Assembly (NCBI GenBank): GCA_013112585.1
Contig: JABFGH010000037.1
Location: forward strand, 1 to 38,142
Length of the DNA: 38,142 nucleotides
Direction: 5' to 3'
Source: Ignavibacteriota bacterium
GTDB taxonomy: Bacteria; Bacteroidota; Ignavibacteria; Ignavibacteriales; Melioribacteraceae
Part shown: piece by piece, positions 1 to 38,142 of the stretch
Position numbering within the stretch: the stretch's first letter is position 1
Layout of the letters: every line of letters begins with the position of its first letter
Position numbers and translations under genes: made by a program
The notes under the pieces: generated by a model
The model's database searches: none
The model's input: the letters and a program-made list of their open reading frames with translations, nothing else
What the model was told of the DNA's origin: nothing

Positions 1-208
1 CACTATCACCAGGTTGAACTAAATTCCAACTGCTATTAAGTTTATCCAAACTTTTCCACGCAGTTGATTCTGTTGTCCCAATATTCGAATCATTTCCTTG
101 ACTATTCGATATATAATATGTCGTTTGGGAAAAAATAGTTGAAGCTGTCAAAAATACAATCATTAGTACTTTTGAGATTTGGGGGAGTAAACTTCCATTA
201 TTTTTCAT
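1..208 (-). CDS. Secreted protein, N-terminal part, cut by window edge
   Basis: The reading frame starts with ATG at 208 and runs off the left end after 69 codons. Residues 1-36 look like a signal peptide: a short polar start, a hydrophobic stretch (VLMIVFLTAS) and a likely cleavage after IFSQ. The mature start (TTYYISNSQGNDSN, then a TAWKSLDKLN stretch and VQPGDS) resembles the opening of secreted right-handed beta-helix proteins, where such a segment precedes the first coils. That family call is an inference from a short piece and the enzyme activity, if any, cannot be read. A CRP-like palindrome lies about 60 bases upstream of the start. Confidence 0.6.
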   Translation of the reverse strand, partial: MKNNGSLLPQISKVLMIVFLTASTIFSQTTYYISNSQGNDSNIGTTESTAWKSLDKLNSSWNLVQPGDS

Positions 209-266
209 GATAAAACCTTTATTCTTAAAGTGAGTATTGTCACTATTTTTATTACTTATTTCTATT

Positions 267-282
267 TGTGAGCGTAATCACT
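267..282. promoter_or_regulatory. CRP-like palindrome (TGTGA-N6-TCACT)
   Basis: TGTGAGCGTAATCACT matches the TGTGA-N6-TCACA pattern of CRP-family sites at nine of ten half-site positions. It lies 59-74 bases upstream of the start codon at 208, a plausible place for an operator. The rest of the gap 209-569 shows no gene and no other clear signal. A single match in AT-rich DNA can be chance, and no CRP-family gene is in the window. Confidence 0.3.
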
Positions 283-569
283 TTTAGTGCCATATAATAT
301 TATTTTAAAGGTAAAATCGAATACATTAAAAAAAGGCTGGAAAAGTCGCTTTTATCAAACCAATATCATTATAAGATGAGTCTGTCCATTATATAAATTC
401 CATTTCTACCTGCAATAAATACATCGATTTTAGCCCAAATTAGTGGAAACATTGTTTGACAATGCAAACTTTTCTTTACACTTGCTTGGGTTAAATAGGT
501 TTAATTTAGTGGAGTGGATTGATCAAAATTAGGTTAAAAGTGGTTTGATTATTAAGAGAAATTATTGTT

Positions 570-1262
570 CTAATCACCAACCATCTTATACCCAATTCCA
601 TGAACGGTTAGTATTATTTTCGGCTTGTTGGGGTCCAGTTCAATTTTTTGGCGGAGTTTCAGTATGAAATTATCAACTGTGCGGGTTGTCGGGTGGGCAT
701 CGTAGCCCCATATTTCTTTTAATAAACTATCCCGACTTACAGTTTTATTTATATTTTTTTTCAAGAAACTTATTATCTCAAATTCCTTATGTGAAAATGA
801 AATTGAATTTCCATTTTCAAATGCGGTATATGTGTTAAAATCTACAACTATTCTACCTATTTGCATGTCATCCTTCTTTTCATTCGACGTAGTGTCTTTT
901 TCAGTTCTGCGCAAGAGAGCTTTAATTCTAGCTAACAACTCACGTAAGCTGAATGGCTTTGTAACATAATCATCTGCGCCTATTTCAAGACCCCGCACTT
1001 TGTCAATTTCTTCACCTTTTGCAGTGAGTAAAATTACCGGCGTGTTAATCCCTTCCTTTCTGATTTTTTTGCAAACATCAAAGCCGGAAATTTTTGGCAG
1101 CATAACATCAAGCAAAACTAAATCATAATTATTTACTTGAATTTTCTCCAAACCGATTTGCCCATCTTCAGCATAATCAACCTGGTAACCTTCAAATTCT
1201 AAATTATCTTTTAATCCCATTCTCATGTTTAATTCATCTTCAACAATTAATATTTTTTTCAT
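570..1262 (-). CDS. OmpR/PhoB-family response regulator
   Basis: This 230-residue protein is a two-domain DNA-binding response regulator. The receiver domain (about 1-120) shows the acidic pair E8/D9, the phospho-acceptor D52 in LVLLDVMLP, T80 and K102 in VTKPF. Residues 128-228 form the winged-helix output domain, with the recognition-helix region around TTRTVDNFILKLRQKIE and the closing hairpin GIGYKM. Length is normal for the family. It follows the kinase at 1291 on the same strand by 28 bases, so the two are very likely one operon and a cognate pair: the kinase phosphorylates D52 and the regulator then binds promoter DNA. The target genes and the signal cannot be read from the sequence. 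Confidence 0.95.
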   Translation of the reverse strand: MKKILIVEDELNMRMGLKDNLEFEGYQVDYAEDGQIGLEKIQVNNYDLVLLDVMLPKISGFDVCKKIRKEGINTPVILLTAKGEEIDKVRGLEIGADDYVTKPFSLRELLARIKALLRRTEKDTTSNEKKDDMQIGRIVVDFNTYTAFENGNSISFSHKEFEIISFLKKNINKTVSRDSLLKEIWGYDAHPTTRTVDNFILKLRQKIELDPNKPKIILTVHGIGYKMVGD

Positions 1263-1290
1263 ATTTATTACCTTAATCTTTTAATGAATT

Positions 1291-2838
1291 TTATACCCGA
1301 AAGTTCAATCGAAAAGTGCTGCCTTTACCAATTTTGCTTTGAATTTGTATATCTCCTTTATGAGCATCCATTATATGTTTTACAAGCGATAAACCCAAAC
1401 CGGTTCCCTTAATATCATGCACATCCCCCGTAGTCACTCTAAAAAATTTATCAAATATTTTAGTTTGATCTTCCGCTGAAATACCAACACCATTGTCTAT
1501 CACTTCAACAAAAACAAAGTTTTTATCCGTACCGGTTCTAACCTGAATTTCCTTTTTTTCATTACTGTATTTTATTGCATTATCAATTAAATTTATAACC
1601 GCTTCAGCAACTGCTTCCTTATCTACTTTTATTTCGGGAAGTTTAGAAAATGAATCGAAATTATATTTGAACCCTTCATTCATTAATTGAGTCTCAAATG
1701 TTAAAATTGAATTATTAACAATTACATTTAAATCTATAAATTCAAAATTATATTTTCTTTTGCCTGCTTCAATTTTTGAAAAACTTAAAATTGAATTAAC
1801 TATTTTACTCAGTCTATTTGTTTCATTGCTGATTATGCTGTAATACTCTTTTCGTTTTTCATCTGAATTTACTCTTCCCATCTCCAAGGTTTCTGCATAC
1901 ATGGTTATTAAAGCTAAAGGTGTTCTTAATTCGTGGGAAACATTTGATACAAAATCCGATTTAATTTGTGCAAGCCGGACTTCTTTTTTAATTAGTCTGA
2001 AGACAAACCAGAGTCCAAAAATTAAAACCAAACTTAAAATTATTAGAATAAAAAAATTATCGAACAATCTGTTTTTTGCTAAACCTTTTATCGTTTGCCC
2101 TTTTAATTGAATGCTGATATTGTAATCAGGGAAAAGCCATAATGCAAGACTTAAGTTCTCATTTTCAAAATCAAATTTATCAGTTGAATAAATTGTTGTT
2201 CGTGATTCATTTTTACCCGCCGCTATAACAAAATTTTCCTGCGTTGCCTGCTGAATTTTTTGTGATAGATTATCGATTATAAATTGCTTGGCATCCACAA
2301 CCATAATGCAAATTACTTTTTCGTTAAGTATTGTCAGCAGCAATGAAAATTTAGGATCAGATAATTCCCCCAGTGGTTCAATTTTATCATAACCTGATTT
2401 ATCAAATCGTTTAAGCTTTTCTATTTTTAATGTATTTAAACTTATTTCACTTTTAATATTTTCAACAATAATGTTTTTATCGATGCTATTATTTATCGTG
2501 TAATATTGATGATTATCAGAATCAGCATCTCCCGTTAAAAAGATCCCGATCAAAGCATTGTTTTCACTTAATAGTTTATTTAATTGTTGTTCGTTGTTTT
2601 CAATCTCCCCATCAAAATTAATATTCATAATTTTAATTTGATTTTTCCAACTGCTCACAAAATCTTCAGAGTATTGGTTTAGCGAAAATAAAATTGATTG
2701 AAGCTGATTTTGATAAATATTGGAAATCCTCTCTTCATCTTCGGAAAGGTTTGTTATTTGGAGAGTAACTACAATGATAATCGGCAATAAAACCAGCAGT
2801 GTTAAAAGGCTGCCTATTATTTTTAATGTTTTATTCAT
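1291..2838 (-). CDS. Membrane sensor histidine kinase
   Basis: This 515-residue protein is an inner-membrane sensor kinase. Transmembrane helices lie at about 7-29 and 261-281 and enclose a roughly 230-residue extracytoplasmic sensor region with no recognised family. The cytoplasmic part has a HisKA domain with the phospho-acceptor H302 in SHELRTP and an ATPase domain with the N box (NLIDNAIKYS, near 416-425), G1 box (DNGVGIS, 448-454), F box (FDKFFR) and G2 box (GTGLGLS, 478-484). All catalytic boxes are intact. It is the first gene of a two-gene operon with the regulator at 570-1262. The 256 bases upstream are shared with the divergent kinase at 3095. The signal is unknown. Confidence 0.93.
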   Translation of the reverse strand: MNKTLKIIGSLLTLLVLLPIIIVVTLQITNLSEDEERISNIYQNQLQSILFSLNQYSEDFVSSWKNQIKIMNINFDGEIENNEQQLNKLLSENNALIGIFLTGDADSDNHQYYTINNSIDKNIIVENIKSEISLNTLKIEKLKRFDKSGYDKIEPLGELSDPKFSLLLTILNEKVICIMVVDAKQFIIDNLSQKIQQATQENFVIAAGKNESRTTIYSTDKFDFENENLSLALWLFPDYNISIQLKGQTIKGLAKNRLFDNFFILIILSLVLIFGLWFVFRLIKKEVRLAQIKSDFVSNVSHELRTPLALITMYAETLEMGRVNSDEKRKEYYSIISNETNRLSKIVNSILSFSKIEAGKRKYNFEFIDLNVIVNNSILTFETQLMNEGFKYNFDSFSKLPEIKVDKEAVAEAVINLIDNAIKYSNEKKEIQVRTGTDKNFVFVEVIDNGVGISAEDQTKIFDKFFRVTTGDVHDIKGTGLGLSLVKHIMDAHKGDIQIQSKIGKGSTFRLNFRV

Positions 2839-3094
2839 TTTACAATGCTTTGTTGGAAGAATAAAATTATTAACAAAAATAAAAATTCTACTGATGCCTT
2901 ACTACTTAAATCTATTTTATACCTTCACTTAAAACTAAAAATTAAAGACCGTAGAATATGGTAGATTAAATAGAACTTTAATATATTCTAACTAAAATTT
3001 TTAATGATAAGTTTTAATATTACTTATCAAAGAAAATAAATTTAAGAGAGCAGTACTTTAGGAAATTATTCAATTATAAAAAGCAGAAATTTAC

Positions 3095-4999
3095 GTGGAA
3101 AAAGATTTTCAAAAGTTTTTCGAAAACGCGCCGGTAGGTTATTTTGTGCTTAACAAAAGCACTGTTATTAAAGAGGTAAATGCAGTTGGACTTAAATATT
3201 TGCGTGCATTAACTCAGAATGTAATAGATAAAAAGCTTACAGAATTTTTATCCGAAAGTGCGGGTGATAGACTCTCCTTTCATTTGGGCAGCATTTTTTT
3301 AACGAACGAGCCGCAATCATGCGAACTTTCAATCAGCCTGCCAAATGGAGCTAAAAAGAATGTTCAACTTTCTTCTTCGCTGATTACAATAAATAATGAA
3401 GACTTTGCTCTTTCCGTAATGACAGACATTTCGGATTTGAAAAAGAATGAACAAGATTACGAACATCATAAAAGAAAATTTTTAGCGGCAGTAGAAAACT
3501 CGAATGATGCAATACTTGTTTTGGATGCTGAACTAAACATATTGGAAAGTAATAATAAAACAAAAACCATTATTGAATATACCCCTGATGAACTTTTAAA
3601 ACTAAATATCAGCGATTTAATTGTGCCCGAAGGTGAAACGGACTTAAAAATCTTTGGTCAATTCTTTAAGTCGCGTAAAAGTGAAGGTACATGTTTTATA
3701 CGCAACAAATCGAATAATAATTTTAAAGTAAACTATAGAATAGTACCGCGATTCAGTAATGATCAGCATTTACTGTTTTTAAATTTATTTGAAGATGAAA
3801 ATGGAGGTGGAACAGCAGGAGCTTCGGCTGTTCAATCTACCGAAATTTTTAATGATGTAAATTTTGCTGCTGCCAAAATAAACAAGCAGGGAAGTCTGGT
3901 TTATTCAAATAACTATTTGCTTAACCTAATAGGCAAACAACAAGATCAAGTTTTAAACTCCAATTGGTTTAGTGAGATTTTTGATTCTGATTTTTCCGAG
4001 CAATTAAGAACTGAACTGGAAACTGCTTTGAAAAACGGTAAGAACTTATTTGAATTCAATACAGATATAATTTTTGGAGAAAAAGAAACAAAAAATATTT
4101 CCGGTTCCGTCATAATAGAAAGAGACTCAGACAATGAGTTTTTAGGAGCAGTTTTAATTGGGTTAGATACTTCGCACGAAAAAGAATTACTAAAAAGTAT
4201 TGAGGCTTTGAATCAAAAAATTGAATCGAATGATGAAGTAATGAAAAAGAGCGAGGCTGAAATTTCCGAGCTTAATGCTAAACTTATCAAAGTTAAAAAT
4301 GAATTAAAACATTTAAGTGCTGATAAAGATCAATACTTATCAATAATTGCGCACGATCTCCGCAGTCCCTTTTCTGCTCTTTACGGATTTACTGAATATG
4401 TTTACAACGATTTTGAAAAGCTTACTAAAGATGAGCTTCGGGATAATTTTAATAACATCTACAAATCGGCAAAGAGTATGTATAATTTGCTGGATAATTT
4501 ATTACAATGGTCAAGAATCCAATCCGGTAAAATTAAGTATGAGTCTTCCCAAATTAATGCGGCAAAAATAGTCAACACAGTTTTAGAACTTTATAAAGTT
4601 ATTGCCGAGAAAAAGGGAATTGAAATTATAAATAATATTGACGAAAATATATTTGTAACAGCCGATGAAACAATGCTGGAAATTACATTGAGAAATCTCC
4701 TTTCAAATGCGGTTAAGTTTTCAGAGCGAAATTCAAAAGTGTGGATTTCCTCAGATGAAGAAGATGGTGAAATTAAATTTACGGTTGAAGATGAAGGCAT
4801 TGGAATTGATAAAGATGTGCTTCCAAAATTATTTAAGCTGCATCAAAACAAATCAACCCCGGGCACCGAAGGTGAAGAGGGGACGGGTCTTGGGCTTTTG
4901 TTATGCAAAGAATTTGTAACGAAAAATAAAGGTAAAATTTGGGTGGAAAGTAAAGTAGGAACAGGAAGCAGTTTTTTCTTCACACTTCCCGCAGCATAG
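3095..4999 (+). CDS. Soluble multi-PAS histidine kinase
   Basis: This 634-residue protein has no signal peptide or membrane helix, so it probably works in the cytoplasm. Three PAS-like segments (about 1-117, 125-235 and 250-362) are followed by a coiled-coil linker (about 363-412), a HisKA domain with H420 in IIAHDLRSP, and an ATPase domain with an N box (LRNLLSNAVKFS), DEGIGI and GTGLGL. The first PAS opens with the typical FENAPVGYFVLN. The start is GTG at 3095: an in-frame stop lies at 3077-3079 and no ATG lies between. No receiver domain or neighbouring regulator on the same strand is present, so it may act as an orphan kinase or through a regulator encoded elsewhere; its divergence from the kinase/regulator pair suggests, but does not prove, cross-talk. 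Confidence 0.92.
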   Translation: MEKDFQKFFENAPVGYFVLNKSTVIKEVNAVGLKYLRALTQNVIDKKLTEFLSESAGDRLSFHLGSIFLTNEPQSCELSISLPNGAKKNVQLSSSLITINNEDFALSVMTDISDLKKNEQDYEHHKRKFLAAVENSNDAILVLDAELNILESNNKTKTIIEYTPDELLKLNISDLIVPEGETDLKIFGQFFKSRKSEGTCFIRNKSNNNFKVNYRIVPRFSNDQHLLFLNLFEDENGGGTAGASAVQSTEIFNDVNFAAAKINKQGSLVYSNNYLLNLIGKQQDQVLNSNWFSEIFDSDFSEQLRTELETALKNGKNLFEFNTDIIFGEKETKNISGSVIIERDSDNEFLGAVLIGLDTSHEKELLKSIEALNQKIESNDEVMKKSEAEISELNAKLIKVKNELKHLSADKDQYLSIIAHDLRSPFSALYGFTEYVYNDFEKLTKDELRDNFNNIYKSAKSMYNLLDNLLQWSRIQSGKIKYESSQINAAKIVNTVLELYKVIAEKKGIEIINNIDENIFVTADETMLEITLRNLLSNAVKFSERNSKVWISSDEEDGEIKFTVEDEGIGIDKDVLPKLFKLHQNKSTPGTEGEEGTGLGLLLCKEFVTKNKGKIWVESKVGTGSSFFFTLPAA

Positions 5000-5026
5000 T
5001 AAATCGTTCTCTCTTAAGCAGAATAA

Positions 5027-5491
5027 TTACAAATTCTCCGCTCTAATAAATGTAATATAATCAACACCGGCAGGCTCACCGCCGTTTTGTTTTATCTGTA
5101 AATTTATTTGAGAACGGTGATGTGAGCCGTGCGTGATTAACTGCGTAAGTATATCCGAAATTTTATTCTTATATATTTTACCTTTAGAAGTTTTATAATC
5201 TACTTCCTCATTAAGCTTTTCCTCGCTTGCATTCAAAAGAAATTTTCTAAATTCCAATTGATTATCAGATGCAAGAGCACGGCATTTACTAATTGATAAA
5301 TTTGACCAAACTTTTATTATTGGTCTCGGCGATTTTAGAATTCTACTAAGCCAAAGTTTTTCTGCTAATAGAATGTGCGCCAATAATTCAATTGATTCTT
5401 TTTCACTGCTCTCTTGATTAGCTAAGCATTCAGTAATTACAGAATTAGCCCAATAGTTAAACTCAAATAATTTCTCGAAATAAGTTTTCAT
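5027..5491 (-). CDS. DinB-family four-helix-bundle protein
   Basis: The ATG at 5491 gives 154 residues, the usual length of the DinB/YfiT metalloenzyme fold. The frame stays open upstream to 5605, but the added 38 residues are lysine-rich and lie outside the fold, so the internal start is preferred. The three expected metal-ligand histidines are present: H39 in ELLAHILLAEKLW, and H121 and H125 in ITHGSHHRSQI. The opening YFEKLFEFNYWANS is typical of the first helix. Members include thiol-dependent S-transferases and many damage-inducible proteins of unknown role; the substrate here is not known. It is a single gene between two plus-strand genes and overlaps neither. Confidence 0.85.
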   Translation of the reverse strand: MKTYFEKLFEFNYWANSVITECLANQESSEKESIELLAHILLAEKLWLSRILKSPRPIIKVWSNLSISKCRALASDNQLEFRKFLLNASEEKLNEEVDYKTSKGKIYKNKISDILTQLITHGSHHRSQINLQIKQNGGEPAGVDYITFIRAENL

Positions 5492-5613
5492 TAAAACCCT
5501 CAATAAATTATCTACAATTTTTATTTGGTATTTTATGTTAGTTGTTTTTAGTGCTGAAACTAATTTACTACATTTATTTGTAATTTTTTTAAAAAAATCA
5601 TTCAATTATTTAA

Positions 5614-7401
5614 ATGGTAAAAAAGTTAATTATGAATAATATTGTAAAAGCAGCTTTTCTGATTTTATTACTCTTAGCAGCATCCGTAATTGCACAGCCC
5701 GCGCGTATTATAATAGATGAGAATTTTGAAGACTGGTCAACAGTTCAGCCGATTTATCAAGATGCTATTGGTGATCAGCTATCGGGTAGTTTGGATTTCA
5801 GCGATATCTATATTTTAAATGATGAAGATTATTTGTTCTTAAACATTAAAGTTGGAGCAGAAATTAATCTTCAATCCAATAACTCAATTACACTTTATAT
5901 CGATACTGATGAGAACATTTCAACAGGACTATTAGTTGAAGGAATTGGTGCAGAATTAGAATACACTTTTGGAAGCAGAAGAGGTACTGTTAGATTAAAT
6001 GGAATCACAAAAAACATAAGGCATGAGGATATTGGTGTAATAGCAGCCCCAACAGTAACTTCAAATACTTTTGAATTATCCTTGAACAGAAACACGGACA
6101 TTCCCGGTTTAGGTATCCTATTTAGTTCACCGGTTATTAAGGTTGTTCTTAAGGATAATGGCTCAGGAAGGGATAAACTGCCGGACGAAAGCGGCGGTAT
6201 TGAGTATAATTTTAATTCTATTATGCCGGAATACTCTCATAGTTATTCAGTTAAAAAGAGTGATGGCGATTTACGGGTAATGACTTATAATGTTGAGTTC
6301 GACGGATTATTTGATCCATCTAACATTCCCCACTTTACCAGAATATTTAAAGCGGCGGAACCCGATATAATTATTTTTGAAGAAATTTATAATAAATCTT
6401 CTCAGCAGACAGCAGACCTTATAGAAACAATGATTCCTTCAAATGACGGCGAACATTGGTTTAATTCCAAACAAGGGAATGATATAATTGTTGTTAGTAA
6501 ATTTCCGGTAACTGCATCAAGTGCAATTGACGGCAATGGTGCTTTTTTGTTAGACTTAACATCAAGGTATGATTCCGAACTGCTGGTAGTTGGTGCGCAT
6601 CCGCCGTGCTGTGATAATGATTTTCAACGCCAGCAGGAGATTGATTCAATAATGGCTTTTGTAAGAAATTCTAAAAATGGCATTGGAGAAATTCCAATTA
6701 CGGAGGGTACACCAATTTTAATTGCGGGTGACATGAATTTAGTTGGGCTTGCAAGGCAGCTAAATACTTTTATTACCGGTGATATTTTTAATGAGTCTCA
6801 ATATGGACCGGACTTTAACCCCGATTGGGACGGCGGAAATTTTGAAGATGCTAAACCTAAGGTCACAAATTCCCCGCATGTTTTTACATGGTACGATGAA
6901 GGCAACTTTGGTCCCGGAAGATTAGATTTTATTTTCTATTCCGGTTCTGTAATGGAGTTAACAAACTCATACACAATGTTCACCAACAGTATGGATGAGG
7001 ATACCTTAACTGCATATAACTTAAATAAATTTGATGCAACAAGCGCTTCGGATCATTTACCTGTTGTTGCTGACTTTACTTTCCCCGGTATAACTTCAGC
7101 TTCTATCAATACTATAATTCCAAATGAATTCAGGCTGATGCAGAACTATCCAAATCCTTTTAATCCTAAAACTACAATTGAATTTAGTTTGCCAAACAGT
7201 AAAAAAGGCGATTCATTTTTAACTAAAATGAATGTTTATGATATTCTTGGTAATGAGGTTGCACAGTTGATAAATCAATCACTTTCCCCCGGCAATCATA
7301 AAATAAATTTTAACATTAAAAATCTATCTACAGGTATTTACATTTATCAACTTTTATATGATGATTATTCGGCATCAAAAAAAATGATCGTTTTGAAATA
7401 A
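5614..7401 (+). CDS. Secreted endonuclease/exonuclease/phosphatase-fold enzyme with T9SS tail
   Basis: This 595-residue protein starts with a signal peptide (about 1-28, cleavage after VIAQ; an ATG six codons in is an alternative start). Residues 35-200 resemble a CBM9/DOMON-like beta-sandwich (DENFEDW, then DIYILNDEDYLFLNI). Residues 218-488 carry the endonuclease/exonuclease/phosphatase motifs: N226 in MTYNVEF, E257 in IIIFEEIY, H329 in GAHPP, D373 and N375 in AGDMNLVG, D438 in LDFIFYSG, and the catalytic pair D480-H481 in SASDHLP. Residues 505-595 are a type IX sorting domain with NYPNPFNP. The full set of catalytic residues suggests an active Mg-dependent phosphodiesterase or phosphatase exported to the surface; whether it cuts DNA, sugar phosphates or lipids is not visible. 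Confidence 0.88.
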   Translation: MVKKLIMNNIVKAAFLILLLLAASVIAQPARIIIDENFEDWSTVQPIYQDAIGDQLSGSLDFSDIYILNDEDYLFLNIKVGAEINLQSNNSITLYIDTDENISTGLLVEGIGAELEYTFGSRRGTVRLNGITKNIRHEDIGVIAAPTVTSNTFELSLNRNTDIPGLGILFSSPVIKVVLKDNGSGRDKLPDESGGIEYNFNSIMPEYSHSYSVKKSDGDLRVMTYNVEFDGLFDPSNIPHFTRIFKAAEPDIIIFEEIYNKSSQQTADLIETMIPSNDGEHWFNSKQGNDIIVVSKFPVTASSAIDGNGAFLLDLTSRYDSELLVVGAHPPCCDNDFQRQQEIDSIMAFVRNSKNGIGEIPITEGTPILIAGDMNLVGLARQLNTFITGDIFNESQYGPDFNPDWDGGNFEDAKPKVTNSPHVFTWYDEGNFGPGRLDFIFYSGSVMELTNSYTMFTNSMDEDTLTAYNLNKFDATSASDHLPVVADFTFPGITSASINTIIPNEFRLMQNYPNPFNPKTTIEFSLPNSKKGDSFLTKMNVYDILGNEVAQLINQSLSPGNHKINFNIKNLSTGIYIYQLLYDDYSASKKMIVLK

Positions 7402-7481
7402 TTTTAGAAATACAAACTTGCATAAATGCTTCAACATTTTAGCTTTGTAATTAATAAGTTCAAAAAGTTTAAGGTCTGTAA

Positions 7482-8546
7482 ATGAAAAAAACAAATATGG
7501 GAGTAGGTTTAATATTTGTGTTGTTGTTTATTTCATCAGTAACACATTCCCAAAATCTTATTGTAGGTACCAAAATTGCGGAACCATTTGTTGTAAAAGA
7601 AGCAAATGGTAAATGGTCAGGGGTTTCATTTGAATTGTGGAATGAAATTGCCGATGAAATGAATGTTGAATACACAATTAAGCAATACGACTTGGAAGGT
7701 TTGATTGATGCGGTTTCAAAAGGTGAGGTAGATATTGGTGTTTCTCCTTTAACCATAACTGCCGATCGTGAAAAGATATTTGATTTTTCTCATCCTTATT
7801 ATATAACCGGGTTAGCAATTGCTGTTCCGGCAAAAGATGAGGGTGGTGTTTTTTCTGTTATCGGCAGATTTCTTTCAACAGAATTTTTAGGAACTCTATT
7901 AATACTTCTTTCTATTTTAGGCGGTGTTGGAGCTTTAGCTTGGTTTTTTGAAAGAAGAAGAAACAAAGAAGATTTTGGAGGAAGCACTGCAGAGGGTTTA
8001 TTTTCAGGAGTTTGGTGGGCTGCTGTTACTATGACAACGGTTGGATATGGTGATAAGGCTCCGAAAACTGTTGGCGGAAGAATTGTTGGTCTAATTTGGA
8101 TGTTCGCCGCTTTGATAATAATTTCCGGTATTACCGCCGCAATAACATCGGCATTAACTGTAAAGCAGCTCGATTCACAAATTCAGGGTTTAAATGATCT
8201 GCGCCGTGCTAATGTTGGAAGTGTTAACGGTTCTTCGAGCGAAGAATTTTTAAGAGGAGAAAAATTGGTTAGCAAACTTTTTGATAAGCCGATTGATGCA
8301 GTGAACGCTTTAGCAAAAGGCAAAATTGATGCCGTTGTTTATGATGCCCCGATTTTAAAGTATCTTATTAAATCACAAAACTTGAATAAAAAAATAAAAG
8401 TACTGCCTTCAAATCTGCAGCCGCAGCATTATGGATTTTCATTACCGAGCGGAAGTAAAATAAGGGAAAAAGTTAATCAGATACTTCTTGAAAAAACTAA
8501 TGAAAGCCAATGGCAGGATGTAATTTTTAATTATTTTGGCGATTGA
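7482..8546 (+). CDS. Glutamate-receptor-like ligand-gated K+ channel
   Basis: This 354-residue protein has a signal peptide (1-23), then a periplasmic amino-acid-binding domain of the SBP_bac_3 family split by a two-helix ion-channel pore. Lobe 1 spans about 25-118 and includes R96 in TADREKIFDFSHPYY, the arginine that binds the ligand carboxylate in this family. The pore has a helix at about 135-156, a pore loop with the K+ filter TTVGYGD (185-191) and a second helix at about 200-225. Lobe 2 (about 240-354) holds NGSSSEEF and D288 in VVYDAPI, which matches the amino-group ligand. This is the layout of GluR0-type prokaryotic ionotropic receptors. The likely role is K+ flux gated by an extracellular amino acid; the ligand itself is unknown. 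Confidence 0.9.
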   Translation: MKKTNMGVGLIFVLLFISSVTHSQNLIVGTKIAEPFVVKEANGKWSGVSFELWNEIADEMNVEYTIKQYDLEGLIDAVSKGEVDIGVSPLTITADREKIFDFSHPYYITGLAIAVPAKDEGGVFSVIGRFLSTEFLGTLLILLSILGGVGALAWFFERRRNKEDFGGSTAEGLFSGVWWAAVTMTTVGYGDKAPKTVGGRIVGLIWMFAALIIISGITAAITSALTVKQLDSQIQGLNDLRRANVGSVNGSSSEEFLRGEKLVSKLFDKPIDAVNALAKGKIDAVVYDAPILKYLIKSQNLNKKIKVLPSNLQPQHYGFSLPSGSKIREKVNQILLEKTNESQWQDVIFNYFGD

Positions 8547-8607
8547 AGATTTAATTTAATGTGATGTAAAAAAATATTTAGAGTAATTATTTCTTAATAA
8601 CAAATTG

Positions 8608-8649
8608 CCGCGACCTTTTCCGAAGGAATCACTATGTGACAGGTCGTGG
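8608..8649. repeat. Palindrome module A, left copy, interrupted
   Basis: The arms CCGCGACCT (8608-8616) and AGGTCGTGG (8641-8649) pair with one G-T wobble. The same palindrome at 9485-9504 has a two-base loop, so here 24 bases separate the arms where the other copy has two. Confidence 0.7.
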
Positions 8650-8670
8650 AAGGATGACCCCACCCAAACC

Positions 8671-8741
8671 GGCTTTAGCCGAAATGGAAGCTATCATTGG
8701 GCTAAAACCTCAATTTAGTTTTTGTATAAATCCCCCGGCAT
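8671..8741. repeat. Palindrome modules B and half of C, left copy
   Basis: TTTAGCC (8674-8680) pairs with GGCTAAA (8700-8706); an ATGG and a CATTGGGCTAAA track are shared with 9350-9386. Then CCCCGGCAT (8733-8741) matches the left arm of the complete hairpin at 9408-9427, but the right arm is missing. The order B then C is the same on both sides of the tandem array. Confidence 0.65.
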
Positions 8742-8788
8742 GATGACGCTGTGTGGAAGGTAGGAAATTAATTTTGATCGAAAAATAT

Positions 8789-9310
8789 TAACCAATGGTT
8801 TTAATCATTGGATTGTGAATGATAGCCAATTAAGTCATAACCCGTTCACGGGTTTGTTGCAATCAAAGAAGCCAGGAAATAAATCAGTAAACTGGTTAAT
8901 GATGTTGTCTTACCTTGTAATATCAACGGATAAATCCGTTGGTTAACAATTAATAAGAATTAGCAAATATGCATCCATTAACCAATGGTGTTAAACCATT
9001 GGATTGTGAAAAGCTACCCAAGAAGTCAAAACCCGTTCACGGGTTTTTGCAATGTAGAATCTAGGAAATAAACCAGTAAACTGGTTAATGCTGCTGTCTT
9101 GCCTTGTAATACCAACGGATAAATCCGTTGGTTAACAATTAATAAGAATTAGCAAATATGTATCTATTAACCAATGGTTTTAACCATTGGATTGAGAAAA
9201 GCTACCCCAAAAGTCATAACCCGTTCACGGGTTTGCTGCAATCAAAGAAGCCAGGAAATAAACCAGTAAACTGGTTAATGATGTTGTCTTACCTTTTAAT
9301 TCCAACGGAT
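8789..9310. repeat. Three tandem ~190-base units, each with four hairpins
   Basis: Units start at 8789, 8979 and 9168 (periods 190 and 189); the third stops at about 9310, inside its last palindrome. In unit 1 the palindromes are at 8792-8811 (CCAATGG...CATTGG), 8839-8854 (AACCCG-TTCA-CGGGTT), 8882-8897 (AATCAG-TAAA-CTGGTT) and 8923-8942 (TCAACGGA-TAAA-TCCGTTGG). Units 2 and 3 repeat the same order. The spacers (GAAATAAACCAG context, TGTCTTACCTTGTAAT, TTAACAATTAATAAGAATTAG) are also conserved. Differences in the stems of unit 1 keep pairing through G-T. The block lies where two genes end toward each other and has no reading frame of note. A role as REP-like mobile palindromes or as a structured transcript is inference. 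Confidence 0.9.
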
Positions 9311-9349
9311 GAAGAGGCTGCGGTATGATGAACATATGATTACATCCCA

Positions 9350-9386
9350 TTAGCCAAAATGGCTACAGTCATTGGGCTAAAGCCCC
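9350..9386. repeat. Palindrome module B, right copy
   Basis: TAGCC (9351-9355) pairs with GGCTA (9361-9365), and TTAGCC also pairs with GGGCTAA at 9374-9380, so two alternative stems are possible. It matches the left copy at 8671-8709 in sequence and order. Confidence 0.6.
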
Positions 9387-9407
9387 AAAATTTGGTTTTG
9401 CATAAGT

Positions 9408-9427
9408 CCCCGGCATAAATGCCGGGG
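9408..9427. repeat. Palindrome module C, complete hairpin
   Basis: CCCCGGCAT and ATGCCGGGG form a perfect nine-pair stem with a two-base AA loop. Only its left arm is present at 8733-8741. There is no T-tract after it, so it does not read as an intrinsic terminator for the plus strand. Confidence 0.7.
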
Positions 9428-9484
9428 CAATTGGATGATGTCAAAATTTGTAATTTGCATTTAAGTAATAGAGATTTTTAATTG

Positions 9485-9569
9485 CCACGACCTTCAGGTC
9501 GTGGAAGAGTAATGAAAAATATTAAATGGCTTTAGGCAAAATGGTGGTATCATGGGGCTGAAACTCCAA
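9485..9569. repeat. Palindrome module A plus degenerate module B
   Basis: CCACGACCT-TC-AGGTCGTGG (9485-9504) is a perfect nine-pair hairpin matching the interrupted copy at 8608-8649. A degenerate module B follows at 9526-9569 (ATGGCTTTAGG, then CATGGGGCTGAAACTCC). The remaining bases to 9629 show nothing else. Confidence 0.65.
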
Positions 9570-9629
9570 GTTTGTAAATGGCGGGCAATGAAATAAAATT
9601 CCACGAGGAATCATCTAAGCGTCTTCTAC

Positions 9630-10475
9630 TTAAAAATCAAAGAGCATGCTCAAAAAACTCTCACTCATTTTTTCAATAACATAATTTGCTTTTTCTTTTG
9701 TGATTGTATTTGGCGGACCCCAAGGAGTTTTATTTACATCAACAATGTAAATTTTGTTGTTTTCATTATCTCTTAAAATATCTAACTCACCATAATCCAA
9801 CCCCATTGCTTTACTAAAATTTAATATGCTTTCAACCTCGTTATCATTAAACACAGTGCTTGTCTGATGAACTTCAACGCGGTCAATTTCATTTGTAAAC
9901 CGCAGCTCTGTCGTTTTTATTTTGTAATAAACTAATGGTATATCATTCCCGATAATGGGTGCTCTTAAATCTCTTACAAAATTATCATCAATTTTATTAT
10001 CAATTAATTTTTGATATACAACATCCGGTTCCGCTTCCTTAATAGGACACTGAATAATTCGTCCGTCATGTTTTGCATTCTCATCAGATTTTACAACACA
10101 TTCTCCAATAAACTGTTTAGGATTTATTGAAAGATCATAACCGAAAACATTTTTAAAAACCGTATCAACCTTGTGCTTGCTGATATCTATGCATTCACTA
10201 TTCAAACTTCTGCTGTCTATCAAATTTGTGTTTTCAAACTTTGTGCTGTCATCCCAAAAAAAACTTATCTGCTTTTCACCCTTACTTGATCGGGCAATTC
10301 TAATTCCTAAATGTTTACAAATTTTATAAAGTATTGTTCTTTTATGCGGAAGGTTAGGATAGAAATAAATCTTTTTAATTTGATGATTAGGTTTTTTTCT
10401 TCTAAACCATGAAAAAATAAATGGAAGTTGATAACGGTAAATAATATTAAATCTATCTTCAATTTTCTTAATCAT
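9630..10475 (-). CDS. ATP-grasp-like protein of unknown function
   Basis: The ATG at 10475 gives 281 residues and overlaps the end of the upstream glycosyltransferase gene by eight bases; a TTG at 10484 is the other possible start. The C-terminal third looks like an ATP-grasp catalytic core: LDYGELDIL with E230, then IYIVDVNKTPWGPP with D246 and N248 in the place of the Mg-binding D/E-x-N, preceded by a strand rich in charged residues (RDLRAPIIG). The N-terminal 100 residues are basic and not recognised. Overlap with the glycosyltransferase implies translational coupling and a shared pathway, possibly a glycan or peptide-bond modification at the cell surface. The substrate and even the fold need confirmation. 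Confidence 0.6.
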   Translation of the reverse strand: MIKKIEDRFNIIYRYQLPFIFSWFRRKKPNHQIKKIYFYPNLPHKRTILYKICKHLGIRIARSSKGEKQISFFWDDSTKFENTNLIDSRSLNSECIDISKHKVDTVFKNVFGYDLSINPKQFIGECVVKSDENAKHDGRIIQCPIKEAEPDVVYQKLIDNKIDDNFVRDLRAPIIGNDIPLVYYKIKTTELRFTNEIDRVEVHQTSTVFNDNEVESILNFSKAMGLDYGELDILRDNENNKIYIVDVNKTPWGPPNTITKEKANYVIEKMSESFLSMLFDF

Positions 10476-11598
10476 TCTGTTCAATTAGTTCCATAAAAGT
10501 TTTTTCTAATTTTTTAGTCTGTTTACTTTCATTAAACATTTCTTCAACCCTTTTTTGCCCGGCAGCACCAAATTTAATTCTAAGTTCGGGATCAGAAATT
10601 AATTCGATAATAGCTTTTGAAAGTTCGCCCGGATTTTTTGCAGGTACTCTAAATCCTGTTTCCCCTTCAACAACAATATCAATAAGCCCATCGGTATTTG
10701 ATGATACAACTGGACGAGCTGCCGCCATTGCTTCAATAGCTGCATTGCCGAATGCCTCGGCATGAGAGGGAACAGCAATAATATCGGAAGCTGCAATTAG
10801 TTCGGGTATATCTTTTCGGAATCCGGTAAAAATTATTTTCTCACTATTTTTTAACTCGCCTGCTATTTTTTTAATTTGCTGTTCATATTGTTCTTCACCG
10901 TAACTTGCGCTGCCGACTACCCAAAAAACAACATCGCTTAATTCTTCTAAAATAATTTCCGCAGCATTTAAAAAATCTTCATGACCCTTACCCGGCGATA
11001 ATCTACCCATCAAACTTATTACGCAATGGTTTGGTGATGCGTTCATTGCCTCTCTAACTTCATTCCGCTTAATCAGTGCCGATTTATATTTATCAATTTT
11101 TATCCCGTTGTAATGAATCTTAACTTTCGATTTATCTATCGGGCATGTATCAATTACATTATTTTTTATTACCTGCGAGATTGCTAAAACTAAATTAACC
11201 CTTGAGTATAAATACTTGTGCAGAATATCTTTCTTCTTAATATATGAACCTACCCGTTTAGTCAATACAACCGGAACCTTGGATGATTTTTTTAATGCCG
11301 GAATTAGAAAGCGTAAGTCGCGTGAAAATTGAACATGTATTAGATCAAAACTATTTTTGCTTAGATACTTCTTCAACTTAAAAATCAGCAGGGGATGAAT
11401 TCCATTTCCAAAAGGTAAGGCAAAGCAGTCAAATCCTTCCGCTTCAGCTTCCTTGTGCAGTGAGCTATCGGGGTAGCATAACACAGTTATTTTATGTCCG
11501 AGTGCACGTAAGTCAATTGAGGTTTGCAGCACTCGCATTTCCATTCCGCCCCATGAGCGCGATGTACAAAATTCTAATATTTGCATTGGCTTAATCAT
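10468..11598 (-). CDS. GT4-family glycosyltransferase (GT-B fold)
   Basis: This roughly 376-residue protein is a retaining GT-B glycosyltransferase. The N-terminal Rossmann half opens with ILEFCTSRSWGGMEMRV, the glycine-rich loop typical of GT4. The C-terminal half carries MGRLSPGKGHEDFL, FTGFRKDIPEL and the EX7E motif in HAEAFGNAAIEAM, followed by RPVVSSNTDGLIDIV and GETGFRVPAKN. It should transfer a sugar from a nucleotide donor to a lipid- or polymer-bound acceptor at the cytoplasmic side of the membrane. An ATG at 11598 is chosen; a TTG at 11610 and an ATG at 11586 are alternatives. The gene ends inside the ATP-grasp-like gene start, so the two form an operon. Donor and acceptor are unknown. 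Confidence 0.9.
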   Translation of the reverse strand: MIKPMQILEFCTSRSWGGMEMRVLQTSIDLRALGHKITVLCYPDSSLHKEAEAEGFDCFALPFGNGIHPLLIFKLKKYLSKNSFDLIHVQFSRDLRFLIPALKKSSKVPVVLTKRVGSYIKKKDILHKYLYSRVNLVLAISQVIKNNVIDTCPIDKSKVKIHYNGIKIDKYKSALIKRNEVREAMNASPNHCVISLMGRLSPGKGHEDFLNAAEIILEELSDVVFWVVGSASYGEEQYEQQIKKIAGELKNSEKIIFTGFRKDIPELIAASDIIAVPSHAEAFGNAAIEAMAAARPVVSSNTDGLIDIVVEGETGFRVPAKNPGELSKAIIELISDPELRIKFGAAGQKRVEEMFNESKQTKKLEKTFMELIEQND

Positions 11599-11872
11599 TT
11601 GCGCTTGCAATCTACCTTAATGACTATAACCAATCAACCATATTTTTACATGGCATAAATTGATGATTTAATTTATTTTGTTAATCACTAATTCATTTTA
11701 TTTTAATTCTTATTAAGCTAAAGTTTGTTAATATGAAAAAGCAATTAGGGCTAATATTAAATTCAATATTAAATAAATTTTACTCTGATAAATAGAAACA
11801 ACAATATAAAATTGACTGTATAAAAGTTTGATATTCTAATTTCCTAAAACAAAAACTAATATTTGAATCACT

Positions 11873-13234
11873 ATGAGTGAAGAATCTACTCCGGATAAGA
11901 TCGAAAGAACTGGCAGTGGTAATAAGTTGACAAGTATTTCAAATACTATTGATAATAAGCTTACCCCCTATAATCTTCCTAAATTCGTTAACAGCAAATT
12001 ACTATTTGCAATACTGATCCTACTATTATTCTGGATCATTATTTCATTTTTTAGTTCTTCTACAACCAAATCTGATCTATTAACCTTTAAGGTTGAGCGT
12101 AAAAATTTTACTTCATCCATAACCGAAGCGGGTGAATTGCGAGCTAAAAAATCTATAAGTGTAGCTGCACCAAGAATTAGGGGAACACTTAAAATTACTT
12201 ACTTAATTCCTGAAGGAACGATTGTCGCACCGGGAGATACCGTTGCTAGATTTGATCCTTCGGAAGCTTTAATTAAAATGAAAGATGCTAAAGCAAGCCT
12301 GGATATCGCATACTCGGAGAAAAAAAAATTAGTTGCTAATCAAACCTCTTCAATGGCTCAAATGGAATCACAGTTAAAATCTGCGGAACTTAGTTTTGAA
12401 TTATCAAAACTTGAATTGGAGCAGATTAAATTTGAAGCAGATGTGAAACAACGGCAGACAAATTTGCAGCATCAAAAAAATGAATTAAGCTATCTGCAGA
12501 CTAAGCAGGAGTATGAGTCGAAGAAAATAATTCAAGAAGCTGAACTTTCAAAAATGGAACTTGAAATTTCACAAAAGAAAGGTGATTTGAATAAAGCTCA
12601 AAATGATTTAGAAAAATTAATTTTAATTGCACCTGCTCCGGGGCTTGTTATTTATGGAGAAAATTGGAGTAACCAGGGTAAAAAATTTGCTGTGGGTGAC
12701 CAACCTTGGCGGGGTGCATCAATAATTAAATTACCCGATTTATCACTAATGGAAAGTGTTACTTTTGTTAATGAAGTTGATGTTAGTAAAGTTAAAGTCG
12801 GGCAGGAAGTTGTTGTTACTCTTGATGCCTACCAGGACTCAAGTTTTACGGGCAGCATTTCTGATATAGCTGCAGTTGGTAAGAATAAGGACAACAATCA
12901 GAACATTAAAGTTTTTGAAGTACTGGTTGATATTATTGATAAATCGGAGATACTACGACCCGGCATGACAACAAGCAATAAAGTATTAATAAGTGAAGTG
13001 CCGAATGTATTGTTCATTCCTCATGAAGCAATTTTTAATAAGGAGGATAAATATTTTGCCTATTTAATAAACGGATCATCTTACGATGAAGTTGAAATTA
13101 AACTTGGAGCAAAGAGCGAAGATTTTATGGTAATTGAAGAAGGACTAAAAGATGGTGACCTTGTTGCGCTGGAAGACCCTTCTGAAGAAAGTGAAGGCGA
13201 TCAAAAGGGAAATGAATCTTCAATCAGCGAGTAA
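11873..13234 (+). CDS. MacA-like periplasmic adaptor (HlyD family)
   Basis: This 453-residue protein is a membrane-fusion adaptor of a tripartite exporter. A cytoplasmic tail of about 42 residues is followed by one membrane helix (43-60). Then come a lipoyl/barrel-sandwich half (near 80-130), a long coiled-coil hairpin rich in Lys, Glu and Gln (about 140-250), the second barrel half (IAPAPGLVIYGENW), and beta-barrel and proximal domains (VTFVNEVDVSKVKVGQEVVV, then RPGMTTSNKV). It stands three bases before the permease gene, and a TolC-type gene follows, so the three products likely build one export channel across the envelope. The long cytoplasmic tail is unusual for MacA, which normally has only a few residues there. 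Confidence 0.9.
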   Translation: MSEESTPDKIERTGSGNKLTSISNTIDNKLTPYNLPKFVNSKLLFAILILLLFWIIISFFSSSTTKSDLLTFKVERKNFTSSITEAGELRAKKSISVAAPRIRGTLKITYLIPEGTIVAPGDTVARFDPSEALIKMKDAKASLDIAYSEKKKLVANQTSSMAQMESQLKSAELSFELSKLELEQIKFEADVKQRQTNLQHQKNELSYLQTKQEYESKKIIQEAELSKMELEISQKKGDLNKAQNDLEKLILIAPAPGLVIYGENWSNQGKKFAVGDQPWRGASIIKLPDLSLMESVTFVNEVDVSKVKVGQEVVVTLDAYQDSSFTGSISDIAAVGKNKDNNQNIKVFEVLVDIIDKSEILRPGMTTSNKVLISEVPNVLFIPHEAIFNKEDKYFAYLINGSSYDEVEIKLGAKSEDFMVIEEGLKDGDLVALEDPSEESEGDQKGNESSISE

Positions 13235-13237
13235 TTT

Positions 13238-14530
13238 ATGAGGGAATTTGAAAATATAAAAATTGGTTTGATTGCATTAAGGGCAAATAGGCTTAGAACA
13301 ATGCTTACAATGCTCGGTGTAATTTTCGGTGTTGGAGCCGTAATCGCAATGATGTCTATTGGGGAAGGCGCGCGGCAGGAAACTCTTGAACAAATTGAAT
13401 TGCTTGGCACTAATAATATTATTATCAACAGAACTCAGGGTAATGTCAGTTCAAAAAAATCCAAGGCTTCATTTTCACGCGGACTTAGCATGGATGATGC
13501 AAGATCAATTATGGCAATACATTCGGGAGTTGAATACATAACACCAATTATTAAAAAGAAAAACAAAGTCACGTTTAAATCCAAAATAATTACTGCGGAT
13601 ATTATTGGAACACTGCCGAATTATCCAATGATGTTCAATTCGAATCCTACGTCGGGTAGATTTTTTAATCAATCTAATTTGGAATCATACTCAAACGTTT
13701 GTGTGATCGGTTCGGGCATAAAAGAAAAACTTTTTAAGTACGTGGATGCCGTTTCAAAAAAAATTAAAATAGGAAATTTATGGTTTGAGGTTATTGGAGT
13801 TATTGCCGCAAAAAATATTACAGAAACTGCTCAGAGTGATTATTCAGTTAGAAATTTTAACGATGATATTTATATACCTTATACAACATCAGTTAATAAA
13901 CTGGATAGATTTAAAGAAGAAGAAAATAATGAGTTTTTCTTTTTCTGGGGCGGCGACCGAGATGCAAAAGTTATTGATAGAACTTATGTTGATCAGCTCG
14001 CAATCAAAATTAAGGATGACCAATCAATTGGAAAAAGCGGTGAACTGATTGAAAAGATTTTAACAAGGCGGCATTATGGAGTTGAAGATTTTGAAATAAT
14101 AATTCCCGAACAGCTGCTTGAACAAAAACAAAAAACTCAAAGAATATTTAATATTGTTATGGGTGCTATTGCCGGAATCTCATTGCTTGTAGGTGGTATC
14201 GGTATCATGAATATTATGCTTGCCAATATAATGGAACGCACAAAAGAAATTGGTATTAGAAGAGCCGTTGGTGCAACAAGGCAAAATGTATTAACCCAAT
14301 TTATGTACGAATCAATTATGATAAGTATTGTTGGCGGTATCTTAGGAATTGTGGTCGGATTTCTGCTTACATCAATGATTACCGGTTATGCTGAGTGGCG
14401 TACTGCTATTACACTTCCATCAGTTTTTTTAGCTTTTTTTGTTTCTGCCGGAATTGGAATTATTTTTGGAATTTACCCGGCTAAAAAAGCAGCGAGCAAA
14501 GACCCAATTGAATCATTACGGTATGAGTAA
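13238..14530 (+). CDS. MacB-like ABC exporter permease, no ATPase domain
   Basis: This 430-residue protein has the MacB permease layout: a first membrane helix at about 20-41 inside the conserved LRANRLRTMLTMLGVIFGVGAVIAMMSIGEGA, a large periplasmic domain (about 50-300), and three C-terminal helices with the FtsX motif ERTKEIGIRRAVGATR in the loop. Length fits MacB-type permeases encoded apart from their ATPase; the N-terminal nucleotide-binding domain of E. coli MacB is absent and no ABC ATPase gene lies nearby. The adaptor gene ends three bases upstream and a TolC-type gene follows after a short repeat. Substrates of this class include toxins, antibiotics, lipoproteins and peptides; which applies here is unknown. 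Confidence 0.9.
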   Translation: MREFENIKIGLIALRANRLRTMLTMLGVIFGVGAVIAMMSIGEGARQETLEQIELLGTNNIIINRTQGNVSSKKSKASFSRGLSMDDARSIMAIHSGVEYITPIIKKKNKVTFKSKIITADIIGTLPNYPMMFNSNPTSGRFFNQSNLESYSNVCVIGSGIKEKLFKYVDAVSKKIKIGNLWFEVIGVIAAKNITETAQSDYSVRNFNDDIYIPYTTSVNKLDRFKEEENNEFFFFWGGDRDAKVIDRTYVDQLAIKIKDDQSIGKSGELIEKILTRRHYGVEDFEIIIPEQLLEQKQKTQRIFNIVMGAIAGISLLVGGIGIMNIMLANIMERTKEIGIRRAVGATRQNVLTQFMYESIMISIVGGILGIVVGFLLTSMITGYAEWRTAITLPSVFLAFFVSAGIGIIFGIYPAKKAASKDPIESLRYE

Positions 14531-14583
14531 GCTATATTGATATTCAAAATTTTTAAATTGAGCTATTGCAAAATGAAATTAAT

Positions 14584-14655
14584 GTCATTGCGAATTCTGA
14601 TATGTTCCCCGATTGAATCGTTCGAAGACAGGTTTATCGGGATGAAGCAATCTCC
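14584..14655. repeat. Short palindromic repeat-like element between permease and TolC gene
   Basis: The stretch begins GTCATTGCGAATT and ends GAAGCAATCTCC, so its ends carry ATTGC and GCAAT in inverted order. An inner pair CCCGAT (14608-14613) and ATCGGG (14636-14641) could form a stem. The GTCATTGCG...AGCAATCTC wording is a common dispersed-repeat form in bacterial genomes, which suggests an inserted element in the operon. A 64-codon open frame over it looks non-coding. No second copy is in the window. Confidence 0.4.
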
Positions 14656-14804
14656 AGTTAAAGTAAATTTCTTTTTGAGGGATTACAACCATGCGGGCAG
14701 CCGTTCCAATATGAGTTCCTATAAACATTGAAAATATGATAAGATCCCAAAACTATATTAGATATTTATTCACAATCAAAAATTATAAATTTGGAAAATC
14801 GAAA

Positions 14805-16235
14805 ATGAGAACTATTCAATCTCTACTTTTAATCATTCTATTTTCATCAAACATATTTTCGCAAAAAGTATTAACCTTAGATGAATCACTTGCAATTGCA
14901 CTTGGTGAAAGCTACAGTATCAAAAGCGCTAAATATAATTTAGAAAGTTCAAGCAAAAATTTAGAAGCGATAAAACTCGGGCTGCGTACATCCATCGATT
15001 TGCAATTCGATTTGCCGAGTTACCAAAGAAGTTTAGTAAGTCAGTTTAACACTGCTACAGGAAATGAAGAATTTTACAAAGTAGGCAACACAACAATTGA
15101 GGGAAGATTGTTTGTAACCCAGCCGCTGCTTTTTTCAAACGGAACTGTATCGATTGTCGGTAAAATGCTTGGGCGAGATCAGTTCAACGATTTTAGCGGA
15201 ACCACGCGTGATTATTTTTCTAATTTAAGCATTCAGCTTAGGCAGCCCCTTTTTGTTTTCAATAATCAAAAAGCCAATTTGGAACGAGCCGAAATTAGAC
15301 TGAAGAAAACGGAAAGAAATTATAATCAAACCGAACGGGAAATAATTTTTAATGTAACAACAAAATTTTTTAGACTTTACCAGGCAAAAAAGAATGTAGA
15401 GATTGCAAAAAACGAAGTGACACAAACTGAAGAAACTTACAGAACCGCTGTAAATAAATATAAAGCCGGACTAATTCCCGAAGTTGAATCACTTCAATTA
15501 GAAGTAGATTTTGCAACAAGTCAAAATGAACTTTTGCGCACCGAACAAACTTTTGCAGAACTATTAAATGAGTTTAAGTTTTTAATAGGCTTGGAATTAA
15601 GTGAAGTCATTGATGTTAAAGCAGATATAGAATTTAGTGACGTTTATGTCGATTTAGATGAAGCAATTGAACATGCGCTTGAAGCCCGGGCGGAACTGCT
15701 TAACTCCGAATCGGATATTGAACTTAACGAAATGAACATTGATGAAATTGATGCGAGAAGAACAATACGCGTTGACCTTTTTGCGAACTACGGCATTAAT
15801 AAAAACGATGAAAAATTTAAGTACATCTTTCGCGATTTTCAAGATTCACGAAGCGTTGTGATGTCAATGTCCGTTCCAATTTTAGATTGGGGACAAAACA
15901 GCCGCAATGTTGAAGCCGCAGTTGCAAATTACAAGAACAGCGTTCTTGCCTACAACAATCTTAAAGAATCAATTAAGAATGAAATTATCTCTTCTTATAA
16001 CAGAGTTAATTCATCCCAAAAGAGAGTTGAAGTACTAAGCAAAACGGTAGAGATCGCTGAAAAGAGTTACGAGCAAAATTTGGAGCGTTTTCGTTCAGGA
16101 AACATTACAAGCTTTGAACTTTCGCAAGAGCAATTGAGATTAACAAAAGCTAAATCGAACAGTTTGAATGCACTTATTGATTATAAAATTGCCTTAGCCG
16201 ATCTTGAACGTAAATCATATTTGAAATACAATTAA
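14805..16235 (+). CDS. TolC-family outer membrane efflux protein
   Basis: From the ATG at 14805 this is a 476-residue protein with a signal peptide (MRTIQSLLLIILFSSNIFSQ). The frame is open to 14736, but the extra 23 residues are basic and precede the signal peptide, so the later start is chosen. The mature part shows the two repeated outer-membrane efflux domains: LTLDESLAIAL at the start of the first half and VDLDEAIEHALEARAEL at the start of the second, with long alpha-helical stretches and short beta segments (ISIQLRQPLF and SVVMSMSVPIL). It should form the trimeric outer-membrane duct for the adaptor and permease encoded just upstream. The gap of about 270 bases to the permease gene contains a repeat, so the operon may be transcribed as one unit or have a second promoter. 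Confidence 0.92.
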   Translation: MRTIQSLLLIILFSSNIFSQKVLTLDESLAIALGESYSIKSAKYNLESSSKNLEAIKLGLRTSIDLQFDLPSYQRSLVSQFNTATGNEEFYKVGNTTIEGRLFVTQPLLFSNGTVSIVGKMLGRDQFNDFSGTTRDYFSNLSIQLRQPLFVFNNQKANLERAEIRLKKTERNYNQTEREIIFNVTTKFFRLYQAKKNVEIAKNEVTQTEETYRTAVNKYKAGLIPEVESLQLEVDFATSQNELLRTEQTFAELLNEFKFLIGLELSEVIDVKADIEFSDVYVDLDEAIEHALEARAELLNSESDIELNEMNIDEIDARRTIRVDLFANYGINKNDEKFKYIFRDFQDSRSVVMSMSVPILDWGQNSRNVEAAVANYKNSVLAYNNLKESIKNEIISSYNRVNSSQKRVEVLSKTVEIAEKSYEQNLERFRSGNITSFELSQEQLRLTKAKSNSLNALIDYKIALADLERKSYLKYN

Positions 16236-16316
16236 CATAATTTGGATTTATTCTCTTCTCGCTTTGCAGCATCATTTCTATTATTTTGGGTTCTCAATTA
16301 ATAAAGAATAGATACA

Positions 16317-17027
16317 ATGAAAAATGAAAAGTTAGTTTTATTACCGGGACTTGATAAACAGGTTAAATTTCTTTTAGAAAAAGAAAATGTTGAAGGAATG
16401 AAAATCCTGGTTATAGGCTCATCGAGTGAACTTATTGCGCTGCAGCTTGCAGAAAATTCAAAAACAAATGTTGATGTAATTGTTGAAGATTATGATTCTT
16501 TTATCAACTCAAGATTACTGCTTGACGGCGCGGATGAAGTGAATGTTAAGGTAATGGATTTTGAAGTGACGGATTTTGATGATGAGTCATTCGATCTGGT
16601 TTACGCTCAAGCATCAATTACTTCGGAAAGAAGAAAAAGAATAATCAAAGAAATTAAGCGTTTGTTAAAGCCTAACGGAATTTTTTGTGTGGGCGAAATT
16701 GTAACACTGGAAAAAGAGATACCAAATTTTATAAATATAATGTTTGAAGATTCTGATTTGGAACCGATGTTTAAAGGTGAATTGAATGATTATTATCTGC
16801 AGAAAAATTTCGTAATTAATGAAAGCAAAAATTTAACACACCACTTGTTTGAATATTATAAAATCGGCAAAAACAAACTTAAAGAGACCGAGAAAGAATT
16901 AACCGACAACGAAAAAAGTTATTATAAGAAATTGTTGAAGAAAACGAGTCATGAAACAAACGTGTTCCTAAAACATGGAGCTGAAAAGTATGTTGGATTC
17001 CAGGCATTAATTATGAGGAAGAAATAA
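16317..17027 (+). CDS. SAM-dependent methyltransferase-like protein
   Basis: This 236-residue protein has the class I methyltransferase order: a strand and loop (MKILVIGSSSEL, about 28-39), an acidic second strand (VDVIVEDYD), a region with DDESFDLVYAQA, and IKRLLKPNGIFCVGEI, the usual strand-5 motif. The first loop reads GSSSE rather than the standard GxGxG, so binding of S-adenosylmethionine is plausible but not proven. A charged Lys/Glu-rich C-terminal tail follows. The gene ends two bases before the rlmD-like gene on the same strand, which points to a common transcript and perhaps a role in RNA or translation-factor methylation. The substrate is unknown. Confidence 0.7.
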   Translation: MKNEKLVLLPGLDKQVKFLLEKENVEGMKILVIGSSSELIALQLAENSKTNVDVIVEDYDSFINSRLLLDGADEVNVKVMDFEVTDFDDESFDLVYAQASITSERRKRIIKEIKRLLKPNGIFCVGEIVTLEKEIPNFINIMFEDSDLEPMFKGELNDYYLQKNFVINESKNLTHHLFEYYKIGKNKLKETEKELTDNEKSYYKKLLKKTSHETNVFLKHGAEKYVGFQALIMRKK

Positions 17028-17029
17028 TT

Positions 17030-18457
17030 TTGAAGAAAGGCGAGATACACGAATTTGAAATAGAATCGTACGCATTTGAAGGTAAAGGAATTTGCAAAGT
17101 TGCAGTTGATGAAGATAAAGAAAGAAAAAAAGTTGTATTCATTCAAGGCGCTTATCCCGGCGATGTTGTAAAAGCCGAAGTCAGGCGGGTTAAAAGATCA
17201 TACATAGAAGCAAGGACAGTTGAAATTGTTAAACCATCGGAAGATAGAGTTGAAGCAAGGTGCATACACTTTGGAACTTGCGGCGGATGCAAGCAGCAGA
17301 ATTTGAAATACGAAGTGCAGGCAGCGCACAAAAGAAGACAGGTTGCAGAAGTGTTTAACAAAATAGGCGGGTTTGATGAGTTTAAGCTTGAGCCGATAAT
17401 TGCCGCCGAGGATATTTGGTTTTACAGAAATAAAATGGAGTACTCATTTTCCGATAAGAGATGGCTTACCAAAGATGAGATCGGCTCTGAAGAAAAATTT
17501 GATGATAGAGACTTTGCATTGGGTCTGCACATTCCCCGCATGTTCGATAAAGTTTTTAATTTGAATGAATGTTTTTTGCAAAATGAAATTAGTGCGGAGA
17601 TTGTAGTTTTTACAAGAGAGTTTTTCCGATCAAGAAATATTTCTATTTATCAGACGAGAACACACGAAGGGTTTTTAAGAAATCTGGTTATAAGAATTTC
17701 GAAGCTGACCAATGACTTGATGGTAAATTTAGTAACATCATACGAAGATGAAAAATTGTTGAATGAATACGCACTGGAGCTCGAAGAAAAATTTCCCGCT
17801 GTAACAACTTTTGTAAATAATATAAATCTAAAAAAAGCTTTAGTCGCATATGGAGATTATGAAAAAGTATTTTTCGGCAGCGGGTACATTTATGATATAA
17901 TTGGAAAATATAAATACCGCATAAGCGCAAATTCATTTTTCCAAACGAACACAATGCAGGCAGAAAAATTATATCAAACCGCATTAGAGTTTGCCTCGCC
18001 TGAAAAGACTGATATAGTTTACGATCTTTATTCCGGTGCCGGAACGATCTCGCTTTTTATTTCGGAACATGTTAAAACTGTTCATGGATTTGAGGATGTT
18101 GAACCGGCGGTTAACGATGCCGAAATGAACAAGCAAAATAATGATGTGGAGAATGTTCATTTCCATCAGGCAAATTTGAATAAATCATTTTTACCAAAAC
18201 TTGAAGAAAATAAAATCCCAAAGCCCGATTTAGTAATTGCTGATCCTCCGAGAGGAGGAATGAATCCTAAAACGGTAAATGATCTGCTGAAGTTAAAGCC
18301 GCCGAAAATTGTTTATGTTAGCTGCAACCCGGCAACACAAGCCCGTGATGTTAAACTCCTATGCGAAGGGGGTTACGAGCTAATTAAAATGCAGCCCGTG
18401 GATATGTTTCCGCATACTTTTCATATTGAGAATGTGGCGTTGTTGCAAATTACATAA
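17030..18457 (+). CDS. rlmD: 23S rRNA uracil-5-methyltransferase, RlmD/RlmCD family
   Basis: This 475-residue enzyme transfers a methyl group from S-adenosylmethionine to C5 of a uracil in RNA. Residues 1-68 are a TRAM domain. Cysteines C78, C84 and C87 in CIHFGTCGGCKQQ, with C181 in NECFL, match the [4Fe-4S] ligands of the RumA group. The catalytic domain has the SAM loop YDLYSGAGTISLF (331-343), ADPPRGG (404-410), the nucleophile C432 in VSCNPATQARD and the base E467 in HIENVALL. All key residues are present. The start is TTG at 17030, two bases after the preceding methyltransferase gene. The target could be 23S rRNA or tRNA, since close paralogs differ; the symbol marks the family. Confidence 0.85.
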   Translation: MKKGEIHEFEIESYAFEGKGICKVAVDEDKERKKVVFIQGAYPGDVVKAEVRRVKRSYIEARTVEIVKPSEDRVEARCIHFGTCGGCKQQNLKYEVQAAHKRRQVAEVFNKIGGFDEFKLEPIIAAEDIWFYRNKMEYSFSDKRWLTKDEIGSEEKFDDRDFALGLHIPRMFDKVFNLNECFLQNEISAEIVVFTREFFRSRNISIYQTRTHEGFLRNLVIRISKLTNDLMVNLVTSYEDEKLLNEYALELEEKFPAVTTFVNNINLKKALVAYGDYEKVFFGSGYIYDIIGKYKYRISANSFFQTNTMQAEKLYQTALEFASPEKTDIVYDLYSGAGTISLFISEHVKTVHGFEDVEPAVNDAEMNKQNNDVENVHFHQANLNKSFLPKLEENKIPKPDLVIADPPRGGMNPKTVNDLLKLKPPKIVYVSCNPATQARDVKLLCEGGYELIKMQPVDMFPHTFHIENVALLQIT

Positions 18458-18493
18458 TCAATAATTGCTATTAAATGGAAGGGCAAAAATAAT

Positions 18494-18518
18494 AAAGCCC
18501 ATCAAACGATGGGCTTTT
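18494..18518 (+). terminator. Hairpin terminator between convergent genes
   Basis: AAAGCCCATC and GATGGGCTTT form a ten-pair stem with an AAAC loop, followed by T-rich sequence (TTTTAAATTTTC). It lies 36 bases after the methyltransferase gene and 21 bases before the 3' end of the minus-strand gene. The A-run on its left side would serve as the U-tract for the opposite strand, so it can work in both directions. Confidence 0.85.
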
Positions 18519-18539
18519 AAATTTTCTTTAGGGACTAAT

Positions 18540-19799
18540 TTACTTCAAAAGCAACATCTTTTTAGTCTGTGTAAAATCTTCAGTTTGAATTCTGTAAAAG
18601 TAAATTCCGCTTGTTAATTCTGATGCATCAAAGTTAATCTCATAACTGCCTGCTTCAATGTCACCTTTTACCAGTTCCTCCACCTCGCTTCCTAATACAT
18701 CAAATACCTTTAATGTTAGGTTGGCTCTTTTAGGAATTGTGAATGTAATTTTTGTTGCCGGATTAAATGGGTTAGGGTAGTTATTTGATAAACTAAAATA
18801 TTCAGGGACATTGTTCCAATGATCAATTTCAGTAAGTATAGTTGAATATGTAAACTTCCTATCATTTACCCAATTAGATGAAGCCCACCTTTGCGATAAA
18901 CTTTCAATCAAATTATTATTGCCATCATAGGTTAGTGTGTACTTTGTGTTATTCCTCCAGTAAGAGCCAACATACCAATCAAATCTTAAAGATTGAATTT
19001 GGGTATTATTTTCATCGTAAGAATAGTCAAACTTTGCATTGTTCACCCAATTAGGTCCAGCCCAATCCTGATGTAATTCTTCGATCAAATTGCTATTCCC
19101 GTCATAAGTGTAATTTTCTTTTACAAGATTTACCCAATTGGAAGAATCCCAGAACTGCCATAACAATTCAATTAGATTATTACTATCATAGGAATAAGTA
19201 TCCTTCCAAACAACTTCCCAATTTGGACTATCGAAAAATTGCCATAACTTTTCTATCAATTTAGTTTCATCGTAAGTATAGTCTATCTTAGTATAATTCA
19301 CCCAATTAGCTCCATCCCAATTTTGCCTTAATTCTTCAATCAAATTATCACTGGCATCATAAGCAAATGATTTTTTCTCACTGTTCAGCCAATTTGTGCC
19401 ATCCCAATTCTGGAGTACCTCTTCGATTAAATTAGAATTCTCGTCATAAGAATATGAATACTTATGTTCATTCAGCCATTGGAAAGTATCCCACTTTTGT
19501 TGAATGTTCTCAATTAAATTATCATTATCATCGTAAACGTAATTATCCTTCCGGTAATTAACCCAATCTGAACCATTCCAATCTTGCCAAAGCCTTTCTG
19601 CTAATAAATATCCATTTGTACTGCTTTTACAAAAAATCTCAGCACTGGCTTTTTGATTATTAAAAGTATTTGATTCTGACCTATCCTTTAATAACTCATC
19701 TAAGTTAAGATCTGTCTTGCCCTGTTTCTCTAATTGAGAATACATTTGAAAAGGCAGAAGAAATAAAATGATTAAAAATAGATGTGTTATAGTTTTCAT
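18540..19799 (-). CDS. Secreted Trp/Asp-repeat protein with T9SS tail
   Basis: From the ATG at 19799 this is a 419-residue protein; an upstream start at 19814 adds five residues. A signal peptide (about 1-21, ending QMYSQ) is followed, from about residue 70 to 325, by nine repeats of 28-30 residues with the pattern NLIE-x-L-x-Q-x-W-D-x-x-x-W-V-N-x-x-K-x-x-Y-x-Y-D. The pattern is close to that of RHS/YD-type repeats, but here each unit has two tryptophans and the sequence resembles secreted repeat proteins of Bacteroidota. The C-terminal 85 residues are a type IX sorting domain with NNYPNPFNPATKITFTIP. The product is likely anchored at the cell surface or released. It shares a bidirectional terminator with the rlmD-like gene; the function of the repeats is unknown. 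Confidence 0.85.
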   Translation of the reverse strand: MKTITHLFLIILFLLPFQMYSQLEKQGKTDLNLDELLKDRSESNTFNNQKASAEIFCKSSTNGYLLAERLWQDWNGSDWVNYRKDNYVYDDNDNLIENIQQKWDTFQWLNEHKYSYSYDENSNLIEEVLQNWDGTNWLNSEKKSFAYDASDNLIEELRQNWDGANWVNYTKIDYTYDETKLIEKLWQFFDSPNWEVVWKDTYSYDSNNLIELLWQFWDSSNWVNLVKENYTYDGNSNLIEELHQDWAGPNWVNNAKFDYSYDENNTQIQSLRFDWYVGSYWRNNTKYTLTYDGNNNLIESLSQRWASSNWVNDRKFTYSTILTEIDHWNNVPEYFSLSNNYPNPFNPATKITFTIPKRANLTLKVFDVLGSEVEELVKGDIEAGSYEINFDASELTSGIYFYRIQTEDFTQTKKMLLLK

Positions 19800-20040
19800 C
19801 TTTCCTCCAAGCAATTATTGTAATAGAAAACTGAACTTAAACTTTTCTATCATTCTTCGCCTTGAGAGAAGTTGAAAATATGTAGGAAAGATCTTCGATA
19901 CTATAGTCAGAATTTTTCCCTCAAGATTTCAAACCATAGTAACTTTATAATAGTAAAATTAGAATAAATGTCAAGAATAATCAATTAGGATTAAATATCT
20001 TAAATAAAGCTGTTTATTAAGCTTTTTGATGCTTTCTTGG

Positions 20041-20064
20041 TTGTCGAGGACCAATCCTCGACAA
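20041..20064. repeat. REP-like hairpin, left flank of RAYT
   Basis: TTGTCGAGGA and TCCTCGACAA form a ten-pair stem with a CCAA loop. It lies seven bases after the stop of the transposase gene and is the inverted partner of the hairpin at 20687-20708. Confidence 0.85.
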
Positions 20065-20070
20065 ATGAAA

Positions 20071-20625
20071 TTAAACTATTTCTACTCCACCCCATAAAGT
20101 ATCTACCGCAATTACCTTATGATCATTATGAGCATAATTTCTTGCACTCGAGTATTTATATTCCTCAGCTATTTCTACCATGCCGGCTTTTACTGGATTA
20201 TTATGAATGTATTTCAACTTAACCCAGAACATTTTATGATTTCGAATTACTTCATCATCAAAACGATGAATCCAAAACTGTCGTTTTTGTCCAGTCTTTA
20301 CATTTTTACTAAATGATTTTAGTAGTGCGGATTTCTCAGATTCCAATTGTTCTAAAATATCCCATGCCGTGTATTTCTTTATGTCTCTCATTATGTCAGA
20401 TATAGTTCCCTTTGAAGGCTCTGTTTTTACAATCCAATGAAAATGAGTTGGCATAATTACGTAACCGAGAATAATGAACTCACGCTTTTGCTGATAGTGT
20501 TTTATATTATTAAGCAGTATGTCACAGAAATCATATCTCTCAAATACCGGAATAAAACCTTTTACTGTGGTTGTTACAAAATAGAATTGCTCTTCACTGA
20601 ACAAACTTCTGTTTCTTAATCCCAT
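20071..20625 (-). CDS. REP-associated tyrosine transposase (RAYT, Y1/TnpA-like)
   Basis: This 184-residue protein belongs to the Y1 transposase superfamily that cuts single-stranded DNA. It has the HUH motif in MPTHFHWIVK (H61, H63) and a tyrosine in the conserved VKLKYIHNNPVKAGMV helix (Y139), which is the expected nucleophile. Other family signs are LGYVIMPTHFHW and SSARNYA. The catalytic residues appear intact. The gene is framed by two hairpins of nearly identical sequence in inverted orientation (20041-20064 and 20687-20708), the classical layout of a RAYT with its REP sequences. RAYTs are usually single-copy, domesticated enzymes that spread short palindromes rather than themselves. It sits between a secreted-protein gene and rpmH. 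Confidence 0.9.
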   Translation of the reverse strand: MGLRNRSLFSEEQFYFVTTTVKGFIPVFERYDFCDILLNNIKHYQQKREFIILGYVIMPTHFHWIVKTEPSKGTISDIMRDIKKYTAWDILEQLESEKSALLKSFSKNVKTGQKRQFWIHRFDDEVIRNHKMFWVKLKYIHNNPVKAGMVEIAEEYKYSSARNYAHNDHKVIAVDTLWGGVEIV

Positions 20626-20686
20626 GGTTTGATTTAAGTATTATTTGCAATTGGTGTGTGTTGAATTTACAAAATCATTCGTTTAT

Positions 20687-20708
20687 TGTCGAGGAATGGT
20701 CCTCGACA
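20687..20708. repeat. REP-like hairpin, right flank of RAYT
   Basis: TGTCGAGGA and TCCTCGACA form a nine-pair stem with an ATGG loop. Read on the minus strand the loop is CCAT, against CCAA in the left hairpin, so the two are inverted copies with one loop difference. It lies about 60 bases upstream of the transposase start. Confidence 0.85.
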
Positions 20709-20792
20709 CCCATGAAATGTGAGTTTGTACGAAAATTAAAGATTTTGCAGAAAACACAATAAATCAATTAATCAATTTTCACCTCAAAATGG

Positions 20793-20823
20793 TTGTTTAT
20801 TAATTTCATTTTATTTAGTTTTG
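20793..20823 (+). promoter_or_regulatory. Candidate Bacteroidota-type promoter for rpmH-rnpA-yidC
   Basis: TTG (20793-20795) and TAGTTTTG (20816-20823) are 20 bases apart, matching the -33 TTG / -7 TAnnTTTG pattern of this group. The second element ends 28 bases before the rpmH start codon at 20852. The match depends on a short consensus in AT-rich DNA. Confidence 0.4.
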
Positions 20824-20851
20824 TACTCTTTGGAAAAAATTAGGTATTTAA

Positions 20852-20998
20852 ATGAAACGTACTTTTCAACCAAGTAATAGAAAACGAAAAAACAAGCACG
20901 GATTTAGAGCTAGAATGGCTTCAAAAAACGGCAGAAAAATTTTAGCTAGAAGAAGAGCAAAAGGCAGAAGCAAGTTATCAGTAAGTGACGAATATTAA
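20852..20998 (+). CDS. rpmH: 50S ribosomal protein L34
   Basis: This 48-codon gene encodes [20 protein letters not shown] and a basic C-terminal helix ([21 protein letters not shown]), the standard L34 sequence. L34 is a small basic protein of the 50S subunit that packs against 23S rRNA. The length of 48 residues is slightly above the usual 44-46 because of a short acidic tail. It is followed two bases later by rnpA, the conserved rpmH-rnpA order, and preceded by a candidate promoter; the RAYT upstream interrupts any link to dnaA, which is not in the window. Confidence 0.97.
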
Positions 20999-21000
20999 TC

Positions 21001-21399
21001 TTGAAAGAGTTTGGTCTTTCTAAAATAGAAAGAATCAAGAGTAAAAAAGAATTTAGTTTAGTCTATTCGGCAGGGTCAGTAATTTATTCCGATGATAGAA
21101 AATTTAAGGTTAATATTTATAAATCTGAAAATATTGAACAACCGGTTGTAAAAGCAGGCTTTGCCGTTCATCGAAAAGCAGGAATTGCAGTCTGGAGAAA
21201 CCGGGTTAAAAGACTGCTTAGAGAGTCTTACCGGTTAAATAAAAAAAAGCTAACTGACTGGTCTTCAGAAAATAAAATTAGTGTTTTTCTAGTGTTTTCC
21301 CCTAACACCATCAATCAAAAGAATAAACGTAAGATAACACTGCATGATGTTTTGCCGCAGGTAGATAATCTTATGAATAAAATTATTCAAGCAGGTTAA
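21001..21399 (+). CDS. rnpA: RNase P protein component
   Basis: This 132-residue protein is the small basic subunit of RNase P, which helps the catalytic RNA mature tRNA 5' ends. It shows the early KIERIKSKKEFSLVY strand region, AGFAVHRKAGIAVWRN and the RNR signature with flanking basic residues (RNRVKRLLRESYRL, R66-R68), which is the family hallmark. The start is TTG at 21001, two bases after the rpmH stop, implying coupled expression. Length is within the usual 110-140 residues. The next gene position normally holds yidD. Confidence 0.95.
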   Translation: MKEFGLSKIERIKSKKEFSLVYSAGSVIYSDDRKFKVNIYKSENIEQPVVKAGFAVHRKAGIAVWRNRVKRLLRESYRLNKKKLTDWSSENKISVFLVFSPNTINQKNKRKITLHDVLPQVDNLMNKIIQAG

Positions 21400-21404
21400 T
21401 AATT

Positions 21405-21575
21405 GTGCTTATTAAAAATCGTTATGGTATCATCAATATTCCTGTATCATTTTCATGCCGAAAATCAACTTCAGCTTTTTCACTCCAATTAAATAATATT
21501 TTTACTTTTTATATTTTATTAAAGCTATTTTTAACAACCGGTTTAAAAATACACTTTGAAAATTTTGGATATTAA
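21405..21575 (+). CDS. Possible degenerate or strongly diverged YidD
   Basis: A 56-codon frame starts with GTG at 21405, six bases after rnpA, and its TAA (21573-21575) abuts the yidC ATG. This is the place yidD takes in the standard rpmH-rnpA-yidD-yidC cluster. Its residues IPVSFSCRK (12-20), STSAFSLQ (21-28), ILLKLFLTTGLKI (37-49) and HFENFGY (50-56) can be laid over the YidD pattern LPPSCRFYPTCSEYA, LLKGLWLALKRI and HPFHPGGY with small gaps. The second and third conserved cysteines and the HP pair are absent. It may be a relic, a diverged functional protein or an accident of AT-rich sequence; evidence is position plus weak similarity. Confidence 0.35.
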   Translation: MLIKNRYGIINIPVSFSCRKSTSAFSLQLNNIFTFYILLKLFLTTGLKIHFENFGY

Positions 21576-23462
21576 ATGGATAAACAATCAACCATAGGTT
21601 TCGTATTAATAGGATTGGTTCTGGTAATTTGGTTTTATATGAATGCGCCGGAACCGCAGCCGATCGATAATCAGAAAAGAAATGCCGATTCAACACTTGT
21701 TGCAAAAGATACAGCAGTTCAATCACCTCAGCCAATAGTAAAAGAAACACCGGAAATTGAAGAACCGGAGACTGCTGCATTAACCGGGGTTTTTGCAGAT
21801 GCTAATAATGCCGCAGAAGAAATTATTACAATTGAAAGTGATGTTGCAATAATTGAGCTTACGAACAAAGGCGGAAGCTTACGACGTTATTTTCTTAAAG
21901 AATACAATACATGGTATTATAAAGACCTTCCCGAAGATGCCCCCTGGTACAAAAAATATGTGCAGCTTATAAATTCTCAATTAGGCAGCGAGCTTAATAT
22001 TGTCTTTTTAACCAAAGACGGACAACTGGTTAACACAGCCGATCTAACTTTAGAATTAGAGCAAGAGGGCTATAAGTTTAATATCGAAACCGATGATTCG
22101 CTTCTGTTAACTTACACATACAAATTTGGTCCGAATAAATTTATTAAAAAGCATTATACATTTTATGGTGATAAATATGCTGCTGAATTTGAGGTTGAGT
22201 TAAATAATGTAGATGATATTATAAGCGGGTTAAGTTATGATGTAATGTGGGATAACGGAATAAATTTTGTTGAGCAAAATTCGGTTGATGAAGCAACTTA
22301 TACAAATGTAAGTGCTTACTCAGGCGATGAGCAGGTAGTAATTGATGCCTCATCAATGGGGGATAAGGAATCTAAAGATATTAATGGAGTTGTAGATTGG
22401 GCAGGTGTAAGAAATAAATACTTTACCGCAATTATTTCGCCCGATAATCCAAACAGTAATGGCGGAGTATATCTCGAAGGAATAAACACACCGAATAAAG
22501 TTTACGGCGAAAGAGAATTTTACAGTATCAGATATAAAGTACCTTACAAAGGTTTGAATAATCAGAAGGATTCTTTTAAACTTTACATTGGTCCTCTGGT
22601 TTATAAAAAATTAAAATCATACGATAGAAACTTTCAAGAGATTTATGATTTTGGAAGTTTCTTTGGACTCAAATTAATTACCAGACCAATTTCAGAATAT
22701 ATTCTACTTCCTCTTTTTACTTTTCTGCACAGATTTATTCCAAACTATGGATTTGTAATAATTGTTTTTTCTATAATTATTAAAATTGTTTTATACCCGC
22801 TCACAAAGCAAAGTTATAAATCGATGAAGAGGATGCAGCTTCTTCAGCCGAAAATTGCTGAACTGAAAGAGAAGTACAAAGATGATCAGCAGAAAGTGCA
22901 GAAGGAGACGATGAAGTTATACTCCACCTATGGGATCAATCCCGCGGGCGGATGTTTACCTATGCTCCTGCAGATGCCTATTCTATTTGCGCTGTTTGCG
23001 TTCTTCCGTGTTACAATTCAAATTAGGCACGAGCCTTTTATTTGGTGGATAACAGACCTTTCATCACCGGATGTAATTTATTCACTGCCGTTCAATATTC
23101 CTCTATTCGGCGTTGATCAAATAAGCGGTTTGGCTTTACTGCTCGGTATTACAATGTTCTTCCAGCAGAAGATGAGTGTTAGAGATCCAAGCCAAAAAGC
23201 ACTTGTTTATGTGATGCCCGTTATGTTCACTTTTATGTTTATGGGTTTTTCATCAGGATTAAATTTATACTATTTCCTTTTTAACCTGCTCTCAATTATG
23301 CAGCAGTATTACATCAACAATAAAAAAGATGATAGTGAATTGGTACCTGTTAAAGATCCTAAAAAGAAAAAAGGCGGCGGATTTATGCAGAGGATGATGG
23401 ATGCTGCCGAAAAGCAGGCACAAGCGCAAAAGCAAGGTGCCAAAAAGAAAAAGAAATTTTAA
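21576..23462 (+). CDS. yidC: Membrane protein insertase YidC
   Basis: This 628-residue protein inserts and folds inner-membrane proteins, with or after SecYEG. It has an N-terminal membrane helix (about 6-22), an acidic low-complexity linker, the large periplasmic P1 domain (about 80-350) and the conserved Oxa1 core. The core starts near YGFVIIVFSIIIKIVLYPLT and holds the hydrophilic groove arginine region, the cytoplasmic coiled-coil loop (QPKIAELKEKYKDD), GGCLPMLLQMPILFALF and three further helices. The C-terminal tail (KKKKGGGF, then QKQGAKKKKKF) is strongly basic, which in YidC assists ribosome contact. Length is normal for the group. It follows rnpA directly apart from the short frame at 21405, so it belongs to the rpmH transcript. 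Confidence 0.97.
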   Translation: MDKQSTIGFVLIGLVLVIWFYMNAPEPQPIDNQKRNADSTLVAKDTAVQSPQPIVKETPEIEEPETAALTGVFADANNAAEEIITIESDVAIIELTNKGGSLRRYFLKEYNTWYYKDLPEDAPWYKKYVQLINSQLGSELNIVFLTKDGQLVNTADLTLELEQEGYKFNIETDDSLLLTYTYKFGPNKFIKKHYTFYGDKYAAEFEVELNNVDDIISGLSYDVMWDNGINFVEQNSVDEATYTNVSAYSGDEQVVIDASSMGDKESKDINGVVDWAGVRNKYFTAIISPDNPNSNGGVYLEGINTPNKVYGEREFYSIRYKVPYKGLNNQKDSFKLYIGPLVYKKLKSYDRNFQEIYDFGSFFGLKLITRPISEYILLPLFTFLHRFIPNYGFVIIVFSIIIKIVLYPLTKQSYKSMKRMQLLQPKIAELKEKYKDDQQKVQKETMKLYSTYGINPAGGCLPMLLQMPILFALFAFFRVTIQIRHEPFIWWITDLSSPDVIYSLPFNIPLFGVDQISGLALLLGITMFFQQKMSVRDPSQKALVYVMPVMFTFMFMGFSSGLNLYYFLFNLLSIMQQYYINNKKDDSELVPVKDPKKKKGGGFMQRMMDAAEKQAQAQKQGAKKKKKF

Positions 23463-23491
23463 TTGTCTGAAAAACCGCCGGTTGTTCAGAA

Positions 23492-26194
23492 ATGAAAATA
23501 AGATTACATACAATTAGTTTTATATTTTTTGCGGCGGCATCATTGCTGCTGCCGCAAAATAAAACTACACTAACCCTTAAACTCGTTCCGGAGGAATTAC
23601 CTTTTGGGTTAATAAGGTATGTTGATGCAGCAGAACCCAATGCGGCTGTTGTATTAAGCGGCGGAGGTGCAAGGGGTTTAGCCCACATTGGCGTTCTTCG
23701 GGCTCTCGAAGAAAACAATATTCCTATTAAAAATGTAATTGGTACGAGCATGGGCAGTATAATCGGCGGACTTTATGCTGCAGGTTATTCTATCGATGAG
23801 ATTGATTCAATTGCCAGGAAAACACCTTGGGATGATTTCTTTTCTGCCGGTGATATGGATAGGAGAGAACAATTTTATGACCAAAAAATCACAAATGATA
23901 AAGCTCTATTCGTTATTCGATTAGACGGGTTGAAACCAATTCTTCCTACCTCTGTTTCAACCGGGCAGAAAGTATCTAACTTTTTAACTCTGCTTACATT
24001 AAATGCTCCAATACAAACAAACACAACTTTTAAAAATTTACTATACAATTTTAATGCTGTATGCACTGATCTTGTAACCGGTAAAAGAGTTATTCTAAAC
24101 GAAGGCTCTCTCGGTTTTGCTATGCGGGCAAGCTCAAGTGTTATGTTTTTACTGTCGCCGGTGGAAATGGATACGCTTCAGCTTGTTGACGGCGGGTTGG
24201 TTGCTAATATTCCTGTAGATGTTGCAAAAGAATTGGAGAGTGATTTTATTATTGCTTCCGATGCCACAAGTCCCTTGTACAGCAGCGAAGAGCTGGCAAC
24301 TCCTTGGAAAGTGGCAGACCAATTAATAAGTATTCCAATGCTGCAATTGAATAAACAACAGTTATCATCTGCTGATGTTGTTCTAAAACCGGTTGAGGAT
24401 ATTTATTTAAATAGTAGTTTTGATCAGGTTGACTCTTTAATTTCCGGTGGTTACAAACGTTCCTACAAAACTGTTGAGCGTGCAGCTGAAAAGTTCAAAG
24501 AGAAATACTTGCAAAATATTGAGGCGGGTGATAAGGAGTATGCAAACTTTACATTTATCAGCAGGGATGAAGGTATTCTCGAACACTTTAATGTTTTAAA
24601 TAATTATAAAAAAGTTTCGGGCAAGCAATTGCTTTACACACTTGCCTTATTGAATAGGGCGGGCGGATATAAATCCTTATCTCTAGAAATAAGTGAAGCT
24701 GAAGCAACAACAATAGAAATTATTGCAGAAGAAAATCCGGTAGTTAAAAATGTTGAAATCGTTGGGTGTACATCGATAAGTGATAAAATAATTAATCAAA
24801 CAAAAAATTCTCTTAAAGGTAAACCGTATAATAGTAATGAAACATTAACAGCAGCACTTAGTTTTGTTCAGCATTATCGGGATGAAGGATTATTACTTGC
24901 TAATATTGAATCAATAAATTTTGATGAAAAATTGAGCACAGTTACTATAAAGATTTCCGAAAAAATTATAAATAAAATTGTAGTAACCGGAAATGAAAAA
25001 ACTAATGAGGATGTAATTCTAAGAGAATTTCCGATAAGTGAAAATGATTACCTGAGCATTGAAAAATTAAAAACTGGTTTAGCAAATTTAAGAGCAACTG
25101 ATTTGTTTGAAAGTGTTGATGTAAAAATTATCAGCATAAATGAAATCAATGAATTAAATATTATTGTGCATGAAAAAATATCGAGCCTGGTGAGATTTGG
25201 TTTAAGGATTGACAACGAAGACTTTACTCAAGTATCATTAGATATAAGAGATGAAAATGTTTTTGGAACCGGAACAGAATTAGGCGGCATACTTTTCTAT
25301 GGTGCTAGAAAAAAAACACTTATGTTAGAACACAGGTCCAATAGAATTTTTGATACTTATTTGACTTACAAACTGCGCGGCTATTTCAGATTGGATGATG
25401 TAAATGTTTACAGTAATTTGCCGTCAACTTCCCTAAATAGAATAAGGCGCGAAAAGATTGCAGAATACAGGCAGCTTTATCTCGGCGGCTCAGTTGGGGT
25501 TGGTACTCAATTTCAGAGGTTTGGAAATATTTTTATTGAAACAAAATATGAAAGGAACGAAATAAAAAATAAATTTGATTTCCCGGCAGAAAAAACCTAT
25601 AAACAAGATTTAGCAACAGTAAAATTTTCTCTTTCAATAGATTCACAAAATAAATTTCCTTATCCAACTTTCGGCAGCAGGGTAAATGCTTTTTACGAAA
25701 CCGGTCTATCGGTATTTAACGCCGCCACAGGTTTTACAAAATTCTACTTTGATTATATTGGTTATTTCAGCATTGGCAGTAATCACACTCTTGCTCCAAA
25801 ATTTGCACTTGGGTTTGCAGATGAAACACTTCCGCTCAGTCAGCAGTTTTCACTTGGCGGGCAGCAGAACTTTTTTGGTTTACGTGAAGATGAGTTTAGA
25901 GGAAGGCAGGTTTTTAAGACTTCATTAGAGTATCAATTCGTTTCTCCTTTCCAACTTTTTTTCGATACATTTTTCAGATTACGATATGATCTGGGTTCTA
26001 TCTGGTCGGTTAAGGAGCAGATCAGATTTAAGGATTTGCGCCACGGTATCGGGTTAACATTATCTCTTGATACACCAATTGGTCCGGCGGATTTTTCGGT
26101 TGGAAAAAGTTTTATAATTCAAAGGTCACTTTTAGATAATGTAATTAAATGGGGTGATACTATTTTCTATTTTACAATCGGCTATTACTATTGA
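23492..26194 (+). CDS. Patatin-like phospholipase with POTRA and outer-membrane barrel
   Basis: This 900-residue protein has a signal peptide (1-21) and three parts. The patatin domain (about 52-330) shows the oxyanion loop GGGARG (57-62), the nucleophile S86 in GTSMGS and the catalytic D233 in LVDGGLVANIPVD. POTRA-like segments follow (about 410-570, with NPVVKNVEIVG and NKIVVTGNEKTNEDVILREFP). Residues 575-900 resemble the BamA/surface-antigen barrel, ending in a strand with terminal aromatic residues (FYFTIGYYY). This is the order found in PlpD-type (type Vd) proteins, in which the barrel exports or anchors a lipolytic domain. All catalytic residues are present. It starts 30 bases after yidC and could be on the same transcript. 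The lipid substrate is unknown. Confidence 0.9.
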   Translation: MKIRLHTISFIFFAAASLLLPQNKTTLTLKLVPEELPFGLIRYVDAAEPNAAVVLSGGGARGLAHIGVLRALEENNIPIKNVIGTSMGSIIGGLYAAGYSIDEIDSIARKTPWDDFFSAGDMDRREQFYDQKITNDKALFVIRLDGLKPILPTSVSTGQKVSNFLTLLTLNAPIQTNTTFKNLLYNFNAVCTDLVTGKRVILNEGSLGFAMRASSSVMFLLSPVEMDTLQLVDGGLVANIPVDVAKELESDFIIASDATSPLYSSEELATPWKVADQLISIPMLQLNKQQLSSADVVLKPVEDIYLNSSFDQVDSLISGGYKRSYKTVERAAEKFKEKYLQNIEAGDKEYANFTFISRDEGILEHFNVLNNYKKVSGKQLLYTLALLNRAGGYKSLSLEISEAEATTIEIIAEENPVVKNVEIVGCTSISDKIINQTKNSLKGKPYNSNETLTAALSFVQHYRDEGLLLANIESINFDEKLSTVTIKISEKIINKIVVTGNEKTNEDVILREFPISENDYLSIEKLKTGLANLRATDLFESVDVKIISINEINELNIIVHEKISSLVRFGLRIDNEDFTQVSLDIRDENVFGTGTELGGILFYGARKKTLMLEHRSNRIFDTYLTYKLRGYFRLDDVNVYSNLPSTSLNRIRREKIAEYRQLYLGGSVGVGTQFQRFGNIFIETKYERNEIKNKFDFPAEKTYKQDLATVKFSLSIDSQNKFPYPTFGSRVNAFYETGLSVFNAATGFTKFYFDYIGYFSIGSNHTLAPKFALGFADETLPLSQQFSLGGQQNFFGLREDEFRGRQVFKTSLEYQFVSPFQLFFDTFFRLRYDLGSIWSVKEQIRFKDLRHGIGLTLSLDTPIGPADFSVGKSFIIQRSLLDNVIKWGDTIFYFTIGYYY

Positions 26195-26730
26195 TTTTCA
26201 TTGTGAGCAGCTTTTTCGGCAATAGATTTATATTTTCTTTCCAGTTCCATATTCCCGACTTTTCTAAAATGTTCAGCCATTGCATAATATAGTTTTGCTT
26301 TCAGCTTTACGCTTTCAATACCAATATTTACAATCTGCATAATCGTTTCGTTAGTAGGCAGGGGTATATCATAACTATATAACTGCAGCACGGAAAGAAG
26401 GGGACCGCATTCTTCAGGATTGCATATAGCCGCTTTCTGATAGTAGTAAATAGCTCTTTCTAAGTAAGAATAATCGGTAAAATTATTCTCGAATATTTGT
26501 GCCGTCCAATAATAAATTTCGTATCGGCAGTTTGTAAACTCATCGGCTATTTTTTCTGTAAACATCTGTAATTCATCTTTTGAGAGCGCCGGATTTGCCA
26601 ACAGAATTTTGTAAAGTTCAGGACTGTTATATTTTTTTGAAATGGCAAGTTGGAGCGCATCAAATAATTCATCCGAGCTGTTCGATCGCTGAAAGACTGT
26701 TTCTATTTCATTATAAATTTTGTCGCTCAT
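26188..26730 (-). CDS. Hypothetical helical protein, TPR-like
   Basis: This 180-residue protein is not recognised. It has no signal peptide or membrane helix and is predicted by eye to be almost entirely alpha-helical; the segments FTDYSYLERAIYYYQKAAICNPE and KLYYAMAEHFRKVGNMELERKYKSIA have the Tyr/Ala spacing of tetratricopeptide repeats, which would suit protein binding. It is the last gene of the minus-strand paa operon, 21 bases after the PD-(D/E)XK-like gene, and its stop overlaps the end of the convergent patatin gene by seven bases. A link to phenylacetate degradation is not visible in the sequence. Confidence 0.65.
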   Translation of the reverse strand: MSDKIYNEIETVFQRSNSSDELFDALQLAISKKYNSPELYKILLANPALSKDELQMFTEKIADEFTNCRYEIYYWTAQIFENNFTDYSYLERAIYYYQKAAICNPEECGPLLSVLQLYSYDIPLPTNETIMQIVNIGIESVKLKAKLYYAMAEHFRKVGNMELERKYKSIAEKAAHNENQ

Positions 26731-26751
26731 AAATTAATATTTTTGGTTTGG

Positions 26752-27246
26752 TTATTCGGATGTTAGATTAAGTAAATTTTGTTTTGAAAAATGCGGCAGT
26801 GCATTAATAAACTCAACAGTTTTATTTTTATCCCATTGCTTACCGGTTGATAAGTTGTAAGGATGATTTCCCAGTAAGGCAATTCTTCTATCGCTGATGT
26901 TTTTGTCATTGTCAAAAACAAAAAACACTATTACAACCGGAATGTTAAATTTTTCTTTCCACATTTCATACGCTTCAACGGCACGTTTATTTGCAAGCCA
27001 CTTGCTTCCTTTTTTACCCTTCCAATCTAAAAAAACTTTTTTGTTATTGATCAGCAAAACTAAATCGGGTTTGTCTTTCCCTTTCTCCCAAACAGCTTCA
27101 TAGCGCTTGTCCTTGCCGAATTCATTAAATTTAATTCCCCATTGAGTAAGCAGATTTTTACCATGATACTCGGCGAGGTCATGAAGCTCATAATTCTTTC
27201 TGAATTCTTTTTTCGATTTTGCCGGTCTAAAATCTAATTTTTCCAT
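26752..27246 (-). CDS. PD-(D/E)XK nuclease-like protein
   Basis: The ATG at 27246 gives 164 residues. The segment KDKPDLVLLINNKKVFLDWKGKKGSKW has the PD-x(12)-D-x-K pattern of the PD-(D/E)XK fold, with D61, D74 and K76, placed in a beta-hairpin as expected; E20 or E26 on the first helix could complete the metal site. It is followed by a strand, IPVVIVFFVF, that also fits the fold core. The family includes restriction enzymes, Holliday-junction resolvases and many small housekeeping nucleases, so this is a fold-level call, not a function. It lies six bases after paaD, within the same operon, where no nuclease is normally expected. Confidence 0.6.
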   Translation of the reverse strand: MEKLDFRPAKSKKEFRKNYELHDLAEYHGKNLLTQWGIKFNEFGKDKRYEAVWEKGKDKPDLVLLINNKKVFLDWKGKKGSKWLANKRAVEAYEMWKEKFNIPVVIVFFVFDNDKNISDRRIALLGNHPYNLSTGKQWDKNKTVEFINALPHFSKQNLLNLTSE

Positions 27247-27251
27247 GAATA

Positions 27252-27719
27252 TTAAATACACTTAAAATGTTCAAAGGGCTGATGGCAATGATCACAATAA
27301 TGTAAAGATTTACATGCTGTTGAACCAAATTCACTGGTTAAAATTGTTTCGTCTGAATTGCAGAAAGGACATTCAATTTTATCAAGTAATTCCGATGATT
27401 CCCGCGGAGGTGCAATTCCGTATTTTTTTAATTTATTTTTAGTTTCTTCACTCATCCAATTAGTTGTCCATGCAGGTGAATAAACTGTTTTTACTTTAAC
27501 ATTTTCTAATCCGTTGGAAAAGAGGATATCAAGAATATCATTTTCAATCGCATTCATTGCTGGGCAGCCCATATAAGTAGGAGTGATCTTAATTAATAAT
27601 TCATCTTCCTCAAAAATCACATCTCTTACAATTCCCATCTCAACTATATTTAAGACAGGTATTTCAGGGTCAAAAACATCATGCAGCAATTTTAATATTT
27701 CATTTTTATTTTTTTTCAT
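27252..27719 (-). CDS. paaD: Phenylacetyl-CoA epoxidase assembly protein PaaD
   Basis: From the ATG at 27719 this is a 155-residue protein; the frame also allows a start at 27728. Residues 1-100 form a MIP18/DUF59-type domain (DPEIPVLNIVEMGIVRDV, then TPTYMGCPAM with the conserved cysteine), which is linked to iron or Fe-S handling. The C-terminal part (CPFCNSDETILTSEFGSTACKSLHYCDHCHQPFEHFKC) has four Cys pairs typical of the PaaD zinc-ribbon extension. PaaD is needed for the active epoxidase, probably for assembly of the oxygenase iron centre or the reductase cluster. It comes directly after paaC and completes the order A-B-C-D. Confidence 0.9.
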   Translation of the reverse strand: MKKNKNEILKLLHDVFDPEIPVLNIVEMGIVRDVIFEEDELLIKITPTYMGCPAMNAIENDILDILFSNGLENVKVKTVYSPAWTTNWMSEETKNKLKKYGIAPPRESSELLDKIECPFCNSDETILTSEFGSTACKSLHYCDHCHQPFEHFKCI

Positions 27720-27721
27720 AT

Positions 27722-28501
27722 TTACCATTTTACATTTGGAAATGAACGGGGCAGAATTTGCATTTCGGCAAGCAGGTGACCTAAATATTCGGTATGCCTG
27801 CCTTGCCTGCTTCCGCTAACAAAATCATTAGTGTCGGGCATTGTTAGTGTTGCTTCTTCAAATACTGATTTAACAGCGTTATCCCATTCTTGTTTAATAC
27901 CGGTTAAATCAGGAATAATATTTTTATCTGTCAATTCAATTATTAGATCATCAATAAAAAATATTTCATTTGTAAAAATCCAAAGATTATCAATCGCTGT
28001 TTGAATTTTATTTTTACTTTCTTCGGTGCCGTCGCCGAGTTTAATTATCCATTGCTTACTATGCCTTAAGTGATATGTAATTTCTTTCAATGATTTAACA
28101 GCAATTGCTTTTAATTCATCGTAATTACATTTACTTAGTTTTGTGTAAAGTAAAAATGAATACTGATCATAAAAAAACTGACGTGCAATTGTAAATGCGA
28201 AGTCCTCATTCGGCTGCTCGAGTAATTGCAGATTTTTAAATTCACGTTCATGCCTTAAAAAAGCTAAATCATCCGCGGTTCTATTTTTATTTTCAAGTTC
28301 GGCAGCAACGGAGTAAATTGCATTTGCCTGCCCGATACAATCAAGAGCAATATTTGCTAATGCTATGTCTTCTTCCAAAATTGGAGCATGTCCGCACCAT
28401 TCAGATAAACGATGTCCTAAAATTAACCTGTCATCACCGAGCCGTAAGAAGAATTCAAAAATTTTCTCACGCAACTCTTCAGTAATATTCTTTTCCATCA
28501 T
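27722..28501 (-). CDS. paaC: Phenylacetyl-CoA epoxidase subunit PaaC
   Basis: This 259-residue protein is the structural partner of PaaA in the 1,2-phenylacetyl-CoA epoxidase. It has the ferritin-like helical sequence of the family: FFLRLGDDRLILGHRLSEWCGHAPILEEDIALANIALDCIGQA near the start and NEDFAFTIARQFFYDQYSFLLYTKL, KEITYHLRHSKQWIIKLGDGTEESK in the middle. The usual diiron ligands are incomplete, as known for PaaC, which stabilises the complex rather than binding iron. Its start overlaps the paaB stop by four bases (ATGA type), a sign of translational coupling, and paaD follows at the 3' end. Confidence 0.93.
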   Translation of the reverse strand: MMEKNITEELREKIFEFFLRLGDDRLILGHRLSEWCGHAPILEEDIALANIALDCIGQANAIYSVAAELENKNRTADDLAFLRHEREFKNLQLLEQPNEDFAFTIARQFFYDQYSFLLYTKLSKCNYDELKAIAVKSLKEITYHLRHSKQWIIKLGDGTEESKNKIQTAIDNLWIFTNEIFFIDDLIIELTDKNIIPDLTGIKQEWDNAVKSVFEEATLTMPDTNDFVSGSRQGRHTEYLGHLLAEMQILPRSFPNVKW

Positions 28502-28797
28502 CCTCCTCTATTTCCTTTTGGAACAGAATAAAATTTTGGATGACGATAAGCTTTATCATTTCCCGGGTCAAAGAAGGGACCATTTTCGGAGGGTGAAGTA
28601 GCCGTAATACAATCAGAAGGTACAACCCAAATACTTATTGCCTCTCCGCGTCTCGAATAAACATCACGCGCGTTTTGAATTGCATTCTCACTATCAACTG
28701 CGTGTAAACTACCCGCGTGTTCATGTGGGGCACCGTTTGCCGGCTGAATAAAAACTTCCCACAAGAGCCATTCGGTATCTTTTGTTTTGTCACTCAT
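28498..28797 (-). CDS. paaB: Phenylacetyl-CoA epoxidase subunit PaaB
   Basis: From the ATG at 28797 this is a 99-residue protein; upstream codons in frame overlap paaA and are not needed. It shows TEWLLWEVFIQPANGAPHEHAGSLHA, DSENAIQNARDVYSRRGEAISIWVVPSDCI and the conserved GPFFDPGNDKAYRHPKFY ending. PaaB is a small subunit that bridges PaaAC heterodimers in the epoxidase. It lies eight bases after the paaA stop and overlaps paaC by four bases. Confidence 0.93.
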   Translation of the reverse strand: MSDKTKDTEWLLWEVFIQPANGAPHEHAGSLHAVDSENAIQNARDVYSRRGEAISIWVVPSDCITATSPSENGPFFDPGNDKAYRHPKFYSVPKGNRGG

Positions 28798-28804
28798 CAA
28801 TAAC

Positions 28805-29731
28805 CTAATTTTTATGTTTGTTTGCGTATGCTTCTGCGGCTTCACGAACCCATGCACCTTTGCTGTGTGCTTTGCGTCTGGCTGCCATTCTTTGTTTGTT
28901 CATTGGTCCATTGCCTTTTACAACCGACCAAAACTCATCCCAGTTAATCTCTCCAAATTCCCAGTGCCCGGTTTCTTTGTTAAATTTTAAGTCGGGATCA
29001 GGAATTTCAATATCAATAACACGAGCTTGAGGAACAGTTAAATCAACAAAACGCTGCCTCAGCTCATCATTACTCTTTAGTTTAATTTTCCATCTCATCA
29101 ACTCGGCAGAATTGGGTGAATCTTTATCAGATGGACCGAACATCATAAGTGACTGCCACCACCATCTGTTAACTGCATCCTGCACCATTTCTTTCTGTTC
29201 TTTTGTCCCTCCGGCTAAAGTAGAAACCATTTCATAGCCCTGCTTTTTATGAAAATTTTCTTCTTTGCAAATTCTAACCATTGAACGCTGATAAGGACCG
29301 TAAGAACATTTAGCCAGCAGTGTTTGATTGACAATAGCTGCGCCGTCAACAAGCCAGCCGATAACACCGATATCCGCCCATGACAAAGTTGGGTAATTAA
29401 ATATACTGGAATATTTTGCCGAGCCGTTAAGTAATTGTTCATTCAATTCTTGCCTGTCAACACCTAAGGTTTCTGTTGCGCTGTAAATATAAAGTCCGTG
29501 TCCGGCTTCATCCTGCACTTTAGCAAGCAGACCCAGTTTTCTTCTTAAATTTGGTGCGCGCGTAATCCAATTGCCTTCCGGCAGCATTCCAATAATTTCT
29601 GAATGTGCATGCTGCGACATCATTCTAATTAATTGTTTTCTATATCTTTCCGGCATCCAATCTTTCGGTTCAATTACTTCGCCGTTTTCAATTCTTTTTT
29701 CAAATTCTAATAATTTTTCTTCTTCGCTCAT
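28805..29731 (-). CDS. paaA: Phenylacetyl-CoA epoxidase catalytic subunit PaaA
   Basis: From the ATG at 29731 this is a 308-residue protein; the in-frame extension to 29788 falls in the promoter region. PaaA is the diiron oxygenase subunit that adds one oxygen of O2 across the ring of phenylacetyl-CoA. The six iron ligands of the family are all present and in register: E45 in HSEIIG, E75 and H78 in DEAGH, D129 in WLVDGA, E158 and H161 in EENFH. It is the first gene of an operon with paaB, paaC and paaD. No paaE reductase, paaG, paaZ or paaK is in the window, so electron supply and later steps must be encoded elsewhere. Confidence 0.95.
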
Positions 29732-29759
29732 ACAAGCCCTTTCATTTAGATATAAATAA

Positions 29760-29788
29760 AATATAATACATCTTTTATAGTCAATCAA
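29760..29788 (-). promoter_or_regulatory. Candidate sigma70-type promoter of the paa operon
   Basis: On the minus strand, TTGATT (29788-29783) and TATATT (29765-29760) are 17 bases apart, a canonical spacing, and the -10 box ends 28 bases before the paaA ATG. An AAAGGG just upstream of the ATG may be a weak ribosome-binding site. AT-rich sequence makes chance matches common. Confidence 0.4.
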
Positions 29789-29892
29789 TATTTAATTAAA
29801 TGGTAGAAGAGTGATATAACAACATGACTATAATTTTAATATTCTGTATTTTTTGATATAAGAAATCAATTCTCTAAAAGCGGTTGGAGCTT

Positions 29893-31965
29893 ATGAATCA
29901 AGAAATAAGGAACTTCTTCTATCCCTCATCAATTTGTTTAGTCGGTGCATCTACAAAAGAAAAAAGCATCGGTTACGAACTATTAAAAACTATAAGCAAC
30001 TTTGGCTTCAACGGTGTACTCTTTCCTGTTAATCCAAAAGCAGAAAGCATTTTAGGCTATAAGTGTTATCACAGTATTAATGAAATTAATGATCCTATCG
30101 ATCTGGCAATTGTTGTTGTACCTAAACAATTTGTTGAAGATTCAATTGATACTCTGCTGAAAAAAAATGTTAAATCTATTCTGCTTATTACAGCAGGCTT
30201 CAGAGAAGTAGGCAAAGAGGGGGAGGAAGCTGAAAATAGGATTGTTCAAAAAGTTAAAAATGCCGGCGCCAAAATGGTTGGTCCAAACTGCATGGGTGTT
30301 ATTAATACTTTAGATTCTACAAAATTAAATGCTACCTTCGTTGCCGAAAAACCAAAACAAGGCTCAACAGGATTTTTATCACAAAGCGGTGCGCTTGGTG
30401 CGGCTGTGCTAAACTCTCTTAGAGAAACTGATATTAAGTTTGCCCATTTTATCAGCGTTGGAAATAAAGCCGATGTAAATGAAAATACCATTCTTAACTT
30501 TTGGCAAGCTGATGAAAACATAAAGGCTATGACTTTCTATTTAGAAAGTTTTGTTAATGGCGAAGAGTTTATCAAAAGTTATATCGGCGGTGATTTAACA
30601 AAACCGGCAATTGTTTTAAAAGCCGGTAAATCCGCTGCCGGTATGAAAGCTGCATCATCACACACCGGTGCAATGGGCAGCAGGGATATGGTTGTTGATG
30701 CTGTGTTAAATCAATTCGGAATTTTACGCGTAACGAACCTTAACGAAATGTTCAATACTGCAAAGGGTTTTGAGAATTACCCGATTCCTAAAGGAAATAA
30801 AATTGCAGTAATAACTAATGCGGGCGGACCGGGAATTTTAGCGGTTGACAACCTGGAACTTGAAAATTTAGCCTTAGCAGAATTTGAGGAAAGCACAAAA
30901 GAAAAACTGAAGGAAATTGTTCATCCCGAAGGAAGTGTTGAAAATCCCGTTGATCTTTTACCTGGAGCCACGGCAGAAACTTACAAGAAGGTTGTAGAGA
31001 TTGCAGCAGAGGATAATAATGTAGATGCTGTAATAAACATTTTTGTTGAACCGGTTATGGTTCAGCCATTTGATGTGGTAGAAGCAGTATCGGATGTAAA
31101 AACTTCTAAACCAATTCTTCAAACGGATATGCCGCTTCCGGAGTTCTGGGATACTTATCGCAAGTATTCAAAAAAACAAATGCCCATCTTTAAAAATCCC
31201 GAAGACCCCGCCGAAGTTCTCTCTAACATGTTGTTCTTTGAAGAATCAAGAAAACGACTTTCTGAAAAGAAACATGAATACAACTTTAATATTAATACCG
31301 GTGTTAGAAAATATGATTTGAGCAGAGGATTTATAAAACAAGAAGAAGTAAATAAACTTGCCGGGGATTACAATATCCCAATTGTTAAAAATATGATATT
31401 TACACCTGATACAATCAAAGAACTAAACGGTGAATATTTTCCGCTTGTTTTAAAGGGGATGAATAGTAAGGTTATCCATAAATCGGAATTGCATGCAGTA
31501 AAATTAAATATTAAAAATAAAGAAGAACTTATTAAAGCAGCTGATGAAATTACTGCAAATTTCAAAAAGTATAATTTTGAAATTGAGGAGTTTCTTGTGC
31601 AGCCATACTTAAAAGCCAAGCATGAAATTCTAATAGGAGGCTTCCGCGATTATTCATTCGGACCAATTATTATGTTTGGAACAGGAGGTAAGTATGTAGA
31701 GGTGATCTGCGATACTTCAATAAAATCAGCATACCTTACCGACTATGATATTGATGATATGATTAACTCGACCGCTATTGGAAAAATACTTCAAGGTGTA
31801 AGAGGTGAAGACCCGATTGATATGAATAAACTGAAGAATGTTATTAAGTCATCGGCAAAAATGTTTATAGAAAATGATAATATCGAAGAGTTTGATTTTA
31901 ATCCGTTAATTATATCGGAGCATAATTTTATACAGGCTGTTGATATAAGAATAAAAGCAGGATAA
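29893..31965 (+). CDS. ADP-forming acyl-CoA synthetase (fused alpha/beta)
   Basis: From the ATG at 29893 this is a 690-residue protein; a TTG at 29884 is the other possible start. A GGAG sequence stands close to the ATG. Residues 5-130 are a CoA-binding domain (FFYPSSICLVGAST). Ligase-like domains follow, with H257 in KAASSHTGAMGSRD, the histidine phosphorylated in NDP-forming acyl-CoA synthetases. From about 460 to the end there is an ATP-grasp domain (PLVLKGMNSKVIHKSELHAV, then EEFDFNPLI). The enzyme interconverts an acyl-CoA plus ADP and phosphate with the free acid plus ATP. It diverges from the paa operon across 160 bases, so phenylacetate or a degradation product could be its acid; acetate or branched acids are equally possible. 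Confidence 0.88.
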   Translation: MNQEIRNFFYPSSICLVGASTKEKSIGYELLKTISNFGFNGVLFPVNPKAESILGYKCYHSINEINDPIDLAIVVVPKQFVEDSIDTLLKKNVKSILLITAGFREVGKEGEEAENRIVQKVKNAGAKMVGPNCMGVINTLDSTKLNATFVAEKPKQGSTGFLSQSGALGAAVLNSLRETDIKFAHFISVGNKADVNENTILNFWQADENIKAMTFYLESFVNGEEFIKSYIGGDLTKPAIVLKAGKSAAGMKAASSHTGAMGSRDMVVDAVLNQFGILRVTNLNEMFNTAKGFENYPIPKGNKIAVITNAGGPGILAVDNLELENLALAEFEESTKEKLKEIVHPEGSVENPVDLLPGATAETYKKVVEIAAEDNNVDAVINIFVEPVMVQPFDVVEAVSDVKTSKPILQTDMPLPEFWDTYRKYSKKQMPIFKNPEDPAEVLSNMLFFEESRKRLSEKKHEYNFNINTGVRKYDLSRGFIKQEEVNKLAGDYNIPIVKNMIFTPDTIKELNGEYFPLVLKGMNSKVIHKSELHAVKLNIKNKEELIKAADEITANFKKYNFEIEEFLVQPYLKAKHEILIGGFRDYSFGPIIMFGTGGKYVEVICDTSIKSAYLTDYDIDDMINSTAIGKILQGVRGEDPIDMNKLKNVIKSSAKMFIENDNIEEFDFNPLIISEHNFIQAVDIRIKAG

Positions 31966-32044
31966 AATACTGTTGGTCAATTTGCGGTCGTTTCATTTTA
32001 TTATTTTAAATGACTAAAAAAATAATTAGGGGCTCAGAGGCACT

Positions 32045-33406
32045 ATGGAACTGAAAATGAAAAAATATTTGTTTATACTTTTATGTTCCCTTTCTTCAAT
32101 TACCTTTTCTCAAACAGAGGGATGGGAAAATATAACAGCACCTCTCGGCAGCTTAAATTCCGTCATCTCAACAAATGATAATATAATTATTCTTGGAACA
32201 AGTACAGGAATTTATCGCTCTGAAAATTATTGTAAAAGCTGGTATAAATCCAACTCGGGTGTAGGCAATAATGTTGTAAATGCATTAAATAAAATAGGTA
32301 ATAGAATTATTGCCGGGGTGGAAACCGGAGTTTATATTTCTGATGACAAAGGATATAATTGGGTTAAAACATCTCATCCAAATGTTTCCATTACAAGTTT
32401 GGTTGTTTCTAATAATGGAATGATTTACTCAAAAGAATATTATGGACCTCAATATTCTTCCGCGGATAGTGGACTTACTTGGAAGGAATTATCTTATGGC
32501 AGCACTCCTTCAGAGAAAGAGAAGTTTAGCAAATCTTGGGAATTGCTTTGTAATGATGAAAGTAATTTATTTATGCGGTTTGATTCTTCAAGCATAATTA
32601 AAAGCACCGATAATGGGGAAAGCTGGTCACAAATAAAAGTTGCACTGGATAAAGGTTATCAAGTCAATTGGTTTGAAATTAAAGATTCCTTAATGTTCTT
32701 AAAGATCAGTTCGCAAGAATGGATTTCATCAGCAGATGAGTTTAAAACATGGCAAGTATTGCCAACTCCAAAAGCGATAAATAAACATATGTCAATTACT
32801 CCGACCAGGAATTTGAAATTGAGTTTGTATAAACCAGATGATAAATATATATCTACAGACAATGGTTGGACATGGATTAAAAATCCATTGATCGAAGATG
32901 TACGATGCTGGGCAAGATTATCAAAAGATACAATCGTTGCCATTAATGGAAAACGTCATTTTTTGATATTGTCGGGTGATGGTGGTGAAACTTGGGAGGA
33001 AATAGTTCCCAGCTTTTATGGTATTGAAATAATTAAAGAGGGTCCGGATAATAAACTTTATGTTTCCACGGATTGGCAAGGTGTTTTTTCTTCGGATGAT
33101 TTGGGTTTATCTTGGGAACATTTATCTGATATATCAACAATTAACGGTATGGCATTTCCTAATGAAAATATTATTGCAGTTAGTACAAGCATACATGGTG
33201 TTTTTATTTGTGATAATAAGATGAACATTCTGCGAAGGGCAAGTAATCATGGTTTAATTGACTCATCAATAAATAATATTTTAGCAACAGAAAACGGTTC
33301 ATTATTAGTTGCTGCTAACAGTAAGCATGTTGACCTTGAAAAAAGTCAGGGCGGGGGAATAATTACCGGATTAAAGGTGGAGGTCTTTGGCGGTCCTCAG
33401 ACTTAG
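32045..33406 (+). CDS. Secreted BNR-type beta-propeller protein, N-terminal fragment
   Basis: This 453-residue frame has a signal peptide (about 1-22, MKKYLFILLCSLSSITFSQ) and many Asp-box-like repeats with the pattern S-x-D-x-G-x-x-W: SDDKGYNW, SADSGLTW, STDNGESW, STDNGWTW, SGDGGETW and SSDDLGLSW. These mark sialidase/VPS10-like propellers, often used for binding rather than catalysis. It ends abruptly at 33406, just after a G-rich run, while the same type of repeat goes on in another frame up to 35058. The ATG at 32045 has an AGAGG sequence upstream; an ATG at 32057 is also possible. The fragment is best read as the first half of a 1004-residue protein. Confidence 0.8.
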   Translation: MELKMKKYLFILLCSLSSITFSQTEGWENITAPLGSLNSVISTNDNIIILGTSTGIYRSENYCKSWYKSNSGVGNNVVNALNKIGNRIIAGVETGVYISDDKGYNWVKTSHPNVSITSLVVSNNGMIYSKEYYGPQYSSADSGLTWKELSYGSTPSEKEKFSKSWELLCNDESNLFMRFDSSSIIKSTDNGESWSQIKVALDKGYQVNWFEIKDSLMFLKISSQEWISSADEFKTWQVLPTPKAINKHMSITPTRNLKLSLYKPDDKYISTDNGWTWIKNPLIEDVRCWARLSKDTIVAINGKRHFLILSGDGGETWEEIVPSFYGIEIIKEGPDNKLYVSTDWQGVFSSDDLGLSWEHLSDISTINGMAFPNENIIAVSTSIHGVFICDNKMNILRRASNHGLIDSSINNILATENGSLLVAANSKHVDLEKSQGGGIITGLKVEVFGGPQT

Positions 33407-35058
33407 GTGAGTCTTGGAATAGAATATTAGTTGACTCGGCTTTTCAAACACCTGATAGTGGTAAAACTTGGTTCGAATTTAACAAATACAAAAAAGCTTA
33501 TGTATCAAGAAAATACCAACCAAATTTATCTATAAAATCAATTGGGTTCGATCCGGATCGCAATTTACTGGTAAAAGCTGAAGTAGGTTATAAGGACGGT
33601 TTTTACAAATCAAAAGACCAGGGAATTTCTTGGGAAAAAGTACGCGAACTTGATATGTTTGAATATGTTGATACAAGTCCAACTTCTACTTCGAAGGGCG
33701 AGATTTTTATTATTAATTCCTCCTTTGATGGAGTGGCAAAGTCTATTGATGGAGGAGTTACCTTCAATTCACTAATAAATGGGCTAGATGCGTGGAGGTG
33801 TTTTAAACTTTTGGCATTACCTGAAGGTGAAATTCTTGTTTCAACGAACAATGGTTTATATATACTGCCTTACAAGGGAAACAAATGGTTTAAAGTTGGG
33901 TTTGGTAATAATCAAGTAAGTGCTTTATTACGTTATAATGATTATGTTTTTGCTTCGGTTGGCGGTTATGGGGATACTATTAACAAAGGTCTTTATCGAA
34001 TTCCCTTGCCCAGGCTTTTAGCAATGATACCTGAAAATATACTTGATGAAGAGGTATGGTCAGAGGTCGAATCTCCGATCAATAATCATTTATCATATTT
34101 TACAATTGAGAAAAGTGGTACACTATGGGCTGTGGGAGATGATAGCTTATTAGTTTGGTCAGAAGATGAGGGGCTAACTTGGTCAAAATCAATACTTCCA
34201 ATTAAAGATGCTTATTCTTTTTCATCCATTGCAATACACCCCCAAAATAAAAATGTTATTCTTGCAGGGTACTCCGGTTTATATATATCTAAAAATAAGG
34301 GGAAAGATTGGCAGGATGTACGAGCTTTCCTAACCGATTATTCAAATGCTATTCATATAAAGAATATTCATATTGAAGCAGATGGAACTACTTACTTAGC
34401 AATTTCAAGGGAGGGCTCATTTAATAATTCAAATCTTGATACATCAAAAGTAGTATTACATACTTTTAAAACTTATGGATATAGTGAACTTGGAAATATT
34501 ATTATGAAACATGATGATGACAGTCTATGGGTAGTTTCTGCAACAACACTTCCAAATGAACCTCAAAAGCTGTTTAGAAGCATGCAGGGAAATTTATTTG
34601 TTTCGGTGTGGGGGGAAGGGTTATATCGGTCAAATGATAATGGTTCAACGTGGACAAGCGTTAATGATGGATTGTTTAGGAAAGAAGCTTTTTATAGCTG
34701 TAACATAGGTGCAGATTTAGATAGAACTATTAATTGTATTGCTAATGATTTAGAAGGCAACCTTTATGTAGTTCGTGGATCACATAATTTATATCGTTCT
34801 AATGATGACGGCAATAACTGGGAAAAATTAAATGCACCACCGGGTTTTATTTCAACAATTAAATTTGGAAACAATAAAGAAATGTATGCCGGTTCATCAA
34901 TGGGAATTTTTATTTCTTCCGATGGAGCAAAAAACTGGAAATCATATGGTGCAGGTCTAAAATCTTCATCAATTAATTATATTGAAAAAAAAGAGAACGG
35001 ACCCATTTTTTCTGCCGCTAATGATGGTAAAATATATAAAAGTAAAAACAAGGATTGA
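33340..35058 (+). CDS. Secreted BNR-type beta-propeller protein, C-terminal fragment
   Basis: The frame is open from 33340, although the first ATG is at 33655. Upstream of that ATG it still encodes clear repeats (GGGLWRSSDLGESWN, TPDSGKTWFEF, KSKDQGISWEKV), so the ATG is not a true start and the fragment continues the gene at 32045. Restoring one base near 33353-33357 gives a continuous 1005-codon frame. Later repeats include SEDEGLTWSKS, SKNKGKDWQDV, SNDNGSTWTSV, SNDDGNNWEKL and SSDGAKNWKSY. The C-terminus (KIYKSKNKD) has no type IX sorting domain, unlike other secreted proteins here. It precedes the D,D-dipeptidase gene by 22 bases. Confidence 0.75.
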   Translation, partial: KKSGRGNNYRIKGGGLWRSSDLGESWNRILVDSAFQTPDSGKTWFEFNKYKKAYVSRKYQPNLSIKSIGFDPDRNLLVKAEVGYKDGFYKSKDQGISWEKVRELDMFEYVDTSPTSTSKGEIFIINSSFDGVAKSIDGGVTFNSLINGLDAWRCFKLLALPEGEILVSTNNGLYILPYKGNKWFKVGFGNNQVSALLRYNDYVFASVGGYGDTINKGLYRIPLPRLLAMIPENILDEEVWSEVESPINNHLSYFTIEKSGTLWAVGDDSLLVWSEDEGLTWSKSILPIKDAYSFSSIAIHPQNKNVILAGYSGLYISKNKGKDWQDVRAFLTDYSNAIHIKNIHIEADGTTYLAISREGSFNNSNLDTSKVVLHTFKTYGYSELGNIIMKHDDDSLWVVSATTLPNEPQKLFRSMQGNLFVSVWGEGLYRSNDNGSTWTSVNDGLFRKEAFYSCNIGADLDRTINCIANDLEGNLYVVRGSHNLYRSNDDGNNWEKLNAPPGFISTIKFGNNKEMYAGSSMGIFISSDGAKNWKSYGAGLKSSSINYIEKKENGPIFSAANDGKIYKSKNKD

Positions 35059-35080
35059 AATTTAAACAGGAGAACTAATC

Positions 35081-35743
35081 ATGAAAAAAGTTTTACTCTT
35101 TATACTTTTGCCTGTTCTAATTTACGGGCAAGTGGGTGATGATGAATTAGTGAATCCAAAAGATATTATTTATGACATCGTAATGGATTTACGATACAGC
35201 ACACCCGATCATTCATTTTTGAACATCCCGCAAATCGGCGAAATGGAATTACCAAAATTTTATACTGCCAATGAGGGACTTGTAGTTTTAAAATTAGCAA
35301 ATGCACTAAAGCTGGCGCAAGACTCACTTAGAAATATTAGAAACTTTAACGGGAATTCTTACCCGGCGGGGATAGGCATAAAAATTTGGGATGGATACAG
35401 ACCGCGAGCAGTTCAGTATTTGTTCTGGGAAATTTTTCCAAACTCAACTTACATTGCAAACCCTTCATCCGGCTCACTGCATAACCGGGGCGGTGCCGTG
35501 GATTTAACACTTATTGATCTGGCAACCGGCGAGGAGTTAGATATGCCGACTGCCTTCGATGACTTTAGTCCGCAAGCAGCACATGGCTATAGCTCACTTC
35601 CTCAAAATGTTATTAATAATCGAGAGCTGCTTCGTTCTATTATGGTTAATGTTGCCGGGCTTAATATCTACAGCAGTGAGTGGTGGCACTATTCAGTTCC
35701 CGGTGCAAGCACTTATCCCTTAATGGATTTTCAAATGAAATAA
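35081..35743 (+). CDS. Secreted D-Ala-D-Ala dipeptidase, VanX/DdpX family (M15D)
   Basis: This 220-residue protein has a signal peptide (1-16) and the complete VanX zinc-peptidase motif set: R107 in DGYRP, H134 and D141 in SLHNRGGAVDL, E200 and H203 in EWWHY, with an added FDDFS. Three residues (H134, D141, H203) bind zinc, E200 is the catalytic base and R107 stabilises the transition state. It should cut D-Ala-D-Ala in the periplasm, which fits cell-wall turnover or nutrient use. Cytoplasmic VanX of vancomycin resistance has no signal peptide, and no vanH/vanA genes are near, so resistance is unlikely. AGGAGA eight bases before the ATG is a good ribosome-binding site. It sits between two secreted propeller genes. 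Confidence 0.93.
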   Translation: MKKVLLFILLPVLIYGQVGDDELVNPKDIIYDIVMDLRYSTPDHSFLNIPQIGEMELPKFYTANEGLVVLKLANALKLAQDSLRNIRNFNGNSYPAGIGIKIWDGYRPRAVQYLFWEIFPNSTYIANPSSGSLHNRGGAVDLTLIDLATGEELDMPTAFDDFSPQAAHGYSSLPQNVINNRELLRSIMVNVAGLNIYSSEWWHYSVPGASTYPLMDFQMK

Positions 35744-35753
35744 TGAGTTGAAA

Positions 35754-38021
35754 ATGAAAAAGATAATTTTAATAATCTTAATATTTAGCGGTTCTGCATT
35801 CGGGCAATTTGAATTCAAAGTTAATTCATTTTCCGATTCAACCCAGAGAGATCCCCAAATTGCAAAAGATATAAACGGCAATTATATAATTGTTTGGGAT
35901 TCAGAAAATCATGTCAACACAAATTCGCAAAGTGATATTGTATTTCAGTTATTCGATACAAATGATAACAAGATAGGAACTGAAGTAATTGTAAATGATG
36001 TTACGCAAGGTGAGCAGGAGCGACCGGCTGTTGATATGAATGCAGATGGTGATTTTATTATTGTTTGGGCTTCGCATACTAAGACAAGTGATTCAATTTT
36101 TGATATTAAAGCAAAATTTTTTAAGAACAACCTACCTATCGGCGGTGAGTTTTTAGTGAATACAACTACTGAATATTCACAAACAAAACCGGAGGTTTCT
36201 ATAAATAGCGACGGCAGTTTTGTTGTTGTTTGGGAGTCTTGGAATCAGGATGGAAGTAATAAAGGAGTTTATGCTCAAAGGTTCGATAATAATGCACAAA
36301 AACTTGGTTCAGAAGTTTTAGTCAATACCACAACACTTTTCAGTCAGGGTCGCCCGGTTATTCAGCATTTTAATGATGGTAAATTTTTAATTGTTTGGGA
36401 ATCATGGAAGCAGGATGCATCAAGCCCGCCGGGGTATGGTGTTTACGGAAAAATATTTGAAGCAAATGGAACAATAGCGGTTGATGAATTTTTAGTCAAC
36501 ACCTACGTAGATGATTATCAATGGTTCGCTGATGCCGAAACTTTCTCTGATGGAAACTTTGCCGTTGTTTGGTGCAGTTGGGAACAAGACGGTCATGACG
36601 GCGGAATTTATATGCAGAAGTTTAATTCTTCTGCAGAAAAAATTAGTGACGAAATTTTAGTAAATAAATCTACTGCTAATTATCAGTGGCTTCCTAAAAT
36701 TGCAAAGCATAATAACGGGAATGTTTCAGTTGTTTGGTCAAGCTGGCGGCAGGATGGAAGCAGAGAGGGTGTATATACAAAATTGTTTAACTCTGAATTG
36801 AACGCTCTTAGTTTTGAAACTCAAGTTAATGTGACTACGGAAGGGTACCAATGGGAACCGACTTTTATTACAGGTGAGGAGGATGAAATACTTGTAACAT
36901 GGGCAGGCTGGATTGATACAGATGATTATGAAATATTTACAAGACGGGTTGGAACTACTAATCCGCAAGGTTATTTAATTCCAAGTTCCTACGAGCATAT
37001 TGCCGGAAGAACTACAAGCGGCATGAGTGTTTATGTAGTTGACTCATCTGAAGTTACAGGAGATGAATATGAAGTAACTTTTGCGGTAACAGGTGAGGAT
37101 AAGTTTACGGGCAGCATTAAAAATTTAAATACGAACACAACTTTAGTTTCTGATTTCCCAATTGATAAGGGGATGGGTTTTTTTTATTTGACTGACATCT
37201 TTGAGGGAATTGCTGTTGAGTTTATTCCGGAATTAAACCTAAGGCTCGATGTTGATAATTCGTACTTCAAAAATGTTTCCGGTACAAATATACTTTTTAC
37301 TGTTGGTTCTCCGGCAGGTAATATCAGCTTAGCTCCAATAGATATAGAATTGCGGTGGGGAAGCACTGACACATTATCGGACGGTACATACGCCTCACCA
37401 CTCGATACTGCTTATGGAATCTCAGCTCAAAAAGTTGTAGCAACTCCCTTTTACGGATGGAACAGTACTGATAACGAAAGGGTGGAATTATTTGTAAACG
37501 AAGTTGGAGTAAATCAAAATAACAGGTGGGACCCCGGCGAGCCGATAAGTTTTTTAACACCGCCGCAGTATGACCCAACACAATTTGTACTTCATGCAAT
37601 GGTTAGTTCTGAAGTTCCGGCAGGCAATGTAACCATGCCTAATTCGGGTGATATAAATTATGTGCTTACTACTCGTCCCTTAACAGCAGATGATATTTTT
37701 AGATTTGAAACTTTAACATCATTAATTACTGATACAAAGGAAACCGGTCTAACCCCAAACAAATTTGCTCTTTTTCAGAATTATCCAAACCCATTTAATC
37801 CTTCTACTACAATCGTTTATTCAATACCTAAAAACGGATTGGTAAAATTGAATATATATAATATACTGGGTCAAAAAGTGAAGACATTAGTAAATGATTT
37901 TAAAGCTGCTGGTGAGTATAAAACATTTTTTTCAACTTCTAATTTGGCAAGCGGAGTTTACTTTTACTCTCTGGAATTTGAAAATAAATATCTAACAAAA
38001 AAAATGTTGTTCGTAAAATAA
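35754..38021 (+). CDS. Secreted seven-repeat beta-propeller protein with T9SS tail
   Basis: From the ATG at 35754 this is a 755-residue protein; a TTG at 35748 is the other start. The signal peptide ends near SGSAFGQ. Residues 25-390 hold seven repeats of about 55 residues with the core D-G-x-F-x-V-V-W-x-S-W-x-Q-D-G-x-x-x-G-V-Y-x-x-x-F and a closing EILVN; the W-containing cores lie about 55 residues apart (near 48, 105, 160, 215, 273, 328 and 383), which suits a seven-bladed propeller. Residues 395-685 are not recognised. The last 70 residues form a type IX sorting domain (FALFQNYPNPFNPSTTIVYSIP). The gene starts ten bases after the D,D-dipeptidase gene, so both may share a transcript. The function is unknown. 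Confidence 0.88.
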   Translation: MKKIILIILIFSGSAFGQFEFKVNSFSDSTQRDPQIAKDINGNYIIVWDSENHVNTNSQSDIVFQLFDTNDNKIGTEVIVNDVTQGEQERPAVDMNADGDFIIVWASHTKTSDSIFDIKAKFFKNNLPIGGEFLVNTTTEYSQTKPEVSINSDGSFVVVWESWNQDGSNKGVYAQRFDNNAQKLGSEVLVNTTTLFSQGRPVIQHFNDGKFLIVWESWKQDASSPPGYGVYGKIFEANGTIAVDEFLVNTYVDDYQWFADAETFSDGNFAVVWCSWEQDGHDGGIYMQKFNSSAEKISDEILVNKSTANYQWLPKIAKHNNGNVSVVWSSWRQDGSREGVYTKLFNSELNALSFETQVNVTTEGYQWEPTFITGEEDEILVTWAGWIDTDDYEIFTRRVGTTNPQGYLIPSSYEHIAGRTTSGMSVYVVDSSEVTGDEYEVTFAVTGEDKFTGSIKNLNTNTTLVSDFPIDKGMGFFYLTDIFEGIAVEFIPELNLRLDVDNSYFKNVSGTNILFTVGSPAGNISLAPIDIELRWGSTDTLSDGTYASPLDTAYGISAQKVVATPFYGWNSTDNERVELFVNEVGVNQNNRWDPGEPISFLTPPQYDPTQFVLHAMVSSEVPAGNVTMPNSGDINYVLTTRPLTADDIFRFETLTSLITDTKETGLTPNKFALFQNYPNPFNPSTTIVYSIPKNGLVKLNIYNILGQKVKTLVNDFKAAGEYKTFFSTSNLASGVYFYSLEFENKYLTKKMLFVK

Positions 38022-38074
38022 CGACAAATGTCGCCTCAAAAGTGTTAAATTAGCAAAAACAACAGAGGTGACCA

Positions 38075-38142
38075 ATGCGAAAAAGTCGTAGAATATTAGC
38101 AAGAGAACAAATAAAAAGTTCGGAAGGAGAGTTCATCTGGGA
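38075..38142 (+). CDS. Start of a gene cut by the window edge
   Basis: An ATG at 38075 opens a frame to the window end (MRKSRRILAREQIKSSEGEF, 22 codons). AGAGGTG seven bases upstream is a good ribosome-binding site, which supports a real start. The basic N-terminus shows no signal peptide; too little is present to name a family. Confidence 0.4.
   Translation, partial: MRKSRRILAREQIKSSEGEFIW

Follow-up and report, generated by a model that had tools for sequence, protein, structure and literature searches.

Tandem four-hairpin units in an Ignavibacteriota genome, probably non-autonomous mobile elements associated with a Y---Q--HH transposase

INTRODUCTION

The hairpins at the two ends of IS200/IS605 insertion sequences are not known to be mutually inverted. 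The family is described as having no terminal inverted repeats, in the same account that describes REPs as inverted palindromes flanking a Y1 transposase gene, usually in more than 100 copies per genome (PMC2817692). Tandem clusters of REPINs were reported to repeat the element together with flanking sequence (PMC3116915), and the Marinomonas REP-Mb was reported to require T12, T13 and A15 in its loop, position 14 being free (PMC8266576).

The Y1 transposases of subclass 1.2 (Quentin et al. 2018), which bear the signature Y---Q--HH, are entered as "REP: no" in Table 1 of the survey that described them; according to the same source typical terminal hairpins are generally absent, the role is left open and the automatic REP search demanded GTAG or GTGG (PMC6006769). 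In Caldithrix abyssi, the 18-nt palindrome aAACCGTTgaAACGGTTt was reported in 38 exact copies, mostly intergenic and likened to REPs, with a direction set by the central GA/TC; the strand that it prefers in one half of the chromosome is the opposite of that in the other half (PMC5317091). Among the papers listed in our literature search, which covered few subscription journals and no preprints, none tied subclass 1.2 to hairpins.

Here we describe an array of hairpin units in a 38,142-nt stretch of DNA (hereafter the window) from an Ignavibacteriota bacterium, and compare it with these systems.

RESULTS

The array lies on contig C37 of a genome of 4.94 Mb in 77 contigs, where TRF detected a repeat with a period of 189, 2.8 copies and 87% matches at 8787-9310. 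It is intergenic, in a 1.08-kb gap between the ORFs 7482-8546(+) and 9630-10484(-). The product of the upstream ORF, 7482-8546(+), matches a solute-binding domain that spans a pore region (SBP_bac_3, Lig_chan and Ion_trans_2), as in prokaryotic glutamate-receptor-type channels.

Each unit carries four palindromes in the fixed order A, B, C and D, of 20, 16, 16 and 20 nt, so that both TRF and the hairpin positions bear out the original prediction of tandem units with four ordered palindromes. The stem of A is CCAATGGTT..AACCATTGG (in unit 2 the palindrome has 21 nt, with one additional base in the loop), B is AACCCGT-TC-ACGGGTT, C is AACCAGT-AA-ACTGGTT and D is CCAACGGAT-AA-ATCCGTTGG, the loops being TTCA in B and TAAA in C and D, as had been claimed. 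Unit 1 (8787-8946, plus strand; A 8792-8811 with loop TTTA, B 8839-8854 with TTCA, C 8882-8897 and D 8923-8942 with TAAA) is a gene-less element of what we call family 1, and is followed by linker 1 (8947-8976), unit 2 (8977-9135, plus strand; A 8982-9002, B 9030-9045, C 9071-9086, D 9112-9131), linker 2 (9136-9165) and unit 3 (9166-9310, plus strand; A 9171-9190, B 9218-9233, C 9261-9276), which breaks off within D at about 9310, as noticed before, leaving only 9302-9310 of this palindrome. A covariance model, R1, built from six units (five from this genome, units 1 and 2 among them, and one from genome G042), matched the three units at 8788-8946 (173.1 bits), 8978-9135 (162.6 bits) and 9167-9312 (138.8 bits), the last being outside the model. 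The fold of unit 2 surpassed those of 200 out of 200 shuffled sequences, with z -5.8 as DNA and z -4.6 as RNA.

The repeat, taken as a unit of 190 bases in the original prediction, proved to be an element of about 159 nt plus a linker of about 30 nt particular to this locus. When the linkers were compared, a few bases of overlap included, the two of the window were near-identical (z 10.2) and unlike those of the clusters on contigs C13 and C35 described below (z at most 0.8); the two linkers of C35 were alike, and those of C13 only partly so (z 2.1-5.8). Linkers alike within the window and within C35 and differing between loci suggest that these two arrays grew locally after a first copy had arrived.

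The array is only one part of a mosaic that extends over 8547-9629, in which palindromes of another family, family 2, are found on either side of it. A doublet at 9372-9432 (plus strand, 74.8 bits) consists of a short hairpin with loop TAAA and the long hairpin CCCCGGCAT-AA-ATGCCGGGG followed by CAATT, and another at 9480-9540, in the opposite orientation (minus strand, 45.7 bits), has an imperfect short hairpin and the long hairpin CCACGACCT-TC-AGGTCGTGG at 9485-9504. Upstream of the array there are a decayed copy at 8671-8741 (plus strand; 78% identity over 8675-8741) and, at about 8608-8649, what is left of a hairpin of the CCACGACCT type.

Further copies, whose search the original prediction had proposed, were present in the same genome and in others. 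A nucleotide search of the genome with unit 2 gave strong additional matches at C13 and C35 only. On C13 the units lie on both sides of a gene for a Y1 transposase of 144 aa (L003:1423-1857, minus strand) in the order, on the gene strand, D, A-B-C-D, A-[gene]-C-D, A-B-C-D; it is thus a tandem array in which one member has the gene in place of B, and the gene-less units of this genome outnumber the gene-bearing copy. C35 carries two units in tandem, one partial and the other almost whole (with a decayed C stem), followed by a palindrome A split by a 144-nt insert (L013:1717-1860) with AGAGGCTGTGTGAAAAT-like inverted ends. Another copy of the insert was found on contig C12 (95% over 91 nt), in a search whose listed matches included none in the window. 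The break-off points of the window array and of C35 have AGAGGCTG in common.

With R1, six strong units (139-178 bits) were found in the 4.9 Mb of this genome, all in three clusters (150 of 1946 candidates scored), and five of them are themselves part of the model; recent spread of family 1 in this genome is thus not evident. Below them there were 56 rows at 22-58 bits, in some cases two for one locus, hit on either strand; the highest-scoring row was part of the gene-bearing copy of C13. None of the 19 own-genome copies examined for ORF overlap (16 doublets and three units) and none of the eight units from genome G072 overlapped an ORF of at least 100 aa.

The C13 protein matched Y1_Tnp (84 bits vs 23) and the NCBIfam model transpos_IS200 (IS200/IS605 transposase) at 61.1 against a cut-off of 55, and scored under the cut-off of the RAYT model NF047646 (30.8 vs 80). 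Its motifs DHVH and YILNQEEHH include the Y---Q--HH signature; with regard to the subclass 1.2 motifs DH[IV]H and WQ, it has DHVH and WS for WQ, and the C24 protein has DHIH and WQ. The predicted structure of a homologue, L129 (78% identical to C13; mean pLDDT 85), matched by Foldseek the TnpA proteins of ISDra2 and IS608 (E 3e-9 to 1e-7, TM about 0.6) and more weakly TnpA-REP 4er8 (4e-5), so that the Y1_Tnp match and the homologue model point to the TnpA fold with HUH and a single Tyr. Homologues were found in 143 of the 196 genomes searched, our own included. The signature was present in 170 of 173 collected loci, C13 included, which comprised four own loci, L040-L128 (29 automatic and 60 chosen among the matches listed) and L129-L208 (80 kept of 121 relatives), with three duplicates. 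A protein tree of the tnpA branches gave no resolved placement and was left out of the argument.

R1 matches (E 0.01) were obtained in 85 of the 156 genomes searched (G000-G155, our own included). No genome of the same genus turned up among the relatives. A C13-like tnpA (E 1e-45 or better) was present in 24 genomes, and 16 of these had ten or more R1 matches; of the 131 others, 13 did so, G044 and G054 among them (p 1e-8). This co-occurrence is indicative only, because the threshold was set after viewing the list, the genomes were counted by eye and the best 19 candidates per genome were scored.

In order to describe the flanks of the tnpA genes, perfect hairpins with arms of at least 7 and loops of 2-3 were scanned within 250 nt of tnpA. 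At least 120 nt were available on each side at 167 loci, 95 of which (with three duplicates) were closest to the C13 or C25 protein. A hairpin was present on at least one side in 92 of these 95 and on both sides in 69. The mean number of hairpins per locus was 3.4 for the C13 type and 2.8 for the C25 type, whereas dinucleotide shuffles gave 0.055 and 0.052, respectively, and control windows 700 nt off gave 0.05-0.07 per 250 nt. These hairpins follow an orientation rule, TTYA loops being upstream of tnpA and TRAA loops downstream: among 98 non-redundant loci, the nearest upstream/downstream hairpins were TY/RA in 48, RA/TY in one, TY/TY in three and RA/RA in two, the remaining 44 having at least one side without a classed hairpin (nine on both). 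The base preceding the loop was T in 205 out of 205 cases. With looser stems (arm 6), the 92 C13/C25-type loci with enough flank had TY upstream in 72 (RA in 19) and RA downstream in 64 (TY in 21), and the rule was followed on both sides in 53 and reversed in seven; some opposite-class hairpins belong to adjoining tandem units, as at C13. Only 16 of the 92 had at least two hairpins per side with the expected loop class. A mechanical descriptor of four hairpins found six quadruples in the 98 loci, four in the expected order, these low numbers being due to its acceptance of perfect hairpins only, and only when they directly follow one another; its single quadruple in the window was shifted, and it missed the units.

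The ends are inverted, with the terminal repeat TTAACCAAYGG / CCRTTGGTTAA. With the hairpins oriented by their TTYA loop, conservation was higher over the five bases preceding the long hairpin than over those on its 3' side. In the C13 type this foot was ATTAA before CC, with 0.29-1.04 bits vs 0.14-0.32 on the 3' side (111 hairpins with arms of at least 8, some of them short hairpins lengthened by chance), and in the C25 type AAT[A/T][G/A] before CC, with 0.60-1.32 vs 0.18-0.41 bits (120 hairpins); as the foot sequences are related, the bits overstate their independence. A GTAG/GTGG foot was absent from the hairpins of both types. The TTYA strand fits the T-T-N-A loop of Marinomonas REP-Mb, so that foot and loop would mark the same strand as the processed one; by this analogy the TTYA strand is presumably the strand processed.

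In a second branch, whose proteins resemble those of C1 and C24, the same scan found little (any hairpin in 12 of 72 loci). Nine flanks were read first, and then 70 loci from Chryseobacterium, Flavobacterium and others, including these nine and leaving out both genes of our own genome, were counted with controls. The hairpin of this branch, mostly of 5 bp with the loop GTA and followed by GACCTGTT (at most one mismatch), was upstream in 55, its inverted form downstream in 54 and both in 51 of the 70, many of which are close Chryseobacterium relatives and thus not independent. Hairpins in the opposite orientation numbered two and three, and windows 700 nt off had none (0/68). These counts indicate that inverted hairpin ends go with both groups of Y---Q--HH proteins, their form differing.

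Gene-less copies are dispersed in the relative G072, where we found eight A-B-C-D units on seven contigs, kept from TTAACC to GGTTAA; among the eight no flanks in common were seen and nothing was conserved past the unit ends. They were found with the structure model, which is biased towards pairing, a bias answered in part by a search with sequence only that gave 10 matches (six to most of the unit, four partial) touching all eight. RNAalifold on the eight G072 and five own units folded exactly four hairpins, and 12 of 28 pairs showed double changes. Family-1 double-change cells numbered 39 vs a shuffle mean of 13.6, which no shuffle out of 500 reached, and slid controls gave at most five; a weaker measure, the number of pair types, was 19 compared with 17.1 in the shuffles, 35 of the 500 attaining that value. 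The covariation expected of a folded nucleic acid under selection was thus found in homologues, and it is these compensatory changes that sustain that part of the original prediction. The three stem changes in unit 1 (8805, 8884 and 8923), from which it had been argued, are real and each gives G-T, but as evidence of selection they are weak: all three are C-to-T within a palindrome, a change that, whatever its cause, must produce a G-T pair here and an A-C pair on the complementary strand, and alone they prove nothing. In G054 several copies were alike past the right end, and in the closed genome G043 the unit query gave five matches only.

Y1_Tnp matches in our genome numbered eight. Four short tnpA genes (C13, C24, C1 and C25) each lie among short-loop hairpins of their own; they are not near-identical, the nearest to C13 among the matches listed being 46% identical. 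Family-2 doublets resemble the hairpins beside the C25 tnpA; the model matched at least 78 of them without overlap, in 52 places distributed over 26 contigs, a lower bound since 150 of 6371 first-look candidates were scored; some may travel inside larger repeats. The long stem of 16 doublets had compensated substitutions, with 13 double-change cells (reached by none of 500 shuffles); the pairs with a double change, a weaker measure, were three vs 1.9 in shuffles (reached by 30 of 500). At the C24 (L002) and C1 (L004) tnpA genes we observed several hairpins that differ from one another, all with loops of 3 nt (CTATGGAT, GAACTAC, CAACTAC and CCCCGAAT), in sets that recur around the genes and combine opposite loop classes within one set. 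The window also contains a RAYT gene (20071-20625, minus strand; NF047646 118.4 bits vs a cut-off of 80), 11 kb from the array, with TTGTCGAGGA-type hairpins with 4-nt loops on either side (20041-20064 and 20686-20709); a further Y1 gene, on contig C9 (L008), lies among hairpins like these.

DISCUSSION

We take the window array to be a tandem cluster of three non-autonomous mobile elements of the single-strand type (REPIN/MITE-like), moved by a TnpA mechanism, and put the probability of this reading at about 0.8. The association with tnpA and the anatomy are its strong points, and of the three options in the original prediction, a REP-like cluster, a structured RNA and a recombination substrate, it is the REP-like one that is upheld, by the own-genome units that flank a Y1 transposase and by the dispersed copies in another genome. 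The mobiliser was probably the C13-borne transposase. A unit would represent the joined ends of an IS200-like element without its gene: the left end would be a long and a short hairpin with TTYA loops and the right end a short and a long one with TRAA loops, which makes the ends mutually inverted, and the full element may be read as long-short-[tnpA]-short-long, the related tnpA here being that on C13. On a strand left single at the replication fork, a TnpA dimer (HUH and one Tyr), if active at present, would bind the TTYA-loop hairpins; the unpaired stretch that precedes the long hairpin on its 5' side (TTAA here) may serve as a guide, judging from its conservation in related sequences, and TnpA would cut and rejoin, copying or moving the element to another intergenic site. 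Later, slippage, unequal recombination or abortive strand transfer would have duplicated the window copy in tandem, along with some 30 nt of the adjoining local sequence.

Another option of the original prediction was a structured non-coding RNA, beside which we considered an element at the 3' end of an mRNA; in either case each repeat, with its four hairpins, would be kept for its RNA. The stems covary, unit 2 has a marked RNA fold (z -4.6) and terminator-like sites numbered five vs a shuffle mean of 1.1, four of them on the minus strand. However, Rfam gave no match on the array (one sub-threshold match at 9326-9518, 19.4 vs 55 bits), promoter-like sites were at chance (4 vs 4.5), and 9-bp hairpins near tnpA with a single mismatch showed no clear G-U bias, with 27 G-T, 20 A-C and 57 transversions beside 225 perfect hairpins (p 0.38 for G-T against A-C; at the inner positions these numbered 17 and 9, p 0.17). 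The units moreover bracket a transposase and are dispersed, and the left-right inversion of loop and foot about tnpA would be needless for an RNA; with Rfam, wobble count and promoter scan all unsupportive, this reading was dropped as highly unlikely. The hairpins might instead be incidental, the array being cargo or body of a MITE of a DDE transposase, as copies in G044 could indicate. From this genome 18 dispersed four-hairpin units were fetched (L266-L283), eight of them with an exact arm of an extra TIR, CAATGYTGTCAACTT, and several copies end in CAATGYTGTCAACTT..AAGTTGACARCATTG, which we read as a DDE-type end. The extra TIR suggests a different mobiliser in G044, where the unit looks as though it had been taken over by a transposon of another family. 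The exact repeat occurred in nine of 300 loci, eight being G044 copies and one L070, and was missing from the window at up to two mismatches, whereas the G072 elements stop at TTAACC/GGTTAA with nothing conserved outside and the linkers of the own-genome clusters differ; we consequently dropped this explanation too, as a very unlikely one.

Two further alternatives keep a Y1 protein at the centre. An ordinary REP/BIME cluster of the true RAYT of the window would profit from a gene over the NCBIfam cut-off 11 kb away, but the hairpins flanking that gene (TTGTCGAGGA..TCCTCGACAA) are unlike family 1, the units flank instead the C13 gene, itself below the RAYT cut-off, and the array family is without a GTAG foot. 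It was dropped for the difference in hairpins and is the least probable explanation of all. Domesticated binding sites, in clusters serving chromosome maintenance, termination or repair, with a TnpA that no longer transposes, would agree with the few copies, with the four short tnpA genes each having its own hairpins and with the low copy number noted for subclass 1.2 in its description (PMC6006769). The dispersed gene-less copies of G072 and the at least 78 family-2 doublets at 52 places point rather to past spread, and we consider domestication extremely unlikely, in favour of mobile elements moved by TnpA.

Beyond this locus, we would give even odds to a broader proposal, namely that the Y---Q--HH TnpA, reported to have neither REPs nor IS features, represents a third kind of Y1 single-strand mobile system, with inverted two-hairpin ends, gene-less units and half-element doublets spread in trans, a TTAA/ATWG-like guide instead of GTAG and a TTNA-marked strand. 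It would range from Ignavibacteria to Flavobacteria, where the hairpin has 5 bp and a GTA loop and is followed by a GACCTGTT tail, and would explain the strand-specific palindromes of Caldithrix. The transposases of this group are widespread, and their description leaves their role open (PMC6006769); they now gain a partner DNA element, and a testable recognition code, TTYA loop plus 5' foot, is offered. A REP search restricted to GTAG feet can overlook entire families.

The original prediction recognised no described family. This holds for Rfam, but the transposase group has been described (PMC6006769) and the short-hairpin type was reported in Caldithrix abyssi (PMC5317091). The short hairpins here are of the type reported there, with AACCGTT arms and a two-base centre (GA, TC, AA or TT) that sets the direction; in contrast to them, the Caldithrix aAACCGTTgaAACGGTTt copies are presented as lone 18-mers outside larger repeats, with no transposase tied in within that account (PMC5317091). 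The strand preference of the Caldithrix palindromes is what a single-strand mechanism predicts, and we infer that they are linked to the hairpin system described here, which suggests a possible explanation of their strand specificity.

The array resembles the REPIN, BIME and REPtron systems described in Pseudomonas, Stenotrophomonas and E. coli in its inverted palindromes around a Y1 gene and its intergenic gene-less copies, and REPINs in particular, as they have been described, in having two inverted hairpin modules per element and tandem clusters that take in flanks. As in REPs, the 5' foot is kept on one strand, and the loop is T-T-N-A as reported for Marinomonas REP-Mb (PMC8266576). Unlike REPs, the foot is TTAA (AAT[A/T]G in the C25 type) and not GT[AG]G, and there are two different hairpins per end; unlike REPtrons, the transposase bears Y---Q--HH and not Y---NP, and family-1 copies appear to be few (six strong units, 150 of 1946 candidates scored). 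With IS200/IS605 elements such as IS608 and ISDra2 it shares an HUH-Tyr TnpA of about 145 aa that matches Y1_Tnp and hairpins near the ends, but the ends are mutually inverted and doubled, and gene-less units exceed the gene-bearing copy; this inverted architecture with two hairpins per end stands between IS200/IS605 and REPINs. As in subclass 1.2 as published, the protein is short, occurs in Bacteroidetes and bears Y---Q--HH (170 of 173 loci), but in contrast to the absence of typical hairpins stated in that survey (PMC6006769), hairpins are the rule here. The element is ordinary in kind, REPIN/MITE-like; its partner, its foot and its four-hairpin inverted architecture are new.
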